This document shows, piece by piece, positions 1-64,000 of a stretch of 64,000 nucleotides of DNA; positions within the stretch are counted from its first letter, which is position 1, and every line of letters starts with the position of its first letter. Source of the DNA: Bradyrhizobium sp. 1(2017) (GTDB lineage: Bacteria; Pseudomonadota; Alphaproteobacteria; Rhizobiales; Xanthobacteraceae); the NCBI RefSeq assembly GCF_011602485.2, contig NZ_CP050022.2:5662001-5726000 (forward strand). The letters are read 5' to 3'. Position numbers and translations under genes: made by a program. The notes under the pieces are model-generated. The model worked only from the letters and a program-made list of their open reading frames with translations. It did not search any database and was not told the DNA's origin.

Positions 1-1
1 G

Positions 2-844
2 GCCGACGTCGCGGCACGGCTGATCGGCAACGTCCTCCAGGAGAGCTTCGGCCAGCCCTTCGTGATCGAGAACCGCACCGGCGCAGGCGGCGTCATCGGC
101 ACGATCGAAGCGGCCAAGGCGCCCGCCGACGGCTATACGCTGCTCATGATGTCCAACACCCAGACCGCGAATGAATCGCTGCTGACGGCGGACAAGCGCA
201 AGTACGAGCTGATGCGCGACCTCGCGCCGATCGCGCCGGTGAACTATTCCGATCTCGTCATCGTGGTGAACCCGCAGGTTCCGGCGAAGACGCTGCAGGA
301 GTTCGTTGCACTGGCCAAGGCGCAGCCGGGTAAGCTGAATTACGCTTCCTCGGGCCAGGGCACGCCCTATCACATGGCCGGCGAGCTGTTCAAAGCCATG
401 GCCGGCATCGACGTGGTGCACGTGCCCTATCGCAACAGCGGCGAGGCGCGCAGCGGCGTCATCGGCGGACAGGTGCAGATGATGATCGACGCAGTGCCGG
501 CAATGGCCCCGAACATCGGCGAGAACCAGGTCCGCGCGCTCGCAACCACCGGCAAGCAGCGCTCAGCGGTGCTGCCGAACGTGCCGACCGCGATCGAGGC
601 CGGGGTGCCCGGCTATGAGGCCACGATCTGGCTCGGCCTGATGGCGCCCGCTGGGACGCCGAAGCCCGTCATCGACAAGCTCAATGCGGCCGTCAACGCA
701 ATGGTGAAGCGACCCGACATCGTCAAGCTCTGGACCGAGCAGGGGGCCATCCCCATGTCGATGACACCGGAGGAATTCGAAAAATTCCTGCGCGGCGACA
801 TCGAGAAATGGGCCGACGTCGTCAAGAAGTTCGACAAGTCGTAA
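2..844 (+). CDS. Bug/TctC-family substrate-binding protein (5' end outside window)
   Basis: The frame is open from base 2, so the signal peptide and start lie upstream of the window. The visible 280 residues carry Bug (TctC) family hallmarks: GAGGVIGT near the left edge, ADGYTLL, an LNYASSGQGTPYH segment and the C-terminal EFEKFLRGDIEKWADVVKK helix. Bug proteins are periplasmic receptors for carboxylates, often without a membrane partner next to them, and none is visible here. It ends 15 bases before a molybdenum hydroxylase operon on the same strand, so it may supply that enzyme's substrate; this is inference from position. The ligand is unknown. Confidence 0.9.
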   Translation, partial: ADVAARLIGNVLQESFGQPFVIENRTGAGGVIGTIEAAKAPADGYTLLMMSNTQTANESLLTADKRKYELMRDLAPIAPVNYSDLVIVVNPQVPAKTLQEFVALAKAQPGKLNYASSGQGTPYHMAGELFKAMAGIDVVHVPYRNSGEARSGVIGGQVQMMIDAVPAMAPNIGENQVRALATTGKQRSAVLPNVPTAIEAGVPGYEATIWLGLMAPAGTPKPVIDKLNAAVNAMVKRPDIVKLWTEQGAIPMSMTPEEFEKFLRGDIEKWADVVKKFDKS

Positions 845-859
845 GGCTTTGGCACGAGA

Positions 860-1330
860 ATGCCCACCATTCAATTCCAGCTCAACGGCGCGGCGACGGC
901 CGTGGATACCGATCCCGACCGGACGCTGCTCGACCTGCTGCGCAGCCGGCTCGGCATCACCGGTGCGCATTTCGGCTGCGGCGCCGGTGAATGCGGTGCC
1001 TGTTACGTCATGGTCGACGGCCGCGCGATGGCGTCCTGCGACATGCCGATGTGGTCGGTCGCGGGCAAGGACGTCGTCACGGTGGAAGGTCTCGGAACGA
1101 TGGAACAACCGCATGCGCTGCAGCGCGCCTTCATCTCCGAACAGGCGATGCAATGCGGCTACTGCGTCCCGGGAATTCTGGTCAGTGCGGCGGCGCTGCT
1201 GAAGCGCAACAAGTCGCCGACGGAGGCGGAGGTCAGAGCCGCACTGGACCGCAACCTGTGCCGCTGCGGATCGCACAACCGCATGGTCCGCGCGGTGATG
1301 CGGGCCGCATCGGAGATGGCGACGTCATGA
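860..1330 (+). CDS. (2Fe-2S) subunit of a molybdenum hydroxylase (NicA/IorA/CoxS type)
   Basis: 156 residues, the usual size for the small iron-sulfur subunit of two-component molybdenum hydroxylases. A plant-type cluster is formed by C40, C45, C48 and C60 (FGCGAGECGAC region). A second cluster is formed by C99, C102, C134 and C136 (QCGYC and LCRCG). It carries electrons away from the molybdenum cofactor of the partner subunit. Its TGA stop overlaps the ATG of the next gene (ATGA), indicating translational coupling. No FAD-binding subunit lies nearby, which fits nicotinate dehydrogenase or isoquinoline oxidoreductase architecture more than xanthine dehydrogenase. The substrate cannot be assigned. 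Confidence 0.93.
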   Translation: MPTIQFQLNGAATAVDTDPDRTLLDLLRSRLGITGAHFGCGAGECGACYVMVDGRAMASCDMPMWSVAGKDVVTVEGLGTMEQPHALQRAFISEQAMQCGYCVPGILVSAAALLKRNKSPTEAEVRAALDRNLCRCGSHNRMVRAVMRAASEMATS

Positions 1331-3456
1331 GTGTGCCGTCCCCTGCCCAAAAGCTGCCCGTCAGCCTCGCAGCCAATCCAAGACTGTCGTCCTGGGTAAG
1401 GTTCACCGGCGAAGGCCGGGTGGCGATCTCGCCCGGCAAGGTCGAAATCGGACAGGGCATCGTCACGGCGCTCGCCCAGATCGCCGCAGACGAGCTCGAC
1501 ATCGATATCGCCCGCGTCGAGATGATCCGCGCCTCGACGGCGGCCAGCCCGAACGAAGGCGTCACCTCCGGCAGCCTGTCGATCCAGCAATCCGGCCGCG
1601 CGCTGCGCCACGCCTGTGCCGAAGTGCGCCAGCGCTTCCTCACTGCTGCATCGGAACGGCTGGGCGTCGATGCAATGCTGCTCGATGTCGACGACGGCAC
1701 GATCTCCGGTCCGGGCAATGTCAGGACCAGCTATTGGGAGCTGGCTGACGAGGTCTCTCTCGACCAAGACGCCACCGCGGGTGCGGCAGCGAAGAGCGCT
1801 GCGACGCGCGCTCTCGCGGGACATTCGGTCCAGAGGATCGACATTCCCGACAAGGTGTTTGCGCGGCCGCGCTTCATCCACGATCGCACGCTGCCGGGCC
1901 TGGTGCACGGACGCGTGCTGCGGCCCGATGTCTCGGGTGCCAAATTGACCAAGCTCGATGAGGAGGCAGCGCGCAGCGTTCCCGGCCTCGTCGCCATCGT
2001 TTGCGACGGCGGCTTTGCCGGCGTCGTTGCCGACAGTGAGACAGCGGCGGAAGCCGCTCTCAAGATCTTGCGCAAGGGCGCGACGTGGTCGGCCGGCGCG
2101 GCACTGCCCGACGAAGACGATCTCGCAGGCTTCCTGCGGAGCCAGCCGGTCGAGACCGATATCATCGACACCAGGACGGCGGCGACGCCCGGGCCGGCCC
2201 AAACCCTGCGCCGGCAATACACCCGCCCCTACATCGCACACGGCTCGATCGCACCATCCTGCGCCATGGCGCAATGGGATGGCGATCGCGTCCATGTCTG
2301 GACCCACAGCCAGGGCGTCTATCTGCTGCGCGCCGATCTCGCGATCGTGCTCAAGTTGCCGGCTGACAACATCGTCGTCGAGCATATGGAGGGCGCGGGC
2401 TGCTACGGACACAACGCGGCCGATGACGTCGCACTCGATGCGGTGCTGCTGGCGAAGGCGGCCGGCGGCCGTCCGGTGCGGGTGCAGTGGTCGCGCCACG
2501 ACGAAATGTCCCATGCGCCGTTCGGTGCGGCCATGGCCATCGAGATCGAGGCCGATCTCGATGCGGACAACGAGATCGTCGGCTGGCGGCACGCGATCTG
2601 GAGCAACGGCCATGCGGCACGGCCGGGACGCGCGGCCCAGCCGGCGCTGCTTGCGGCGACCGAGATTGCAAATCCCTACCCGCGCATGATCTCGACGAAT
2701 CCACCGGCTGCGAATGGCGGCGGCGGCGACCGGAACTCCGTGCCGCTTTACGATCTTCCAGCCTGGACGATCACGAGCCACCGGCTGCTGACGATGCCGG
2801 TGCGCACCTCGGCGCTGCGGACGCTCGGCGCGCAAGGCAATGTGTTCGCGATCGAATCCCTGCTCGACGAGATCGCCGCGCTGCGCGGCGAGGACCCGAT
2901 CGCGTTCCGCCTGCGGCATCTGCGCGACGAACGCGCCAAGGACGTCATCCGCGCCGCAGCGCGACGCGCCGAGTGGAAACCGCAGAAGCAGTCCGGCACC
3001 GGCCATGGCGTCGGCTTTGCCCGCTACAAGAACATGGGGGCCTATTGCGCGGCGATTGCCGAGATCGAAGGCACTGACGACATCCGCGTGAAGCGGCTGA
3101 CGCTTGCGGTCGACGTTGGCGAGGCCATCAATCCGGACGGCGTCATCAACCAGATCGAGGGCGGCGCGATCCAGGCGACGAGCTGGGTGCTGAAGGAGCG
3201 CGTTCGCTTCGACCGCACGCGGATCATTTCGACGTCCTGGACAGACTATCCGATCCTGACCTTCAGCGAGGTGCCGGACATCGATGTCGAGATCATCCAG
3301 CGGCCGGAGATCGAGCCCGTCGGTGCCGGCGAGGCTGCGCACGGCCCGGTGACGGCGGCGATCGCCAACGCTGTGTTCGATTGCCTCGGCGTGCGCGTGC
3401 GCGACCTGCCGATCACGCGCGACAGGATCATTGCAGCGGCGGAGTTGGCATCGTGA
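1327..3456 (+). CDS. molybdopterin-binding large subunit of a NicAB/IorAB-type hydroxylase
   Basis: The start is the ATG overlapping the stop of the iron-sulfur subunit, giving 709 residues; the frame is open further upstream but that part is shadow. The N-terminal SPGKVEIGQGI and EGVTSGSLSIQQSG blocks, the central AGCYGHNAADDVALDA segment and the C-terminal VGAGEAAHGPVTAAIANA motif (Glu of the Mo site) are typical of the aldehyde oxidase/xanthine dehydrogenase Mo-binding family, in the IorB/NicB branch. It would hydroxylate an N-heterocycle or aldehyde with water. No C-terminal cytochrome c domain is present, unlike Pseudomonas NicB. The electron acceptor is therefore unclear. Confidence 0.9.
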   Translation: MSVPSPAQKLPVSLAANPRLSSWVRFTGEGRVAISPGKVEIGQGIVTALAQIAADELDIDIARVEMIRASTAASPNEGVTSGSLSIQQSGRALRHACAEVRQRFLTAASERLGVDAMLLDVDDGTISGPGNVRTSYWELADEVSLDQDATAGAAAKSAATRALAGHSVQRIDIPDKVFARPRFIHDRTLPGLVHGRVLRPDVSGAKLTKLDEEAARSVPGLVAIVCDGGFAGVVADSETAAEAALKILRKGATWSAGAALPDEDDLAGFLRSQPVETDIIDTRTAATPGPAQTLRRQYTRPYIAHGSIAPSCAMAQWDGDRVHVWTHSQGVYLLRADLAIVLKLPADNIVVEHMEGAGCYGHNAADDVALDAVLLAKAAGGRPVRVQWSRHDEMSHAPFGAAMAIEIEADLDADNEIVGWRHAIWSNGHAARPGRAAQPALLAATEIANPYPRMISTNPPAANGGGGDRNSVPLYDLPAWTITSHRLLTMPVRTSALRTLGAQGNVFAIESLLDEIAALRGEDPIAFRLRHLRDERAKDVIRAAARRAEWKPQKQSGTGHGVGFARYKNMGAYCAAIAEIEGTDDIRVKRLTLAVDVGEAINPDGVINQIEGGAIQATSWVLKERVRFDRTRIISTSWTDYPILTFSEVPDIDVEIIQRPEIEPVGAGEAAHGPVTAAIANAVFDCLGVRVRDLPITRDRIIAAAELAS

Positions 3457-4151
3457 CGACAGTGAACATCCTGAGCGGCGGCGCCGCGCAAGGCCTGGTG
3501 CGCGGCCTCACCGAGGTCTTCAAGGCGCAGGCTGGCTTCGGCATCGACGGCGAGTTCGGCGCGGTCGGTATCATGGCCGACAGACTGCGCGCGGGAACGC
3601 AGGCGGATCTCCTGATCCTGACGCAGGCGCTTCTTGCCAAGCTCGCCGGGGAGAAGCTCGTCACCCCCTCCTCGCTCGCCGATGTCGGCCGGGTCGAGAC
3701 TGCGCTGGCGGTCCGCAGCCGCGATCCCAGGGTGACGGTGAAGACCGAAGCCGATCTGCGCGAGGTCCTTCGCAGTGCCGACGCCATCTACGTTCCGGAC
3801 ACGAAGGCATCCACGGCGGGGCAGCACATCGCAAAAGTGCTGGACCAGCTCGGCATCGCCTTTGAGGTCGCCTCGCGCCTCAAGATATTTCCGAACGGCG
3901 CAACCGCGATGCGGGAGCTTGCGGCGTCCACCGCGCAACGGCCAATCGGTTGCACGCAGGCAACCGAGATCATCGCGACCGACGGCATCGCGCTGTCGGG
4001 GTCGCTGCCGCCCGGCTGCGAGCTCGTGACGATGTACACGGCCGGTGTGACCACGCGAGCCGCCCATCCAAAGGAGGCGGCCGCACTGATCGCGCTATTG
4101 ACCGGCGCAGATAACAGGGAGCTGCGCCAGCGCGCCGGCTTTATCGGATAA
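3453..4151 (+). CDS. ModA-like substrate-binding-fold protein without a signal peptide
   Basis: 232 residues. The GTG start overlaps the TGA of the molybdenum hydroxylase gene (GTGA), so translation is probably coupled. The fold looks like a molybdate/sulfate-type binding protein (MTTVNILSGGAAQGLV start, AGTQADLLIL, IPTATE-like IGCTQATEI, C-terminal AAALIALLTGADNRELRQRAGF). The first strand begins at residue 3, leaving no room for an export signal, so it is probably cytoplasmic. Coupling to a Mo enzyme suggests a role in cofactor supply or maturation, but that is inference. Its true ligand is unknown. Confidence 0.75.
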   Translation: MTTVNILSGGAAQGLVRGLTEVFKAQAGFGIDGEFGAVGIMADRLRAGTQADLLILTQALLAKLAGEKLVTPSSLADVGRVETALAVRSRDPRVTVKTEADLREVLRSADAIYVPDTKASTAGQHIAKVLDQLGIAFEVASRLKIFPNGATAMRELAASTAQRPIGCTQATEIIATDGIALSGSLPPGCELVTMYTAGVTTRAAHPKEAAALIALLTGADNRELRQRAGFIG

Positions 4152-4165
4152 GGGCCGATGCTGCC

Positions 4166-4972
4166 CTATTTGTGCAGCTGGGTGAGGCCGGTCGGCGGGC
4201 CATCGACTGCGGTCCAGCCGCCATCGACGAACATCGTGCTGCCGCTGACATAGCTCGCGGCATCCGAGGCGAGATAGGCCACGGCGGTGGCGACCTCGTC
4301 GGCGCTGCTCCAGCGGTTGAACACGGTGTGGCCGGCGTAGAGATTGTAGATGTCGGGCCGCTGCTTGAACGGGCCGGTCAGCGCGGTCTCGGCGATGCTC
4401 GGCGCGATCGCATTCACGCGCACGCCGGCGTGGCCGACCTCGGAGGCAAAGCCCTTCACCAGGAGGCCGATCGCCGCCTTGGTCGAGCCGTACACGCCGA
4501 GGCCGGGCTCGATGGTGACCGCGCGCACCGAGGAGCAGGCGATGATGCTGCCGCCCTTCTGCTCGACCATGATGCGGCCAAAGGCCTGGAAGAACCAGAC
4601 CGTGCCCTTGACATTGAGGTTGAGGACGCGATCGAGATCCTCTTCGGTATAATCGAGGATGGTCTTGCGGATGTTGAGCCCGGGCGTCGTCACAGCGATG
4701 TCGAGCCGCGAAAACTTCTGCATCGCGGTCTTGGCGAGCGCGTTGACGTCCGCAGCGCTTGCGGCGTCGCACGCGGCTGCCTCAGCCCAGCCACCCTTGT
4801 CGCGAATGCCGGCGGCAGTCGCCTCCGCGGCGTCGAGCGCGCGATCGGCGCAGACGATTCGGGCGCCAAGTCCGGCCAAGGCCTCGGCCGACGACTTGCC
4901 GATGCCGGATGCGGCGCCGAGGACGACGGCGGTCTTGCCGGTGAGATCGAAGAGCTTGCGATAGTCCGTCAC
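4166..4972 (-). CDS. SDR-family oxidoreductase
   Basis: 268 residues, classical short-chain dehydrogenase length. The nucleotide-binding motif LGAASGIGKSSAEAL lies near residue 18, the catalytic Tyr-x3-Lys is in GVYGSTKAAIG, and a Ser pair (CSSVRAV) precedes it. The C-terminal FVDGGWTAVDG is typical of the family. It would interconvert an alcohol and a ketone using NAD(P). It reads toward the molybdenum hydroxylase operon and lies 22 bases downstream of the TRAP permease gene on the same strand, so it is probably the last gene of the TRAP transporter operon and may act on the imported compound. Confidence 0.9.
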   Translation of the reverse strand: MTDYRKLFDLTGKTAVVLGAASGIGKSSAEALAGLGARIVCADRALDAAEATAAGIRDKGGWAEAAACDAASAADVNALAKTAMQKFSRLDIAVTTPGLNIRKTILDYTEEDLDRVLNLNVKGTVWFFQAFGRIMVEQKGGSIIACSSVRAVTIEPGLGVYGSTKAAIGLLVKGFASEVGHAGVRVNAIAPSIAETALTGPFKQRPDIYNLYAGHTVFNRWSSADEVATAVAYLASDAASYVSGSTMFVDGGWTAVDGPPTGLTQLHK

Positions 4973-4994
4973 TGATACTGTCTCCCTGGTGCTG

Positions 4995-6287
4995 CTAGCC
5001 CTTGTAGCCCATCAGCAGGCGGGGCAGCCACAGCGAGAATGCAGGGACGTAGGTCACGAACATCAGTGCTGCGATCAGTGCGGCATAGAACGGCAGGATG
5101 GTGCGCATCACCGCGCCGACCGAGATGCCGCCGATGGCGCAGCCTACGAACTGCGTCGTTCCGACCGGCGGGGTGTTGAGCCCGAGGGCGCAATTGATCA
5201 GCATCAGCATGCCGAACTGCACCGGATCCATCCCCGCCTTCATCGCGATCGGCAGGAAGATCGGGGTGCAAATCAGGATCGTCGCGGCCATGTCCATGAA
5301 CGTGCCGAGCACGAACAGGATGATGTTGATGAGCAGGAAGATCATCCAGGGCTGCGTCGAGACCTTGCTCATCATTTCGCCGGCGAGGTCGGCCACCTCG
5401 TAGAGTCCCATCAGATACTGGAACATGGTGGAGACGCCGATCAGCAGCAGCACGACGCCCGTCGTCTTCACCGCCTTGGCGGCCGCGCGCAGGAAGTTGC
5501 GCCAGGTCATGGTGCGGTAGATGAAGAAGGTCAGCAGGATCGTGTAGGTGACCGCGACCGCAGCGGATTCGGTGGCCGTGAAGACGCCGGAGAGGATGCC
5601 GGTCAGGATGATACCGACGATCAGAAGGCCCGGCAGCGCGGCCGCGAGCGAGCGGAACACCTCCGCCCAGCCCGGGAACTTGCCGGCCGGATAGCCGCGC
5701 TTGACCGCGACCGCGTAAGCGGCGACCAGCATGCAGACCATCAGCACCATCGCCGGCAGGAGGCCGGCGGCGATCAGCGCGCCGATCGAGACCTTGCCGC
5801 CGGCAGCCAGAGCATAGATGATCATGTTGTGGCTGGTCGGCATCAAGGCTCCGACCAGCGAGGCATGGGTGGTGACGTTGACGGCGTAGTCGGTGTCGAA
5901 ACCCTCTTTCTTCATCATCGGGATCATCACCGCGCCCATCGCCGACACGTCGGCCACGGGCGAGCCGGAGACGCCGCCGAACAGCGTGCAGGCGACCACG
6001 TTCGACATGCCGAGCCCGCCGCGGATGTGTCCGACGAGATTCTTGGCGAGCTGCACGATCTTGTCGGCGACACCGCCATGCAGCATCAGCTCACCGCTGA
6101 ACACGAAGAACGGAATGGCGAGGAACGAGAAGATGTTCATCCCCGACATCATCTGCTGGAAGATGACCGCGACCGGCAGGCCTTCGTAGAAGATCGTGCA
6201 GATCGCCGAGAGGCCGATCGCGAAGGCGACCGGAACGCCGAGGATCAGGAAGCCGAAGAAGGTGGCGCCGAGGATGATCAGTTCCAT
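4995..6287 (-). CDS. dctM: TRAP transporter large permease DctM
   Basis: 430 residues, almost entirely hydrophobic with about a dozen membrane segments, as expected for the DctM/SiaM large subunit. Recognisable parts are the N-terminal LGATFFGFLILGVPVAFAIG, the SFLAIPFFVFSGELM block and the C-terminal SLWLPRLLMGYKG. It forms the Na+-driven channel of the transporter. The ATG at 6287 lies inside the last codons of dctQ, so the two overlap by 10 bases, which is common for these coupled subunits. Confidence 0.95.
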   Translation of the reverse strand: MELIILGATFFGFLILGVPVAFAIGLSAICTIFYEGLPVAVIFQQMMSGMNIFSFLAIPFFVFSGELMLHGGVADKIVQLAKNLVGHIRGGLGMSNVVACTLFGGVSGSPVADVSAMGAVMIPMMKKEGFDTDYAVNVTTHASLVGALMPTSHNMIIYALAAGGKVSIGALIAAGLLPAMVLMVCMLVAAYAVAVKRGYPAGKFPGWAEVFRSLAAALPGLLIVGIILTGILSGVFTATESAAVAVTYTILLTFFIYRTMTWRNFLRAAAKAVKTTGVVLLLIGVSTMFQYLMGLYEVADLAGEMMSKVSTQPWMIFLLINIILFVLGTFMDMAATILICTPIFLPIAMKAGMDPVQFGMLMLINCALGLNTPPVGTTQFVGCAIGGISVGAVMRTILPFYAALIAALMFVTYVPAFSLWLPRLLMGYKG

Positions 6288-6829
6288 GAGGGGACGACCT
6301 CTTCGCCGCGCAGGAGAGCAATGATGTGCTCGATGGAGAACGAGACGATCAGGAGACCGGAGGCGATCAACGGCACGTAGCGGATCACCTCGGGCAGGCC
6401 GAGATTGGGGATCTTCACGGTGCCGACCGATGCCCCGAGGATCCAGCCGTTATAGGCCATCGCAATGCCGAACACCGCCACCAGGACGTGGATCACGAGC
6501 TCGATCTTCTCCCGCATGTGATCCGGCAGCATCACCAGCAGGCTGTCCATCCCGATGTGCCCGGCATCGCGCACGCCGACGGCGGCGCCGATCAGCGTGA
6601 CGTACAGGATGAGGACCAGCGCGAGGTTTTCCGTCCAGGTCGGGCTGGAGTTGAGCACGTAACGTCCGAACACCTGATAGAACACGATGATGACGATAAC
6701 GAGCAGGCCGGTCACGGACAGATACATGCCCGCGCGCGCAACGGGCGCATTGATCCGCGACAGCAAGCCAGTTGAGGGCCGGCCGGTGACCGCGTCGTGC
6801 TCGTGATCTGCGACGTGTGGGTCTGTCAT
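6278..6829 (-). CDS. dctQ: TRAP transporter small permease DctQ
   Basis: 183 residues with four predicted membrane helices (first around VTGLLVIVIIVFYQVFGRY, last around YVPLIASGLLIVSFSIEHII). The VFGRYVLNSSPTWTENLAL and AVGVRDAGHIGMDSL motifs are characteristic of DctQ subunits. The roughly 30-residue hydrophilic N-terminus is a little long, so a start inside it is possible. It sits between the binding protein gene and dctM in the usual dctPQM order. Confidence 0.93.
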   Translation of the reverse strand: MTDPHVADHEHDAVTGRPSTGLLSRINAPVARAGMYLSVTGLLVIVIIVFYQVFGRYVLNSSPTWTENLALVLILYVTLIGAAVGVRDAGHIGMDSLLVMLPDHMREKIELVIHVLVAVFGIAMAYNGWILGASVGTVKIPNLGLPEVIRYVPLIASGLLIVSFSIEHIIALLRGEEVVPSWN

Positions 6830-6893
6830 CCCGCCCCTCCCCGCCAGGGTCCGGTGCCGCGGGTCGGCGACTCCGGACCCGATGCCGTTGTAC

Positions 6894-7865
6894 CTACTTC
6901 GTGTCCTGGATGCGCTTGACGAGGCTCTGGAGCTTCTCGTCGCCGGCGAACTTCTGGTACACCGGCTTCATCGCATCGACGAACTCCGCCTTGTTGGCGA
7001 TCGTGACGACCTGAACGCCGGCCGCCTCGACGGTCTTGCGGGAGGCCTGTTCGCGCTCGTCCCAGAGCTTGCGCATGAAGGGCACCGATTCCTTGGCCGC
7101 CTTGCGGACCATCGCCTGGTCCTCCTTGCTCAGCGTGTCCCAGACCTTCTTCGACATCACGAGAACTTCGGGCGCCAGCGAGTGCTCGGTGATGTTGTAG
7201 AACTTGGCGGCCTCGAAGTGACGCGAGGACTCGTAGGAAGGCCAGTTGTTCTCGGCAGCGTCCACGAGGCCGGTCTTGAGCGCGGTATAGACCTCGCCAT
7301 ACGGCATCGGCGTCGGGTTGGCCCCGAGACTCTGGATCATGCCGACCCACAAATCGGATTGCTGAACGCGGATCTTGAGACCCTTGAGGTCGGCGAGCGA
7401 CTTGACGGGCGCCTTGACGGTGTAGATGGACCGGGCGCCGCTGTCGTAATAGGCGAGGCCGACCAGGCCCGCAGGCTCCATTGCCGCCAGGATCTCATCG
7501 CCGATCGGCCCGTCGAGAACGGTGCGCATGTGCTGCGTGTCCCGGAAGACGAAAGGCAGGCACAGCGCGATGGTCTCAGGCACGAAGTTGTTGAGCGGCG
7601 ATGCGTTGATCCGCATCATGTCGAGCGCGCCGATCTTGAGCTGCTCGATGGTGTCCTTCTCGGAGCCCAGGGCGCCGTTCGGAAACACCTTTACGCCGAA
7701 CTTGCCGCCGCTCGCCGCCGCGAGCTGCTTGCCCATGAACTTGACGGCCTCGACGGTCGGGTAGTCGGCGGGATGGATGTCGGCGGAGCGGAAGTCGCGC
7801 GCAGTCGCCAGGGGCACTGAGACCGCCAGTGCAACGGCTGTGATGATACCGGTGAGCGTCTTCAT
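6894..7865 (-). CDS. dctP: TRAP transporter periplasmic binding protein DctP
   Basis: Start taken at the ATG at 7865, which follows a strong AGGAGGAAAG site; the frame stays open nine codons further up but without such a site. 323 residues begin with an export signal (MKTLTGIITAVALAVSVPLATA, cleavage after ATA). DctP-family segments follow, such as GIDs like KFGVKVFPNGALGSEKD, GLKIRVQQS and VDAAENNWPSYESSRHFE, which contain the ligand-contacting Arg and Asn. It captures an organic acid for DctQM. The gene is divergent from a cyclase-family hydrolase across a region with a palindromic operator. Confidence 0.94.
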   Translation of the reverse strand: MKTLTGIITAVALAVSVPLATARDFRSADIHPADYPTVEAVKFMGKQLAAASGGKFGVKVFPNGALGSEKDTIEQLKIGALDMMRINASPLNNFVPETIALCLPFVFRDTQHMRTVLDGPIGDEILAAMEPAGLVGLAYYDSGARSIYTVKAPVKSLADLKGLKIRVQQSDLWVGMIQSLGANPTPMPYGEVYTALKTGLVDAAENNWPSYESSRHFEAAKFYNITEHSLAPEVLVMSKKVWDTLSKEDQAMVRKAAKESVPFMRKLWDEREQASRKTVEAAGVQVVTIANKAEFVDAMKPVYQKFAGDEKLQSLVKRIQDTK

Positions 7866-8013
7866 CTGGGCTTTCCTCCTGGTTGATTGCATTGATTATC
7901 GTTGTCGGGCCGGCTGCGGGCCGCCTTGGGTCGCTCCACTTCAGGTGGGAAGTCAAGCGCCAAGTCGTCCCTAGGGCGGGCGGCATTCTCTGTCCAAGCC
8001 AAATCCAGCATCG

Positions 8014-8036
8014 ATCAATGCAAGAGTTGCATCGAT
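8014..8036. promoter_or_regulatory. 23-bp inverted repeat between dctP and the cyclase gene
   Basis: Two 10-bp arms (ATCAATGCAA and TTGCATCGAT) match at nine of ten positions around a GAG centre. The inner TGCAA-GAG-TTGCA is perfect. The 12-mer GCATCGATCAAT also occurs twice as a direct repeat (8008-8019 and 8029-8040), exactly 21 bp or two helical turns apart. It lies in the 300-bp divergent gap between the TRAP operon and the cyclase gene and is probably the operator for both. No regulator gene is adjacent. Confidence 0.6.
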
Positions 8037-8165
8037 CAATTTCCCGCGCAATTCGCAGTATGGCAGGTCGGCAGGACGACTGAGGTCGCCGCCACGTTAC
8101 TTGACGCCCGCAATGCAGGCCCCTCAAGATATTCGAAACAGCGGACCATTGCTGAAGGAATGCCC

Positions 8166-8942
8166 ATGCCGCGGAAGCTGATCGATATCTCGGTGCCTCT
8201 CAAAAACGACGTGACAGCCGATCCGCCAGGCAACCATCCGACGATCCAGTACATCGATCACCAGCAGGGCCTGCCGCGCATGTTGCAGTTCTTCGATGGT
8301 CTGAAGGCGCAGGATCTGCCGGACGGCCAGGGCTGGGCCGTCGAGCAGGTCTCGCTGTCGACGCATAACGGAACACATCTCGATGCGCCCTGGCACTTTC
8401 ATCCGACCATGAACCGCGGCGAACGATCATGGACGATCGACGAGGTGCCGCTGGAATGGTGCTTGCAACCCGGCGTGAAGCTCGACTTCCGGCATCTACC
8501 CGACGGCTACGTGGCCGGCGCCGGCGATGTCGAGAAGGAGCTGAAGCGCATCGGACACACGCTGTCGCCGCTGGAGATCGTCGTCGTCAACACCAGTGCC
8601 GGCGCAAAATTCGGCCGAGCCGACTACGTCAATTCCGGCTGCGGCATGGGCTATGAAGCCACCATGTACCTGCTCGAGCGCGGCGTCCGCCTGACCGGCA
8701 CCGACGGCTGGAGCTGGGACGCGCCGTTCGTCCATACCGCGAAGAAATATGCCGAAACGAAGGATGCCGCTCTGATCTGGGAAGGTCACAAGGCGGGGCG
8801 GCATATCGGCTATTGCCATCTCGAGAAGCTGCACAATCTCGATCGCTTGCCGTCGACCGGATTCACGGTCTCGTGCTTTCCGGTGAAGATCGAACGCGCC
8901 TCCGCGGGCTGGACCCGCGCGGTCGCCATCATCGACGATTAG
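8166..8942 (+). CDS. cyclase-family (KynB-like) metal-dependent hydrolase
   Basis: 258 residues from the ATG at 8166; an in-frame ATG at 8160 is adjacent to the GAAGGA element, which spaces better to 8166. The metal-binding cyclase motif HNGTHLDAPWHF (H67, H71, D73, H77) is complete. A SGCGMGYEATMYLLERGV segment and conserved GTDGWSWDAPF follow. The family includes arylformamidases and other amide or ring-opening hydrolases using Zn or Mn. Divergence from a TRAP importer with a shared operator suggests that it opens or processes the imported compound. Kynurenine formamidase activity is possible but this protein is longer than bacterial KynB and no other kynurenine gene is nearby. Confidence 0.88.
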   Translation: MPRKLIDISVPLKNDVTADPPGNHPTIQYIDHQQGLPRMLQFFDGLKAQDLPDGQGWAVEQVSLSTHNGTHLDAPWHFHPTMNRGERSWTIDEVPLEWCLQPGVKLDFRHLPDGYVAGAGDVEKELKRIGHTLSPLEIVVVNTSAGAKFGRADYVNSGCGMGYEATMYLLERGVRLTGTDGWSWDAPFVHTAKKYAETKDAALIWEGHKAGRHIGYCHLEKLHNLDRLPSTGFTVSCFPVKIERASAGWTRAVAIIDD

Positions 8943-8952
8943 GTCCGAGCTC

Positions 8953-9708
8953 TCACTCGCCGCCGAGGCCGCTCTCGGCGAGCTCGCGCAGCGCATCGGT
9001 ATCCAGCACGACGATGGCGCCGTGTTCGAGACGAACCCAGTTGCGACCAGCCCAGGCGCGCAATTGCTTGTTGATGCTCTCGCGCGTCATCCCCACCATC
9101 TCGCTGATCTCCTGCTGCGTGATGGCGAGCGTGCCGCTGCCGGAGTCGAGCTTGCGCTCCTCGGTGAGACCGAGCAGCGCGCTGGCGAGCCGGCCCGGCA
9201 GGTTCTGGAGGATCACCTGCTCGACCTGCTGGCTGGTCCAGCGCAGGCGCGCACAGAGCAGCTCGATGAACTTCATCGCCAGCGCCGGCTGGCTCTTCAC
9301 GAACGGCAGGAAGTCCCGGCGGTCGATGATGTAGAGTTCGCAATTGGTGTTGGCCGTGGCGTCGGCCGATCTGGGCGCGCCGTCGAGCACCGCGATCTCG
9401 CCAAAGATTTCTCCCGGCCCGATGAGATTGAGAATGGCATTCCGTCCGTCCGGCGACGAGGAGGAAATCTTTACCGTCCCTGTGATCACCGCGAACAGAT
9501 TATTGCCGGGGTCGCCCTTGGCGGCGATGGTCGCACCGCGCTTCACGGTGGTGAGCTTGGCATAGCGGCAGAGCTGATCGAGCGCGTCCGGCTCCAGATC
9601 CGCGAAGATCGGGTGCTTGCGCAGGACCGATAGTTTGTTGCCCGCCGACTGTCGGGGGTCGCCGGTCTTGTCCTGAGGCACGCCGCGGCTCCTGAGACTG
9701 CGAGGCAC
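8953..9708 (-). CDS. Crp/Fnr-family transcription regulator without an Fe-S cysteine cluster
   Basis: About 251 residues. The N-terminal cyclic-nucleotide-type beta-roll runs from FADLEPDALDQLCRYAKL through GEIFGEIAVLDGAPRSADATA. The C-terminal winged helix contains ITQQEISEMVGMTRESINKQL. The recognition helix reads ESINK instead of the ExxSR of Fnr/FixK proteins, so its target should differ from TTGA-N6-TCAA. The motif FGEIAVLDGAPRSADA resembles a cAMP-binding cassette, but ligand binding is not proven. A GTG at 9681 preceded by AGGAG is a better-placed start than the GTG at 9708. The plus-strand cyclase gene converges on it. Confidence 0.9.
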   Translation of the reverse strand: MPRSLRSRGVPQDKTGDPRQSAGNKLSVLRKHPIFADLEPDALDQLCRYAKLTTVKRGATIAAKGDPGNNLFAVITGTVKISSSSPDGRNAILNLIGPGEIFGEIAVLDGAPRSADATANTNCELYIIDRRDFLPFVKSQPALAMKFIELLCARLRWTSQQVEQVILQNLPGRLASALLGLTEERKLDSGSGTLAITQQEISEMVGMTRESINKQLRAWAGRNWVRLEHGAIVVLDTDALRELAESGLGGE

Positions 9709-9961
9709 TGGGGTTCCTGCGTAGTCAACGTTATCAGGCTTTTCAACCGGAAAGCAGGGCCTCGATTTTGGCCAATTGTCGCGAAAAACGCCGTGGTTGG
9801 CCGCAAGGCAGCATCTGAGCGAGGCGCCGATGCGTTTGGGTCGATGCAGAGTTGCAGGTAACGCAAGTCCCGATTGCGTTGAGGCGCTGGCGACCGCGCA
9901 GACCGACCGGGCCCCGGTGGGTGGGCGGCGTCACCACCGGGCGCGCGCTCCCGACGGAAGA

Positions 9962-10675
9962 TCAGGCCGCGGCCAGGGCCTCGACGCGCGCGGGGTCGCG
10001 CAGGCTGACCGCGCCATGAAGGATTTCGATGGCGCCCTGGCGCTCCAGCTTGGTGAAGGTGCGGCTGACGGTTTCGATGGTCAGGCCGAGGTAATCGGCA
10101 ATGTCCTGCCGGCTCATCGGAAGCGGCACCGTGTCCCGCGATCCCCCAAGTACCGACAGGCGCTGGCGCCAACCGAGCAGAAAGGTCGCGACCTTTTCGT
10201 CCGCAGAACGGCGGCCGAGCAGGACCATGTGGTCGCGCGCCTGGCTCAACTCGCGAATCGCGAGCTCGTTGATCCGCCGCAGCAGCTGCGGCCGGTCCGC
10301 GATGAAACGGCCGAAAGCTGTCTTGCCGAACTGGCACACCGTCGCCGCGCCGATCGCATCGGCCGAAAAATTGTGGCGGCCGGACAAGCTCATCCCCAGG
10401 AAATCGCCGGGCAAGGCGAAGCCGACGATCTGCCGGCGGCCGTCGGGCAACAGCTTGTACAGCCGCATGACGCCGTCGAGGACGTTGTAGAACGAGGTCG
10501 TGATGTCCTCCTCGGAGAACACGGTCTCACCCGCATCAAAATGGACACGGCGCCCCAGGTGCTCGAATTCCCCGAGCTCGGCGGCATCCAGCGACGCGCA
10601 CACCGCCGCTCCACGGACGGCACAATCGCTACAGACATGTCCGTTTGGCTCAATCGGGACCACGGAAGGCTTCAT
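9962..10675 (-). CDS. Fnr/FixK-type oxygen-responsive regulator with N-terminal cysteine cluster
   Basis: Start placed at the ATG at 10675 (MKPSVVPIEPNGH), giving 237 residues. C15, C18 and C26 plus C114 match the four cysteines that hold the 4Fe-4S cluster of Fnr-type sensors. The beta-roll is followed by the DNA-binding helix in SRQDIADYLGLTIETVSRTFTKLE. The ETVSR residues match the ExxSR signature that reads TTGA half-sites. It therefore looks like an AadR/FnrN/FixK1-type activator of low-oxygen genes. A perfect TTGA-N6-TCAA box lies 87 bp upstream, and five more precede nearby operons, so it may control itself and this island. Confidence 0.92.
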   Translation of the reverse strand: MKPSVVPIEPNGHVCSDCAVRGAAVCASLDAAELGEFEHLGRRVHFDAGETVFSEEDITTSFYNVLDGVMRLYKLLPDGRRQIVGFALPGDFLGMSLSGRHNFSADAIGAATVCQFGKTAFGRFIADRPQLLRRINELAIRELSQARDHMVLLGRRSADEKVATFLLGWRQRLSVLGGSRDTVPLPMSRQDIADYLGLTIETVSRTFTKLERQGAIEILHGAVSLRDPARVEALAAA

Positions 10676-10701
10676 CCATCGCTCCAAGCGTCCGGCTCTA
10701 G

Positions 10702-10887
10702 CTCGGCCCCCGGGCCGGGTTGCCACGCACCCTGCATTTTACTGCGCCAGGGCAACGCCGCTTGACTCAGGTCAATTTTGTCGGACTTCCCCGCTCTCTT
10801 CTGGACCCGGAATTCGACGGGACCGCCTTCGAGCTCAACCCGGACCAGATCCACGACTTCCTGTCCTACCTGAAGACGCTGGAATAG
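10702..10887 (+). pseudogene. possible C-terminal remnant of a cytochrome-like protein
   Basis: A short frame (about 61 codons) is open from just after a TAG at 10699 to a TAG at 10885. Its last part reads FELNPDQIHDFLSYLKTLE, which resembles the C-terminal helix of c-type cytochromes and cytochrome c peroxidases. No heme CxxCH motif, ATG start or ribosome site is present. The piece overlaps an Fnr/FixK box. I read it as the tail of a deleted gene; a chance frame is possible. Confidence 0.35.
10762..10775. promoter_or_regulatory. FixK/Fnr box upstream of the fnr-type gene
   Basis: TTGACTCAGGTCAA fits TTGA-N6-TCAA exactly, with 5-bp perfect arms. Its centre is 93 bp from the ATG of the Fnr-type regulator on the minus strand. 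Activation from -41.5 would give a transcript with a leader of about 50 nt, consistent with autoregulation or control by another FixK protein. Confidence 0.75.
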
Positions 10888-10893
10888 CGGGCG

Positions 10894-11997
10894 TCACACG
10901 GCCTGCACGGTCCAGCCGATCAGCTCCTCCGCGATCCGGGCAAAAGCCGCGTCAAACGCTCCCACCGCCGCAGCCGGCTCGAGCTTGTCGAGCTTCTCGC
11001 TGGTCTCGACGAGGCGCGAGGCGATCACCTTGCCATTCCTGTCGACGATTCGTGCCGACAGTGCGATCTCGACCCGTGTCCCGCCCTCCGTGGCGATCCG
11101 GAAGCGCCTGATGTCGATCAGGAGCTGGTAGTCCGCCTGCCCGAGATCGGTCGTGCGCAGCGGCGCGTGGGCAATGTCGTAGTTCTCGAAACTGTCGATC
11201 AGGCGCGCCTGCACCAGCTTTGGAATGCTGTCCGCCCAAAGGAAATCGGCAAAGCCTGGATTGTCTCCAACCGGCGCAAACAGCATGCGCTGGGTCTGGA
11301 GCATCGCGACCGCGGTCGGCTCGGGAATGGCGAGCGATGCCGACAGCGTCTTGCCGCCCGGCGCCAGGTTCTGCGGTGTGCGCAGGTCATAGGTGATCTT
11401 TTGCGCCGGCGCTCCGCCGCCGGTCATCTTCTCGAGGCCCGCCAGAATGCCGTCGATCTTGCCGGTGTTGCGCGCGAGCCCGTCGGAGAACGTTTTCAGA
11501 TTGGCGATGGTGTCCTTCAGCGGGCCGGAATTGTCCTCCAGCACGGTATCGACCCGCCGTAGCGCATCGCGCGCGGCCTGCGTCATGCTCTGGCCTGCGC
11601 CGGCCTCGGCAATCAAGGTCAGCGGCTCGCCGGATTTGGGGGCGATGACGCCGCCCTCCAGCGTCACCACGGGTACGCCGGTCAAGCCCTGGAAATCGAG
11701 CCCGACCTTGGTGTCGGCGCGCACGGGCGTCGCCGCAGCAACCGAGATCGTCGCATTGACGACGCGCGAATTACCCGGCGCAAGCCCGAGTTGGGTCACC
11801 TCACCGACGCGGATGCCGTTGAACAGGACGCCGGCACCGACGAGCAGGCCCGGCACCGGTCCCTGGAATTGCACCTGGTAGTTCGTCCGCGGCCCGATAC
11901 CGCCGGTGTTGTTCAGCCAATAGACGAAGCCGAACACCGCCAGGATCGCGGCCATCACGAAGGTGCCGACCAGCACGTAAGGAGCGCGGGTTTCCAT
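10894..11997 (-). CDS. mlaD: MlaD-type MCE protein fused to an ABC-transport auxiliary domain
   Basis: 367 residues. An N-terminal membrane anchor (YVLVGTFVMAAILAVFGFVYWL) is followed by an MCE domain (residues about 40-120, with VLFNGIRVGEVTQL) and a helical region to about 185. A second domain at about 195-367 (LRTPQNLAPGGKTLSASLAIPEP ... DYQLLIDIRRFRI) matches the ABC_trans_aux type usually encoded as a separate lipoprotein, as in PqiC. The protein would shuttle lipids between membranes with the MlaE/MlaF proteins encoded just upstream. The fusion replaces a separate lipoprotein. It starts three bases after the mlaF stop and ends the operon. Confidence 0.88.
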   Translation of the reverse strand: METRAPYVLVGTFVMAAILAVFGFVYWLNNTGGIGPRTNYQVQFQGPVPGLLVGAGVLFNGIRVGEVTQLGLAPGNSRVVNATISVAAATPVRADTKVGLDFQGLTGVPVVTLEGGVIAPKSGEPLTLIAEAGAGQSMTQAARDALRRVDTVLEDNSGPLKDTIANLKTFSDGLARNTGKIDGILAGLEKMTGGGAPAQKITYDLRTPQNLAPGGKTLSASLAIPEPTAVAMLQTQRMLFAPVGDNPGFADFLWADSIPKLVQARLIDSFENYDIAHAPLRTTDLGQADYQLLIDIRRFRIATEGGTRVEIALSARIVDRNGKVIASRLVETSEKLDKLEPAAAVGAFDAAFARIAEELIGWTVQAV

Positions 11998-12000
11998 GTG

Positions 12001-12768
12001 TCATCTCATTTCGTGTTGCAGCATCTGCGAGCGCTTGCCGTGGAAATAGGCGCGCACCCAGGGATGCTCGGATTGCAGCAATTCGCGCATCGGGCCGATC
12101 GCCACGATCTTGCCGTCGGCGAGCGCGGCGACGCGGTCGCAGACCGTGGTCAGGCTCGCCAGATCATGGGTGACCATGAACACGGTCAGCCCCAGGGTCC
12201 TTTGCAGCGTCTTGATCAGCGCGTCGAAATCGCCGGCGGCGATCGGGTCGAGGCCGGAGGTCGGCTCGTCCAGAAACAGGATCGGCGGGTCGAGCGCGAG
12301 CGCGCGCGCCAATGCGACGCGCTTGGTCATGCCGCCCGACAGCTCCGCCGGATATTTGTCCGCATCCTGCGCCCGCAGCCCGACCATCTCGAGCTTGGCG
12401 ATCGCAATCTCGTCCATCAGCTCCTGCGACAGGACGAGATTTTCGCGCAGGGGAAACTGGACGTTCTGCCTCACCGTCAGCGATGAGAACAGCGCGCCCT
12501 GCTGGAACAGGATGCCCCATGTCGTGGCGGCACCTTGGGCGCGGCCGCTGATCGGCCGTCCCATGACCTCGATGGTCCCGCTTCGGCGCGGGATGAGGCC
12601 AATGATGGTGCGCATCAGCACCGACTTGCCGCCGCCCGACGCCCCGACCAGCCCAAGGATCTCTCCGCGGCGGACGTCGAGCGACAATCGGTCGAGCACG
12701 GTCTGGCGGCCGAAGCCGACCACGAGATCGCGGACGCGGATCGCGAACTCCTGCTGTGGTTCAGCCAT
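12001..12768 (-). CDS. mlaF: MlaF-type ABC transporter ATPase
   Basis: Start at the ATG at 12768 (MAEPQQEFAIRVRDL), 255 residues; the open frame above it overlaps mlaE and is shadow. It has Walker A GASGGGKS, signature LSGGMTKR and Walker B ILFLDEPTSGLDP, with the H-loop in VTHDLASL. The LSGGMTKR signature and the FQQGALFSSLTV block are typical of the Mla/MCE-associated ATPases. It powers lipid transport with the STAS-MlaE permease encoded immediately upstream and the MCE protein downstream. Confidence 0.95.
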   Translation of the reverse strand: MAEPQQEFAIRVRDLVVGFGRQTVLDRLSLDVRRGEILGLVGASGGGKSVLMRTIIGLIPRRSGTIEVMGRPISGRAQGAATTWGILFQQGALFSSLTVRQNVQFPLRENLVLSQELMDEIAIAKLEMVGLRAQDADKYPAELSGGMTKRVALARALALDPPILFLDEPTSGLDPIAAGDFDALIKTLQRTLGLTVFMVTHDLASLTTVCDRVAALADGKIVAIGPMRELLQSEHPWVRAYFHGKRSQMLQHEMR

Positions 12769-12770
12769 CG

Positions 12771-13907
12771 TCACATTCCGATCGAGGCGAAGAAGATCGC
12801 GAACAGGCCGTCGAGCACGATCACCAGGAAGATCGACTTCACCACCGACGTCGTGGTCTGCCGTCCCAGCGACTCCGCACTCCCCTTCACGCGCAGGCCT
12901 TCGCTGCAGGCGACGATCCCGATCACGAGCGCCATGAACGGCGCCTTGAGGATGCCCACCTCGAAATGGGTGACGGAAATGGCTTCGTGCAGCCGTGCGA
13001 CGTAGATCGCCGGTGCCATGTCGCCATAGAACTGCGCAACCAGCCCGCCGCCATAGAGCGCGGCGATGGAGCCGATGAAGGCGAGGATCGGCAGCGCGAT
13101 GACGAGGGCGGCAACGCGCGGCAGGATCAGGACGTCGACTGGATCGAGCCCCATGGTCGAGAGCGCGTCGATCTCCTCGCGCATCTTCATCGACCCGAGC
13201 TCGGCCGTGTAGGCGCTGCCCGAACGGCCCGCGACCATGATGGCAACGATCAGCACGCCGAGCTCGCGCAGCACCAGGATGCCGACCATGTCGACGGTGT
13301 AGGATTCCGCGCCGAACCTGCGGAAATGGAAAAATCCCTGCTGGGCGATGATGGCGCCGATCAGGAAGGTGATCAGCACGACGATGGGAATCGCCTGCCA
13401 TCCGATCCGGTAGAGCTGATAGACCAGAGAGGTTAGCCGCAGCGATTTCGGCCGGCGCAGCACGCCGATCACGGCCATGAACAATGCACCGAGCATTTGA
13501 AGAAAGATCGTGATGTCTTCGCGCGCACCGACCGTGGACTTGCCGAGTTCGCCGAGCCTGAGCAGGACCGGATTCAACGGGGCAGCCGGCGCCGGCGTGT
13601 CGCGATTGACCTGGCGCACCTCGTCCATCAGGCCGCTGAAATGATCGGCGACGCCGACCAATTCAGCCGATCTGCCGGACGATGCAGCCCTGCGCGACAG
13701 CTTCTCCAGGACCCAGGCGCCGAGCGTGTCGAGCGCGCTGACGCCGGACAGGTCGAGGGTCACGGCCCTGGATCGATCGACATCGGCCCCGACCGACCGG
13801 GACAATGTTTCGAGCGTCACCACATTCGCTGCGGTCCACGGCCCTTCCGGGCGCAGTTTCAGCACATCGCCGGAGGGCGTCGCCAGCAACAGCGGTTCGG
13901 AGTTCAC
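12771..13907 (-). CDS. mlaE: MlaE-type permease with N-terminal STAS domain
   Basis: 378 residues from a GTG at 13907 preceded by GAGGTGGAAG. Residues about 1-110 form a STAS domain (VTLDLSGVSALDTLGAWVLEKL), normally the separate MlaB protein. The rest is the MlaE permease with HFRRFGAESYTVDMVGILVLRELGV, MVAGRSGSAYTAELGSMK and MREEIDALSTMGLDP. It is the first gene of the mlaE-mlaF-mlaD operon. A FixK box centred 77 bp upstream of the start is placed correctly for direct activation, which suggests that envelope lipid transport is induced at low oxygen. Confidence 0.95.
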   Translation of the reverse strand: MNSEPLLLATPSGDVLKLRPEGPWTAANVVTLETLSRSVGADVDRSRAVTLDLSGVSALDTLGAWVLEKLSRRAASSGRSAELVGVADHFSGLMDEVRQVNRDTPAPAAPLNPVLLRLGELGKSTVGAREDITIFLQMLGALFMAVIGVLRRPKSLRLTSLVYQLYRIGWQAIPIVVLITFLIGAIIAQQGFFHFRRFGAESYTVDMVGILVLRELGVLIVAIMVAGRSGSAYTAELGSMKMREEIDALSTMGLDPVDVLILPRVAALVIALPILAFIGSIAALYGGGLVAQFYGDMAPAIYVARLHEAISVTHFEVGILKAPFMALVIGIVACSEGLRVKGSAESLGRQTTTSVVKSIFLVIVLDGLFAIFFASIGM

Positions 13908-13976
13908 GCTTCCACCTCATCGAGACAACTGGTCCCCATTGAGCCGCGAGTTCTAGGCCAGCATGTGGCGGCCGGA

Positions 13977-13990
13977 TTGACCTGTCTCAA
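13977..13990. promoter_or_regulatory. FixK/Fnr box facing the mla operon
   Basis: TTGACCTGTCTCAA matches TTGA-N6-TCAA. It is centred 76 bp upstream of the GTG of mlaE; activation from -41.5 would leave a leader of about 35 nt. A second box 37 bp away serves the divergent gene. Confidence 0.7.
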
Positions 13991-14013
13991 GACCACGGTT
14001 GCGCCGCACTCCC

Positions 14014-14027
14014 TTGACGCAAATCAA
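14014..14027. promoter_or_regulatory. FixK/Fnr box facing the DUF883 gene
   Basis: TTGACGCAAATCAA matches TTGA-N6-TCAA. It is centred about 65 bp upstream of the ATG at 14085, which fits class II activation with a leader of about 23 nt. Confidence 0.72.
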
Positions 14028-14084
14028 GCATGGCTGCTGCCGCGGGTCCTAGGTTCGCCGGCATTCAACGAGGGCATCAAATCC

Positions 14085-14360
14085 ATGTTCGACAGCGACA
14101 GGATGAGCGACGAGCTGCGGGCGCTGAAGGTTGACGTCACGCGCCTTTTGAACACCGCCGGCGAGGAAATCTACGACGGCGCGAAAGATCGCGCCGAAGC
14201 ACTAGCCGACCAGATCAGGGCCGCCCTCGCCGAGCTCGGCGAGACCGTCGAGGAAGAGCAGGAGCAACTTCAGGGCCTCGTCGCGGATCGGCCGATCACG
14301 TCTCTCGCCTCCGCCTTCGCGCTCGGCGTGGTGGTCGGCTTCATGCTGAGGAGGCATTAG
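14085..14360 (+). CDS. DUF883 (ElaB/YqjD-like) membrane-anchored protein
   Basis: 91 residues, a usual DUF883 size. The body is an acidic amphipathic helix (AEALADQIRAALAELGETVEEEQEQLQGLV). A C-terminal transmembrane helix (TSLASAFALGVVVGFML) ends in RRH. Family members YqjD and ElaB of E. coli are inner-membrane proteins that bind ribosomes in stationary phase. The start is the ATG at 14085, since the open frame above it is shadow. It is cotranscribed with a YqjE-like protein, the same pairing as yqjD-yqjE, and has a FixK box upstream. Confidence 0.88.
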   Translation: MFDSDRMSDELRALKVDVTRLLNTAGEEIYDGAKDRAEALADQIRAALAELGETVEEEQEQLQGLVADRPITSLASAFALGVVVGFMLRRH

Positions 14361-14846
14361 GTGAATACCGAGAACGTCGTCAAACATCTGCGCGTGCTGT
14401 GGCGGACCGACAGGATCATTGCGGACATCAGGCTGCGCCATCTGTTGATGGGGCTTGGCCTTCGCGCCTTCGCAGCTTTGATCGCCGTGTTTGGACTCCT
14501 GATGCTGGAGCTGTCGGCCTACTTCGCACTGGTGCAGATCTGGAACGCGATCGCTGCAGCCGCGATCCTCGGCGGCATCAACTTCGCGATCGCCGCGGCG
14601 CTGTTCCTGATCGCCGGCCGCGCTCCGTCAGGGCGTGACATCGAGCTCGCCAATGAAATCCATGACGCCTCCATCGAGGCGCTCCAGATCGAGGCGCGCG
14701 CGCTCCAGGCCCAGGTGTCGGGTGCCGTGCATCATCCGCTCAGCACGATCGTGCCGGTGCTGGTGCCGCTGATCGCGATCATCGTCAAGACTCTGCGGAA
14801 GACAGCCAGGGAATCCGCCTCCTCGCCGTCTGAGGCGGGATCCTAA
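14361..14846 (+). CDS. YqjE-like/holin-superfamily membrane protein
   Basis: 161 residues from a GTG that follows the DUF883 stop directly, with AGGAGG at 14348-14353. Two central hydrophobic helices (LGLRAFAALIAVFGLLMLELSAYFAL and AAAAILGGINFAIAAALFLIAG) and a third near the C-terminus give a YqjE/phage-holin superfamily III layout. The function is unknown; partnership with the DUF883 protein suggests a role at the inner membrane under low-oxygen or stationary conditions. Confidence 0.8.
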   Translation: MNTENVVKHLRVLWRTDRIIADIRLRHLLMGLGLRAFAALIAVFGLLMLELSAYFALVQIWNAIAAAAILGGINFAIAAALFLIAGRAPSGRDIELANEIHDASIEALQIEARALQAQVSGAVHHPLSTIVPVLVPLIAIIVKTLRKTARESASSPSEAGS

Positions 14847-14852
14847 CCCCGT

Positions 14853-17546
14853 TCAAAGCTTGAGTCTGACGTCGCAGATGTCAGGCTCGGTGGGGTCCGG
14901 CTTCACCTCAAAGCCGAGTTGCCGGCACATGTCGAGCATGACGATGTTCTCCTGGAGCACGTCGCCCGATATGGTCTTCAGCCCCTCCGACTTCGCGTAG
15001 TCGATGATCAGCTGCATCAAGGCCCATCCGAGGCCCCTGCCCTTGAGATCCGATCGCAACAGGATGGCGTATTCGCCGCTTTCGTAGATCGAGTCCGAAT
15101 GCAGCCGGACGACGCCGACCATCTCGCCGGTCTCCTCGTCGAAGGCAATGAAGGCCATCGCGCGCGCATAATCGAGCTGGGTCAGGCGCGCGATGAATTC
15201 GTGGGTGAACTCCTTCATCGGAGCGAAGAATCGCAGGCGAAGATCGTGCGCGGTCACGTGACGCAGGAATTCGTGGATGGTCGGCTCGTCCTCAGGGCGC
15301 AAGGGACGCACGAAGATGCGCCAGTCATCCTTGAGCTTGAGGTGGCGCTCCCACTGCGACGGATAGGCCCGAACGGCGAAGTTGGCCGGGCCGGAGCCGG
15401 CGAATTTCCGCTGCGGCGGCCCGACGGCGACGCGAGCATCGACCGCCGTCACCCCGGTTTCGTCGGCGAGCAGCGGGTTGATGTCGAATTCGCGGATCTC
15501 GGGAATGTCAGCGGCCATCTGCGCCAGCTTGACCAGCACCATGGCGACGGCGTCGGGCTTCACCGCCGGCACGTCCCGGTAGGCGCGTAGCAGCCGTGAC
15601 ACGCGCGTGCGGTCAATCAGGTCGCGGGCGAGCTGCAGGTCGAGCGGCGGCAGCGCAAGCGCCTTGTCGTTGATGATCTCGACGGCCGTCCCGCCTCGGC
15701 CGAAGACCACGACGGTTCCGAAGGTCGGATCGTCGGCAAGGCCGAGGATCAGCTCGCGCGCCTTAGCTTTGACCACCATCGCCTGCACGATGACGCCGCC
15801 GATGCGGGCTTCGGGCCGCAGCCTCCTCGCTCGATCGAGAATGTCGGTGGCGGCCGCGCGCACGGCATCCGGCGTAGTCAGATTGAGGACAACGCCGCCG
15901 ACATCGGATTTGTGGACGATGTCGCGCGACATGATCTTCAGCACGACGGTCCCGCCTTGCGCAAATATCTCGTTCGCACAGGTCACTGCCTGCTGGACGT
16001 CGGCTGCGGAATGGGTCGGTACCATCGCGATGTCGTAGGCTTCGAGTAGATGCTTGATCTCGACTGGCTCGAGCCATTGGCGGCCGTCCGCGATTGCGGC
16101 CGTGACGATCTGGCGGGCGGCTTGCGCATCGGGCACGAATGTGTCGGGCATCGCAGGGGGAACCTGGCTCAGCTCCTCCACCACTTCGCGGTGACGGACC
16201 AGATGCATGAAGCCGCGCACGGCGTCATCCTCGGTCGGATAGTTCGGCATGCCGGCGCCGGAGAGCGCCTGAATGATGTTCTGATCGGCCCCGACCCAGG
16301 CGGCCAGCACAGGCTTCGCCCATCGGCGGTGCTTCTCGCGGTATTTTCCGACGAGCTCCGTCACGGTCGCCGCGATCTCGGCAGCCGAGGCGATCGCCGT
16401 TTGCACATTGAGGACGAGGACCGCGTCGTTGTCGGGATCTGCGAGCAGCACCTCCAGCGCAGCGGCGTAGCGCGAGGCATCGGCATCGCCCACGATGTCG
16501 ACGGGATTTGCACCGGACCAGGTCGGCGGCAGCGCGGCATCGAGCTTCTTGCGGGCGTCCGCCGAGATAGAAGCCGGAATGCCCCCGAGCTCGACCAACC
16601 GATCGATGGCGAGCACGCCGATGCCGCCGCCATTGGTCAGGATGGCGAGGCGCTTTCCCGTCGGCGATTCGACGCGGCCGAGCGTTTCGGCGCAATCGAA
16701 CAGCTCACGCAAGTCGGAGACCCGCAGGACGCCCGCGCGGCGGAACGCGGCGTCATAGACCGCGTCGGCGCCGGCGAGCGCGCCCGTATGCGTGGCCGCG
16801 GCCTTGGCGCCCTGCGCCATGCGGCCGGACTTCACCACGACGACCGGCTTCACACGCGCGGCGGCGCGCGCCGCCGACATGAACTTGCGCGCGTCCTTGA
16901 TGGCCTCGATGTAGAGCAGGATCGCGCGTGTCTTGTGATCCATCGCGAAATGGTCGAGCAGATCGGCAAGGTCGACGTCGATCTGGTCGCCGATCGAGAC
17001 GATGCCGGAGAAGCCCACGCCGCGCTGCGCCGCCCAATCGACCATGCCGGCCGCGATCGCGCCCGATTGCGAGATCAGCGCGAGATTGCCCTCGCCCGGC
17101 ATGTGCGCGGCGAAGCTGGCATTCAGGCTCACCCCCGGCATCATGATGCCGAGGCAGTTCGGACCGATCAGCCGCATGCCGTATTTGCGCGCCGCTGCGA
17201 TTGCAGCCTCGTACAGGGATCCCGGCGCATGGCCGAGGCCGGCCGAGACGATCAACGCGCCCGCCGAGCCGCGACGTCCCGCCTGGTCGATGATGCCGGG
17301 AACCTCGCGCGCGGGCGCGGTGATGACCACGAGCTCGGGGACGAAAGGCAATTTGTCCAGGCTCTTCACCGCGGCGATGCCGCCGATCTCGGCGTGGCGC
17401 GGATTCACCAGACCAAATTGTCCCTCGAACCCGGCTTTGCCGATGTTCTCCAGAACGGCGCGTCCCACGGAGCCCGGACGGGCGCTAGCGCCGACGAGGG
17501 CAACCGAACGTGGCGACAGCAGATTCTTCAGGCGATAGGTTGACAT
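14853..17546 (-). CDS. NDP-forming acyl-CoA synthetase fused to GNAT acetyltransferase (Pat-like)
   Basis: 897 residues. The N-terminal CoA-binding domain (LSPRSVALVGASARPGSVG), ligase CoA domain with IGPNCLGIM and a retained His253 in ATHTGALAG, an ATP-grasp domain around 480-700 and a GNAT domain at about 720-890 (LKGRGLGWALMQLIID) follow in order. This is the layout of Salmonella Pat and Rhodopseudomonas Pat, which acetylate and switch off AMP-forming acyl-CoA synthetases. The window also encodes two such synthetases, possible targets by inference. It lies 60 bases downstream of a universal stress gene on the same strand and probably shares its promoter. Whether the synthetase half is active is not known. 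Confidence 0.92.
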   Translation of the reverse strand: MSTYRLKNLLSPRSVALVGASARPGSVGRAVLENIGKAGFEGQFGLVNPRHAEIGGIAAVKSLDKLPFVPELVVITAPAREVPGIIDQAGRRGSAGALIVSAGLGHAPGSLYEAAIAAARKYGMRLIGPNCLGIMMPGVSLNASFAAHMPGEGNLALISQSGAIAAGMVDWAAQRGVGFSGIVSIGDQIDVDLADLLDHFAMDHKTRAILLYIEAIKDARKFMSAARAAARVKPVVVVKSGRMAQGAKAAATHTGALAGADAVYDAAFRRAGVLRVSDLRELFDCAETLGRVESPTGKRLAILTNGGGIGVLAIDRLVELGGIPASISADARKKLDAALPPTWSGANPVDIVGDADASRYAAALEVLLADPDNDAVLVLNVQTAIASAAEIAATVTELVGKYREKHRRWAKPVLAAWVGADQNIIQALSGAGMPNYPTEDDAVRGFMHLVRHREVVEELSQVPPAMPDTFVPDAQAARQIVTAAIADGRQWLEPVEIKHLLEAYDIAMVPTHSAADVQQAVTCANEIFAQGGTVVLKIMSRDIVHKSDVGGVVLNLTTPDAVRAAATDILDRARRLRPEARIGGVIVQAMVVKAKARELILGLADDPTFGTVVVFGRGGTAVEIINDKALALPPLDLQLARDLIDRTRVSRLLRAYRDVPAVKPDAVAMVLVKLAQMAADIPEIREFDINPLLADETGVTAVDARVAVGPPQRKFAGSGPANFAVRAYPSQWERHLKLKDDWRIFVRPLRPEDEPTIHEFLRHVTAHDLRLRFFAPMKEFTHEFIARLTQLDYARAMAFIAFDEETGEMVGVVRLHSDSIYESGEYAILLRSDLKGRGLGWALMQLIIDYAKSEGLKTISGDVLQENIVMLDMCRQLGFEVKPDPTEPDICDVRLKL

Positions 17547-17606
17547 GAAGGCAAATGCACCCGTTTGGCGCCGGTTCCGATGTTTGGCGATAAGTCTGGA
17601 AACAGC

Positions 17607-18446
17607 CTAGTGCGAAATCATAACCCAGCACGGTGGTTGGCCAATGACGGTCTTTGTCACACCGCCCCAGATCGTCTCGTTCAGACGCGAATGATGATAA
17701 GCGCCCATCACGATTGCATCGATGGCATGGGAATTCGCCCAACTTCCCAACACCTTGCCGGTCGAGCTGCCGCCGCATTTCGCAGTTTCGAAGGAGGCGT
17801 GAACACCGTGTTCCCTCAAATGGTCGACGAGAGCCGCTGCGGACTGCACGATCGCCTCGATCTTCTCGTCCGTCACGGTCACCACGCGGACCGATGCGGC
17901 CGCCTGAAGGACCGGTAGCGCATCGCCCACCGCACGCGCTGCACGCGCGGAGTGATCCCAAGCGATCATCACGTTCTCGAATTCCGGCCGCAGCGCGTCC
18001 ACACACTGTTCCGGGCAGAGCAGCAGCGGCCGTCCGGACTCGAACAGGAACGCCTCGATGATGTGTTCCGTTCGGCTGTCGTGCGGCTTCACCGGGAGCA
18101 AGGTGAGATCGCTGAAGCGCGCGTGTTCGGCCAGGATCGACGCGATCTGGTCTGCCGGCACCTTGGCCGAGCGGCCATGGGCGCGAATGGCGGCGCGGGA
18201 CGACGCGTCGGTGAACACATTCAGGAGCCGCTGCGTGTCGTTCACCTGGCACGAGCCGCTGGCCTCCGCGAAATCGGGGTCGGAGGGCTGCAGCACTTTT
18301 GGCCGCACGACAACATCTTCCTCGAGCGCAAGCGCGGTGATCCTGGCGCCGAGATCGGCGGCGACAGCCACGCATTTCTCGATCGCAGCGAGCGCCGGCC
18401 CGTGCGGCTGGCCGACAAGCGGCAGAAAGACGTCCTTGATGGCCAT
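17607..18446 (-). CDS. tandem universal stress protein
   Basis: 279 residues, twice a single UspA domain. The second half ends with the classical IDAIVMGAYHHSRLNETIWGGVTKTVI nucleotide-binding segment. The first half (KDVFLPLVGQPHGPALAAIEKCV) is more degenerate. A good AAGGAG site precedes the ATG. Two FixK boxes lie 48 and 98 bp upstream. Tandem Usp proteins next to acyl-CoA synthetase/acetyltransferases, CBS and CHAD proteins recall hypoxia or dormancy gene sets in other bacteria. Confidence 0.9.
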   Translation of the reverse strand: MAIKDVFLPLVGQPHGPALAAIEKCVAVAADLGARITALALEEDVVVRPKVLQPSDPDFAEASGSCQVNDTQRLLNVFTDASSRAAIRAHGRSAKVPADQIASILAEHARFSDLTLLPVKPHDSRTEHIIEAFLFESGRPLLLCPEQCVDALRPEFENVMIAWDHSARAARAVGDALPVLQAAASVRVVTVTDEKIEAIVQSAAALVDHLREHGVHASFETAKCGGSSTGKVLGSWANSHAIDAIVMGAYHHSRLNETIWGGVTKTVIGQPPCWVMISH

Positions 18447-18493
18447 CGGGATTCTCCTTGGCCGCCAGAATAGGCCGGCTCTCGTCTGGACGC

Positions 18494-18507
18494 TTGATCC
18501 TCGTCAA
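18494..18507. promoter_or_regulatory. FixK/Fnr box near the universal stress gene
   Basis: TTGATCCTCGTCAA matches TTGA-N6-TCAA. Its centre is 55 bp upstream of the Usp start on the minus strand; activation from -41.5 would start transcription only about 13 nt before the ATG, inside the ribosome site, so its exact use is uncertain. Confidence 0.65.
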
Positions 18508-18543
18508 GGCCGGGGATTCCGGCAGGAAGCCGGAGCGCGGTGG

Positions 18544-18557
18544 TTGACCGAAGTCAA
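18544..18557. promoter_or_regulatory. FixK/Fnr box facing the phosphotransferase/kinase gene
   Basis: TTGACCGAAGTCAA matches TTGA-N6-TCAA. It is centred 79-91 bp upstream of the two candidate starts of the plus-strand gene, leaving a leader of about 37-49 nt for class II activation. It may also act on the divergent stress gene. Confidence 0.7.
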
Positions 18558-18628
18558 GGACTGGCCGCGATCCCGTTCTAGGGATTAACCTGCTTGCAGC
18601 CCGGACCGCCCGTCCGACGCATCTGGAT

Positions 18629-20185
18629 GTGCCAGCAGGAATGAGAGACGAGTCTGCGACCCAGGACTGGATTTTTGCGGCTCTCACCGATCCCGCCGTG
18701 CATCCCGGCGTGAGGCGAATCGATACGCATGCCGCCTCGGTGTTTCTCGACGGCGAGCGCGCACTGAAGATCAAGCGGGCCGTGCGGTTTCCGTTTCTCG
18801 ACTACTCGACGCTCGCAAAGCGCAAGGCGGCCTGCGAGGAGGAGATCAGGATCAACCGGCCGCTGGCGCCGCAGATCTATCACCGCGTGGTGGCGATCGC
18901 CGAGGAGCCGGACGGGTCGGTGCAGATCGACGGCCCCGGCCGGCCGATCGAATATGCGGTCGCCATGTCGCGCTTCGACGAAAGCCAGACGCTGGATCAT
19001 CTGGCCAAGGCCGGCCCGCTGGACGAGGCTCTCGCCTCGGCCGCCGCCGACGCGATCGTGGCTTCACATGCGGCAGCGACCCGCTCCGACGGCAAGGCGT
19101 GGGTTGCCTCGATCCCCGGCCTGATCGACGGGAACGACAGCGGCCTGCGGACCGGCAACCATCTCGAAGCTGATGCGATCGGGCAGCTCGGCAGGGCCTC
19201 GCACGCGATGTTCTTGCGCCTTCGGCCTTTGCTCGAGGAGCGCGGCCGCCGCGGCTTCGTGCGGCGCTGCCACGGCGATTTGCATCTTGCGAATATCGTG
19301 TCGATCGACCAACGGCCTGTGCTGTTCGACGCCATCGAGTTCGATGCGGGAATCGCAACTGTCGACGTGCTTTACGATCTCGCATTCACATTGATGGACC
19401 TGTTGCGCCACGATCAGGCACGCGCGGCCAACATCGTCCTGAACCGATATCTCGCTGCGACGCCGACGGGCAATCTCGACGCGCTCTCCGTCTTGCCGCT
19501 GTTCATGTCGATCCGGGCGGCGATCCGCGCTCAGGTGGCGCTGGCACGGCTGAAGCCGCCGCATTCCGGCGATGGCGGCATCGTCGACGACGCACGGCGC
19601 TATTTCGACCTTGCTCAGGCGCTGATCCATCCTCCCGCTCCCCGGCTGATCGCCGTCGGAGGATTGTCCGGCACCGGAAAGACGGTGTTGGCGCGCGCGC
19701 TCGCACCAAGCGTCGCGCCACAGCCGGGGGCAATCGTGCTGCGCAGCGACGTCGTCCGCAAGCAGATGTTCGGGGTCGATGACACGCAGCGGCTGCCACC
19801 ATCCGCCTACACGCCGGAGTTCGCAGCCCGCGTTTACGACACGTTGGCCCGAAACGCCGGGCGGGTGCTGACGCAAGGCCATTCGGCGATCATCGACGGC
19901 GTCTTCGCCCGAGAAGAGGAACGAGATGCAATTGCGGCGCTGGCGCGCGAGTGCAACGTGCCGTTGAACGGCCTATTCCTGGCTGCGGATCTCGCGACGC
20001 GGCAGGCGCGAATCGGAGGCCGCCGGGACGACGCATCCGACGCCACGCAAGAGGTTGCCGCGCAGCAGGAGCACTATAATATCGGCCATGTCGGTTGGGC
20101 GACCATCGATGCATCCGGGACACAAGAGCAGACGCTCAAGAGCTGTCAGGACGCAATCGCCGAGGGCAACAAGGCATCTGATTGA
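18629..20185 (+). CDS. APH-like phosphotransferase fused to P-loop kinase
   Basis: Up to 518 residues from a GTG; an ATG at 18641 is the alternative start. The N-terminal half carries the aminoglycoside-phosphotransferase-type catalytic loop CHGDLHLANIV and the metal-binding FDAIEFD segment. From about residue 340 a second domain with Walker A GGLSGTGKT resembles AAA/gluconate-kinase-like P-loop kinases. Such fusions are widespread in proteobacteria but their substrate is not established. The stop overlaps the start of the CHAD gene, so the two are coupled. A FixK box lies upstream. Confidence 0.85.
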   Translation: MPAGMRDESATQDWIFAALTDPAVHPGVRRIDTHAASVFLDGERALKIKRAVRFPFLDYSTLAKRKAACEEEIRINRPLAPQIYHRVVAIAEEPDGSVQIDGPGRPIEYAVAMSRFDESQTLDHLAKAGPLDEALASAAADAIVASHAAATRSDGKAWVASIPGLIDGNDSGLRTGNHLEADAIGQLGRASHAMFLRLRPLLEERGRRGFVRRCHGDLHLANIVSIDQRPVLFDAIEFDAGIATVDVLYDLAFTLMDLLRHDQARAANIVLNRYLAATPTGNLDALSVLPLFMSIRAAIRAQVALARLKPPHSGDGGIVDDARRYFDLAQALIHPPAPRLIAVGGLSGTGKTVLARALAPSVAPQPGAIVLRSDVVRKQMFGVDDTQRLPPSAYTPEFAARVYDTLARNAGRVLTQGHSAIIDGVFAREEERDAIAALARECNVPLNGLFLAADLATRQARIGGRRDDASDATQEVAAQQEHYNIGHVGWATIDASGTQEQTLKSCQDAIAEGNKASD

Positions 20186-21168
20186 CGCGGGCAAGGATGG
20201 CGCGACCCAGCACGACCTCGACGTCCGCTCGCGCCATGCCGTCGGCACGGCGTAGCGCCCTGCCCGGGCGCCTCAGTCCCGGCATGGCCTGCGACACGGC
20301 GTTCCGGATCATCGCCCGCCGCCACCTCGATGCCGTGCTCGCCCAGCACGACGGCACCTGCCGCGGCGATCCAGACGCCCTGCACCAGATCCGGATCGCG
20401 CTGACGCATCTGCGCACTGCCATTCGCTTCTTCTCGCCGATGGTCGACGACACGCTGCGGCCGCATGTCTGGGCCGAGCTGAAATGGCTCAACAGCCAGC
20501 TTGGCATGGTGCGGGACCTCGACGTGGCGATCGAGCGGGTCGTCGCCGAGAGCGCCGACGAGCTTACCGTAATCGCCGAGCTCCAGCATTGGGACGAGAA
20601 GCGCGCCGAGAGCCACCGCTTGCTGGCGCGCGCGCTGCAATCCGCGCGCTATCGCCGCCTGGTCGAGCAGACCTCGGCCTGGATCGAGAGCGGCCCCTGG
20701 TCGACCCGGCGCAGCAAGGAAGCCATCAGATGGCGTCGCACCTCGCTCGCCGACCATGCAACGGCGCGACTGACGGCGTGGGAAAAGACGCTGCTCAAGA
20801 AGGCCCGGAAGCTGAGCAAGCTCGACGTCGAGAAACGACACAAGTTGAGGCTTCTCAACAAGCGGATGACCTATTCGGTGGAGTCGCTCGCGGATCTGTT
20901 CGCAGACGGGGCGGCGGCAAAGCAGAAGTCCATCCTCAAGCAATTGCGCAAGGCACAAAAGTCGCTCGGCCAGTTGAACGACGATGCGCGCGGGCGAGCC
21001 CTGGCGGCCTCGTTGAATGAAATCGTCCCCGAGGCAGGGATTCGCTTCCTCGACCGCAAGCGGGAAAAGAAGCTGCTTCGAGTCGCCTCGAAAGCCTACC
21101 GAAAGCTGGACAAGGCGCGGCCGTTCCGCTCCTCAGACCTCGCGCCGAACCTGGAGTCCGAGGACTAG
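20182..21168 (+). CDS. CHAD-domain protein
   Basis: Up to 328 residues from a TTG overlapping the preceding stop; an ATG at 20197 is the alternative. It has the conserved-histidine helical repeat pattern of CHAD domains: HQIRIALTHLRTAIRFF near the N-terminus, and later RHKLRLLNKRMTYSVESL and LGQLNDDARGRALAA. It is rich in Lys and Arg (for example KKARKLSKL). CHAD domains bind polyphosphate and often accompany CYTH or stress genes. It is in the same unit as the kinase fusion, so polyphosphate-linked stress physiology is a reasonable inference. Confidence 0.88.
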   Translation: MTRARMARPSTTSTSARAMPSARRSALPGRLSPGMACDTAFRIIARRHLDAVLAQHDGTCRGDPDALHQIRIALTHLRTAIRFFSPMVDDTLRPHVWAELKWLNSQLGMVRDLDVAIERVVAESADELTVIAELQHWDEKRAESHRLLARALQSARYRRLVEQTSAWIESGPWSTRRSKEAIRWRRTSLADHATARLTAWEKTLLKKARKLSKLDVEKRHKLRLLNKRMTYSVESLADLFADGAAAKQKSILKQLRKAQKSLGQLNDDARGRALAASLNEIVPEAGIRFLDRKREKKLLRVASKAYRKLDKARPFRSSDLAPNLESED

Positions 21169-21180
21169 GTGTTATCCCTG

Positions 21181-21194
21181 TTGACTTGGGTCAA
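21181..21194. promoter_or_regulatory. FixK/Fnr box upstream of the CBS-BON gene
   Basis: TTGACTTGGGTCAA matches TTGA-N6-TCAA, centred about 73 bp before the ATG at 21261. A start of transcription 41.5 bp downstream would give a leader of about 32 nt. Confidence 0.72.
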
Positions 21195-21260
21195 ACTCCT
21201 CCGCAGCCCCTGATCTATGCTTCGCATATCAATATTTGCGTGAACTTGCGGAGCTTTCCC

Positions 21261-21989
21261 ATGCGCGCCCACCAGATCATGACCCGGTCGGTCATCTCGG
21301 TTACCCCCGACACCAGCATCGTCGAGGCGGCGAACATCATGCTGAAGCGACATGTCAGCGGCCTCACGGTGGTCGACGAAACCGGCAGGCTGGTCGGCGT
21401 CGTCTCGGAGGGGGATTTCATCCGCCGCAGCGAAATCGGCACCGGACGCAAGCGGGGACGCTGGCTGAGATTCATCCTCGGTCCCGGCAAATCGGCCGGC
21501 GACTTCGTCCACGAGCACGGCCGCAGGGTCGCGGAAGTGATGACGGCGGCTGTCGTGACCATCACCGAGGATACGGCGCTTGCAGAGATCGTGGATCTCA
21601 TGGAACGGAACAACGTCAAGCGGCTGCCGGTGGTGCGTGGCGACAAGGTCGTCGGGATCGTCTCCCGCGCCAATCTGCTCCAGGCCGTGGCGGGGCTCGC
21701 CCGCGAAGTTCCGGACCCGACGGCGAATGACGATCACATCCGCAGCCGCATCATCGACACCATGGAGAAGAACGATTGGTGCCCGTTCGGGCTGAACGTC
21801 ATCGTCCGCGACGGCATCGTTCACCTCAGCGGCGTCATCACCGAGGAACGGACGCGGCAGGCGGCCATCGTCGCGGCTGAGAATGTCGTGGGCGTGAAGA
21901 AAGTGCACGACCATCTTTGCTGGGTCGACACAATATCGGGAGTCTATCTGAACTCACCCGAGGACGACCAGCTCGCCAAGGCGGGCTAA
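21261..21989 (+). CDS. CBS-domain protein with C-terminal BON domain
   Basis: 242 residues from the ATG at 21261. Two CBS repeats occupy residues about 1-60 (MRAHQIMTRSVISVTPDTSI) and 90-150 (VAEVMTAAVVTITEDTALAEI), separated by a basic linker. A BON-like domain follows at about 165-228 (NVIVRDGIVHLSGVITEERTR). CBS pairs bind adenine nucleotides and sense energy state; BON domains bind membranes or ligands. It is monocistronic behind a perfect FixK box, resembling hypoxic-response CBS proteins of other bacteria. The partner protein is unknown. Confidence 0.92.
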   Translation: MRAHQIMTRSVISVTPDTSIVEAANIMLKRHVSGLTVVDETGRLVGVVSEGDFIRRSEIGTGRKRGRWLRFILGPGKSAGDFVHEHGRRVAEVMTAAVVTITEDTALAEIVDLMERNNVKRLPVVRGDKVVGIVSRANLLQAVAGLAREVPDPTANDDHIRSRIIDTMEKNDWCPFGLNVIVRDGIVHLSGVITEERTRQAAIVAAENVVGVKKVHDHLCWVDTISGVYLNSPEDDQLAKAG

Positions 21990-22014
21990 CCAAAGCAAGC
22001 GATCGCAGCGGAGC

Positions 22015-22479
22015 TCAGCGAGGAATGACGGCGGTGGCCTCGATTTCGATGCGCGCCGCCTTCTCGACGAGCCGGACGACCTGGACCAGCGCCATAGCGG
22101 GATAGTGCGCGCCGAAGACGTCGCGGTAGACCTTGCCCAGCTCCTTCAGATTGGCCAGGTACTCGTCCATGTCGACGACGTACCAGGTCAGGCGCACGAG
22201 GTGTTCGGGCCGGGCACCGGCTTCAGCCAGGATCGCGGCGATGTTGGCCAGGGTCTGGCGCACCTGCGCGACGAAGCCGTCCGCGAGACGCTCTTCGGCA
22301 TCCCAGCCGATCACCCCGCCCGTGACGACGATGCGCCCCTCGGCAGCCATGCCGTTGGCGTAGCCCTTCGGCACCGGCCAGCCGGACGGCTGGAGGACCT
22401 GCGCCTTGGGGCGGGTTTCGTGCTCGGCTGCCGTCGGCAGCACCGTAAGCTGCGGGCCTTTTGGCGTCGTCACGGACAA
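22015..22479 (-). CDS. RidA-family enamine/imine deaminase
   Basis: 154 residues, YjgF/YER057c/UK114 fold (YANGMAAEGRIVVTGGVIGWD, MALVQVVRLVEKAARIEIEATAVI), with the RidA-type Arg region at EHLVRLTWYVVDMDEYL. A TTG start is indicated by AAGGA seven bases upstream. The gene begins 15 bases after the 2-aminobenzoate-CoA ligase stop. The product of 2-aminobenzoyl-CoA monooxygenase/reductase is an enamine, so a role in hydrolysing it to a ketone plus ammonia is a plausible inference. Other RidA clades do detoxification, so this is not proven. Confidence 0.87.
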   Translation of the reverse strand: MSVTTPKGPQLTVLPTAAEHETRPKAQVLQPSGWPVPKGYANGMAAEGRIVVTGGVIGWDAEERLADGFVAQVRQTLANIAAILAEAGARPEHLVRLTWYVVDMDEYLANLKELGKVYRDVFGAHYPAMALVQVVRLVEKAARIEIEATAVIPR

Positions 22480-22494
22480 TTCTCTATCCTTCTC

Positions 22495-24180
22495 TCATTC
22501 GGCCGCGACGCCCGAGGACGTCGCCTGCGCCAGCTGCCGCAGGGCAAAGCGTTTCAGCTTGCCGGTCTCGGTCTTCGGCAATTGCGCCACGAATTCGATC
22601 GCGCGCGGATATTTGTACGGCGCGATCTCGCGTTTGACATGCTCCTGCAGCTCGGTCACGAGCTGGGCGTCCGGCGTCACACCGGGCGCGGCAATGACAT
22701 ACGCCTTCACGATCATGCCGCGCGCCTCGTCCGGCGCTCCAACCACACCGCACTCGACGACCGAGGGATGCGTGAGCAGCGCCGCCTCGACGTCGGTGCC
22801 CGCGATGTTGTAGCCGGCCGACACGATCATGTCATCGGAGCGCGACTGGTACCAGAAGTAACCGTCGGCATCCATCAGGTAGGTGTCGCCGGTGACGTTC
22901 CAGCCGTTCTGGACGTATTTCCGTTGCCGCTCGTCGGCAAGATAACGGCAGCCGGTCGGACCGCGCACCGCGAGGCGGCCCATCGTGCCCGGCGGCACAT
23001 CTCGGCCCTCGTCGTCGACGATCTTGGCCTCATAGCCCGGCACCGGCTTGCCGGTCGCGCCGGGACGAATCTCGTCCTCGGTGGCGCTGATGAAGATGTG
23101 CAGCAATTCCGTCGAACCAATGCCGTCCATCAGCTTGATGCCGGTGGCCTTGAACCAAGCTTCGAATGTGGGCTTCGGCAGCGTCTCACCGGCGGAGACG
23201 CATTTGCGAAGCGAGGAGATGTCGCGGCCTGCGAGCTTGCCGATCATGGCCCGGTATGCGGTCGGCGCCGTGAAGCAGACCGTGGTCCTGTACTGCTCGA
23301 TCGCATTGAGAATGTCGTCCGGCGTCGTCTTTTCCAGCACCACGAAGGAGGCGCCGATATGCATCGGAAACAGCACACCACCGAAACCGAAGGTGAAGGC
23401 GAGCGGCGCCGAGCCGACGAAGCGGTCCTTCTGCTCGGCGCGCAGGATGTTGCGCGCGTAGCCGTCGCAGACCGCCAGCATGTCCCGGTGGAAATGCATG
23501 GTGCCCTTGGGATCGCCCGTCGTACCCGACGTGAAGGCGATCAGGCAGACGTCGTCGGAGGCGGTATCGACGGCCCTGAATTCCGGGCTCGCATCCGCGA
23601 TCAGCGCTTCGAGCGAATCCGGCGCTCCGTTGCCCCAATAGACCACGTGCTTGATACCCGGCGCTGCGGATTTCGCCTTCTCCATCTCTTCGGAGAGCTT
23701 TCCGTCGCACAGCGCGAGCGTGATTTCGGCCTTCTGGATCGGATATGACAGCTCCTTGGCGCGCAGGAGCGGCATGGTGGCAACGACGATGCCGCCAGCC
23801 TTGATGACGGCGAGATAGGTCGCGACCATCATCGGATTGTTGGCCGAGCGCAGCAGCACGCGCCCGCCCGTCACCAGGCCCAGTTTGCCGACGAGCACGT
23901 TGGCGATGCGGTTCACGAGCGCCTGCAGCTCGCGATAGGTGTAGCTGACCACAGGACTGACGACGCAAGGCGCATCGCCGTGGCTCTGCTCGACCCAGCG
24001 ATCGAGGAAGTAGCTGACGCAGTTCAATCGCGCTGGATAGATCAGCTCCGGCCGCGTGAAGATGAAATCGGGCCAGAGCTCGCGCGGCGGCAGATGTTGC
24101 CGCGCGAACGTATCGACATGGGCCGTCACGGCATTGCCGTCACACGAACCCGACACTTGAACCTTGGCGGCGTTGGCCAT
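22495..24180 (-). CDS. 2-aminobenzoate-CoA ligase-type AMP-forming synthetase
   Basis: 561 residues in the benzoate-CoA ligase branch of the adenylate-forming family. Visible are FTSGTTGDPKGTMHFHRD (P-loop), GIGSTELLHIFIS, the NVTGDTYLMDADGYFWYQSRSDDMI hinge region and the catalytic Lys in KTETGKLKRF. The H/ARLNCVSYFLDRW N-terminal block is typical of aminobenzoate and related ligases. It activates the acid before ring attack by the monooxygenase/reductase encoded at 28-30 kb. An operator and a TTGCGC-N17-AAAATG promoter lie just upstream, and RidA follows in the same unit. Confidence 0.88.
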   Translation of the reverse strand: MANAAKVQVSGSCDGNAVTAHVDTFARQHLPPRELWPDFIFTRPELIYPARLNCVSYFLDRWVEQSHGDAPCVVSPVVSYTYRELQALVNRIANVLVGKLGLVTGGRVLLRSANNPMMVATYLAVIKAGGIVVATMPLLRAKELSYPIQKAEITLALCDGKLSEEMEKAKSAAPGIKHVVYWGNGAPDSLEALIADASPEFRAVDTASDDVCLIAFTSGTTGDPKGTMHFHRDMLAVCDGYARNILRAEQKDRFVGSAPLAFTFGFGGVLFPMHIGASFVVLEKTTPDDILNAIEQYRTTVCFTAPTAYRAMIGKLAGRDISSLRKCVSAGETLPKPTFEAWFKATGIKLMDGIGSTELLHIFISATEDEIRPGATGKPVPGYEAKIVDDEGRDVPPGTMGRLAVRGPTGCRYLADERQRKYVQNGWNVTGDTYLMDADGYFWYQSRSDDMIVSAGYNIAGTDVEAALLTHPSVVECGVVGAPDEARGMIVKAYVIAAPGVTPDAQLVTELQEHVKREIAPYKYPRAIEFVAQLPKTETGKLKRFALRQLAQATSSGVAAE

Positions 24181-24229
24181 CGCACGCTCCTTTCAGCATG
24201 GATTGCACCCGGCAGCACGATCTGGAAAA

Positions 24230-24258
24230 CATTTTAGGCTTAAAACAATTTGGCGCAA
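24230..24258 (-). promoter_or_regulatory. promoter and MarR-type operator of the ligase-RidA unit
   Basis: On the minus strand -35 TTGCGC (24258-24253) and -10 AAAATG (24235-24230) are 17 bases apart. The operator TTTTAGGCTTAAAA (24232-24245) fills the spacer and overlaps the -10, so bound protein would block polymerase. The expected leader is about 43 nt. The same architecture recurs upstream of the monooxygenase/reductase gene. Confidence 0.72.
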
Positions 24259-24328
24259 TAGCGGATTTTGGGCATGGCGTGCTTTTTCCTGCGGCAAAAG
24301 GGATTGGCGGCCTGTCCCGCCTGCGCAG

Positions 24329-24859
24329 TTACGGCCGGCGGCGCGCGGCCGATTTCTGCGCCGACGCCTTGGTCTTGGCCAGGAGCCGCATCAATTCGCG
24401 GACATCCTTCGGCGTCAGGTCCGCGAAGAGATCGGCGATCCAGGTTTCGTGTTCCGCAGCCATCCTGCGAAACTCGGCGCGACCGAGTTTCGTGAGGCGG
24501 ATCACCTGGACGCGGCGGTCCGTTTCCGAGGTCCGCCGGTCGAGATGACCGGATTCCACGAGACGCTCGACGAGACCGGTGACATTGCCGTTCGACACCA
24601 TCATGCGCTTGGAAACATCGGACAGCGTCATGCCATCGGGCGCCTTGTCGAGCTGCGCCATCAGATCGAACCGGGGCAATGTGACGTCGAACCGCTGCCG
24701 CAGCCGGCCGCGAACCTCGCCCTCGATCAGGGTGGTACAGGTGAGGAGCCGCAGCCACAGCCGAAGCTCTTCGGCGTGGTCCTCCGGCGTTTCGACCGCC
24801 TTGGTCTCGGAATCGAGCATGTTGATGCAGTCACTCACGGCGGGCATTGGCGCCAGCAC
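24329..24859 (-). CDS. MarR-family regulator of the 2-aminobenzoate cluster
   Basis: 176 residues from a GTG at 24859; ATGs at 24847 and 24820 are alternatives. The winged helix-turn-helix is clear: MTLSDVSKRMMVSNGNVTGLVERL (recognition helix) and the wing SETDRRVQVIRLT. The C-terminus is a basic tail (ASAQKSAARRRP). MarR proteins of aromatic pathways such as BadR and HcaR/CouR respond to the acid or its CoA thioester. Two copies of the cluster operator lie directly upstream (24873 and 24942), so it is probably autoregulated and controls the neighbouring units as a repressor. The ligand is inferred to be 2-aminobenzoyl-CoA or 2-aminobenzoate. Confidence 0.88.
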   Translation of the reverse strand: MLAPMPAVSDCINMLDSETKAVETPEDHAEELRLWLRLLTCTTLIEGEVRGRLRQRFDVTLPRFDLMAQLDKAPDGMTLSDVSKRMMVSNGNVTGLVERLVESGHLDRRTSETDRRVQVIRLTKLGRAEFRRMAAEHETWIADLFADLTPKDVRELMRLLAKTKASAQKSAARRRP

Positions 24860-24872
24860 GGATTCCCCAACG

Positions 24873-24886
24873 TTTTGAGCTTCAAA
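24873..24886. promoter_or_regulatory. MarR-type operator copy 2
   Basis: TTTTGAGCTTCAAA, a degenerate palindrome of the same family, 14 bp before the first candidate start of the MarR gene. The position suggests autorepression. Confidence 0.6.
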
Positions 24887-24941
24887 TAAATCGGAGCCGG
24901 CTGCAAGTGGAAAGCTGCAACAATCGACCGCATGTCGATTT

Positions 24942-24955
24942 CTTTAGGCTTCAAA
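24942..24955. promoter_or_regulatory. MarR-type operator copy 3
   Basis: CTTTAGGCTTCAAA followed by CAATTGGCGCG. The flank is nearly identical to that of copy 1 (CAATTTGGCGC). It lies between the MarR gene and the plus-strand binding protein gene and could serve both. Confidence 0.65.
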
Positions 24956-25098
24956 CAATTGGCGCGCTGCTTGCATGCGCTGCTGTCCCGCAGGATGTAA
25001 CGCGTCGCGCTCGGCTTGCCGCGGCGGCCATCATCGGCATAAGCTTGGATTGGAGTACGTGGCTTGCAATGCGAGCCAATCGTCACGAGGGACAGATC

Positions 25099-26274
25099 AT
25101 GAAGACGCAAATGACCTTGGCCGCAGCCGCCATGCTGCTCGGCACCGCGATGAGCCCTGCCCTCGCCCAGGAGAAAATCAAGCTGGGTGTGGTCGTGACC
25201 CTGTCGGGACCTGCCGCTGCGCTGGGCCAGCAGGTCCGCGACGGCTTCGCCCTCGCGGTGAAGGATCTCGGCGGCAAGATGGGCGGCCGCGACGTCGAGG
25301 TCGTGGTGGTCGATGACGAGCTCAAGCCGGACGCGGCGGTGACCAAGGTCAAGGGCTTGCTCGAGCGCGACAAGGTCGACTTCGTGGTCGGCCCGATCTT
25401 CTCCAACATCCTCCAGGCGATCCACAGGCCGATCACGGAATCGAAGACCTTCCTGATCAGCCCCAATGCCGGTCCGTCGACCTTTGCCGGCAAGGACTGC
25501 AACCCGTTCTTCTATGTGACGTCCTATCAGAACGACCAGGTGCACGAGATCCTCGGCAAGGTCGCGCAGGATCGCGGCTACAAGCGCATGTACCTGATGG
25601 TCCCGAACTATCAGGCCGGCAAGGATTCGGTGGCGGGCTTCAAGCTCGACTACAAGGGCGAGATCGTCGAGGAATCCTACATGCCGCTGAACACGCTCGA
25701 CTTCCAGCCGGAGCTGTCCAAGATTTCCTCGCAGAAGCCCGATGCGCTCTTCACGTTCATGCCGGGCGGCCTCGGCGTCAATCTCGTCAAGCAATACCGG
25801 CAGGCGGGCCTTGCCGACACCATTCCGGTGCTCTCCGCTTTCACGGTGGATGAATCGACCCTGCCCGCGCAGCAGGACGCGGCGGTTGGCATGTTCGGCG
25901 GCGCGAACTGGGCGCCCAATCTCGACAACCCGCAGAACAAGAAGTTCGTCACCGCCTATGAGGCCGCCTATAACGGCGTTCCCGGCACCTATGCTTTCCA
26001 GGCCTACGACGCCGCGATGCTGATCGACAGCGCGGTCAAAGCCGTGAAAGGCAATCTCTCCAACAAGGACGCGGTCGCCGCCGCCTTGAAGAAGGCGGAC
26101 TTCACCTCGCTGCGCGGCGCCTTCAAGTTCAACACCAACGGTTATCCGATCCAAGACTTCTATCTGACCAAGGTTGCCAAGCGGCCGGACGGCAAGTTCC
26201 AGACCGAGATCGTGCAGAAGGTCTTTGAGAACTACGGCGACCGCTATGCCAAGGACTGCAAGGCGGCAAACTAA
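25099..26274 (+). CDS. LivK-type ABC substrate-binding protein
   Basis: 391 residues from the ATG at 25099 after GAGGGACAG. An export signal (MKTQMTLAAAAMLLGTAMSPALA) is cleaved before QEKIKLGVVV. The periplasmic-binding type I fold (GVVVTLSGPAAALGQQVRDGFALAV; DLVVGP-like DFVVGPIFSN) is that of branched-chain amino acid/aromatic acid receptors. No LivHMGF membrane or ATPase genes are in the window, so it probably feeds a transporter encoded elsewhere. Its place beside the MarR gene and an operator points to 2-aminobenzoate or a related aromatic acid as ligand. Confidence 0.92.
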   Translation: MKTQMTLAAAAMLLGTAMSPALAQEKIKLGVVVTLSGPAAALGQQVRDGFALAVKDLGGKMGGRDVEVVVVDDELKPDAAVTKVKGLLERDKVDFVVGPIFSNILQAIHRPITESKTFLISPNAGPSTFAGKDCNPFFYVTSYQNDQVHEILGKVAQDRGYKRMYLMVPNYQAGKDSVAGFKLDYKGEIVEESYMPLNTLDFQPELSKISSQKPDALFTFMPGGLGVNLVKQYRQAGLADTIPVLSAFTVDESTLPAQQDAAVGMFGGANWAPNLDNPQNKKFVTAYEAAYNGVPGTYAFQAYDAAMLIDSAVKAVKGNLSNKDAVAAALKKADFTSLRGAFKFNTNGYPIQDFYLTKVAKRPDGKFQTEIVQKVFENYGDRYAKDCKAAN

Positions 26275-26303
26275 GCCGAGCGTCGCGTCAAGGGAGGACT
26301 TCA

Positions 26304-26759
26304 ATGAGCAACGAAATCACCGGCATCACGCGGGCGAACGAGGGAATCCAGGGCATTTCGTGGAACATCCTCGGCCAGACCTATGTGCCGAAAAGCAAGA
26401 CGGAACACAGCTTCTCCTGGCATGCGACACTGCCGCCGGGCACGTTCGTGCCGCCGCATATTCATCCCGACCAGGATGAGTATCTCTACATGCTGGAGGG
26501 CAAGCTCGACTTCATGCTCGGCAATTCGGAGGCGCAGGCCACCGCGGGCGACCTGATCCGCCTCGGCATGGGCGTGCCGCACGGCATCTTCAACAAGTCG
26601 GAGCAGACCGCAAAAGTGCTGTTCTGGGTGTCGCCGACCAAAAAGCTGTTCGACCTGTTCTGGGGCCTTCACAACATGAAGGAGCAGAAGCCCGAGGACG
26701 TGGTGGCGATGGCCGCCGAGTTCAACATCCACTTCCTGCCGCCGCCGCCCGGCGGCTAG
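26304..26759 (+). CDS. cupin-domain protein
   Basis: 151 residues, one cupin barrel with both conserved motifs: PPHIHPDQDEYLYMLEG (motif 1, His and Glu metal ligands) and GDLIRLGMGVPHGIFNKS (motif 2, His). A metal site is therefore likely. It starts 29 bases after the binding protein gene, behind GGGAGGAC, and is in the same unit. Small cupins of this type may be isomerases, dioxygenases or sensors; no specific reaction can be given. Confidence 0.88.
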   Translation: MSNEITGITRANEGIQGISWNILGQTYVPKSKTEHSFSWHATLPPGTFVPPHIHPDQDEYLYMLEGKLDFMLGNSEAQATAGDLIRLGMGVPHGIFNKSEQTAKVLFWVSPTKKLFDLFWGLHNMKEQKPEDVVAMAAEFNIHFLPPPPGG

Positions 26760-26768
26760 CAGCGCGTC

Positions 26769-28019
26769 TTAAGCACGCACCGCCGCAAGTCCCGGCACTG
26801 CGGCGAAGCCTGCCTTGGTGGCATAGCCGCGCACGATGGCTTCGCGCTGGGAGTAGCTCAGCACGTTGTCGACATTGTCAAACCCATCGGGCGCGAGCTG
26901 CTCGACGGCGTCGATGACGCCTTCGGGGCCGCCGCGGCGGTTGGAGCGGACGATGTCAGCCGTCATCGGCAAGCGCTTCTTTTCGTATTCAAGCAGCGCC
27001 TGGCGCGGGTGGTCGGCGCGCACCAGCGCATCGGCAAGGCAGCGCGCGTCGAGGATCGCCTGCGAGGCGCCATTGGAGCCGACCGGATACATGGGATGCG
27101 CGGCGTCGCCGAGCAGCGTGACGCGCCCGGACGACCAATAGGGCAAGGGATCGCGATCGCAGGTCGGATATTCGTAGAATTCCGGCGTCGCCGAGATCAG
27201 GCTCTTCACGTCGATATGGGGAATCGAGAAGCGCGCGACATGCGGCATCAGTTCCTCGCGGCGGCCCGGCCGCGACCAGTCTTCTTTCCGCGGCGGCGGA
27301 GCGTTACCCTCGCCGACCTTCACCAGGACTGCCCAATTGGTCAGGCGGCTCGCCGGGCCCGATCCTTCTGCGATCGGATAGATCACCACCTTGGCATTGA
27401 GACCCCCGGCCACGATCATGGATTTGCCGGTCAGGAACAGCGGCCAGTCGCGCGCACCGCGCCACAGCATCAGGCCGTTCCAGCACGGTGGCCCCTCGTT
27501 CGGGAACAGCGTGTCGCGGACGCGCGAATGGATGCCGTCGGCGCCGATCAGGATATCCCCCCGCGCGGTGTGAACGTGTGCGCCGGCGCGATCAAAGAAA
27601 TAGGCGGTGACGCCGCCCTCGTCCTGCGTGAAAGCGCCGAGCCGGCAGCCGGTGTGTATCGCTGCGTGTCCGAGCCGCTCCTCGACCGCGCGATGGATGA
27701 CGCCCTGAAGGCGGCCACGATGGATCGAGAATTGCGGCACGTCGTGGCCGGCGTCGATGCCGCGGGCTTCGCGCCAGACCTCCTGGCCGTGGCGATTAAG
27801 ATAATAGAGTTGATCGGTGCGGATCGCGACGTCGTCGAGCTTCTGCAACAGGCCGAGTCCTGCCAGCTCGCGCATGGCATGCGGCAACGTGTTGATTCCG
27901 ACGCCGAGCTCGCGAATGGTGTCGGCCTGCTCGAAGATCTCGCAATCCAGGCCGCGCGAGCGCAACATCAATGCCGTGGTGAGACCACCGATACCGCCAC
28001 CGACGATAATCGCCTTCAT
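26769..28019 (-). CDS. FAD-dependent aromatic hydroxylase (salicylate/3-hydroxybenzoate hydroxylase type)
   Basis: 416 residues, single-component flavoprotein monooxygenase. The FAD motif IVGGGIGGLTTALMLRSRG is at the N-terminus, the DG motif in LIGADGIHSRVRD is central, and the GD motif in VTLLGDAAHPMYPVGSNGASQ is near residue 285. It inserts one oxygen atom into an aromatic ring using NAD(P)H. It follows the monooxygenase/reductase gene by 51 bases and probably shares its operator. The exact substrate is unresolved: a 5-hydroxyanthranilate-like, gentisate-forming or NicC-like role are all possible. Confidence 0.87.
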   Translation of the reverse strand: MKAIIVGGGIGGLTTALMLRSRGLDCEIFEQADTIRELGVGINTLPHAMRELAGLGLLQKLDDVAIRTDQLYYLNRHGQEVWREARGIDAGHDVPQFSIHRGRLQGVIHRAVEERLGHAAIHTGCRLGAFTQDEGGVTAYFFDRAGAHVHTARGDILIGADGIHSRVRDTLFPNEGPPCWNGLMLWRGARDWPLFLTGKSMIVAGGLNAKVVIYPIAEGSGPASRLTNWAVLVKVGEGNAPPPRKEDWSRPGRREELMPHVARFSIPHIDVKSLISATPEFYEYPTCDRDPLPYWSSGRVTLLGDAAHPMYPVGSNGASQAILDARCLADALVRADHPRQALLEYEKKRLPMTADIVRSNRRGGPEGVIDAVEQLAPDGFDNVDNVLSYSQREAIVRGYATKAGFAAVPGLAAVRA

Positions 28020-28070
28020 CGCCCAAACTCCACTCGAAACACAGGCAATGCGTTAACGTCGCACGGGCGG

Positions 28071-30422
28071 TCACTCCGCCGCAAGCGGCTTTGTCGCCTC
28101 CGCCTTGAGCTCGGCCCGGGTCTTGGGCTTAGCCTTAATTCTCAGCTCCTCCAGGTCCTGGCGGTCGCGGACGCTGTTGCGGAAAATTTGATCCTTTCCG
28201 GGCAGATATTGCGGCGGGCAGAACGCATCGTTTGCCCCGTACCAGGCCGCCGCCTTCATGGTGAAGAAGGGATCGACCAGATGCGGGCGGCCGAGCGCGA
28301 CGAGATCGGCCCGGCCGGCGGCCAGAATGGTGTTGGCCTGGTCCGCCGTCGTGATGTTGCCGACGCACATGGTGGCCACGCGCGCCTCGTTGCGGACCTG
28401 GTCCGAAAAGGGCGTCTGGAACATGCGCCCGTAGATCGGCTGCGCGTCGCGAACAGTCTGGCCGGTCGAGACGTCGACGAGATCGACGCCGGCCTCGGCA
28501 AAGGCGCGCGCGATGGCGACGGCATCGTCGCCCGTGATGCCGCCGTCGGCCCAGTCGGTGGCGGAGATGCGCACCGACATCGGCTTGTGCAACGGCCACA
28601 CCGCGCGCAGCGCCTCGAAGATCTCGCGCGGGAAACGCAGACGGTTTTCCAGCGAACCGCCATAGTCGTCGGTGCGGGTGTTGGTCAGCGGCGAGATGAA
28701 GCTCGCGAGCAGATAGCCATGGGCGCAGTGCAATTCGAGCATGTCAAAGCCGCAGCGCTCGCCGCGCTCGGCCGCCGCCACGAAAGCTTCCTTCACCGCG
28801 TTCATGCCGGCACGATCGAGCTCGCGCGGCACCTGACTGTCGGGGAAATAGGGCAGCGGCGATGCCGAAAAAACCTCCCAGCCGCCCTGCTCCAGGGGAC
28901 GATCCATGCCGTCCCACATCAATTTGGTCGCGCCCTTGCGGCCCGCGTGCCCCAGTTGCAGGCAGATCTTCGCAGCCGAATTGCCGTGGACGAAATCCAC
29001 GATCCGACGCCAGGACGCCTCCTGCTCGTCGTTCCACAGGCCGGCGCAACCGGGCGTGATCCGGGCATCGCGGCTGACACAGGTCATCTCGGTGAAGATC
29101 AATCCGGCGCCGCCGATCGCGCGCGAGCCGTAATGCACCAGATGGAAGTCGGTCGGCACGCCCTCCTTGGCCGAATACATGCACATCGGCGACACCACCG
29201 CGCGATTGGCGAGCTCCATCTCGCGCAAGCGGAGCGGCTGGAACAGCGGCACCATCGGCCGGTCGGTGTCGACATCGAAGCCGCTGCTATGCACCTGCCG
29301 GGCGAACGACTTCTCGACCTCAGCCACGAAATCCGGCGCGCGAAGCTTCAGATTGTCATAGGTGATCGCCTTCGAGCGCGTCATCACGCCGAATGCGAAC
29401 TGCACGGGATCGAAGTCCCAGAAGCGATCGACGTGCTCGAACCACACCAGCGAGACGTCGGCGGCATGCTGCGTCTTCTCGACCTCCTCGCGGCGACCGT
29501 GCTCGTAGACCTCGAGCGCGGCCTTGACGCTGGAGGCCTTCTCCATTGCGTCGGCCAGCGCGATCGCATCCTCCATCGCGAGCTTGGTGCCCGACCCGAT
29601 CGAGAAATGCGCGCTCGCCTTGGCATCGCCGAGCAGGACCATGTTGTCCTTGACCCAGCGCTTGCTGCGGATCATCGGGAAGTTGCGCCACATCGAGCGG
29701 TTGGTCAGCAGCTGGTGCCCGCCGAGGAACCAGCCGAAAATCTCCGCCATCCGCGCGGCGGACTGGGCTTCGTTCAGCCCTGTCAGCCCGGCCCGCTCGA
29801 ACGTCTCGGGGTCCGTCTCGAAGATCCAGGTCGAATGCCCAGCCTCGTACTGATAGGCATGGGCAATGAACGGTCCCCACTCGGTTTCCTGGAAGATGAA
29901 GGTGAAGGCGTCGAGTGGCTTGGTCGAGCCCATCCAGGCGAACTTGTTAGAGCGGATGTCGACCTCGGGCTGGAAATGATCGAGATATTTCTCGCGGAAG
30001 CGGCTGTTGATGCCGTCCGCGAGCAGGATGAGGTCGGCGTCGGCGAAGCGGGATTCATCGTCGATATCCACTTCGAAATGCAGGGCAACGCCCAGCTCTC
30101 GCGCGCGCTCCTGGAGGATCAGCAGCAGCTTCTGCCGTGAGCAGCCGCAAAAGCCGTTGCCGCCGACCCGATGCACCGTGCCGCGGAAATGCACGGCAAT
30201 GTCGTCCCAATAGGCGAATTCCTGGGTGATGCGGCGGTAGCTCGGAAGATCGTGCTTCTCGAAATTGTCCAGCGTGGCATCGGAGAACACCACGCCGAAG
30301 CCGAAGGTGTCGTCGGCCCGATTGCGCTCATACACGGTGACTTCGGCGCCCGGGCGCTGCTTCTTGAGCAGGATCGCAGCGTAGAGACCTGCAGGTCCAC
30401 CACCGATGATCGCGACTTTCAT
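28071..30422 (-). CDS. 2-aminobenzoyl-CoA monooxygenase/reductase (bifunctional salicylyl-CoA 5-hydroxylase/oxidoreductase type)
   Basis: 783 residues, a fusion of two flavoproteins. Residues about 1-380 are an FAD monooxygenase ([58 protein letters not shown]). Residues about 395-770 are an old-yellow-enzyme FMN domain ([49 protein letters not shown]). This is the organisation of the Azoarcus evansii enzyme that hydroxylates and then reduces the ring of 2-aminobenzoyl-CoA. With the ligase at 22-24 kb it defines an aerobic CoA-dependent anthranilate pathway. Salicylyl-CoA is an alternative substrate. It has its own operator-promoter upstream. Confidence 0.93.
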
Positions 30423-30454
30423 GGGAGCCTCGCCAATTCACCCGGCCATGAAAC

Positions 30455-30483
30455 TATTTTAAGCCTAAAATAATTTCGCGCAA
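30455..30483 (-). promoter_or_regulatory. promoter and MarR-type operator of the monooxygenase/reductase unit
   Basis: Minus-strand -35 TTGCGC (30483-30478) and -10 AAAATA (30460-30455) are 17 bases apart. The palindrome TATTTTAAGCCTAAAATA (30455-30472) has one mismatch between its nine-base arms and is the best copy of the operator in the cluster. The leader to the ATG at 30422 would be about 26 nt. Confidence 0.78.
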
Positions 30484-30519
30484 GTCCCCCGTCGCGGCTT
30501 CCCCGTAAAGAGGACCGCC

Positions 30520-31356
30520 CTAGTCGCCCCTGAAGACCGGCTTGACCTTGTTGGCGAAAGCCTCGAAGGCGCGCTCGAAATCCGCGGTCGTCATGCACAG
30601 CGCCTGGGCAACGGCTTCCGCCTCGATCGCCTCCTCCACCGACATCGCCCACTCCATCGCCAGCATCCGCTTGGTCATGGTGTTGGCGAAGGTCGGCCCT
30701 TCCGCGATCTGCTTCGCCAGAACCTGCGCCTGCAGCAACAACTGCTCCGGCGTAACGAGGCGGCTGAAGAAGCCCCAGCGCTCGCCCTCCTCCGCGGTCA
30801 TGAACCGGCCGGTGTAGAGCAATTCGGAGGCACGTGACTGCCCGATGATCCGCGGCAGGATCGCGCAGGCGCCCATGTCGCAGCCGGCAAGGCCGACCTT
30901 GTTGAACAGGAACGCGACCTTTGTGCCACTCGCCGCGAGGCGCATATCCGACGCCATGGCGATGATCGCGCCCGCCCCGGCACAGATGCCCTCGACCGCG
31001 GCCACGATCGGCTGCGGGCAGGCCCGCATCGCCTTAACGAGGTCGCCGGTCATGCGCGTGAAGGCGGTCAGCCCCTTGGTGTCCATTTTCACGAGCGGGC
31101 CGATGATCTCGAACACGTCGCCGCCCGACGAGAAATTGCCGCCGGCACCGGTGACGACGATGGATTTGACTGCGTCATCAAACGCGCAGGCGCGGAAGAA
31201 ATCGGTCAGTTCCCGGTAGCTTTCGAAGGTTAGCGGATTTTTTCTCTCGGGACGATTGAGCGTGACCGTCGCGACACCCTCGACCACGGCAAGCAGGAAA
31301 TGCTGCGGCGAATAATCAGCGAGCGGCACGGTGACGGGATTGGCTGGTCTGCTCAT
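30520..31356 (-). CDS. enoyl-CoA hydratase/isomerase family protein
   Basis: 278 residues from the ATG at 31356 behind AAGGAG; the longer frame is shadow. The crotonase fold shows the oxyanion-hole block in [19 protein letters not shown] and [18 protein letters not shown]. In the second block the position of the catalytic Glu is replaced by [16 protein letters not shown] sequence, so the exact chemistry (hydration, isomerisation or ring hydrolysis) is open. It is cotranscribed with the SDR gene upstream. It probably acts on the non-aromatic CoA-ester made by the monooxygenase/reductase. Confidence 0.88.
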
Positions 31357-31399
31357 GCGATCTCCTTGGATTCCCTGTTCGGCGCTTGTCCTGCGCACA

Positions 31400-32161
31400 C
31401 TAGATCTCACCGCCCGCTACTGCGATTGCCTGCCCGGTGATCGCGCCGGCGCCCTCGCCGCACAGCCAAAGCACCGCATCGGCCACTTCTTGTGGCGTGA
31501 TCAGACGCCCTTGCGGATTATGTTTCGCGAGCTCGGCGATCGCCTGCTCGCGGGTTCGGCCGGTCTTCTTCATGATGTTGTCGATGCTGCCGGCGACCAG
31601 GTCGGTGTCGGTGAAGCCGGGGCACACCGCATTCACGGTCACATGGCTCCCGGCCATCTCAAGGGCAAGGGAACGCACGAGGCCGACCACGGCATGCTTG
31701 GCGGCAACGTACGCGCTGACATAGGCGTAACCCTTGAGCCCGGCGGTGGACGCGACCGCGACAATGCGGCCATAGGGACGGCCCTTCATGCCCGGCAGCA
31801 CGGCCTGGACGGCATGCACGACGCCCATGAAATTGACATCCATCATCCGGCTGAAGAGCGCGCTGTCCGATTTCGCGAACGGAGCGGATTCAGCGCTGCC
31901 TGCATTGACAATCAGGATGTCGATCGGCTTGCGCGCACTCGCCTCGAGGATGGCGGCCTTCAACGACGCTTCGTCGGAAACGTCGGCAACAGCTGCAAAA
32001 TGCGCTGCGCCAGCGCCGACGGCCTCGGCAAGGCTGGCCGCATTCCGGCCGAGCACCGTCACGGTTGCGCCCGCGCCGACGAGCGAAGCAGCTATCGCGC
32101 GGCCGATACCGCGACCTCCACCGGTCACCAGCGCGTGCGGCGAATGCGGCAATCCGGACAT
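31400..32161 (-). CDS. SDR-family dehydrogenase (3-oxoacyl reductase-like)
   Basis: 253 residues with the NAD(P) motif [19 protein letters not shown] in [12 protein letters not shown], the catalytic Ser in VASTAGL and Tyr-x3-Lys in [12 protein letters not shown]. It would oxidise or reduce a hydroxy/oxo group on a ring-derived acyl-CoA. First gene of a two-gene unit with the enoyl-CoA hydratase. Its promoter carries an operator copy exactly in the spacer. Confidence 0.92.
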
Positions 32162-32194
32162 GCGCTGGCTCCCTGGGGTGCTGATCGTTCCCTC

Positions 32195-32223
32195 GATATA
32201 TTTTAACCTTCAAACTTTTGCAA
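32195..32223 (-). promoter_or_regulatory. promoter and MarR-type operator of the SDR-hydratase unit
   Basis: Minus-strand -35 TTGCAA (32223-32218) and -10 TATATC (32200-32195) flank a 17-base spacer that contains the operator copy TTTTAACCTTCAAA (32201-32214). The leader would be about 27 nt. Confidence 0.65.
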
Positions 32224-32276
32224 CGAAAGCGCGGAGCGACGTCGCGAACGCCGCACGGCGACCGGCCCGAAAATTG

Positions 32277-32290
32277 CTTTAAGTATAAAA
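32277..32290. promoter_or_regulatory. MarR-type operator copy facing the alpha/beta hydrolase operon
   Basis: CTTTAAGTATAAAA, same family, about 60 bp before the ATG at 32352 on the plus strand. I could not assign convincing -35 and -10 boxes here. Confidence 0.55.
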
Positions 32291-32351
32291 TTATCGCTTC
32301 CCATCGTCTGCAAGCCTGTTAGCATCAAGGGGCCAAGCAAAAGGATGTCGC

Positions 32352-33167
32352 GTGTCGCAGCCTTCGCCAATGATAACAAAAGACGGACGCTTCGCCTACG
32401 AAGCAGCGGGTGATCCGGACGCAACACCTCTGATTTTCCTGCATGGGATTGGCGGCGCGGCGCGTGCCTGGCGGCGCCAGCTTGCCTTCTTCGGCAAGCG
32501 CTTCCACGCAATCGCGTGGGATATGCCGGGCTATGGCGGTTCGCCGCCGCTCGCGAGCGTCAGCATCGTTACCCTGGCGGACGCGCTCCAAAAATTCATT
32601 GAGCAACTCGGCGCAAGCAGGCCTGTTCTGGTCGGCCATTCGATCGGCGGCATGATCGTTCAGAAATGGCTGGTGCAGTCGCCGCAACTGGCGCGCGCAG
32701 TGGTTCTGGCACAGACCAGTCCAGCCTTCGGCAAGGCCGACGGCGACTGGCAGAAATCCTTCATCGCGGCGCGGCTCGGGCCGCTCGATCGCGGCGAAAC
32801 GATGAAGTCACTGGCACCCTCCCTGGTCAAGGAGCTCGTCGGCGACGATCCAGATCCAAAGGGGATGGAGCTCGCGCGCGACTGCATGGGCAGCGTGCCC
32901 GAGGCGAGCTATCGCGCCATGATGCTGGCTCTGATGGGGTTCGATCAGCGCAGCACGCTCAAGGATATTTCCATCCCGACGCTGCTGCTGTCCGGCTCCA
33001 AGGACAACAACGCGCCTGCGCCAATGATGGCCAAGACGGCGACCTACATCCCCGGCGCTGAATATGTCGAGCTCGCCGGCGTCGGCCATCTCGCCAATCT
33101 CGAGCGCCCTGATGCCTTCGACGAAGCGATCGGCCGTTTCCTGAACTCCGTCACGGCGAAAGCGTAA
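32352..33167 (+). CDS. alpha/beta-hydrolase
   Basis: 271 residues. Oxyanion region FLHGIGGAARAWRRQ, nucleophile elbow LVGHSIGGMIV (Ser in GHSIGG), late Asp in LLLSGSKDNNAPA and the terminal His in LAGVGHLANLERP make a complete Ser-Asp-His triad. It resembles C-C bond hydrolases, enol-lactonases and NicD-type deformylases, but sequence alone does not decide. It opens a five-gene plus-strand operon of acyl-CoA enzymes and lies divergent from the SDR unit with an operator upstream, so ring-cleavage of the CoA pathway intermediate or thioester hydrolysis are both plausible. Confidence 0.9.
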   Translation: MSQPSPMITKDGRFAYEAAGDPDATPLIFLHGIGGAARAWRRQLAFFGKRFHAIAWDMPGYGGSPPLASVSIVTLADALQKFIEQLGASRPVLVGHSIGGMIVQKWLVQSPQLARAVVLAQTSPAFGKADGDWQKSFIAARLGPLDRGETMKSLAPSLVKELVGDDPDPKGMELARDCMGSVPEASYRAMMLALMGFDQRSTLKDISIPTLLLSGSKDNNAPAPMMAKTATYIPGAEYVELAGVGHLANLERPDAFDEAIGRFLNSVTAKA

Positions 33168-33179
33168 GGTGATCGTACC

Positions 33180-34469
33180 ATGACCATGCAAGTCAGCAAG
33201 ACTATCGGCACAAGCGACAAGGTTGCGCTGGATGCGCCGATCTTCGATCCCGTGGCATTCCGCCTGAGCGACGAGCAGGCCGCAATCATCGCGCGCGCCC
33301 GCGAAATCGGCCAGACCGTGTTCGCGGGCCGCGCCGCGACGTACGATCGCGAAGCGATCTTTCCGACCGAGAACTATCGCGATCTGCATCGCGTCGGCCT
33401 GCTCGGTATTGCCGTTCCCAAGAGGCACGGCGGCCTCGGCGCCGACTACCAGACCTATGCCTTGGCGGCGGCCGAGATCGGCCGCTATTGCGGCGCGACC
33501 GCGCTGACCTGGAACATGCACGTCTGCTCGACCCTGTGGTCGGGTCCCCTCGCCGATGATCTCGACATGGACGCAGACACCCGCGCCGAGCACGAGCGGC
33601 GGCGTGCGGTTCACTACAAGCGCATCGTCGAGGACGGCGCGATCTATTCGCAACCCTTCTCCGAAGGTGGTGCGGCGGCCGCGGGCGGCGTCGCTTTCGG
33701 CACCGAAGCAAGGCCGGTCGCGGGTGGCTGGATCGTCAACGGCAAGAAGATCTTTGCATCGCTTTCCGGTCATGCCGACTATTACGGCGTGCTCTGCACC
33801 GAGATCGAGGAAGGCGAGAAGGCCTCGCGCCGCAACACGCTCTATCTCGCCATCCCGGCCAAGTCCGAAGGCGTCTCGGTCGTGGGCGACTGGGATCCCC
33901 TGGGCATGCGGGGAACGGTGTCGCGAACGCTCCTGTTCAAGGACGTGTTCGTGCCGGCGGATTCCGCGCTGATGCCGCGCGGCGTCTATTTCCAGGCCGC
34001 GATGCGCTGGCCCCACATGTTCCTGACGCTGTCCCCCACCTATATGGGCCTGGCGCAAGCGGCCTATGACTTCACCGTACGTTACCTCCGCGGCGAGATG
34101 CCGGGCATGCCGCCGGTGAAGCGCAGGATGTACCCGACCAAGCAGATCGCCGTCGCGCAGATGCAGATCAAGCTCGAGCAGGTCAAGGCAATCTGGTTCC
34201 AGGCTGTGACCGAAGCCCGCGCCAATCCGAGCAAGGAACAGGTATTGCGCGCCTATGCCGCGCAATATTCGGTGATGGAGGGCGCCAACGAGCTCGCCGC
34301 GCTCGCGATCCGCACCTGCGGTGGTCAGGCCATGCTGCGGTCGTTGCCGCTGGAGCGGATCTATCGCGACAGCCGCTGCGGCTCGCTGATGCTGCCCTGG
34401 ACCGCCGAGCTGTGCCTCGACCGGATCGGGCGCGAGGCGCTCTACGAGGCCGGCGAGACGGACGATTGA
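33180..34469 (+). CDS. acyl-CoA dehydrogenase
   Basis: 429 residues, acyl-CoA dehydrogenase fold: N-terminal helices from residue about 20, the central barrel with YSQPFSEGGAAAAGG and WIVNGKKIFASLSGHADYYGV, and the C-terminal helical domain with KQIAVAQMQIKLEQVKAIW and a FAD-binding Arg-rich stretch (TCGGQAMLRSLPLERIYRDSRCGSL). The usual Glu base is not obvious by eye. It follows the hydrolase by 12 bases and its TGA overlaps the following synthetase start region, so it sits in an operon likely oxidising an acyl-CoA formed from an aromatic ring. Confidence 0.9.
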   Translation: MTMQVSKTIGTSDKVALDAPIFDPVAFRLSDEQAAIIARAREIGQTVFAGRAATYDREAIFPTENYRDLHRVGLLGIAVPKRHGGLGADYQTYALAAAEIGRYCGATALTWNMHVCSTLWSGPLADDLDMDADTRAEHERRRAVHYKRIVEDGAIYSQPFSEGGAAAAGGVAFGTEARPVAGGWIVNGKKIFASLSGHADYYGVLCTEIEEGEKASRRNTLYLAIPAKSEGVSVVGDWDPLGMRGTVSRTLLFKDVFVPADSALMPRGVYFQAAMRWPHMFLTLSPTYMGLAQAAYDFTVRYLRGEMPGMPPVKRRMYPTKQIAVAQMQIKLEQVKAIWFQAVTEARANPSKEQVLRAYAAQYSVMEGANELAALAIRTCGGQAMLRSLPLERIYRDSRCGSLMLPWTAELCLDRIGREALYEAGETDD

Positions 34470-34471
34470 TT

Positions 34472-36007
34472 GTGGATCTCTGTAGTCTGATCGATCGCAA
34501 CGCGGCGTTCGCGCCAGACAAGACGGCCATTGCCTTCGAAGGCGAACGGCTGAGCTATGCGGCATTCGCCGCACGCATCGAACGGACCGCCGCCGCCTTG
34601 AAGCGGGAACTCGGCGTCGGCCGCGGCGACCGTGTCGCGATCCTGAGCCTGAACCGGCCGGACTACCTGGTTCTGCTCTACGCATGTGCGCGACTCGGGG
34701 CGATGCTCGTGCCGCTGAACTGGCGCCTGGCCGTCGCCGAGCAGCTGTTCATTCTGAGTGACGCCGGCGCCAAGGTCCTGCTGCTCGAGCAGGCATTTGC
34801 GGAAGTCCTTGCCGAGCTTGGGCAGACTGCGCCGGAGGCGTCTGTCGTCGGCCTCGACTTCACCCCACCGCGCGGCACGACATTCGAAGATATGCTGGCT
34901 CGCAGCGAGGGCAGCGGCCGCAACCCGCACACCGACCTCTCCTGCCCGCTCCTCATCGTCTACACGTCGGGAACCACGGGACGGCCGAAGGGCGCCGTGC
35001 TGCGACAGGAGGCGCTGTTCTGGAACGGTGTCATGAGCCAGCACATGCACAACATGACATCCGACGATCACGTGCTGACCGTGTTGCCGTTCTTCCATGT
35101 CGGCGGCCTCAATATCCAGACCACGCCCGCGCTGCAGCTGGGCGCAACCGTCACGATCCACGCCCGCTTCGCACCGGACACCGCGCTCGCGACGATCGAA
35201 CGCGAGCGGCCGACGCTGACGGTGATGGTGCCGGCAATCATCCAGGCCGTGAGCGAGCATCCCGCCTGGGTGGCGGCCGATCTCTCCTCACTGAAAGCCG
35301 TCGCGACAGGCTCGACCATCGTACCGCCGCACCTGATCGATCGGTTCACCACGCGGGGCGTTCCCGTGCTTCAGGTCTACGGCTCGACGGAAACCTGCCC
35401 GATCGCAATCTATACGCGCCTCGGCGGCGATCTCTCGCGGGGAGGATCGACCGGGCTTGCCGGCCTGTGCTGCGAGGCAAAGATCATCGATCAGGCTGGC
35501 AACGAGATGCCGGCGGGCGCACCGGGCGAGATCGCGGTGCGCGGCGCCAACGTGTTCTTCGAATATTGGGGCAATGCCGACGCCACGCGCGATGCGCTGC
35601 ACGACGGCTGGTATCGCACCGGGGATATCGGCCTGTGCGATGCGGACGGCTATTTCTGGGTGCGCGACCGCAAGAAGAATCTGATCATTTCTGGCGGGGA
35701 GAATGTCTATCCGGCGGAGGTCGAGCGCGTCCTGCTCGAACATCCCGATGTCAGCGAATGCGCCGTGATCGGCCGGCCGGACCCCCGCTGGGACGAAGTC
35801 CCCATCGCCTATGTGATCCGGCGATCCGGCGCCCGGCTCGAGGCGGACGAGCTCAGAATGCACATCCAGACCCAGCTCGCCCGTTACAAAGTTCCACGCG
35901 ATATCGTCTTCGTCACCGACTTGCCGCGCACCGCGCTAGGCAAGGTGCAGCATTTCCTGCTCAAGCAGCTCGATGCGCAATCGCGCGCGCAAGGAGAGAC
36001 ATCTTGA
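34472..36007 (+). CDS. AMP-forming acyl-CoA synthetase
   Basis: About 511 residues from a GTG at 34472; a TTG at 34466 overlapping the previous stop is the alternative. P-loop VYTSGTTGRPKGAVLR, YGSTETCPIAI, WYRTGDIGLCDADGYFWVRDRKKNLIISGGENVYPAE and the catalytic Lys near the C-terminus (RTALGKVQHF) are all present. It is a fatty-acid/aryl-CoA ligase of the FadD/MenE branch. A GGENVYPAEVE block is typical of medium-chain or aromatic acid ligases. It is a candidate target of the Pat-type acetyltransferase at 15-17 kb. Confidence 0.92.
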   Translation: MDLCSLIDRNAAFAPDKTAIAFEGERLSYAAFAARIERTAAALKRELGVGRGDRVAILSLNRPDYLVLLYACARLGAMLVPLNWRLAVAEQLFILSDAGAKVLLLEQAFAEVLAELGQTAPEASVVGLDFTPPRGTTFEDMLARSEGSGRNPHTDLSCPLLIVYTSGTTGRPKGAVLRQEALFWNGVMSQHMHNMTSDDHVLTVLPFFHVGGLNIQTTPALQLGATVTIHARFAPDTALATIERERPTLTVMVPAIIQAVSEHPAWVAADLSSLKAVATGSTIVPPHLIDRFTTRGVPVLQVYGSTETCPIAIYTRLGGDLSRGGSTGLAGLCCEAKIIDQAGNEMPAGAPGEIAVRGANVFFEYWGNADATRDALHDGWYRTGDIGLCDADGYFWVRDRKKNLIISGGENVYPAEVERVLLEHPDVSECAVIGRPDPRWDEVPIAYVIRRSGARLEADELRMHIQTQLARYKVPRDIVFVTDLPRTALGKVQHFLLKQLDAQSRAQGETS

Positions 36008-37092
36008 AGATCGCGGTTCTGGGTGGGGGAAACGGCTCTTTCGCGGCCGCGGGCGATTTTGCGCTGTCGGGACATGAGGTCCGGCTCTGGCGCCGCGACT
36101 CGGATCAGGTCACAGCGCATCGTGCAGCAGGCTCACGCATCCTGGTCAAGGACCATAACGGCCGCCACGACGTGAAGCTTGCACTGGTTACGACCGACAT
36201 CGCCGACGCCATCCGCGACGTCGAACTAATCCTCTGCCCCGCGCCCGCCTTCGCGCAGCCGGACATTGCGCGTCTGCTCGCCCCGCATCTGCGGGACGGT
36301 CAGGTCGTGTTTCTGCCGCCGGCGACATTCGGCTCGATGATCTTCGCCCAGGCGGCCCGGGATGCCGGCAACCGCGCGAAGGCAAGCTTTGCCGAGACCG
36401 GCACGTTGCCCTGGTTGACCCGCAAGCACGGACCGTTCGAGGTCGCCATCACGATCCGCGCCAAACGCCTGCCGGTCGGCGTCTTCCCGCTCGATCAGGC
36501 GCCGCATGCACTCGAAGTCATCGGACGCGCTTTCCCGGGCGTGATCGAATCGTGCGGAGATGCGCTGTCCGGGGCGCTGATGAATGCAGGACCCATCATC
36601 CATCCGCCCTTGATCGTGATGAACGCCGGTCCGATCGAGCATTTCGAGCGCTGGGACATCCACAAGGAAGGCACGCAAGCCGCGATCCGCCGGGTCACCG
36701 ATGCGCTCGACGCGGAACGTATCGCGGTGCGCGAGGCATTCGATTACGGTGCGCCGCACTTTCCGCTCGCTCATCACTACGCGAAGGAAGGCGAGATCTG
36801 GATGTATGGCCGCGGCTCGCACGACCGGCTGACCGATTCCGGCGACTGGCGCGAACGGATCGTGCTGACCGAGCACCGCTACATGCGGGAGGACCTGCGG
36901 CTCGGGCTGTCGCTGCTGGTGTCCGTCGCCGGCCTGGCGGGCGTCAACACACCGCTGGCCAAGGCGTTCCTATCGATCGGCGGCGCGATCTGCGGCGAGG
37001 ATTTTGCGCGAGGCGGCCGAACGCTCGAGACTCTCGGGCTCGGCAATCTCGGCAAGGCCGAACTGCAGACGCTGCTTCGCAATGGATTCTGA
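36004..37092 (+). CDS. NAD(P)-binding opine/nopaline dehydrogenase-family protein
   Basis: 362 residues from a TTG that overlaps the synthetase stop (TTGA) behind AAGGAGAG. The N-terminal Rossmann motif is IAVLGGGNGSFAAAGDFALSG. The C-terminal helical domain with AMN/GPIIHPPLIVMNAGPIEHFERWDI matches the octopine/nopaline dehydrogenase fold, whose His acts in catalysis. Classical opine enzymes reductively condense an amino acid with an alpha-keto acid. Here it sits between an acyl-CoA synthetase and a 3-hydroxyacyl-CoA dehydrogenase, so a catabolic role on an amino or keto intermediate is likelier. The substrate is unknown. Confidence 0.85.
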   Translation: MKIAVLGGGNGSFAAAGDFALSGHEVRLWRRDSDQVTAHRAAGSRILVKDHNGRHDVKLALVTTDIADAIRDVELILCPAPAFAQPDIARLLAPHLRDGQVVFLPPATFGSMIFAQAARDAGNRAKASFAETGTLPWLTRKHGPFEVAITIRAKRLPVGVFPLDQAPHALEVIGRAFPGVIESCGDALSGALMNAGPIIHPPLIVMNAGPIEHFERWDIHKEGTQAAIRRVTDALDAERIAVREAFDYGAPHFPLAHHYAKEGEIWMYGRGSHDRLTDSGDWRERIVLTEHRYMREDLRLGLSLLVSVAGLAGVNTPLAKAFLSIGGAICGEDFARGGRTLETLGLGNLGKAELQTLLRNGF

Positions 37093-37095
37093 TCG

Positions 37096-38082
37096 ATGAC
37101 CAATCGCGTCAATATCGTGTGTCTCGGGGCTGGCCGCATGGGGCGCGGCATCGCCGTCGCGTTCGCTTACGCCGGGCACAGCGTCACGATGATCGACATC
37201 AAGACGCGTTCGGCCGAGGACTTCTGCAAGCTGGAAGCGGACGCGCTTGGCGAGGTCAGCAAGACCTTCGCCAGCCTGTCGAAGCTTGGTCTACTGACCG
37301 AAGCGGACGTTGCCCCGCTCATTGCGCGCGTCTCCGTGGTGGCGGCCGGTGATAGTGGTGCAGCGCTCTCAGACGCAGGCATGGTCTTCGAGGGCGTTCC
37401 TGAGGTCGTCGAACTCAAGCGCGAGGTGCTGGCGGCGGCGTCAAAGCAAGTCGGCCCGGATACGATCATCGCGTCGACGACGTCGACGATCCTCGTCGAT
37501 GACCTCTCCGGCGCGATCGTAAATCCTCGCCGCTTCCTCAACGTGCATTGGCTCAACCCGGCCTATTTGATCCCGCTGGTCGAAGTCTCGCCCGGCAAGG
37601 CCACTGACCCCACCATTGTCGACGAGGTCAAGACGCTGCTTGAAGACATCGGCAAGGTGCCCGTGGTCTGTGCGGCGACGCCCGGCTTTATCGTCCCGCG
37701 CATCCAGGCGCTGGCGATGAACGAGGCCGCTCGCATGGTCGAGGAAGGCGTCGCCAGTGCCGAGGAGATCGACAAGGCGATCCGCTACGGCTTCGGCTTC
37801 CGCTACGCCGTGCTCGGCCTGCTCGAATTCATCGATTGGGGCGGCGGCGACATCCTGTACTATGCCAGCCGCTACCTCGAGGGTGCACTCGGCAGCGACC
37901 GCTATCGGGCGCCTGAGGTGATCTCGCGCAACATGAACGAGGGACGAATCGGCCTGCGGACGGGCGCAGGCTTCCTCGACTATTCCGGCCTCGATGTCGA
38001 CGCCTATCGTGTCGAGCGGCTCAAGGCCATGGTCGACTTGCTCCGCCACTTTGGCCTGGCGCGGCCGCCCGTACGCAATTAG
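37096..38082 (+). CDS. 3-hydroxyacyl-CoA dehydrogenase family protein
   Basis: 328 residues; Rossmann motif CLGAGRMGRGIAVAFAYAGHSVTMID, catalytic His and Asn in HWLNPAYLIPLVEVSPG, and the C-terminal helical domain PGFIVPRIQALAMNEAARMVEEGVAS. This is the 3-hydroxybutyryl-CoA/L-carnitine dehydrogenase size class without a fused hydratase. It closes the five-gene operon. It would oxidise the beta-hydroxy group of an acyl-CoA intermediate with NAD+. It converges on the NicX-like gene, four bases away. Confidence 0.92.
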   Translation: MTNRVNIVCLGAGRMGRGIAVAFAYAGHSVTMIDIKTRSAEDFCKLEADALGEVSKTFASLSKLGLLTEADVAPLIARVSVVAAGDSGAALSDAGMVFEGVPEVVELKREVLAAASKQVGPDTIIASTTSTILVDDLSGAIVNPRRFLNVHWLNPAYLIPLVEVSPGKATDPTIVDEVKTLLEDIGKVPVVCAATPGFIVPRIQALAMNEAARMVEEGVASAEEIDKAIRYGFGFRYAVLGLLEFIDWGGGDILYYASRYLEGALGSDRYRAPEVISRNMNEGRIGLRTGAGFLDYSGLDVDAYRVERLKAMVDLLRHFGLARPPVRN

Positions 38083-39125
38083 CCGAAGACGTCCTGAAGC
38101 ACGCCGTCCCGTACCACCGCGACGCCGTCGAGCTCGATTGTCGTCCCCATCATTGGCAGGTCGAAATGACCCGCCGTGTAGCGGCCCGCGAACTCGTTCG
38201 CACCGGTCGAGAACAGGAAATTGCCGGATACAGCGCGAAGCTCCGTGCCATTGGTGTCGCGCTGGTCGTACATCGAGAGCGCCTCGTACCGCGCGCCGGG
38301 ATTCATGCCGAAACCGACATGCGAGACGGCATAGGCTTCGCGATCTCCCCAGGCGGCGAGAAAGCTGCGCATCATCGCGGCATCGGTGCCTTCGCCGTCC
38401 AGCTCGACGACATAATCGTCCTTGAGCGTCATCTTCACCGGCGAGGTCAGGTAGCGCTTGAAGGTCAGGTTGATATCGCCAGGCGCCATCACCAGCGTGC
38501 CGTTGATGGTTCCGCTCTTGGGAAAGCTGACGACGATGCCACCCGGCCAGTGCGCCAGCGTGCCCGGCTTGTCGGTCCAGCCCCACACACCGACCGTTGA
38601 GGCCCCGACCATGTCGACGTCGAGCGCCGTGCCGGCCTTCGAGGTGACCCGCATCCGCTTCGTCCCGCGCAGCATCTTTGCCGCGGCACGAACACGCTTC
38701 TCGAGCGCGGGATCCGGCACCATCCGCTCCAGCGCCTCCGGATGCTCGTTGGAGATCACTAGGATCCGCGCACCGGCCTTCAGGATCTCAGGCGTCTCCA
38801 CCGCGTGCATGAGGCCTTCGATGGTGCAATCCACCACGAAGCCGGCCTGCTGAAGTGCGGTGACGACCGGGCCGAGCCGTTGGATCGCCTCGCTTGCGCC
38901 GGTCGAGCGAACCGGAACGATATTGCGGTTGCGCGGTGTCGGCATCACCACGTGAAACGGCCGCGCGCCCATACGCAACAAGGCCAGCTCCGCAAGATGC
39001 ACATTCAAAGCACGTGACTGGGTTTCCGAGAGGATCGCCGCGGTATCGCCGGCCTTGACAGCGCATCGCTCGAAGATCTCGCAGAATGCGTCAATCCATT
39101 TTGCCTCGATGCGATCAGCCAGCAT
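38079..39125 (-). CDS. NicX-like 2,5-dihydroxypyridine 5,6-dioxygenase
   Basis: 348 residues from the ATG at 39125, the length of Pseudomonas NicX. The segments SHVGFGMNP (H269) and GHFDLPMMG (H320, D322) coincide with the His-His-Asp metal triad reported for NicX. The family is structurally related to M29 aminopeptidases, not to ordinary ring-cleavage dioxygenases. It would open 2,5-dihydroxypyridine using Fe(II) and O2. It ends an operon with an ABC importer and an IlvD-type dehydratase. Two other nic-like functions (NicAB-type hydroxylase, alpha/beta hydrolase) are in the window, but NicE and NicF are not, so a different hydroxy-heterocycle may be the substrate. Confidence 0.82.
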   Translation of the reverse strand: MLADRIEAKWIDAFCEIFERCAVKAGDTAAILSETQSRALNVHLAELALLRMGARPFHVVMPTPRNRNIVPVRSTGASEAIQRLGPVVTALQQAGFVVDCTIEGLMHAVETPEILKAGARILVISNEHPEALERMVPDPALEKRVRAAAKMLRGTKRMRVTSKAGTALDVDMVGASTVGVWGWTDKPGTLAHWPGGIVVSFPKSGTINGTLVMAPGDINLTFKRYLTSPVKMTLKDDYVVELDGEGTDAAMMRSFLAAWGDREAYAVSHVGFGMNPGARYEALSMYDQRDTNGTELRAVSGNFLFSTGANEFAGRYTAGHFDLPMMGTTIELDGVAVVRDGVLQDVFG

Positions 39126-39157
39126 GGTCCACTCCCGGTCTTCTGAATTCTTGTTTG

Positions 39158-39925
39158 TTACGCTTCCGGGAAGCCCCGGAGCAGGTACGATCGCACGACC
39201 CCCAAGAGGCCGTTCAGGATCAAGCCAAGCAGCGATATCGTGATCAGCGGGACGAACATGTCCACGGCCTGAAAGGTTCGGGCCGCCGTCACGAGCGCAT
39301 GACCCAGTCCGTCCGTCGACGTGATCATCTCGGCCAGAAACACCACGATACAGGAAATGACAAGGCCGATGCGGCAACCGGTCAGGATCGACGGCATCGC
39401 TGCCGGCAGCACCACCTTGAAAAGGATTTCGCGGCGCGGCGTCCCTGCCGCCATGGCCGACCAGATCAGCTTCTGCTCGACGGTCGACGCACCGTAATAG
39501 GTGGACAACAGAATGGGGAACAGAGCATCGGCCGCCACCAAAGTGACCTTCGACCCGTGGCCGAACCCGAGCAGCAGCAGCAATGCCGGGTAGAGCGCGA
39601 CCTTGGGCAAAGGCGCCAATACGCGCACGATCGGCCGAACCACCGCGTTGATCGCCGGACTGGCGGCGGCGGCGATACCGAGACTGACGCCCAGCACGAC
39701 CGCAATCGCGAACCCTGCAAACAGCCGGATCAGGGTCGCCGCAAGCTCCTGCTGAAACGTCGAGGTCACGAGCTGCTGGAGCAGGCGGCCGAAGACGAAG
39801 CCCGGCGGCGGCAGCAGCACCGCCGGCGCGAAGCCGAAAGACACCAGGCCTTGCCACAGCGCGATCACCAGCAGGATCGGGGCGATGCCAAGAACGACGT
39901 TCGGGGAGACAAGGCGCGACATCAT
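39158..39925 (-). CDS. SsuC/TauC-type ABC permease (second copy)
   Basis: 255 residues with about six membrane helices and the EAA-loop region in MAAGTPRREILFKVVLPAAMPSILTGCRIG. It pairs with the permease encoded upstream (start overlaps that gene's stop by four bases, ATGA), so the channel is probably a heterodimer. The family imports sulfonates, taurine, aromatic acids and similar compounds. Confidence 0.93.
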   Translation of the reverse strand: MMSRLVSPNVVLGIAPILLVIALWQGLVSFGFAPAVLLPPPGFVFGRLLQQLVTSTFQQELAATLIRLFAGFAIAVVLGVSLGIAAAASPAINAVVRPIVRVLAPLPKVALYPALLLLLGFGHGSKVTLVAADALFPILLSTYYGASTVEQKLIWSAMAAGTPRREILFKVVLPAAMPSILTGCRIGLVISCIVVFLAEMITSTDGLGHALVTAARTFQAVDMFVPLITISLLGLILNGLLGVVRSYLLRGFPEA

Positions 39926-40707
39926 GAGAAGCTCAGCGGCATGTCAAACTGAGGCTCGGACCAGCGCACCAGTCTTGCGCGGACCCGCTCGAAGATCGCA
40001 TCGAGGCAAATTCCCATGGCCCCCACGATGATGATCATCGCAAAGACGGTGTCGTATTGGCCCATGTCGAGCGCATTGAACAGGATGTTTCCGGCGCCGG
40101 ACTGACGGGCAATCATCTCGCTGGTGATCATCGTGATCAGCGCCAGCACCAATCCCGTACGACACCCGGTGAGGATTTCCGGCAGGGCCGCCGGCAGCAC
40201 GATGCGCACCAGGCGTTGCGCCGGCGAGAGCCCCATCGCTGCGCCTGACCACAGCATCTTCTCCTCGACCGCCTTGGCGCCCTCGAAACTGTGGTAGATC
40301 ACCGGCAGGCTGACACCGAGGAAGATCACGAGCGTCTTGGTGATATCGCCTACGCCCAGCCACAGCATGATGATCGGCATCAGGGCCGCCTTCGGCACCG
40401 GATAGACCACCATCAGGAGTGGATTGAAGAAGGCGGCGACCGCGGCGCTACGTCCCATCAGGAGACCAAGGGGAATCGAAACGAGCACGGCCACGCCAAA
40501 CCCGATTGCCATGCGGCGGAGCGAGGCCAGAATGTTGATCAGGGATTCCTTGTCGCCAAGGATATCCGGGATCACCCGGATGGCGTCGATCGCCGTCGGA
40601 AAGCTGTCATTCTTCAGGGCGAGAGACGCGACCTGCCACACCGCCAGCAATCCGATGCAGGCGAGCACCGGGGCAGCGCGCTTGACCATGGCAGTCGACG
40701 ACATCAT
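39922..40707 (-). CDS. SsuC/TauC-type ABC permease (first copy)
   Basis: 261 residues with about six membrane segments and the EAA loop MGLSPAQRLVRIVLPAALPEILTGCRTG. Its start overlaps the ATPase gene stop by four bases. The two permeases share about the same organisation but differ in sequence, indicating an old duplication in place. Confidence 0.93.
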   Translation of the reverse strand: MMSSTAMVKRAAPVLACIGLLAVWQVASLALKNDSFPTAIDAIRVIPDILGDKESLINILASLRRMAIGFGVAVLVSIPLGLLMGRSAAVAAFFNPLLMVVYPVPKAALMPIIMLWLGVGDITKTLVIFLGVSLPVIYHSFEGAKAVEEKMLWSGAAMGLSPAQRLVRIVLPAALPEILTGCRTGLVLALITMITSEMIARQSGAGNILFNALDMGQYDTVFAMIIIVGAMGICLDAIFERVRARLVRWSEPQFDMPLSFS

Positions 40708-41561
40708 GCGGGTGCGCCGGCTTCGTCGCTCTCATCGAACATGCGCTCGATATCGACGACGTACTTCTGGTATCGTGGATCGAGCAACAGCTCGTTGCGG
40801 CGGCGCGGCCGGGGCAGATCGATGTCGATGACCTGCCGGATGCGGCCGGGAGATTTCGACATCATCACGACTTTGTCGGAGAGGAAGACGGCTTCGTCGA
40901 CCGAGTGGGTGACGAAGAGCACCGTCTTGCGATCACGTTCCCAGATGTTCAACAGATCGTTCTGCAGGCGCGTCCGGGTGTGGGCATCGAGCGCACCGAA
41001 TGGTTCGTCCATCAACAGGACTTCGGGATGATAGGCGAGCGTTCGCGCCAGCGCGACACGCTGCTTCATGCCGCCCGAGAGCTCCTTTGGATAGAAATTC
41101 TCGTAACCCTTGAGGCCGACCATCTCGATCAAGGCCCGGCTCTGTGCTTCGGCCTCGGCGGCGCGAACGCCTTGCTGGCGCGGTCCGTACATCACATTGC
41201 CGAGCACGGTCTTCCAAGGAAACAGCGCAAATTCCTGGAACACCGGTCCGCGATCCGGGCCAGGCCCTGCGATCGCTTTTCCCTTCATCTTCGCCGCGCC
41301 ACTGGTTGGGCTGACGAAGCCGCCGACAATGTAAAGCAATGTCGACTTGCCACAGCCGGACGGACCAAGGATGGAGACAAAAGCCCCCTCCTCGATCGTC
41401 AGCGAGATGTCCGATAGCGCCACATGATCCCTGCGCGCCGAGGTCTGAAAAACCTGCGAGACGCGGTCGATCTCGATGATCGCAGAAGCCGGTTCTCGTG
41501 GCGTCACCGGTCTCACCCATTCGTTCGATCTCGAAGGCACTACCTTCATCGCGTCGCTCAC
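40704..41561 (-). CDS. SsuB/TauB-type ABC transporter ATPase
   Basis: 285 residues: Walker A GPSGCGKST, signature LSGGMKQR, Walker B VLLMDEPFGALD, and the H-loop in VTHSVDEAVF. It follows the dehydratase gene by 113 bases and precedes the two permeases with overlapping starts. With the NMT1/TauA-type binding protein at 43-44 kb it forms a complete importer. Confidence 0.95.
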   Translation of the reverse strand: MSDAMKVVPSRSNEWVRPVTPREPASAIIEIDRVSQVFQTSARRDHVALSDISLTIEEGAFVSILGPSGCGKSTLLYIVGGFVSPTSGAAKMKGKAIAGPGPDRGPVFQEFALFPWKTVLGNVMYGPRQQGVRAAEAEAQSRALIEMVGLKGYENFYPKELSGGMKQRVALARTLAYHPEVLLMDEPFGALDAHTRTRLQNDLLNIWERDRKTVLFVTHSVDEAVFLSDKVVMMSKSPGRIRQVIDIDLPRPRRRNELLLDPRYQKYVVDIERMFDESDEAGAPA

Positions 41562-41674
41562 CTCACTCGCGCACGGACATCGCGCGACATATCGGCTGAA
41601 TGCCCGTCATCAGCGGCACGAGCTTAGCAAGAAACTTGCCAGACCGGCTGCCGCTTTCGCGCGAATGCGGCGCC

Positions 41675-43369
<1,695 letters not shown>

Positions 43370-43443
43370 GCGTGCATCTTCTTCATGGTGCGCCCCGGAT
43401 GACCCGCGACGCCACGACCTTGTTCGAATGAACGACTGGCCGG

Positions 43444-44427
43444 CTATTGCAGCGGAGCGACGATCGTCGGATGCTTGAACTGCGCGGCATCCAGCTTCGG
43501 CAGCATTCCCGTTTCCGCATAGATGTCCAGCATCTTCTGAATCGCGGGGAAGTTCGGCGCCGCCCCCGGATCGCGACCGAAATCATTGTCCTTGAGCAGA
43601 TAGGTCTCGAGCACAGGAACGGGCGCCTTCAGCACCTCGGACACGACTTTCAAGGTTTCTTCGCGGTTCGCCAGCGCCTTCTTCATGCCCGACGTGATGT
43701 CGCGGACATAGGCCTTCACCACCTCCGGATTCTTGTCGACGAAATCGGCACGGCAGGCTTCCAGGATGTGCACGATGTTCGGCATGGCCTGCGACAGCGA
43801 GAACAGCTTTCGGGTGCCGCCCTTCGCCTCGGCGCGCGCGGCAAACGGCTGGTTCATGTTGACCGCATCGACACGGCCTTGGCGGAGTGCGTCCTCGGAG
43901 ACGGCAAAGCCGACTTCGACCAGCTTGATGTCCTTGGCCGGATCGACGCCGTTCTGCTTCAGGAGCAGGTTGAATGGCCCTTGCGTGCCGCCGCCGATCA
44001 CGGAGATGCCGACCGTTTTGCCCTTGAGATCGGCAATGGTCTTGATCGGGGAGTCATCCTTCACCGCCCAATAGACCGAAAAGCCGCCGGGCTTCTCGAA
44101 CACGTGCTGTGCCACGATGTAGGCCTTGAGATTGCCGCCGACCACGCCGTTGGCGAGCGACAGCGGCGCCTGCGTCGCGCAATCCAGCGCGCCGGCTGCC
44201 AGTGCCTGCGTCATCGGCGCGGTGCCCTGAAACTGGGTCCATTCGATGTTGTAGGCTTTCCCGATGTTGGGAAACTCGGCCGGGCGGCGCATCATCCAGT
44301 ACTTGGACTCTTCGGCCGGAATCGTCCAGCCGACACGGATCGTCTGCTGCGCCCGTGACGGGCCTGAGCCCGCGATCACGGCCGCAACCGCTCCCAATGC
44401 CAGGACCCACCTCGAAACGGTTCGCAT
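43444..44427 (-). CDS. NMT1/TauA-type ABC substrate-binding protein
   Basis: 327 residues from the ATG at 44427. An export signal ([21 protein letters not shown]) is followed by [16 protein letters not shown]. The type II binding fold has typical [10 protein letters not shown] and [20 protein letters not shown] segments. It is the first gene of the minus-strand operon and supplies the ATPase and permeases at 39-41 kb. Ligand unknown; the NicX-like enzyme in the same operon suggests a pyridine derivative or another small aromatic acid. Confidence 0.92.
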
Positions 44428-44485
44428 CGTGCCCTCTCCGCTGCTTCGGCGCCGACCGGCGCCACCCAATCCGACCGGCCCAAAT

Positions 44486-44501
44486 GTTTCATGGTTCAAA
44501 C
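44486..44501. promoter_or_regulatory. possible distant copy of the MarR-type operator
   Basis: GTTTCATGGTTCAAAC followed by AATCAGG resembles copy 3 near the MarR gene (TTTAGGCTTCAAACAATTGG). It lies between the divergent binding-protein and hydroxyacid dehydrogenase genes and would link this operon to the same regulator. The match is weaker than the others. Confidence 0.4.
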
Positions 44502-44604
44502 AATCAGGCAAGCCATGCGGGCTCGGCGGTTTCACCAAGCGGCGCGCCATGTAAGGTAAGATGACGGTCGCGCGGCGTTGCGCTGCGACAGATGGAGACA
44601 ACTT

Positions 44605-45528
44605 ATGGCTGATGCGAGCAAGACAAACCCGCAAGCTGCCGAGAGGCTTGGCTATCTCGGCCTGGGGCTCATGGGGACCCCCATGTCCCGGCGGCTGCTC
44701 AAGGCCGGCCATCAGGTCACTGTCTGGAACCGCTCGCAGGTCAAGATGGCCCCGCTCGTCGAGGCCGGCGCAACTCCCGCCGCCACGCCCCGCGACGTGA
44801 TGGCGAGCTCGGACATCGTGTTCATGTGCGTGACCGACGCCGCCGCCGTCGAAGAGGTGATCTTCGGCCGCGACGGCCTTTCATCAACTCCCGGCGCCGG
44901 CAAGCTTGTCGTCGACTTCTCGTCAATCCATCCTGACGCCGCGCGCGACCTTGCAACGCGACTGAAAGAGGCGAACGGTACGGGTTGGATAGATGCGCCT
45001 GTGTCGGGAGGCACGAAGGGCGCGGAGGAAGGCACACTCGCAATCATGGCGGGCGGAGAAACGGCCGACGTCGAGAGGGTGCGGCCCTATGTGCTGTCGA
45101 TGGCGCGTAGATTCACCCACATGGGCCCGACCGGCGCTGGCCAGACCACGAAGTTGTGCAATCAGGTGATCGTCGGATGCGCGATGGCGGTCCTCGCGGA
45201 GGCAACGCGCCTCGCCGTGAACGCCGGGATTGACGCCAACCGGTTGCCGGAAGCACTCGCCGGAGGCTTTGCGGATTCCATCCCGCTCCAGCTCTTCGTG
45301 CCGCGGATGGTCCAGGGCATTCACACACCGCCGCTCGGTCATATCGCAACGATGCTCAAGGATCTCGATACGGTCGCCGATGTCGCGCAATCGACGTCGA
45401 CGCCCGTGCCGATGGCCTCGCTTGCGGGGCAACTCTTCAGGCTGGCGAAGGCAGCGCGCGGCGCGGAAGCGGACGCGCTGGAGATCTACAAACTTTCAGC
45501 GGGCGTCAAGCCGTCTGGGGCGACCTGA
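44605..45528 (+). CDS. beta-hydroxyacid dehydrogenase (3-hydroxyisobutyrate dehydrogenase family)
   Basis: 307 residues from the ATG at 44605. Rossmann motif LGYLGLGLMGTPMSRRLLKAGHQVTVWNRS, substrate motif DAPVSGGTKGAEEGTLAIMAGG, catalytic Lys in AGQTTKLCNQVIVG (normally GxGxxxKxxN; here TKLCN keeps Lys and Asn). It oxidises a beta-hydroxy acid or reduces a semialdehyde with NAD(P). Divergent from the ABC operon; the flavin reductase gene converges on it eight bases away. Confidence 0.93.
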   Translation: MADASKTNPQAAERLGYLGLGLMGTPMSRRLLKAGHQVTVWNRSQVKMAPLVEAGATPAATPRDVMASSDIVFMCVTDAAAVEEVIFGRDGLSSTPGAGKLVVDFSSIHPDAARDLATRLKEANGTGWIDAPVSGGTKGAEEGTLAIMAGGETADVERVRPYVLSMARRFTHMGPTGAGQTTKLCNQVIVGCAMAVLAEATRLAVNAGIDANRLPEALAGGFADSIPLQLFVPRMVQGIHTPPLGHIATMLKDLDTVADVAQSTSTPVPMASLAGQLFRLAKAARGAEADALEIYKLSAGVKPSGAT

Positions 45529-45536
45529 CGCGCACG

Positions 45537-46100
45537 CTACGGCGCCTTCTTGCGCTCGTCGTCGGCGAGAAAGCGACCAAACGCCCCACGTGCGAACAGC
45601 AGCGGCTCTTTCGCACCGTAGGTATAAGCCTCGACCGCGCCGAGAAAGATCACGTGGTCGCCGCCGTAGTAGCGATTGACGGAGCGGCATTGAAAATTGG
45701 CGACGCCGTCGGCCAGCACCGGCGCACCGCCAAGGCCCGGCGTCCAATCGACGCCGGTGAATTTGTCGTCGGACGATTTTGCGAACTTGTTCGCGAGCGC
45801 CTGCTGCGAAGCGCCGAGAACGTTGACCGTGAAATGGCTGGCGTTCTGGAACACGGTCAGACTCGAGGAATAGACGACGAGGCTCCACAGAACCAGCGGA
45901 GGATTGAGCGACACCGATGCGAACGAATTGCAGGTCAGCCCGTAAGGCTTCCCGTCTGCAGCGGCGGCCGTGATGATCGTCACGCCGGTTGCGTAGGTAC
46001 CGAGCGCATTGCGAAAATCGCGGGGGTCGATCGGCGAGCTGTCGCTCGCGAGTTCGTTGGCTGGATCGGGAACGGCCGGCTGCTTCGGCAGATCATTCAT
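45537..46100 (-). CDS. flavin reductase of a two-component monooxygenase
   Basis: 187 residues of the HpaC/HsaB-type flavin reductase family: FRNALGTYATGVTIITA near residue 30, GLTCNSFASVSLNPPLVLW, and FTVNVLGASQQALANKFA. It makes reduced FMN or FAD for a partner oxygenase, which is encoded nine bases upstream on the same strand. A roughly 25-residue Pro-rich leader precedes the domain. Confidence 0.93.
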   Translation of the reverse strand: MNDLPKQPAVPDPANELASDSSPIDPRDFRNALGTYATGVTIITAAAADGKPYGLTCNSFASVSLNPPLVLWSLVVYSSSLTVFQNASHFTVNVLGASQQALANKFAKSSDDKFTGVDWTPGLGGAPVLADGVANFQCRSVNRYYGGDHVIFLGAVEAYTYGAKEPLLFARGAFGRFLADDERKKAP

Positions 46101-46109
46101 CGGCCGGCC

Positions 46110-47339
46110 TCACAGCGTGAGATTCTCGGACGGCAGGCCCAGCGCCACGCGTCCATAATTGGTCCCGGCCGCATCGAAGTTGAACGCCAGATGCGAGTTG
46201 ATCGCGTGCGCATCGCGAAACTGCCGCTGCAGAACGCCCGTCGTGAACAGACCGCGGGCTCCGCTCGCGGCAAACAGCATGGAGACTGCCTCGGTGCATA
46301 GATTCACAGAAAAGGCTCCATCGCGCCGATATCTGGTTTTGGTCGCCATTCCAGGGATATGATTACGCCGCGCATCCGCCATGGCATCCAGACAGGCCGA
46401 GCGCATGATCAGGCGCGCCGCGTCGATCTTCGCCGAAGCCTCTGCAATCTTGATCTGCGTGCTTTGGAAATCGCTCAGCTTGGCGCGGTTGTAAGTGGAA
46501 ATGCGATGACGTGCGACCTCCGCATAGTCGTCAAGGCAGGCCTGCGCATTCCCCAGCGCGACACCGGAGAGGACGTAAGGAAACAACGAGAAGACAGGGA
46601 GTGCATACAGCGGATTCGGATTGACCTTGCTCCCCGGCGTCGGGCCGCCGGAGAGATCACCGACAGCGACCGTCATATGGTCAGCCACGAAGACGTCCCT
46701 GACCTCCACGTCGCAAGACCCCGTTCCGCGCAGTCCAGCGACATTCCAGGTGTCTAGCACCTTGTAATCGCCTTTCGGCAGCAGAAAGATCCGATACTCA
46801 ATACCGTCGGCTTCGTCGTCAGAGTAAACAACGCTCGCCAGCATGTTCCATTCGCAGGAGGCAACACCCGAGGAGAACGGCCAGCTGCCATGGAGCCGGT
46901 ACCCGCCATCGACCCTCGTGGCCCGACCGGCGGGAAAGATGAACGAGGATGCGATCAACGCGTCGGCATCCCGATCCCAGACCAGATCCTGCGCCTTCTG
47001 CTCGAACATGCCGAGCATCCAATGATGGCTCGCCAGGTTTGCAAGATTCCAGGCCACCGACGCGTCCGCCTGCCCGAGCAGATCCGCGCAATCGATCAAG
47101 GAGACGTAGTCGAGCTCTGCGCCGCCAATCCGTCGCGGCTGGAGCATGCGGAACAGGCCGGCATCGTGGAGGTCCCTTTCGGTCTCCGGCGGAAGGTGCC
47201 GCAGCTCCTCCGTCCGCGCCGCCCGCTCCCGCAATCGGGGTAGGAGCGCCCGTGCCTTTGCCATCATGGTCGCATAGGCGGGCTCACCGGCTTGCAGCCC
47301 GGCGGGCTCGCTGATGCTTGGCTCTCGACCAGGCGCCAT
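46110..47339 (-). CDS. flavin-dependent monooxygenase of the acyl-CoA dehydrogenase fold (HsaA-type)
   Basis: 409 residues from the ATG at 47339 behind GAGGGACACG; the longer open frame has no ribosome site. The acyl-CoA dehydrogenase fold (GLFRMLQPRRIGGAELDYVSLIDCADLLGQADASVAW; GSWPFSSGVASCEW; WNVAGLRGTGSCDVEV) is that of group D monooxygenases such as HsaA, which use reduced flavin from a separate reductase. The reductase is the next gene. It would hydroxylate a phenol or N-heterocycle. The substrate is unknown. Confidence 0.9.
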   Translation of the reverse strand: MAPGREPSISEPAGLQAGEPAYATMMAKARALLPRLRERAARTEELRHLPPETERDLHDAGLFRMLQPRRIGGAELDYVSLIDCADLLGQADASVAWNLANLASHHWMLGMFEQKAQDLVWDRDADALIASSFIFPAGRATRVDGGYRLHGSWPFSSGVASCEWNMLASVVYSDDEADGIEYRIFLLPKGDYKVLDTWNVAGLRGTGSCDVEVRDVFVADHMTVAVGDLSGGPTPGSKVNPNPLYALPVFSLFPYVLSGVALGNAQACLDDYAEVARHRISTYNRAKLSDFQSTQIKIAEASAKIDAARLIMRSACLDAMADARRNHIPGMATKTRYRRDGAFSVNLCTEAVSMLFAASGARGLFTTGVLQRQFRDAHAINSHLAFNFDAAGTNYGRVALGLPSENLTL

Positions 47340-47521
47340 TCGTGTCCCTCGCTTTGGCACATTTATGCGGCCGGGCTCACGCCAAATCAAGCCGATGCAG
47401 AACCAGGGCGGTATGGAGTCCGCGGGTCTCTTGCCTGAGAAGGACACGATGGCGCGAAGGCAGGCATCGCGGACCGGCGAACCGCAAGACGCCGTAACCC
47501 ATCACCTCGGGCGCTCAGGGC

Positions 47522-48790
47522 TCAAGCCGGCGTCGAAACCTTGCCTGCCCCAAAGACCCCCTTCTTGGTAAGCTCCGTGATCCGATCCTGATCGAAACCG
47601 AGCACATCCCGCAGGACGATCTCGGTATGCTCGCCCAGGAGAGGGGCTGCAACAGGATCAATCGCGCCGGTCAAACCCATTGCTATTGGCGGCTCGATGT
47701 TGGGGACCCATTCCGCCGTACGATGCGGAATCCGGTTCAAGCGATGGCGCTCTCGGGCCTCGGGCGCATTGAACCCTTCCTCAACCGTTCGGAGATAGCC
47801 GACCGGGATGTTGGCCTGCTTCATCTTCGCCATCCAGTTCTCGAGCGTATCGCCGGCAAAGACTTCCGCGATGGCTGCCCGCAGCAGCTCCTTGTTCTCG
47901 GAGCGCGCCTTGCGCGTCGCGAACTGGGGGTCGTTGATCAGATCGGGCCGGTTCAGGACCTCGACGACCAGGCGGCGATAGAGCCGGTCGTTGGCGCAGG
48001 CCATGTACAGCGGCCCATCGGAGGCCTCGTAGACTCCGACGGTCGGGGATCCGCTCGGCGAATTGCCGAACCGGCCGGGATTCTCGCCGTTGATCAGATA
48101 GGCCATGCCGTAGAAACCGGTCATCCCCATCGCAACGTCGAACAGGGCGACCTCGACATGTTGCCCCCGGCCGAGCCGGTCCCGCGCCAGCAGCGCCAGC
48201 AGGATTGCGTTGCAGGCAGACATTCCCGTTGCCATATCCACGATCGGCGGACCGGTACGAACCGCCGGTCCGTCGGCAAACCCATTGAGCGACATGAAGC
48301 CGCTCTCCGCCTGTGTGATGGGGTCGAAACCAGGACGCGAAGCAAACGGTCCGGTGCGTCCGTAGGCGGAGATCGAGCAATAGACCAGCCGCGGATTGAG
48401 CGGGGCGACGGCTTCATAGTCGAGGCCGAACTTCTTCATGACCCCGCTGGAAAAGTTCTCAACGACGACATCCGCTTTGCGGATCAGGTCGAGCGCGATC
48501 TCGCGAGCCTCCGGCACGGCAAGGTCGAGCGCAATGCCGCGCTTGTTGCGGTTCAGACTGAGATAAGCGGCGCTTTCCCCCCCAATCTCGGCGTGCTCAT
48601 AGGCGCGCGTGTCGTCGCCACCGTCGGGGTTTTCGATCTTGATGACGTGCGCACCGAAATCGGCAAGCGTCTGTGTGCAGGCCGGGCCGGCGACCACACG
48701 CGTAAAATCGATGACCAGCAAATCCTCGAGCGCAGCCGGGCCTCCCGTCGCACGCGGCGAACGTTCCGGCAATTGAGGCTTGGTGGGCAT
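47522..48790 (-). CDS. CaiB/BaiF family CoA-transferase
   Basis: 422 residues, family III CoA-transferase. N-terminal LEDLLVIDFTRVVAGPACTQTLADFGAHVIKIENP, RNKRGIALDL and the probable catalytic Asp185 in PPIVDMATGMSACNA are clear. It moves CoA between carboxylic acids. It may load CoA onto an acid in the nearby acyl-CoA pathways without ATP use. A 182-base gap without features separates it from the monooxygenase gene downstream. Confidence 0.93.
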   Translation of the reverse strand: MPTKPQLPERSPRATGGPAALEDLLVIDFTRVVAGPACTQTLADFGAHVIKIENPDGGDDTRAYEHAEIGGESAAYLSLNRNKRGIALDLAVPEAREIALDLIRKADVVVENFSSGVMKKFGLDYEAVAPLNPRLVYCSISAYGRTGPFASRPGFDPITQAESGFMSLNGFADGPAVRTGPPIVDMATGMSACNAILLALLARDRLGRGQHVEVALFDVAMGMTGFYGMAYLINGENPGRFGNSPSGSPTVGVYEASDGPLYMACANDRLYRRLVVEVLNRPDLINDPQFATRKARSENKELLRAAIAEVFAGDTLENWMAKMKQANIPVGYLRTVEEGFNAPEARERHRLNRIPHRTAEWVPNIEPPIAMGLTGAIDPVAAPLLGEHTEIVLRDVLGFDQDRITELTKKGVFGAGKVSTPA

Positions 48791-48892
48791 CGATAGCGCT
48801 CCCTTACATCGGCTTATGGCCGCCGATTTCCTTCAGGAGCAAATTTAAAGCCCGGCGCCGCCGACTTCGCAAGTGCTTCACCTGCATGGCCC

Positions 48893-48935
48893 GCAAACGC
48901 AAAAACGGCCCGGCAGCCATCGGGCTGCGGGGTCG
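48893..48935 (-). terminator. terminator-like hairpin with T-tract (minus strand)
   Basis: On the minus strand a GC-rich hairpin around CAGCCCGATGGCTGCCGGGC is followed by GTTTTTGCG. The gap 48791-49029 has no gene on this strand other than the end of the GNAT unit, so it may terminate the GNAT transcript that reads into it, or a short unannotated RNA. Confidence 0.4.
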
Positions 48936-49029
48936 GTAGATGCTCTGCGCGTGCGGAGGCCACACGCCTCTCGCGTATCACTTCTAGCTGAAGTCATGTT
49001 CCGCATCACGGGAAACGCAGCTCCTCCGC

Positions 49030-49458
49030 TCAGCGCAACCGTTTTCGCCAATAAAGGGTGTGCGACCAGGCCCAGGGCGCCTCGGGCTCGTAGAGCCTAT
49101 AACCTGCCTCGATGAAATTGTTGGCAGATGCCGGATTGTCCGTCGTATCGGAGACGATGCTGCTCCATCCAAGACGCCGCCCTCGCGCCTCGACCGCCCG
49201 CATCAACCTGAGTTGAAGTCCCTGCCCCCGATGCCGCTGCAAGACGCCGACCCGGCAAAAATATCCGCTGTTTCGCGCATGCGTCGACGGCACGACGCCG
49301 GCGAAGGCAACCGCGTCATCGTCGAGATAGGCGAGCCACCACGCACCCAGCCCGAATTGCGGCATGGCGGCCCCATCGAGGAATGTCAGCCGGTGCAAAT
49401 CGCCGAGGATCTCGGCAGTCGCGTCATCGTCCGCATCGACGGTACGAATTCTGTACAT
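49030..49458 (-). CDS. GNAT-family N-acetyltransferase
   Basis: 142 residues. The acetyl-CoA pyrophosphate motif RVGVLQRHRGQGLQLRLM and the C-terminal SANNFIEAGYRLYEP block are typical. RimI-like small-molecule or protein acetyltransferase; the substrate is unknown. Just upstream on the same strand ends the prophage terminase remnant. Confidence 0.9.
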   Translation of the reverse strand: MYRIRTVDADDDATAEILGDLHRLTFLDGAAMPQFGLGAWWLAYLDDDAVAFAGVVPSTHARNSGYFCRVGVLQRHRGQGLQLRLMRAVEARGRRLGWSSIVSDTTDNPASANNFIEAGYRLYEPEAPWAWSHTLYWRKRLR

Positions 49459-49501
49459 GGAGATGGCCTATTGGGGTGAACATGGGTCCGATCGTCGAGA
49501 C

Positions 49502-50464
49502 TCACTTGCCCAGCACGACTTTGACACCGAGCCAGACCGCCCCCATCAGACCGGTCGCAATAACTGTGATCACCGCCTTGAAGGTGTAGCTCTGCGCCTG
49601 TTCCACACTCTTGCGCCAGCGCCTCAGGTGCTGGAAATCTGCCTTTAATTCACTCCCCACCCACTGCACGATCCAGATCGTGAAGGCATCCGCCGCCGCG
49701 CCCGCGCCGCCAATATCGATGAAGGCGCGGAGCGGCAGCAGCGGATCCGCCGCCACCTTTCCAATCCGCCCCTGAGCGCGCGCCTCCGACAGCAGCGAGG
49801 CGAAGTAGGCGCCCTCGAAGGCGCGGGCATAATCGCCTTCCCAGATATGGTCATACCGCTCCGGATAGAGCTTCCGATCCAGCAACCGTTCTTCCGCGAG
49901 CACCTCCGGAAACCATGGATTGTCGCGCCAATTGGCGTTCACCACCACTGCCCCGTCGGGGCGGCGCCCGCGCAAGAAATCGTCGATGGCGTCGCTCTTG
50001 CGGCGTGGATTCCAGCTCGCCCAGAGCTCGGAGTCCTTGGCGCGGATCGTCGGCCGCAGCAGCGCCAAGCTGCGTGCGCTGAGCGACTGCGCCTCGTCGA
50101 TCCAGGCGATGCGAAACCCCTCCAAGGATTTGATCGAGTCCGCCGTGTGATCCTGAAGTCCGCGGAAGATGATGAGCCCGTCCCCGGGCGTCTCGATCTT
50201 GTCGCTGAACAGCTTGAAGCCGTGACCGAGGCGAAGGCTCGCGATCTTGCCTTCGATCAGTCGCTTGGAGGACTGCGCCAGCGTGCGCTGCGCCTCGCGA
50301 ATGCAGACCGCGAGGGTGCCGCGCTCGGCCTGGCAGGTCTCGACCAGAAGTTCGCCGAAGAAGTGCGATTTTCCCGAGCCGCGTCCGCCATAGACCCCCT
50401 TGTAACGCGCAGGCTTGAGCAGCGGCTCGAAGATCTTGGCCGTCGGGATTTTCAGGATGGACAA
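49502..50464 (-). CDS. truncated phage terminase large subunit fused to a membrane segment
   Basis: 320 residues, shorter than usual terminases (about 420-500). The ATPase domain is complete: Walker A YGGRGSGKSHFFGELLVE near residue 27 and Walker B IAWIDEAQ. The nuclease domain starts (FIDIGGAGAAADAFTIWIVQWVG, about residues 248-270) and then breaks off. The last 48 residues are a coiled charged stretch and a transmembrane helix (FKAVITVIATGLMGAVWLGVKVVLG) that resemble a small phage membrane protein. An internal deletion between two phage genes would produce this. The product cannot be a working terminase. Part of a short prophage or gene-transfer remnant with the two genes upstream. Confidence 0.8.
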   Translation of the reverse strand: MSILKIPTAKIFEPLLKPARYKGVYGGRGSGKSHFFGELLVETCQAERGTLAVCIREAQRTLAQSSKRLIEGKIASLRLGHGFKLFSDKIETPGDGLIIFRGLQDHTADSIKSLEGFRIAWIDEAQSLSARSLALLRPTIRAKDSELWASWNPRRKSDAIDDFLRGRRPDGAVVVNANWRDNPWFPEVLAEERLLDRKLYPERYDHIWEGDYARAFEGAYFASLLSEARAQGRIGKVAADPLLPLRAFIDIGGAGAAADAFTIWIVQWVGSELKADFQHLRRWRKSVEQAQSYTFKAVITVIATGLMGAVWLGVKVVLGK

Positions 50465-50528
50465 TGGCTACGCTCGCTCGCCCCAGGGCAGGTCACGTGC
50501 GCCTGCGCCACATTGCGGACCGGAAACG

Positions 50529-50579
50529 AAAAACCCGCGGCCGATTGCTCGGCGCGGGCTGAACCAACTCGTTTTCCAT
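50529..50579 (-). ncRNA. small-RNA family copy A
   Basis: Minus-strand unit: -35 TTGACA (50615-50610), 18-base spacer, -10 CAGAAT (50591-50586), then about 51 nt ending in an intrinsic terminator (CCCGCG stem 50534-50539 with 50553-50558, T5 at 50533-50529). The 5' part reads CATCATGGAAAACGAG, close to the family consensus CATCATCGAAA. It lies between the small and large terminase genes, interrupting the remnant. The short ATG frame in this copy is not shared by the others, so it is taken as noncoding. Confidence 0.7.
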
Positions 50580-50655
50580 GATGCCATTCTGCCAGTGTTT
50601 TGCCCGACGTGTCAAGCGATCCATCGAAAATTCCGAATTTGAGATTTCCATCAGC

Positions 50656-51006
50656 TCAGGCCTCGGGCTCGGCGTCGGCATTGCCGGCGTCGTCCGGATG
50701 CACGATGACCCTCTCGACCCGGTGAACCAGTTCGAGCGGCTGATCCTCGCCATTCTCGACCGGCTGCGCGACCTTGCCCCAGCCGCGATCGAGAATGGCG
50801 TTGGCCGCCGAGACGCGGGCGGCTGGCGTCGCGTCGTCGCTGCGCATGATGCCGACGAGGACGCGGATGGCCGTCCTGGTGTGGCTGCGCGCCAGCGAGC
50901 GGATCTCGGTCAATGTCCGCGCCCGTGTCGTTGTCCTGGTCGCGAGCAGGCGCGCCGGCGCGCTCGCAAGCTCGCTCGCCTCCTCGCTCAAGAACAGGTC
51001 TCCCAC
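50656..51006 (-). CDS. phage terminase small subunit-like protein
   Basis: 116 residues from a GTG inside the end of the tiny membrane gene. A central helical block, RTAIRVLVGIMRSDDATPAARVSAANAILDRGWGK, is typical of DNA-binding small terminase or phage-associated proteins found before terminase large genes. The C-terminus is acidic. Together with the broken large subunit it supports a prophage origin. Confidence 0.65.
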   Translation of the reverse strand: MGDLFLSEEASELASAPARLLATRTTTRARTLTEIRSLARSHTRTAIRVLVGIMRSDDATPAARVSAANAILDRGWGKVAQPVENGEDQPLELVHRVERVIVHPDDAGNADAEPEA

Positions 51007-51059
51007 AGCACGATTGCAACGAGACCGGCGAGCGCGAGCGATATCAGATAAGCGGTCAT
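50988..51059 (-). CDS. 23-residue single-helix membrane peptide
   Basis: MTAYLISLALAGLVAIVLWETC is almost wholly one transmembrane helix. A perfect AAGGAGGAAACG ribosome site precedes the ATG at 51059. It overlaps the next gene by 19 bases, suggesting coupling. No recognised family. It could be a phage holin-like or regulatory leader peptide. Confidence 0.5.
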   Translation of the reverse strand: MTAYLISLALAGLVAIVLWETCS

Positions 51060-51318
51060 CGTTTCCTCCTTGGCGAAGAAAATGCGCGGCAGATCGCGGC
51101 CATCAGGCGCGATCGTTTCGGGCGCGAACCCTATCTCCGTGTCTCCGGAGACCGCAGCGGCGCGGCCAATGGCCTTAGCGCCGCGGGCCGGCACGTTCGC
51201 GCGTGCACGGCCAGCAATGGTTCGGACGGCGGCACGCCGATCGGCGCTCCCTCAACGCGTATCAAGCAAGTGCGTGGCCGCAATGCGTGGCCACCGTCCG
51301 ATTCCGCAATCGAGAACG

Positions 51319-51370
51319 AAAAAACCCGCGGCGGATGTTGTCCGCGCGGGTGAACCAGGCTCGTCTCGAT
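51319..51370 (-). ncRNA. small-RNA family copy E (weak promoter)
   Basis: Same layout: -35 TTGACG (51406-51401), 18-base spacer, but a poor -10 (CCTTTG, 51382-51377). The body has CATCATCGAGACGAG and a terminator with T6 (51324-51319). It may be a decaying copy. 65 bases separate its end from copy B. Confidence 0.55.
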
Positions 51371-51434
51371 GATGTCCAAAGGCCGGTGTGTTGCCCGGCG
51401 CGTCAAAGCCCACGTTCATGAGCATGTCGACATG

Positions 51435-51485
51435 AAAAAGCCCGCCGCAGACTTCTCCGCGCGGGCTAACCAAACGTCTTTCGAT
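51435..51485 (-). ncRNA. small-RNA family copy B (best promoter)
   Basis: -35 TTGACA (51521-51516), 18-base spacer, -10 CATAAT (51497-51492). The transcript starts near 51485 with CATCATCGAAAGACG and ends in AGCCCGC/GCGGGCT plus T5 (51439-51435), about 51 nt. This is the most promoter-like copy and the best test case for expression. Confidence 0.75.
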
Positions 51486-51569
51486 GATGGCATTATGCCA
51501 GTGTTTTGCCCGACGTGTCAAACGAACTTACGGCGCTTGCGAAAGTTAGCCGATCAGGAGGATCGGCCC

Positions 51570-51776
51570 ATGCCCGCCAAGACGATTTCTCGACAGACAT
51601 CGCGCAACCCGAGCGAAGCCGGCCCGCGCCACCAAAAGGAGCCGCGCAGCGACAAGCCACAGGACGCGATCATCGAAGACGCCGCGACCGGGGACGGGGA
51701 TCGCGATCTCGTGCATGGCGAGGGCGGCGCCATCGACCTTCCCGCCAAGCCCGGCGATTTGTCGAAAGACGATTAG
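51570..51776 (+). CDS. small hydrophilic protein, lineage-specific
   Basis: 68 residues from the ATG at 51570, behind AGGAGGAT. The sequence is rich in Lys, Asp, Glu and Pro and looks disordered (ending PAKPGDLSKDD). No domain is recognised. Possibly a stress or seed-maturation-like small protein; function unknown. It precedes the response regulator. Confidence 0.6.
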   Translation: MPAKTISRQTSRNPSEAGPRHQKEPRSDKPQDAIIEDAATGDGDRDLVHGEGGAIDLPAKPGDLSKDD

Positions 51777-51839
51777 GCTCGAGGGAACCACCCCGACGAG
51801 AGGCGCGTTTAATCCTTCGTTGCAGGGAAGCTTCGTGAG

Positions 51840-52184
51840 ATGCGCCACACCGTTCTGGTTGTTGACGACGATCCCGCCGTCCTCGACGTGGTCGTGGACA
51901 TGCTGGAGGAGCTCGGCTGCGAGGTGATCAGCGCGCAAGGCGGCGCGGATGCCCTCGACCGCCTCGAGCAGAACGAAGCGATCTCCATCCTCATCACCGA
52001 CATCAACATGCCCGGCATGGACGGGCATGAACTGGCGGAGCTCGCCAGGCGCGTCCGTCCGGAGCTGAAGGTGCTGCAATTGTCGGGTCGCGAGCCCCGG
52101 CGCGGCGGCCTGCCGATGATCCGCAAGCCGTTCTCGTTCGAGGAGCTCGCCGACATGATGCACCGAACCACCGGCATCTGCTGA
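51840..52184 (+). CDS. stand-alone response regulator receiver protein
   Basis: 114 residues, only a receiver domain. Phospho-acceptor D54 in ITDINMPGMDG, acidic pair D10-D11, and Lys96 in IRKPFSFEELADM. No output domain, so it acts like a CheY-type protein or in a phosphorelay. The frameshifted histidine kinase at 62.6-64 kb is not adjacent, so the partner kinase is unknown. Confidence 0.93.
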   Translation: MRHTVLVVDDDPAVLDVVVDMLEELGCEVISAQGGADALDRLEQNEAISILITDINMPGMDGHELAELARRVRPELKVLQLSGREPRRGGLPMIRKPFSFEELADMMHRTTGIC

Positions 52185-52196
52185 ACATCGGGCGCA

Positions 52197-52249
52197 AAAG
52201 AAAACCCGCAGCGGGTTGTTCCCGCGCGGGCGAACCGAACTCTTTCGAT
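52197..52249 (-). ncRNA. small-RNA family copy C
   Basis: -35 TTGACA (52285-52280), 18-base spacer, weak -10 CAAAGC (52261-52256). Body CAGCATCGAAAGAGTTCGG followed by a GCCCGCGCGGG...CCCGCTGCGGGT hairpin and TTTTCTTTT. It lies 12 bases past the response regulator stop and could double as that gene's terminator on the other strand only if read in reverse, which lacks a T-tract. Confidence 0.6.
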
Positions 52250-52412
52250 GCTGCTGCTTTGCCAGTGTCTTGCCCGACGTGTCAACGCGGCAAACGAGGA
52301 ACGGCAAGCCCTTCCTCCCAGCTTGATATGGTGTCTGCAAGGGGCTTGCTTCAAGTCCCCGTCCCTGCCGTAGAACCCGTGACCCGGCCAGCGACATCGA
52401 GGGGGTCACGAC

Positions 52413-53945
52413 ATGCCTGTATTGCTTCCAAGGTCCCGTTCCCGCGACGAGGCGCATCGCGCCGGCGCGCGCACCGCGGCGATGGCCGATCATGCCGTCA
52501 TCATCGCCGGCGGCGGCCCGACCGGGCTGATGCTGGCCGCCGAGCTCGCGCTTGCGGATGTCGACGTCGCGATCATCGAACGGCGCCCCGATCAAGCCAT
52601 CGTCGAGACGCGCGCCGGCGGCTTGCACGCCCGCACGCTCGAGATCCTCGATCAGCGCGGCGTCGCCGACCGCTTCCTGCGCGAGGGCCAGATCACCCAG
52701 CTCGCCGGCTTCGCCTGGACCAGGCTCGACATCAGCGACCTCCCCACAAGGCACCCTTATGGGCTCGCGCTGCGGCAGACCCACATCGAGCGCATCCTGG
52801 CCGATTGGGTCACCGAGCTCGCCGTGCCGATCTATCGCAACGCCGAGGTCACGGGCCTTGCCCAAGACGAGACCGGCGTCGAGATCACCCTGTCGGGCAA
52901 CAAGGTGCTGCGCGCAAACTATCTCGTCGGCTGCGACGGCGGTCGCAGCCTGGTGCGCAAGGCCGCCGGCATCGACTTCGCCGGTTTCGATCCGACGCTG
53001 AGCAATCTCATGGCCGAGGTCGAGATGCGCGAGGCGCCAAAATTCGGACTGCATCACGACGCGCTCGGCTTTCACGGCATCAGCAAGACCGAGAGTGGGC
53101 GCGTGCTGGTCGTCGTGACCGAAGCGACGCTCGATCGGACCGGCGAGCCCGGCCTGCGCGATCTCGGCGAGGCCCTCAATGCAGTCTACGGCACCGATTT
53201 CGGCCTGCAAAACCCCGCCTGGATCTCCCGCTTCACCGATGCGGCACGGCAGGCCACCTCCTATCGCAAGGGCCGCGTGCTGCTCGCCGGCGATGCCGCG
53301 CATATCCATCACTCCGTCGGCGGACAGGGCCTCAATCTGGGTGTGCAGGACGCGGTCAATCTCGGCTGGAAGCTGGCGCAGGTGGTGAGCGGCATCTCGC
53401 CCGACAGCCTGCTTCAAAGCTATCATGCCGAGCGCCATCCCGTCGCCGCGCGCGTGCTGAAGACCACCATGGCGCAGATCACCCTGCTCCGCCGCGGCGA
53501 TGACGGCCTCAAGGCCGCGCGCGAGGTCGTCGCCGACCTGCTCGGCATGGAGGCGCCGCGCCGGCGTTATGGCGCGATGATGAGCGGGCTCGACATCAGC
53601 TATGATCTCGGCGAAGGCCACGCACTGCTCGGCCGCCGCATGCCCGATCTCGATCTCCTGCTCGACGGACAGCCGCGACGGCTGTTCACGCTGCTGCACG
53701 GCGCGCGCGGCGTGCTGCTCAACTTCGGTCAGCGCGGCGGCGTCAAGGCGGCGCCCTGGGCCGATCGCATCGCCCTCGTCGACGCCGACTATGACGGCCC
53801 ATGGCAGCTTCCGGCCATCGGCGACGTCGCCGCGCCCGCTGCCGTGCTGGTGCGGCCCGACGGCCACGTGGCCTGGGTGGGAGACGGGAGCGAGCGCGGA
53901 TTGGACGAGGCGCTGACGAAGTGGCTCGGACCGGGTGCTGCGTAG
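52413..53945 (+). CDS. FAD-dependent monooxygenase (PheA/TfdB, rifampicin-monooxygenase type)
   Basis: 510 residues from the ATG at 52413 behind GAGGGGGTCACG; an internal ATG at 52482 just before VIIAGGG would remove a 23-residue basic leader. FAD motif IIAGGGPTGLMLAAEL, NAD(P)H/FAD DG motif GCDGGRSLVRKAAG and GD motif VLLAGDAAHIHHSVGGQGLNLGVQDA. The C-terminal thioredoxin-like domain is present to the end (PAAVLVRPDGHVAWVGD). It hydroxylates a phenolic or polyketide-like substrate. Single gene with no pathway neighbours. Confidence 0.9.
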   Translation: MPVLLPRSRSRDEAHRAGARTAAMADHAVIIAGGGPTGLMLAAELALADVDVAIIERRPDQAIVETRAGGLHARTLEILDQRGVADRFLREGQITQLAGFAWTRLDISDLPTRHPYGLALRQTHIERILADWVTELAVPIYRNAEVTGLAQDETGVEITLSGNKVLRANYLVGCDGGRSLVRKAAGIDFAGFDPTLSNLMAEVEMREAPKFGLHHDALGFHGISKTESGRVLVVVTEATLDRTGEPGLRDLGEALNAVYGTDFGLQNPAWISRFTDAARQATSYRKGRVLLAGDAAHIHHSVGGQGLNLGVQDAVNLGWKLAQVVSGISPDSLLQSYHAERHPVAARVLKTTMAQITLLRRGDDGLKAAREVVADLLGMEAPRRRYGAMMSGLDISYDLGEGHALLGRRMPDLDLLLDGQPRRLFTLLHGARGVLLNFGQRGGVKAAPWADRIALVDADYDGPWQLPAIGDVAAPAAVLVRPDGHVAWVGDGSERGLDEALTKWLGPGAA

Positions 53946-53972
53946 TGGACGAACGTGACAGCGGCTCCAACG

Positions 53973-54016
53973 AAAAAGCCCGCGGCTTCCCGCGGGCTTG
54001 ATCCGAACTTTTCGAT
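53973..54016 (-). ncRNA. small-RNA family copy D
   Basis: -35 TTGACA (54052-54047), 18-base spacer, -10 CATGAT (54028-54023), start near 54016 with CATCATCGAAAAGTTCGG. It ends in a perfect AGCCCGCGG-GAAG-CCGCGGGCT hairpin plus T5 (53977-53973), about 44 nt. The shortest and cleanest hairpin of the family. Confidence 0.7.
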
Positions 54017-54093
54017 GATGCCATCATGCCAGCGTTTTGCCCGACGTGTCAAACGAACGATCTCGATTACGTCGCCGGCGCAGCAACCGGCCT

Positions 54094-55710
54094 TCACTCC
54101 GGGCGAATGAGTGGTCGTATCCAGCGCGAGAACCATTCCTCGGCGTCTTTATGCGGATTGCCAGTGCTTTCCACTCCGAAGATCGGTGGCGGAATGAGGT
54201 AGCTCGGCTCATCCCCAAACGCGGCGATCGGTTTGCTCGCCGGCGTCGGCCGGCCGTCAGCGGTCGGCACGGTCCAACTTCCAAACCGCTCGTTGAATTC
54301 GGTGGAAGGCAAATACGGGACCGGCTCACTGCCTGATGTGAACACGCTTCCCGCGTTCGACGCGTTGACACGGGCGAGACGCCGGATGTCCTCGGGCGGG
54401 ACTGATCCCGCGCTAGGCATAGGCACAGCTTCGGGTAGGCCTTCGGCAGGCGCGATGTCATTTGGCGTGCTGGTCCAGTTGCCAAAGCGATCTGCAAAAG
54501 AGCTAGCGTGCGCCTCCGGATCGAGGGAGAGGACACCGCCGGGATGCAGCCCGAACCTGGATACCGAATGGGCGTTGCTGCTACCCCCTTTGTCCATGTT
54601 AAGCCCAGTGGGCAATGTGTTGAATGCAGTCGCTCTTGTCGAGAACACTCCGCCAGGAGTGGCGGCACCAATCTTCGAATCCAGACCGCTATCCTGCGCG
54701 CTGGCAGCGCGCGAAAGCGCCAAGATGCCTCCAAGGGTAAGCAGCCAGGCGGGAATGAAAGGAGTCGCTACGCCCGCTGCGGCGGCGCCGGCCAACCAAG
54801 GCAAAGCATTCTGCGTCACCGATGAGCCGCCGGCCAAAGGATTATCGTAGAACGGCAGCGGCGTTCCGGACGCCGGGTCGGAACGGAGGACCAAAGGATC
54901 TAGCGGGGCGGCTGCCGTCGGTGGCAGCTGATCGAACTGTTGCTCATCTCGATTGGGCGCGGGAAAGGCCGGCAGTTGGCCCGCTAAACGCGGATCACTC
55001 GGTGTAAAGCCTTCTCTTGCGTTTTGGTCGGAATGAGCGGGTGGAGAAAATCCTCGCAAGCGAGTGTCGATCAGGGAGGGAACAAGTCCCGGCAGGGCGG
55101 GGACAGGGTCGACAGCAGTGAATTGCAGCGAGATCGGGTAGCGTTGCAGGCGTTTTAGAATTTCGATCCTCTCGGCCATGCTGACACCACTCGTCGGAGA
55201 CAGAATTGGAAAAGCCAAGGCCGCATCTTGTCGACCGGCATTATCGAACTGATCGACTGTTTCCCGCATCCTCTGGATTTGTTCCGCATTGTCCGCGGCA
55301 TATTTCCCGGCGTTCGAAAACCATTTGTGGTTCTGACCGTTTGCCTCCTCAGTCGTCACTCCCTCCGGGGTATTGGGAAGCAGATGGCCGTTCGCTACCG
55401 CGTACTTGGCAGCGGCGACAAAGGCGTTCACGTCGGAAGCTATCTCGTCCAGCGCGCGTGCATCGCCCGCACTAGCAGCCACGAACTTTGGAGACACTTT
55501 GAGCTCTTCTAGATAGTCGCAAAATCCCTTATAGTAAGTTCCGAGATGTCCCCCCGTATGCGGGCTCGAACCGAGCTCCTTTGCCGGAAGCTGCTTAGAC
55601 GGCAACGTTACCAAATTTTGAACCGAATTATGATCGAACCGGCCTCTCAGGAGACGGACGACCTCATGGCCTGCAAATTTCTGCGGCAAAACGTGATGAT
55701 CTTGAAGCAT
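54094..55710 (-). CDS. AHH-type nuclease protein with long Pro-rich tail (possible toxin)
   Basis: 538 residues. Residues 1-80 form an AHH/HNH-superfamily nuclease module (DHHVLPQKF with H5-H6; NLVTLP; HTGGHLGTYY with H51 and H55). The rest is mainly disordered, with one hydrophobic stretch (WLAGAAAAGVATPFIPAWLLTLGG) and two FGxWT repeats (DRFGNWTSTP, ERFGSWTVPT). In polymorphic toxins the AHH domain is usually C-terminal after a delivery region; here it opens the protein, and a stop lies only 33 codons upstream, so a truncated toxin is possible. The DNA is visibly less GC-rich than the flanks. An immunity-like gene lies upstream on the same strand. Confidence 0.7.
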   Translation of the reverse strand: MLQDHHVLPQKFAGHEVVRLLRGRFDHNSVQNLVTLPSKQLPAKELGSSPHTGGHLGTYYKGFCDYLEELKVSPKFVAASAGDARALDEIASDVNAFVAAAKYAVANGHLLPNTPEGVTTEEANGQNHKWFSNAGKYAADNAEQIQRMRETVDQFDNAGRQDAALAFPILSPTSGVSMAERIEILKRLQRYPISLQFTAVDPVPALPGLVPSLIDTRLRGFSPPAHSDQNAREGFTPSDPRLAGQLPAFPAPNRDEQQFDQLPPTAAAPLDPLVLRSDPASGTPLPFYDNPLAGGSSVTQNALPWLAGAAAAGVATPFIPAWLLTLGGILALSRAASAQDSGLDSKIGAATPGGVFSTRATAFNTLPTGLNMDKGGSSNAHSVSRFGLHPGGVLSLDPEAHASSFADRFGNWTSTPNDIAPAEGLPEAVPMPSAGSVPPEDIRRLARVNASNAGSVFTSGSEPVPYLPSTEFNERFGSWTVPTADGRPTPASKPIAAFGDEPSYLIPPPIFGVESTGNPHKDAEEWFSRWIRPLIRPE

Positions 55711-55997
55711 GCGACTGCTGCTTTCTGGCGCAAGCCGGCATCCGAGCTGCTGGTGATCGCAGCCGGCGGGTCTGATCTGAAATGCTTAGTGGATGGCCAG
55801 CAGCGAAGTCGGCTTCTTGCGTGCTCGCCAATGACGACGGCAGCGCTTCGCATTACTGCAAACAAAGCAGGGCATCCGCGCCTTGCTGGCCTCGTGCAAA
55901 TGTCTCAGCAAACGAGCGATTTGGAGACGAGCCCACGGCGGGGCAAGTCAGATGTTACACCAGTCTGCTCGCGAAGAATCCACGGACGAAGGCTCCT
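55711..55997. other. gap between the nuclease and immunity-like genes
   Basis: 287 bases with no convincing gene, promoter or repeat seen. Short frames on both strands look random. It may hold the lost N-terminal part of the nuclease gene. Confidence 0.4.
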
Positions 55998-56615
55998 CTA
56001 ATAGCCGAATTGAGTTGTGAAGCTCATGCCTCTGAGGCCAGCAGCTTTACAGGCGTCCTTCATTCCCTGGTCACAAATAATCCACTGCTCCAAAAAGCGT
56101 GGCCGGAAAATATGAGCTGAGCCGATGGCGTCCTCTCGGAACACAAAGTTTGAGGGCGCCATGCTATCGTACCGCCTGAAATCTGTCCCATCATCCAGGA
56201 CCGTGACGGTCGACTCGACCTCGTCGATGACCTCGACTCGGCGTACGAAATCGCAAAGCCAATAAACGGGCGCACCTCCCTTGAGCGACCGCGTTTCGCA
56301 CCTCAAGAACGCCACACCCTCTTGATCCACGGTCTCGAGAACGTTTTTCATCCGATCGGATATGAGCCAGAAGTCGTGAAATTTCTCCCAATCGACCGGC
56401 GGCCGCCCGAGAGATTTGTCGATCAGCAGCCGTGGCGTTTCGGGCAGCGGAGGGAAGCCTCTCTTGCGTCGCGGCGCCAGGAGCACGTTGCCGACGCCCA
56501 AGGCGGCAAGATTCTCCAATTCCACTCCGGCAGCCGTGTGAAACCTGAAATCCGACGTGACAAGATAGAGCTTTGGCGCCCTTCGCTTTCGGCCTCCAAC
56601 GTGGGGCGTAGCCAT
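55998..56615 (-). CDS. Imm11/DUF1629-like protein (possible immunity protein)
   Basis: 205 residues. The block FWLISDRMKNVLETVDQEGVAFLRCETR and the ending LEQWIICDQGMKDACKAAGLRGMSF recall the DUF1629 (Imm11) group, which often serves as immunity to polymorphic toxin nucleases. It is encoded upstream of the AHH nuclease on the same strand; toxin-first order is more common. Assignment rests on motif memory and not on a search. Confidence 0.6.
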   Translation of the reverse strand: MATPHVGGRKRRAPKLYLVTSDFRFHTAAGVELENLAALGVGNVLLAPRRKRGFPPLPETPRLLIDKSLGRPPVDWEKFHDFWLISDRMKNVLETVDQEGVAFLRCETRSLKGGAPVYWLCDFVRRVEVIDEVESTVTVLDDGTDFRRYDSMAPSNFVFREDAIGSAHIFRPRFLEQWIICDQGMKDACKAAGLRGMSFTTQFGY

Positions 56616-56788
56616 AGATCATCGCTCCTTTCGTATGACTCATTGTTCTCAGAACTTTGGACGTCCGTACTTCGCAACAGAATTGCCTCTTCGCTACTCA
56701 AGAGTGAGTTTTGGTTGAACGCCGCAGGCACCCGACGTGCCAAACGATCGGCTTGGGTCACGGAGGCAAATGCAAAGACTCAAACAAT

Positions 56789-57619
56789 TCATTGGAGAGA
56801 GTCTGCGAAGTCATCAGTACAAGAAAACACCGGCAGTCCGCCAAGAATCTCGGAATTCCTGTACCGAACCGCGATACGCTCGGTCGCACTTGCGCCGATC
56901 GTGTCGCCGTCCTTCACCACGTTGCCGTGCTCGATCAGATAGACGGAAAGTCCGGCCACCTTGTCGATCAGTGCCGGCAGCGTCAGCTTGGCGGTCTCGA
57001 ACTCGATCTCGCGCCCAACGAAGGTGGACAACCCGACCGTGATCGCGCCGATCTTCCCGTCCGACTGGAAGGGAAGAATGTCGAGCCAGAGCGTGAAGGG
57101 ATAGTCGGGAAATGGTGCAAAGGAATGCCTCGACATCTCCAGCCAAAGACCGGACGGACGCGCCACCCGGCCGGCCCACACCACGCCGCAACATTCCGGC
57201 ATGGCGGCGATCAACGTGCCGATCACCGCAGTGGTGACGCGCGCAGCGACGAGCGGCCGCGCGTTCTTTCCCAGCGTCGAGACGATCAGATGACCGCGAT
57301 GCCGGGCAGCCACAGCCTTGCTCTCCGGCCAGGTCGTGGCGGCGCGCCCCCACAGGCTGCTATCCTCCGGAATGGGAGCCGGCATCGACATGACGGCAAC
57401 GAGTTCGTTGCCGCAGCGAATGAGCGGTGAGCCTGCCTGGACCTGTTGCTCGCCAGGACCGTCCGGCCCCGTCGTCAAATCCGGATGTCGCGCACGAAGG
57501 ATTTTGGCGACAGCGGACATGTCGGGCGTGACCGGCCTGTCCAGCAAGACAAAAGCGAGAAATGAGTTACCCATTAACTGCCCCACCGAACGCTTGGCCG
57601 AGATACTCGTCTCGCCCAA
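56789..57619 (-). CDS. DUF4261-domain protein
   Basis: 276 residues. FLAFVLLDRPVTPDMSAVAKILRARHPDL at the N-terminus, AMPECCGVVWAGRVARPSGLWLEMSRHSF in the centre and EILPFQ-like ILPFQSDGKIGAITVGLSTFVGREIEF match the DUF4261 family, whose function is unknown. DUF4261 proteins occur near polymorphic toxin loci, which fits the nuclease and immunity-like genes downstream. Confidence 0.7.
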   Translation of the reverse strand: MGETSISAKRSVGQLMGNSFLAFVLLDRPVTPDMSAVAKILRARHPDLTTGPDGPGEQQVQAGSPLIRCGNELVAVMSMPAPIPEDSSLWGRAATTWPESKAVAARHRGHLIVSTLGKNARPLVAARVTTAVIGTLIAAMPECCGVVWAGRVARPSGLWLEMSRHSFAPFPDYPFTLWLDILPFQSDGKIGAITVGLSTFVGREIEFETAKLTLPALIDKVAGLSVYLIEHGNVVKDGDTIGASATERIAVRYRNSEILGGLPVFSCTDDFADSLQ

Positions 57620-57775
57620 AGGTTGAACCCCTTCGTTACATAGAACAAAAAGGGAACAATGTCAAACTGCTGTTTCTTGCCGCGTACGACCGATGAACGA
57701 GGCACCCGCGCGCCGAAGAACGCAAGCCTTCATGAGCGACTGTTCATCAAGTCAGATCGCGCGTCTTCTGCTACA

Positions 57776-58261
57776 TCACCTTCCGCCCCTCCCCACCACT
57801 CCCCGCACCGACGCCAGCAGCAGCACCACGCACACCGCCAGCAGCACGATGTCCTTGAACAGAAACTCGCCGGTGAGATTCCACGCCATCGGGTCGGTGG
57901 AGAGGCTCCATGTCACCACGCCCGGCGTGGTGAAGAAGAACGAGAAGGTGACGGCGAAGGTGACGACGCCCATGAAGGCGCCGAGCGCCGAGAGCAGCGG
58001 GTTGAAGGCGCCGGCGATCAGGAGCGCGGCGATGGCGAATTCGGTGACGCCGAGCACATAGGCCTCGCCGCGCAGGCCGAACACCTGGAGCCAGGAGATG
58101 AACGGGCTGTTCGCGATGAACTGCGCGATGCCCTGCGCCGATTGCGGCGTGAACTTCTGCATGCCGAACGAGACGAACACGATCACCATGACCCAGCGCA
58201 GGATGGCGAGAGGGCGGTAGGATCCGCTGCCGGCTTCGGCGACGTTGAACTCTGTTGTCAT
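57776..58261 (-). CDS. DUF417/YkgB (RclC-like) membrane protein
   Basis: 161 residues with four membrane helices. LRWVMVIVFVSFGMQKFTPQSAQGIAQFIANSPFISWL and GVTEFAIAALLIAGAFNPLLSALG are characteristic. YkgB/RclC of E. coli belongs to the reactive-chlorine response. Role here unknown; probably monocistronic. Confidence 0.88.
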   Translation of the reverse strand: MTTEFNVAEAGSGSYRPLAILRWVMVIVFVSFGMQKFTPQSAQGIAQFIANSPFISWLQVFGLRGEAYVLGVTEFAIAALLIAGAFNPLLSALGAFMGVVTFAVTFSFFFTTPGVVTWSLSTDPMAWNLTGEFLFKDIVLLAVCVVLLLASVRGVVGRGGR

Positions 58262-58347
58262 TGGACGTGGTCTTCCCCTGTGCTCCCCGCGTCTGGCGGG
58301 TTACCGGGGATACGCCGCACGCGTCCGGCGCGTTACGACAGCGACCG

Positions 58348-58578
58348 TTACCTGGGGGTCACGACTTCGTGGGGCGGCCGGCAGCGCTCCCTCTCCGGCT
58401 CAAACCCGGCCTCAGCCGGGAAAGGCTCGTGGGTCTTGCGGCCCAGGAACGTGTCCGGCGCCTTCTGTCTCAGGAGCTCGCAGGACTGCGCGATGAGGTC
58501 GCGCACATAGGCGTTCTGCCGCGCGATGGCGGCGATCTCGTCGTGAATGCGGCTTACGAGACCGCGGTCGGCTGGCAT
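58348..58578 (-). CDS. small hypothetical protein
   Basis: 76 residues starting at an ATG behind AAGGGAG. Helical N-terminal half (RIHDEIAAIARQNAYVRDLIAQSCELL) and a polar Pro-rich C-terminus. No domain recognised. Divergent small gene typical of the lineage. Confidence 0.6.
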   Translation of the reverse strand: MPADRGLVSRIHDEIAAIARQNAYVRDLIAQSCELLRQKAPDTFLGRKTHEPFPAEAGFEPERERCRPPHEVVTPR

Positions 58579-58909
58579 GGCGATGCTCCCTTCGCTTTGC
58601 AGGCGGGAGCACGCTCGGTCTCTCAGCCACCGACGCCTACGGGCAGAGCCTCGGCCGGTGATGACATGTCAACGGCCAGAAGCCGGCTATGTTCAAAAGT
58701 GTACGCAGGACACGATTGCCCAAGATGAGTAAGTGGCTCAAGGCGCTGAACTTGCTCTCGAAAATAAGTGATCGCGGACTATCAAAAGATACAGACACGG
58801 CGCTTGCCGAGGCGTACGGTTGAGCCATCACCGCACGGCCCGTGGCATAGATCGGTGACGAGAACGCCAGATTGCGCTCCCGCCCTCACGCGAAAAAGGG
58901 AGATGCGCT
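58579..58909. other. 331-base gap
   Basis: No gene, promoter box or repeat that I can support. One minus-strand frame (58637-58831) is open but lacks a ribosome site and codon pattern. Confidence 0.4.
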
Positions 58910-59110
58910 ATGCAGACCAGGCGTCGTTTCAAACAGTCCAAGACACTCACCGAACGTCTCGCGGACGAAGCCGCGCGCTGCCGCGAGGAAGCCCGCGCGC
59001 TGGCGCCGGGCCGCCGCCGCGAGATGCTGCTGCGCCGGGCGCGGCAGGACGAGATGGCCATGCAGATCGATGCCTGGCTGCAATCGCCCGGCCTGAGGGC
59101 GCCGACATGA
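58910..59110 (+). CDS. small basic helical protein
   Basis: 66 residues, behind AAAGGGAG. Mostly an Arg/Glu-rich helix (DEAARCREEARALAPGRRREMLLRRARQDEMAMQI). Its TGA overlaps the start of the next gene (ATGA). Possibly a coiled-coil partner protein; function unknown. Confidence 0.65.
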   Translation: MQTRRRFKQSKTLTERLADEAARCREEARALAPGRRREMLLRRARQDEMAMQIDAWLQSPGLRAPT

Positions 59111-59313
59111 TGCAGCAATATCGCGCTTATCTGGTCGGCGAAAACGGCGTCTTCCGTTCCGCCGAAGCTTTCGAGGCGGTGTCCGACGCCTCCGCCCTCA
59201 CCTTCGCGCAGCAGTACACGCGGCACGGCAAGGTCGAGGTCTGGCAGCTCGGCCGCAAGATCGCGGTGCTCGAGTCCGAGCAATCGCTGCCGGACACTGT
59301 CACGCGTCAATGA
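59107..59313 (+). CDS. small hypothetical protein
   Basis: 68 residues starting in the stop of the previous gene. A compact alpha/beta pattern (AYLVGENGVFRSAEAFEAVSD; GKVEVWQLGRKIAVLE) recurs as a lineage-specific small protein. Function unknown. It converges with the DUF6894 gene; the two stops overlap by seven bases. Confidence 0.65.
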   Translation: MMQQYRAYLVGENGVFRSAEAFEAVSDASALTFAQQYTRHGKVEVWQLGRKIAVLESEQSLPDTVTRQ

Positions 59314-59576
59314 TCGCCTGCGTGCGATCGCGTCTTGAGATTCTCGATCACGAACGAGAACGTCACCTGCATCACGGGGCCCGCCTCGTCCCGCACGTCG
59401 ATCGCCATCGTCTGCCTGCCGCCGGTGGACGCTGCGGATAGCACGGCATCGCGCGCCATGTCGGCAACCGACTTGGCGGCCTCGGCCTGAACGGCGCGTG
59501 TGCTCGCCAGATCCAATCCCTCCTCGTCGAGCGCCACGCCCTTCTCGTCGCGGAGGTCGAAGTAATATCGGGGCAT
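59307..59576 (-). CDS. DUF6894-family small protein
   Basis: 89 residues. PRYYFDLRDEKGVALDEEGLDLAS at the N-terminus and MAIDVRDEAGPVMQVTFSFVIE in the second half match the DUF6894 family common in Bradyrhizobium and relatives. Function unknown. Confidence 0.8.
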   Translation of the reverse strand: MPRYYFDLRDEKGVALDEEGLDLASTRAVQAEAAKSVADMARDAVLSAASTGGRQTMAIDVRDEAGPVMQVTFSFVIENLKTRSHAGDH

Positions 59577-59698
59577 CTTCGCAATCCTTTACCTAAGTTA
59601 AGTTCGGCGCGGACAAAGGTTTCTTGCGGGATGCAAAAATTTGGCTTGGGATCAACGGGTTCCGGGAACGGCGCCGACGCTGCGCGGCGAGCGCCGGC

Positions 59699-59947
59699 TC
59701 ACTGCTCGGCGAGCTTGCGCGCGATATAGGCGTCCACAGTCTCCGCGAAGGAGCGCTGCACCCCGACCGCGGCCACGTGCTGGTCGCGTGCGTCGAGCTG
59801 GAGCACGCTCAGCCCGCGCCCGCGGGCGCCGGCCGGCGTGAGGGCCAGATATTGATCGATGGCCGTCTCGGCGAGCGGGATGCCTTGCGGATCTCCCCGC
59901 GCGATCAGGAGCCGCAACAGGCTGAGGCAGTCGGCCAGACCGGGCAT
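59699..59947 (-). CDS. small hypothetical protein
   Basis: 82 residues from the ATG at 59947 behind GAGGCAGGATGAC. Helical (ADCLSLLRLLIARGDPQGI). The longer frame above it overlaps the 34-residue gene and is shadow. Second gene of a two-gene unit of short proteins. Confidence 0.55.
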   Translation of the reverse strand: MPGLADCLSLLRLLIARGDPQGIPLAETAIDQYLALTPAGARGRGLSVLQLDARDQHVAAVGVQRSFAETVDAYIARKLAEQ

Positions 59948-59958
59948 GTCATCCTGCC

Positions 59959-60063
59959 TCACTGGCGCGGGGATTTCGGCTTCGGCCGCCGCACCGGCTG
60001 GGTGTGGGTGCCGAACAGCGCCAGCAGCAAAGCGACTTCTTCCTTCGAACCGATCTGGATCAT
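59959..60063 (-). CDS. 34-residue peptide gene
   Basis: MIQIGSKEEVALLLALFGTH followed by a basic Pro-rich tail. A strong AAGGAGAGACAATC ribosome site precedes the ATG at 60063. It ends 11 bases before the next gene. Function unknown. Confidence 0.5.
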   Translation of the reverse strand: MIQIGSKEEVALLLALFGTHTQPVRRPKPKSPRQ

Positions 60064-60228
60064 GATTGTCTCTCCTTTTCGCTTCGTTGGTCGAGGCCCG
60101 CGGCCGGGGAGTTCGAGACAATCGGGTTTCAGCATTGTTTCAGTCGTGTTTCGTGGGTGGAGCGGCCTCGCCTCCGCTTCGAAGCGCGGCATGATCGGCC
60201 GCCGGCCGCCGGGCTCCGATGCAAAAGC

Positions 60229-60260
60229 AAAGCCCGCGCCGGATTGCTCCGCGCGGGCCA
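60229..60260 (-). terminator. intrinsic terminator of the 75-residue secreted protein gene
   Basis: Stem GCCCGCGC (60232-60239) with GCGCGGGC (60251-60258), minus-strand tail TTTGCTTTTGC. It lies 31 bases past the stop. The hairpin resembles the terminator part of the small-RNA family, but the promoter half is absent. Confidence 0.7.
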
Positions 60261-60291
60261 TGTTGGTCGATCACCTGCGCGATCGCTTCGC

Positions 60292-60519
60292 TTAGTTCGT
60301 TGTGCAGACCTTGACAGTCTTCATGCCGGCTTCGGCTTCGGTGCGCGTCTTGTACACGGTGTCGCCGCTGACGACGGTCGTCTCGGTGGTGGTCGGCTTG
60401 GCTTCGGTGATGGTGCACTTCTTGGTCTTGACGTCCTGCACCACGTAGAACGACTGCGCGAACGCGGGGGCCGCAACTGACGTCAGCACGGCGGCGGCAA
60501 TGATCGCTTTGATATTCAT
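60292..60519 (-). CDS. small secreted protein
   Basis: 75 residues from the ATG at 60519 behind GGAGGAAGAC. Export signal MNIKAIIAAAVLTSVAAPAFAQ, then a compact domain with two cysteines (KKCTITEAKP and KVCTTN), probably disulfide-bonded. No family recognised. A possible EcfG general stress promoter lies upstream and a terminator downstream. Confidence 0.75.
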   Translation of the reverse strand: MNIKAIIAAAVLTSVAAPAFAQSFYVVQDVKTKKCTITEAKPTTTETTVVSGDTVYKTRTEAEAGMKTVKVCTTN

Positions 60520-60567
60520 TTTGTCTTCCTCCTCCAGCGGCCCGGTCATCCGGGCCTGTCATCTCCA

Positions 60568-60592
60568 AACCGGAAAAATTGCCACTTGTTCC
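60568..60592 (-). promoter_or_regulatory. possible EcfG (general stress sigma) promoter
   Basis: Minus-strand GGAAC (60592-60588), 16-base spacer, GGTT (60571-60568), close to the alphaproteobacterial EcfG pattern GGAAC-N16/17-CGTT. The leader to the ATG at 60519 would be about 40 nt. Confidence 0.45.
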
Positions 60593-60651
60593 CGGTCAAG
60601 CCTGCGAACCAATGCGCGGGTCCCGCGTTGGTGCGCGAACAGGAGGCTTCG

Positions 60652-60852
60652 ATGCTGGATCTACGACTCGTGACGACATCTGCGGCAATGCTGGTGGCCA
60701 TGATGGCCGTCGCGCTGGCCGAGCCTGTCAGGGATCAAGCTCCTCCTCCTGCTCAAAGCGCCGCCGAGGCCCGGCCCATCCGCGTTGTTCTTCCCGCCCC
60801 CTGGGAGCCCGCGACGCGGAGCCACGGCGAAACGACGCAAGCCTCGAAATAA
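60652..60852 (+). CDS. small secreted protein ending in a tandem repeat
   Basis: 66 residues from the ATG at 60652 behind AGGAGG. Signal-like N-terminus (VTTSAAMLVAMMAVALAEP) and a Pro/Ala-rich mature part. The stop falls inside the first unit of a 15-bp tandem repeat. No function known. Confidence 0.55.
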   Translation: MLDLRLVTTSAAMLVAMMAVALAEPVRDQAPPPAQSAAEARPIRVVLPAPWEPATRSHGETTQASK

Positions 60853-60909
60853 CAAGCCTCGAAGTGACAAGCCTCGAAGCGACAAGCCTCGAAGCGACAA
60901 GCCTCGCGG
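60841..60909. repeat. 15-bp tandem repeat, about 4.5 units
   Basis: Units read GCCTCGAAATAACAA, GCCTCGAAGTGACAA, GCCTCGAAGCGACAA (twice) and a partial GCCTCGCGGTG. The first contains the TAA of the secreted protein gene. Fifteen bases keep the reading frame, so unit changes could lengthen that protein. Confidence 0.85.
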
Positions 60910-61047
60910 TGATCGGCAGCGCTGCATCAGCACGCGCGCCGATCCTGAAGCGGTCCGAATCGCCGCAGCGAACAATAGGGAAAGCTTAGCAACCATTTCG
61001 ACTCTCACCTGTTGTCGCCGGCACAATCACTTGCAGGAGACAACAAC

Positions 61048-61368
61048 ATGAGACGTTCAACTCTGCTGGCCGCAACCTTGCTGCTGCTCGCCGCGGTGCC
61101 CGCCGGCGCCCAGTCGCAGCCCGCGCAAAGCGGCCCGCAAAACAACGCGGTCAACAGCTCGGACCACAACAACTCGAACAAGCCAGTGGCGGGCCGCAAC
61201 AGCTTCACCGAGGGACAGGCGAAGTCGCGCATCGAGGACGCCGGCTATTCCAACGTCTCGGGCCTGCAGAAGGACAACGAGGGCGTCTGGCGTGGCAAGG
61301 CCGACAAGGCCGGCACCAAGACCAACGTCAGCGTCGACTTCCAGGGCAACGTGAACCCGGTCAAGTAA
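61048..61368 (+). CDS. secreted PepSY-like small protein
   Basis: 106 residues from the ATG at 61048 behind GGAGAC. Export signal MRRSTLLAATLLLLAAVPAGAQ, an Asn/Gln-rich linker, then a PepSY-like domain (SFTEGQAKSRIEDAGYSNVSGLQKDNEGVWRGKADK). PepSY domains often inhibit proteases or stabilise envelope proteins. Followed 12 bases later by a general-stress gene. Confidence 0.8.
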   Translation: MRRSTLLAATLLLLAAVPAGAQSQPAQSGPQNNAVNSSDHNNSNKPVAGRNSFTEGQAKSRIEDAGYSNVSGLQKDNEGVWRGKADKAGTKTNVSVDFQGNVNPVK

Positions 61369-61380
61369 AGAGGACATCAC

Positions 61381-62007
61381 ATGACGACCACCATCTCTCG
61401 CCTGTATGACAATTATTCCGATGCCGAGCGCGCCGTGTCCCGGCTCGAGAGCGCCGGCGTGCCGCACTCCGACATCAGCCTCGTCGCCAACAATTCCGAC
61501 AATTGGTACGGCTCCTCGCGCGGCAAGGTCGACCGTGACCGCGACGGCACCGACGACCGCGCCGAAGGCGCCGGCGCAGGTGCCGGCATCGGCGCCGGCC
61601 TCGGCGGCGCGGCGGGCCTTCTCGCCGGTCTCGGCATGCTCGCGATCCCCGGCCTCGGGCCGGTCGTCGCCGCAGGCTGGCTCGCCTCCACCGCCGTCGG
61701 CGCCGCAGCCGGTGCGGCCACCGGCGGCATTGTCGGCGCGCTGACCCAAGCCGGCGTCTCGAAGGAAGACGCATCGCGCTATGCCGAAGGCGTTCGCCGC
61801 GGCGGCACGCTCGTCTCCGCGCGGGTCGCGGACACGGATCGCGCACGCCTCGATGCGCTGCTGCACGAAAGATCCGTCAACCTTGGGGAGCGCAGCGCGG
61901 CCTGGCAGAAGTCCGGCTGGAACGACTTCGACGCGGCAAGCCCGCCACTGTCCCCGGAAGACGTCGGCCGCGAGCGCGAGCTCTACGGCGCGGGCACGCG
62001 CCGATAG
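61381..62007 (+). CDS. general stress protein 17M/YflT-like protein with Gly/Ala-rich hydrophobic core
   Basis: 208 residues. YflT-type N-terminus (TTTISRLYDNYSDAERAVSRLESAGVPHSDISLVANN). The middle is a Gly/Ala-rich hydrophobic stretch of about 70 residues (AGAGAGIGAGLGGAAGLLAG ...), as in proteins that insert into membranes. The C-terminal half repeats an alpha/beta pattern. A strong terminator follows. Probably a stress-related membrane-associated protein. Confidence 0.82.
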   Translation: MTTTISRLYDNYSDAERAVSRLESAGVPHSDISLVANNSDNWYGSSRGKVDRDRDGTDDRAEGAGAGAGIGAGLGGAAGLLAGLGMLAIPGLGPVVAAGWLASTAVGAAAGAATGGIVGALTQAGVSKEDASRYAEGVRRGGTLVSARVADTDRARLDALLHERSVNLGERSAAWQKSGWNDFDAASPPLSPEDVGRERELYGAGTRR

Positions 62008-62029
62008 GTCCGCCAGGCCCGACAAGACA

Positions 62030-62056
62030 AAGGCCCCGCGCTGCGGGGCCTTTTTT
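62030..62056 (+). terminator. strong intrinsic terminator
   Basis: AGGCCCCGC-GCT-GCGGGGCCT followed by T6, ending the 61.0-62.0 kb unit. Confidence 0.93.
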
Positions 62057-62227
62057 CATTCAGCGATCCACGGTGCCGGAATGGCGTCGGGAAAGAAATG
62101 TCCGTCAACTTTATTCAAATCCGGCGTATCGGATTTGGCGGAATGAAAGCTCTTCGCGCCATGCTGGGACATGTCGCCTGGCGCTCCTTGCAAGGACGCC
62201 ATCGGGAAAGCTTCGGAGAGATCGTCG

Positions 62228-62413
62228 ATGTATTACGTCGCCGCCGCCTTGCTGATGCTGTCGGGACTGTTCTATTCCGCGGGACGCCATGAGCTCGGAC
62301 AATTCGGCGCAGACGTCTGCAGATATGGCAGCACGTTCTGCGACAGCCCTGTGCTCGTCTTCACCGGCGCGGCGCTGGCCGCCGCCTGGGGCATGTTCGT
62401 CAGCGTCAAGTAG
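62228..62413 (+). CDS. small membrane protein
   Basis: 61 residues from the ATG at 62228 behind GGAGAGATCG. Two hydrophobic helices (YYVAAALLMLSGLFYSAG and PVLVFTGAALAAAWGMFVSV) flank a loop with two cysteines (VCRYGSTFCD), likely a periplasmic disulfide. Function unknown. Confidence 0.7.
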   Translation: MYYVAAALLMLSGLFYSAGRHELGQFGADVCRYGSTFCDSPVLVFTGAALAAAWGMFVSVK

Positions 62414-62439
62414 ACCGGCGGACCTTCGAATGGAGAACC

Positions 62440-62478
62440 CATGCGGGTCGCGGCCTCGTGCGCGACCCAAGCTGGGAT
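62440..62478 (-). ncRNA. variant of the small-RNA promoter element (copy G)
   Basis: -35 TTGACC (62514-62509) with spacer CGTCGGGCAAAACACCTG (18) and -10 TATAGG (62490-62485) match the family. The body has ATCATCC and a GGGTCGCG/CGCGACCC hairpin (62445-62452 and 62461-62468) without a clear T-tract. The expressed form, if any, is uncertain. It lies past the end of the histidine kinase gene. Confidence 0.45.
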
Positions 62479-62589
62479 GATCTACCTATACAGGTGTTTT
62501 GCCCGACGGGTCAAGCGCATTTTTGGCAATCCGAAATACAATTCGGATTTTACGTGGCTGCCGGCGAAACCTCCGGCCCCCGAAGAGCC

Positions 62590-64000
62590 TTAGGCGATGG
62601 CCTGCAAATCCTCATCGCGTGTGGCAAGGGACGCCGAAATCCAGCAGCGAACGCCCGCCGGATCGAACTCGAACCGGAAGCGCCCGGCCAGGTCGCGGCT
62701 GGCATGCTCGATGAGGCGGCTGCCGAATCCACGACGGCTCGGTGGAGCAACGAGCGGACCGCCGCTTTCGCGCCAGCTCAGATCGACCTCCTCGTCCCGC
62801 GCGTCCCAGCAAATCTCGACCCGGCCTTCGGGACGGGACAAGGCACCGTACTTCGCCGCGTTGGTGGCAAGCTCGTGCAATGCCAGCGAGAGCGCCAGCG
62901 CCTGGGTCGGCAGGACCACCAGCGACGGGCCGGTGAGCGCGAACTGGCCGACCGGGAACGGCGCAATGGCGCGCGCCACGAGATCAGCGAGGTCGGCGCC
63001 CGCCCAGGCCCGCGCGGTCAGGAGATCATGGGCGCCGGCCAGGGCAAGCAAACGCGCATTGACCGTCTTGCGCGCCGCCTCGACGTCGACTGCCCCCCGA
63101 AGCGTCTGATTGACGATCGACTGCACCGTGGCAAGCGGTTCTTGACCCGGTGATTGAGCTCGTTGGTCAGCAGGCGCTGCAGCTCTTCGCCCCGTTTGAG
63201 CTCGGAGAGATCGCGGCTCGCGCCGGCGATCGCAACCGGCTTGCGCGCGGCCCCCTCGCCTTCGAACTCCACGAGGCCCCAGGCGCTCAGCCATCGCCAG
63301 CTGCCATCGAGCTGCTTGACCCGGTACTCGACGTCGTAGCGGCCATCTCCCGCGGGATCGAGCGCCTTGGCCACGCGGGCCCACATCAGGTCCATGTCGT
63401 CGGGGTGAAATTTGGCCTCGACGCCGTCCTTGTCGTGGAGAAAGCGGGCCTCGGTCAGGCCATAGAGCCGCTGGGCGTTGTGATCATAGATGCAGATGTT
63501 GTCCGCGATGGTGTAGCGCCACGTCCCCATCCTCGAGGCGATCATCGCGAGGTCGAAGGTGCGCTGTTGCCGCTCGAGCGCAACCCGCATCTCGTGCTCG
63601 TGGGTGACGTCCAGGAAACAATTGATGCCGCCGACGATCTCGCCATCCTCGTCGCGCAGGGGAGCGACATTGATGCGCGCCACCCACCGCTCTCCATCGG
63701 GATTGGTGACGGCCACCTCCACGCCCTCGAAGCTCTTGCCGGTCAGCACGGCTTGCGCCATCGGCGTTTCCTCGGGCGGAATGAAATCGCCATCCAGCGT
63801 CTCGACCCGGAATGAACCACAGAACTTCTGCGCAGGATCGAGCGAATTCGGGGCCTTGCCCCACAGCTGGATGGCCCGATGGTTGACGCGAACGATCTGG
63901 CCGTCGACGTCGCAGGCGTAGACGCCGATCGGAAGCGCATCGAGGATGGCCTGATCCAGCGTCAGAAACGAAGCGAACAGCGCCGGTGCCGGGACGGAAA
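62590..64000 (-). pseudogene. PAS-domain HWE-type histidine kinase, frameshifted, N-terminus outside window
   Basis: Reading leftward from the window edge, the frame covers one PAS domain (ALPIGVYACDVDGQIVRVNHRA) and a second (RTFDLAMIASRMGTWRYTIADNI ... YRVKQLDGSWRWLSAWG), then the HWE H-box LNHRVKN. Just after it the frame changes. The downstream frame continues correctly (ATVQSIVNQTLRGAVDVEA) through the ATPase part (LHELATNAAKYGALS; RRGFGSRLIEHA) to a stop at 62590. A single missing base near 63135 (CGCTTGCC for an expected CGCCTTGCC) restores one frame. It is either a recent mutation or a sequencing error. Confidence 0.85.

Follow-up and report, generated by a model that had tools for sequence, protein, structure and literature searches.

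Five minus-strand promoter-RNA-terminator units occur within positions 50523-54052 of the 64,000-nucleotide stretch of Bradyrhizobium sp. 1(2017) DNA analyzed here (the window), and the reading that we moderately favor is that they are copies of a new multi-copy small-RNA cassette family, predicted from sequence to be transcribed and provided with a promoter class used by both phage and host. At the level of sequence, the boundaries of the units, their covarying hairpin, a strand rule, two distinct homes and the sharing of the promoter half are all established. According to this reading, each cassette would give a transcript of ~50 nt that starts from one particular class of promoter and ends at an intrinsic terminator; the host RNA polymerase would transcribe the units, and one host factor, differing between genome groups, might recognize the conserved spacer both in the phage copies and in those of the host. 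The product might be a short RNA acting in trans, as the layout and the solitary copy described below suggest; its 5' single-stranded linker would differ between positional subtypes, and the hairpin would serve as both terminator and stabilizer. The genus-wide spread, the phage home and the promoter half common to host sites all go beyond the original prediction.

That prediction had placed five minus-strand copies here, and all five are present, with coordinates off by a few bases. In each of them TTGAC is followed by an 18-bp spacer, a lead of ~25 nt and then a GC-rich hairpin with a T-tract. Unit A (50523-50615, minus strand; 98.8 bits with model R1, fold z -1.94) carries TTGACA, the 18-bp spacer, CAGAAT, the lead, and the GC-rich hairpin with its T-tract, and sits between the terminase large-subunit ORF and a small ORF upstream of terminase. 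Unit B (51430-51521, minus; 103.5 bits with R1, fold z -2.69), reading TTGACA, CGTCGGGCAAAACACTGG and CATAAT, is the best copy, with a predicted start near 51485 and a predicted RNA of ~50 nt. Unit C (52194-52285, minus; 90.6 bits with R1, fold z -2.46) occupies the gap between two plus-strand genes and has a good -35 and spacer with a poor -10 (CAAAGC); unit E (51314-51406, minus; 85.7 bits with R1, fold z -2.33) has a decayed promoter (TTGACG, spacer CGCCGGGCAACACACCGG, -10 CCTTTG); and unit D (53968-54052, minus; 75.6 bits with R1, fold z -4.29) joins the -10 CATGAT to a hairpin that is shorter and of a different type from that of the other four units (the D-type, AAGCCCGCGGGAAGCCGCGGGCTT). 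The spacer is shared as claimed by A, B, C and D, whereas that of E differs at 2 of 18 positions; similarly, the -10 region attributed to every copy is present in A, B (as CATAAT) and D, but E and C are without a good one. The idea that each copy is a self-contained transcription unit is borne out by the layout, transcription itself being predicted. The window also holds, on the same strand, a promoter half at 62436-62514 (TTGACCCGTCGGGCAAAACACCTGTATAGG; 35.3 bits with R1), without a T-tract terminator and without the upstream 22-mer discussed below, and a hairpin half at 60223-60259, an orphan terminator-like copy (GGCCCGCGCGGAGCAATCCGGCGCGGGCTTTGCTTTT; 26 bits, model positions 55-91). A coding test in the TTG frame gave variabilities of 0.071, 0.067 and 0.103 at codon positions 1-3, which counts against coding.

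The prophage remnant around which the copies had been said to lie is recognizable from a 320-aa terminase large-subunit ORF (49502-50464, minus; PF04466, E 3.7e-23), whose last part is, in the alignment, unlike that of its 428-aa relatives and which has a weaker second match to the T4-type N-terminal model PF03237 (E 4.1e-05). The small ORF upstream of it (50656-51006, minus) has no Pfam match and is a small-subunit candidate by position only; ORFs locally 57-87% identical to it occur in four relatives. A response-regulator receiver protein is encoded between B and C (51840-52184, plus; PF00072, E 2.1e-18), an FAD-dependent aromatic-ring hydroxylase between C and D (52413-53945, plus; PF01494, E 2.5e-82, and PF21274) and, upstream of D, a toxin/immunity-like module including an AHH-nuclease-domain protein (54094-55710, minus; PF14412, E 4.5e-06) and an Imm11-family immunity protein (55998-56615, minus; PF07791, E 3.3e-44). 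In the favored reading, the phage of the window has been reduced to a terminase stub, with the cassettes left between cargo genes.

The analysis of the hairpins agrees with the earlier suggestion that the stems differ yet keep pairing. The alignment comprised 20 of the 28 units collected at that point, without five units with a D-type hairpin (wD, 31a, 31b, 34b, 34c) and three with poor hairpins (33a, 33b, 32e), and 94.5% of its 238 cells are paired, versus 27-48% when slid by 1-3 columns. Compensatory changes, whose absence from the stems had been named as an argument against the prediction, are found in 5 of the 12 pairs (shuffle mean 2.3; 3 of 500 shuffles reach 5), while 6 of the 12 are invariant. 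The spacer, in turn, is conserved beyond promoter needs, as had been proposed: across 103 distinct units, obtained by searches whose queries include this stretch, conservation at positions 7-17 reaches 91-100%. Exact copies of the spacer were found in 55 of the 60 genomes examined, and its base 18 is A in one genome group and T in another, with three exceptions among 859 exact copies; since this base follows the genome (856/859), it suggests that the spacer has a shared reader. Among distinct units, those with the T spacer keep the T of the -10 box in only 1 of 14 cases (10 read CATAAC) and those with the A spacer in 85 of 89, which, like the poor -10 boxes of E and C, counts against the favored reading. 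A further point against it is that no other part of the unit is as poorly conserved as the linker, which would be the target-pairing one.

In keeping with the multi-copy nature attributed to the family, further copies exist in the genome and in the genus. A covariance search of the genome retrieved the five units and one at 2,810,234-2,810,320 at 75.6-103.5 bits, the next match reaching 48.1 bits, with a model whose own sequences include five of these six top-scoring copies (unit D was not in it). The search of Bradyrhizobium genomes with a custom model, proposed at the outset as a check, gave a match at E <= 1e-10 in 94 of 98 sampled genomes, five of which had contributed model sequences, and none at that cut-off in the other four. 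The units have two homes: gaps between genes of a temperate-phage lineage, and one conserved site next to a gene pair, where a unit stands alone. The solitary unit is common to 8 of 12 compared loci and can be aligned from TTTGAC through the T-tract with only small linker gaps, both flanks being unalignable. In the phage home, every one of the 137 units at 34 chromosomal terminase loci shares the strand of terminase, and 131 are located upstream of it; no unit was present at L110, L111 and L121, titled Bradyrhizobium, in the terminase-locus comparison. The same rule holds in a set of predicted viral sequences, in which 76 contigs contributed 80 stretches (some of them almost the same and therefore not independent), where 50/50 units of the 25 terminase-bearing stretches are on the terminase strand and 22/22 multi-unit stretches keep all units on one strand. 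On one viral contig, units occur at three places: ahead of the small ORF that precedes terminase, in the terminase-portal gap, and ahead of the major head protein gene (the portal and head neighbors on viral contigs being phrog_1216 and phrog_1328). Unit B had no match among INPHARED phages and PLSDB plasmids.

The promoter half also recurs at about 30 other sites of this chromosome, where it is kept without the hairpin. When at most 3 mismatches are allowed, the promoter pattern matches 40 times in the 7.86-Mb genome and the reversed-pattern control 0 times, so that the units of the window stand far above chance. In dispersed promoter halves the -10 box, which was not included in the search pattern, has A at position 2 in 62/63 and T at position 6 in 59/63 cases. 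At 32 of the 37 listed promoter sites outside the five units a near-invariant 22-mer (AAAACAACCCCATGCACAGTAG) stands upstream, usually just past the stop codon of a gene, and 32 of the 62 22-mers in this genome have the promoter TTGACNCGTCGGGCAAAACA downstream, often at ~67 or 87 bp. We can tentatively speculate that about 60 composite 22-mer/promoter elements are read by trans-acting host factors. Many elements would occupy conserved chromosomal positions, with strand polarity across large parts of the chromosome and spacings below 40 kb avoided, and each half would vary between genome groups in nearly all copies at once. A temperate-phage lineage would then have placed the same promoter in its own promoter-RNA-terminator cassettes, and the five copies of the window would be the phage branch of a chromosome-wide host system, of which no description was found in the literature searched. 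The T spacer of genomes G020 and G047 coexists with 36 and 58 exact 22-mers, and the A spacer of G043 and G027 with 8 and 12; the two elements do not change in the same genomes, which speaks against one reader for both.

Alternatively, the units might be DNA-level shuffling cassettes, similar to the PeSL cassettes discussed below: as short stretches of homology placed between genes, they would let cargo modules recombine in and out, each module would receive its own start and stop signal, and the RNA would have no function of its own. Indeed, upstream of terminase the units alternate with variable modules (AHH nuclease, Imm11, DUF4261, flavin hydroxylase, response regulator), many ORFs between units occur at only one or two loci, all units are on one strand in the sets examined, and tandem copies are found at ~166-bp steps in G053 and 157-bp steps in L264. 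However, the nearest neighbor of the transcribed part lies in the same locus for only 11.5 of the 110 units with siblings (3.2 expected by chance; the 24 weaker units excluded), so that most positional subtypes are common to different species; moreover, the solitary copy has been conserved although no module is there to be shuffled, and host sites keep the promoter half without the hairpin. Hence we consider this explanation unlikely. As for the favored reading, one point against it is that in 17 aligned E-type units conservation continues past the unit (0.69-0.80 in most 20-base blocks), which implies that there is no island on that side within the cluster.

In phage lambda, Q acts at pR'-tR', letting the polymerase pass the terminator into the next genes. 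The units might similarly be gated late promoters, whose transcript would end at the adjacent terminator except when an antiterminator of the phage or the host is loaded at the conserved spacer; a second -10-like hexamer, CATCAT, which begins 8 bp past the first, would be the pause signal. The conserved spacer, the location of the units ahead of terminase, portal and head genes and on the same strand as terminase, and the second hexamer, whose key A and T are kept at 0.99 and 1.00 in units and at 0.92 and 0.95 in dispersed halves, all fit this idea, which is nevertheless quite improbable in our opinion: the spacer is kept at host sites that no gene follows consistently (of the 59 called, 32 are on the same strand and 27 on the opposite one), units C and D face plus-strand genes, and the gene past the solitary copy is different in each locus. 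Lastly, it is very improbable that the units are a palindromic intergenic repeat (REP- or MITE-like) with promoter and terminator resemblance as by-products and no transcription unit, because, even though they are multi-copy, intergenic and provided with a GC-rich palindrome in a genus known to carry REP elements (PMC5082802), the half under the strongest conservation shows the spacing of a promoter and is distinct from the palindrome, a T-tract flanks just one side, all units share a strand in every set examined, and Br-REP1 and Br-REP2 are absent from 50401-54200 within 5 and 10 mismatches.

The preferred reading, that of a new small-RNA cassette family, can be compared with the families already described. 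The suhB/mmgR RNA (RF00519) is also a short multi-copy alphaproteobacterial RNA, but the membership once proposed for the units did not hold, since the covariance search gave no match in the window at the gathering threshold and none at E <= 10 in 50400-54200, whereas it recovered copies elsewhere in this genome as a positive control (1,347,961, 2,384,180 and, below the cut-off, 1,147,905). No Rfam family matches the units. The BjrC RNAs of Bradyrhizobium, the other group that had been suggested, were reportedly described by Madhugiri in 2012. The BjsR1-10 RNAs of the model strain USDA 110, whose 5' ends are given in Table 1 of PMC5082802, are likewise Bradyrhizobium small RNAs, some of them in 2-4 imperfect copies, but the USDA 110 units are elsewhere: if genome G191 is taken as USDA 110, none of the six strong R1 matches (five in 6,718,941-6,722,278 and one at 3,416,229-3,416,317) falls at a published BjsR coordinate, the nearest 5' ends being those of BjsR5a (6,326,856, ~390 kb away) and BjsR3 (3,384,003, ~32 kb away). 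The strings searched had no match in the main text of PMC4842269, which deals with USDA 110 start sites. The alpha-r14/NfeR1 (cuckoo) RNAs of Rhizobiaceae share with the units a multi-copy nature, a conserved sigma-70-type promoter motif and variable stems (PMC7143759); they have three hairpins with anti-Shine-Dalgarno loops, whereas the units have one conserved hairpin and no CCTCC in the part that is transcribed (0/103 distinct units). Br-REP1 and Br-REP2 are repeated intergenic stem-loop elements of the same genus, with other sequences (PMC5082802).

Promoter-terminator cassettes between genes of T4-type phages and multi-copy small RNAs in rhizobia are both already known; if our reading is true, one cassette family combines the two kinds, its promoter also occurs at dozens of host sites and varies together with them from one genome group to another, and a single transcription signal of the genus serves both a phage lineage and its host. 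The cassettes might also help to study how short RNAs multiply and outlast the decay of a prophage. The T4-type cassettes, named PeSL, were reportedly described by Arbiol in 2010 and Comeau in 2014. They are intergenic promoter-stem loop cassettes with variable genes between them (PMC4503421, PMC3950731), and the units resemble them in layout: a promoter leads to a stem-loop terminator, the copies occupy intergenic gaps between phage genes, and the genes that separate them vary. Most unit subtypes keep their position across species. In the neighbors scanned, apart from the weaker second match of the window terminase to PF03237, no sign of a T4-type phage was seen; the host of the units is a soil alphaproteobacterium, and their neighbors are terminase, portal and head genes. 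Unlike PeSL, finally, the units have a fixed promoter spacer, and the same promoter is found on the host chromosome together with a solitary conserved unit.

We rate the units of this region, each consisting of a promoter, an RNA of about 50 nt and a terminator, as a family of promoter-terminator cassettes that would at the same time be a multi-copy small-RNA family, with predicted transcripts and a promoter class common to phage and host. The five minus-strand copies of the window (A, E, B, C and D), lying between 50523 and 54052, have the same anatomy: TTGAC(A/G) is followed after an 18-bp spacer by a -10 region, and next come a short lead and a hairpin that is rich in GC and has a T-tract; the layout described in the original prediction is therefore present. 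The promoter claimed for these copies holds only in part: the 18-bp spacer occurs in all five and the -10 box CANNAT in units A, B and D, but the -10 is poor in C (CAAAGC) and E (CCTTTG), and the spacer of E carries two changes. The fold of each of the five units is better than the dinucleotide-shuffle mean (z from -1.9 to -4.3). Two partial copies were also found, one corresponding to the promoter half (62436-62514, also the listed site 62494), and the other to an orphan hairpin half, which has no promoter half and shares the strand of the units (60223-60259). Among the genes of the window, the ORF for the terminase large subunit (49502-50464) has 320 aa and its last part differs from that of the 428-aa relatives, as expected for a decaying gene. 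At 54094-57619, the genes for an AHH nuclease, Imm11 and DUF4261 are consecutive and look like a toxin/immunity module, co-occurring ORF families recurring at the same locus in relatives.

Across the 7.86-Mb single-contig genome of Bradyrhizobium sp. 1(2017) (G000; window at 5,662,001-5,726,000), the promoter pattern matches 40 times and its reversed control not once. In the same genome R1, a covariance model built from 20 units, assigned at least 75.6 bits to six full units, five of which belong to the model, and at most 48.1 bits to everything else. The idea that the stems differ in sequence and still pair was borne out in 20 of the 28 units (five with the shorter hairpin of the D type and three with poor hairpins were excluded): pairing reaches 94.5%, versus 27-48% with a slid alignment, and five of the 12 pairs change on both sides, with a score above all 500 shuffles, the six pairs that never vary being uninformative on covariation. 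The conservation profile was based on the best 109 of 140 rows, 103 of them distinct.

The analysis of the 98 sampled Bradyrhizobium genomes, five of which had supplied sequences to R1, revealed a match at E<=0.01 in all of them and at E<=1e-10 in 94, with at most 43 candidates scored per genome under stricter filters; the weaker best matches are those of G001, G030, G049 and G097. The family sample of 80 genomes includes three Bradyrhizobium, and in seven of the other 77 a weak match (E<=0.01) was obtained, the best being 8.6e-8 (G139).

In the window and in 35 relatives, the units alternate upstream of terminase with variable genes, such as those for an AHH nuclease, Imm11, DUF4261, a flavin hydroxylase and a response regulator, together with many ORFs found at one or two loci only; here, as in the solitary-site, 22-mer-neighbour and L276 comparisons reported below, genes are ORFs called by our own composition rule and not by annotation. 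A search of 80 terminase loci from the genome collection gave 137 R1 matches in 34 loci, all 137 on the terminase strand and 131 starting upstream of terminase. Two of these loci, whose titles are Rhodovulum PH10 and Rhodoplanes serenus, have weak candidate matches upstream of terminase (28.2 and 25.6 bits, respectively), and no R1 match was found in the other 46, three of which are titled Bradyrhizobium (L110, L111 and L121). When the transcribed parts were compared (113 of the 137 units were taken in), the nearest neighbour of the 110 units with siblings was a unit of the same locus in 11.5 cases only (3.2 expected by chance). Most subtypes are thus common to several species, alongside some local duplication. 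There are also tandem arrays, one of four promoter copies at steps of about 166 bp on one strand (G053:C1:6063017-6063533) and one of three copies at 157-bp steps (L264). In 17 units of the E type, conservation rises from 0.26 in the 20 bases before the unit to 0.95 in its first 20 bases and is still 0.69-0.80 in most blocks downstream, so that the conserved island is one-sided in the cluster. A first rival explanation is that the units are recombination cassettes of the kind of PeSL, the promoter-stem loop cassettes of T4-type phages.

The strand rule extends to viral sequences. Scanning IMG/VR with TTGACNCGTCGGGCAAAWCA yielded 96 stretches; 80 of them, from 76 contigs and in some cases nearly identical, were examined, and R1 matches, 112 in total, were found in 77. 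In the 25 stretches encoding terminase, 50 out of 50 units lie on the terminase strand (33 upstream and 17 downstream), and the units of each multi-unit stretch share a strand (22 out of 22). In the locus L276, units precede the small ORF that lies before terminase, separate terminase from portal, and also occur upstream of the gene for the major head protein. Given these strand and position data, the cassette has one of its homes in the intergenic gaps of a temperate-phage lineage, of which the window contains a decayed stub. The comparison of unit B with phage and plasmid records by BLAST gave no match. A second rival explanation is that the units are gated late promoters comparable to lambda pR'-tR'.

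Outside the terminase cluster, a full unit is found downstream of the same gene pair, presumably DUF1214/DUF1254-like, in eight genomes (eight of the 12 compared loci outside the cluster set; in two of the eight the ORF rule called one gene of the pair only). This solitary copy can be aligned from TTTGAC to the T-tract with small linker gaps only, and the preceding stretch and everything after it are unalignable. Of all the evidence, this island speaks most strongly for selection on the unit itself. The gene following the copy is different in each of the eight loci and, in the window, the genes that units C and D face are on the plus strand; the reading as a cis leader of the following gene was therefore rejected. 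The possibility that the TTG frame encodes a conserved peptide was weakly rejected, the variability of third positions being slightly higher (0.103 vs 0.071 and 0.067). Just downstream of the solitary unit of G000 there is an Rfam chrB-b RNA (RF03086, 51.8 bits; L005 1267-1311, about 2.81 Mb). In strain USDA 110 (G191, as identified here), there is one strong R1 match at 3,416,229-3,416,317, and five more are clustered at 6,718,941-6,722,278.

The promoter half of the cassette is shared with the host chromosome. Of the 42 listed promoter-half sites of G000 (the 40 pattern matches and two further R1 matches), 32 are preceded on the same strand, at a distance of 61-168 bp, by a near-invariant 22-mer, AAAACAACCCCATGCACAGTAG, which is missing from the remaining ten (the five units, the 62494 half and four other sites). 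The 22-mer has 62 copies in this genome at <=2 mismatches (e.g., at 2,810,468 and 904,214; none for the reversed control), none of them inside the window span; a promoter half follows in 32, and the other 30 are without one among the 42 listed sites. It comes after a same-strand gene in 45 of the 61 cases with an upstream gene, at <=100 nt from the stop in 38 of these 45, and at 14 of 31 G000 sites the upstream neighbour is at least 80% identical to that of one of 33 loci of a second genome, G002. The -10 box lies outside the search pattern; in 63 composite copies taken from two genomes it reads (C/T)A...T, with the A in 62 and the T in 59. Between 22-mer and promoter there are preferred distances; a periodicity of about 10 bp is not claimed, since the null was lenient and orthologous pairs are not independent. 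The dispersed halves of G000 and G002 have, at positions 26-38 after the TTGAC start, a -10/start dyad, A..ATG-N-CAT..T, with mirrored conservation, as would be seen in an operator (symmetry 0.71 at centre 32 vs 0.01-0.58 at 41 other centres tested).

Exact copies of a 20-base core of the 22-mer occur in 212 of 265 genomes of the genus, 118 of which have at least 44 copies (counted by eye). Most copies read AAAACAACCCCATGCAAAG(G/C)AG in G010 and G044 (about 30 of 54 and 41 of 60, respectively, by eye), and most of those listed for G017 read AAAACAACCCCATGCAAAGTAG. In ranges picked after the data were seen, the G000 copies are on the minus strand in 24 of 27 cases at 0.2-3.0 Mb and on the plus strand in 11 of 11 from 6.8 Mb to 0.13 Mb, the remaining 24 between those ranges being mixed (10 plus, 14 minus); the GC skew of sampled stretches, in megabase bins, is positive to 5 Mb and negative beyond. 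Gaps shorter than 40 kb are scarce (4 vs 16.6 expected; 0 of 5000 draws), whereas the coefficient of variation of the spacing is not clearly below random (0.82 vs 0.98, with 7.6% of draws at or below).

According to exact patterns in 60 genomes, spacer base 18 is only A in 22, only T in 30, both in three and neither in five, and three of 859 exact copies have the base that is in the minority in their genome. The A group, which is defined by this base and not by a tree, as is the T group, includes B. betae and B. campsiandrae, and the T group B. elkanii WSM2783 and a B. lablabi strain. Since units and dispersed halves obey the same rule, the simplest reading is that they have a shared reader, which would differ between the two groups; alternatively, concerted exchange among copies might explain it. 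A single reader for everything is opposed by the 22-mer variants, which split differently (G020 and G047 vs G043 and G027). The T of the -10 is present in one of 14 distinct T-group units versus 85 of the 89 A-group units; at this position, ten dispersed T-group copies from G044 (L361-L370) nevertheless have, by eye, mostly T-rich, TA...T-like boxes.

The sequences themselves show how the units are built, their conservation, the strand rule and the common promoter. As for the small-RNA mechanism that we propose, transcription would start about 7 nt after the -10, giving a product of about 50 nt that ends in the hairpin and a U-tract; a host factor reading the spacer would control the units, and the RNA might act in trans via its linker. 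The poor -10 of units C and E and of the T-group units, as well as the variability of the linker, speak against this mechanism. The last rival explanation is that of inert repeats.

Concerning known systems, no paper with the promoter or the 22-mer string, and no description of the unit in work on Bradyrhizobium repeats or terminase-linked RNAs, was found in the literature searched, mostly without subscription papers. No Rfam family matches the units, and the same comparison rejected the membership in the suhB/mmgR family that had been suggested for them. Br-REP1/2 were rejected too, as were BjsR1-10, small RNAs of USDA 110, on comparison with the unit positions in that strain.
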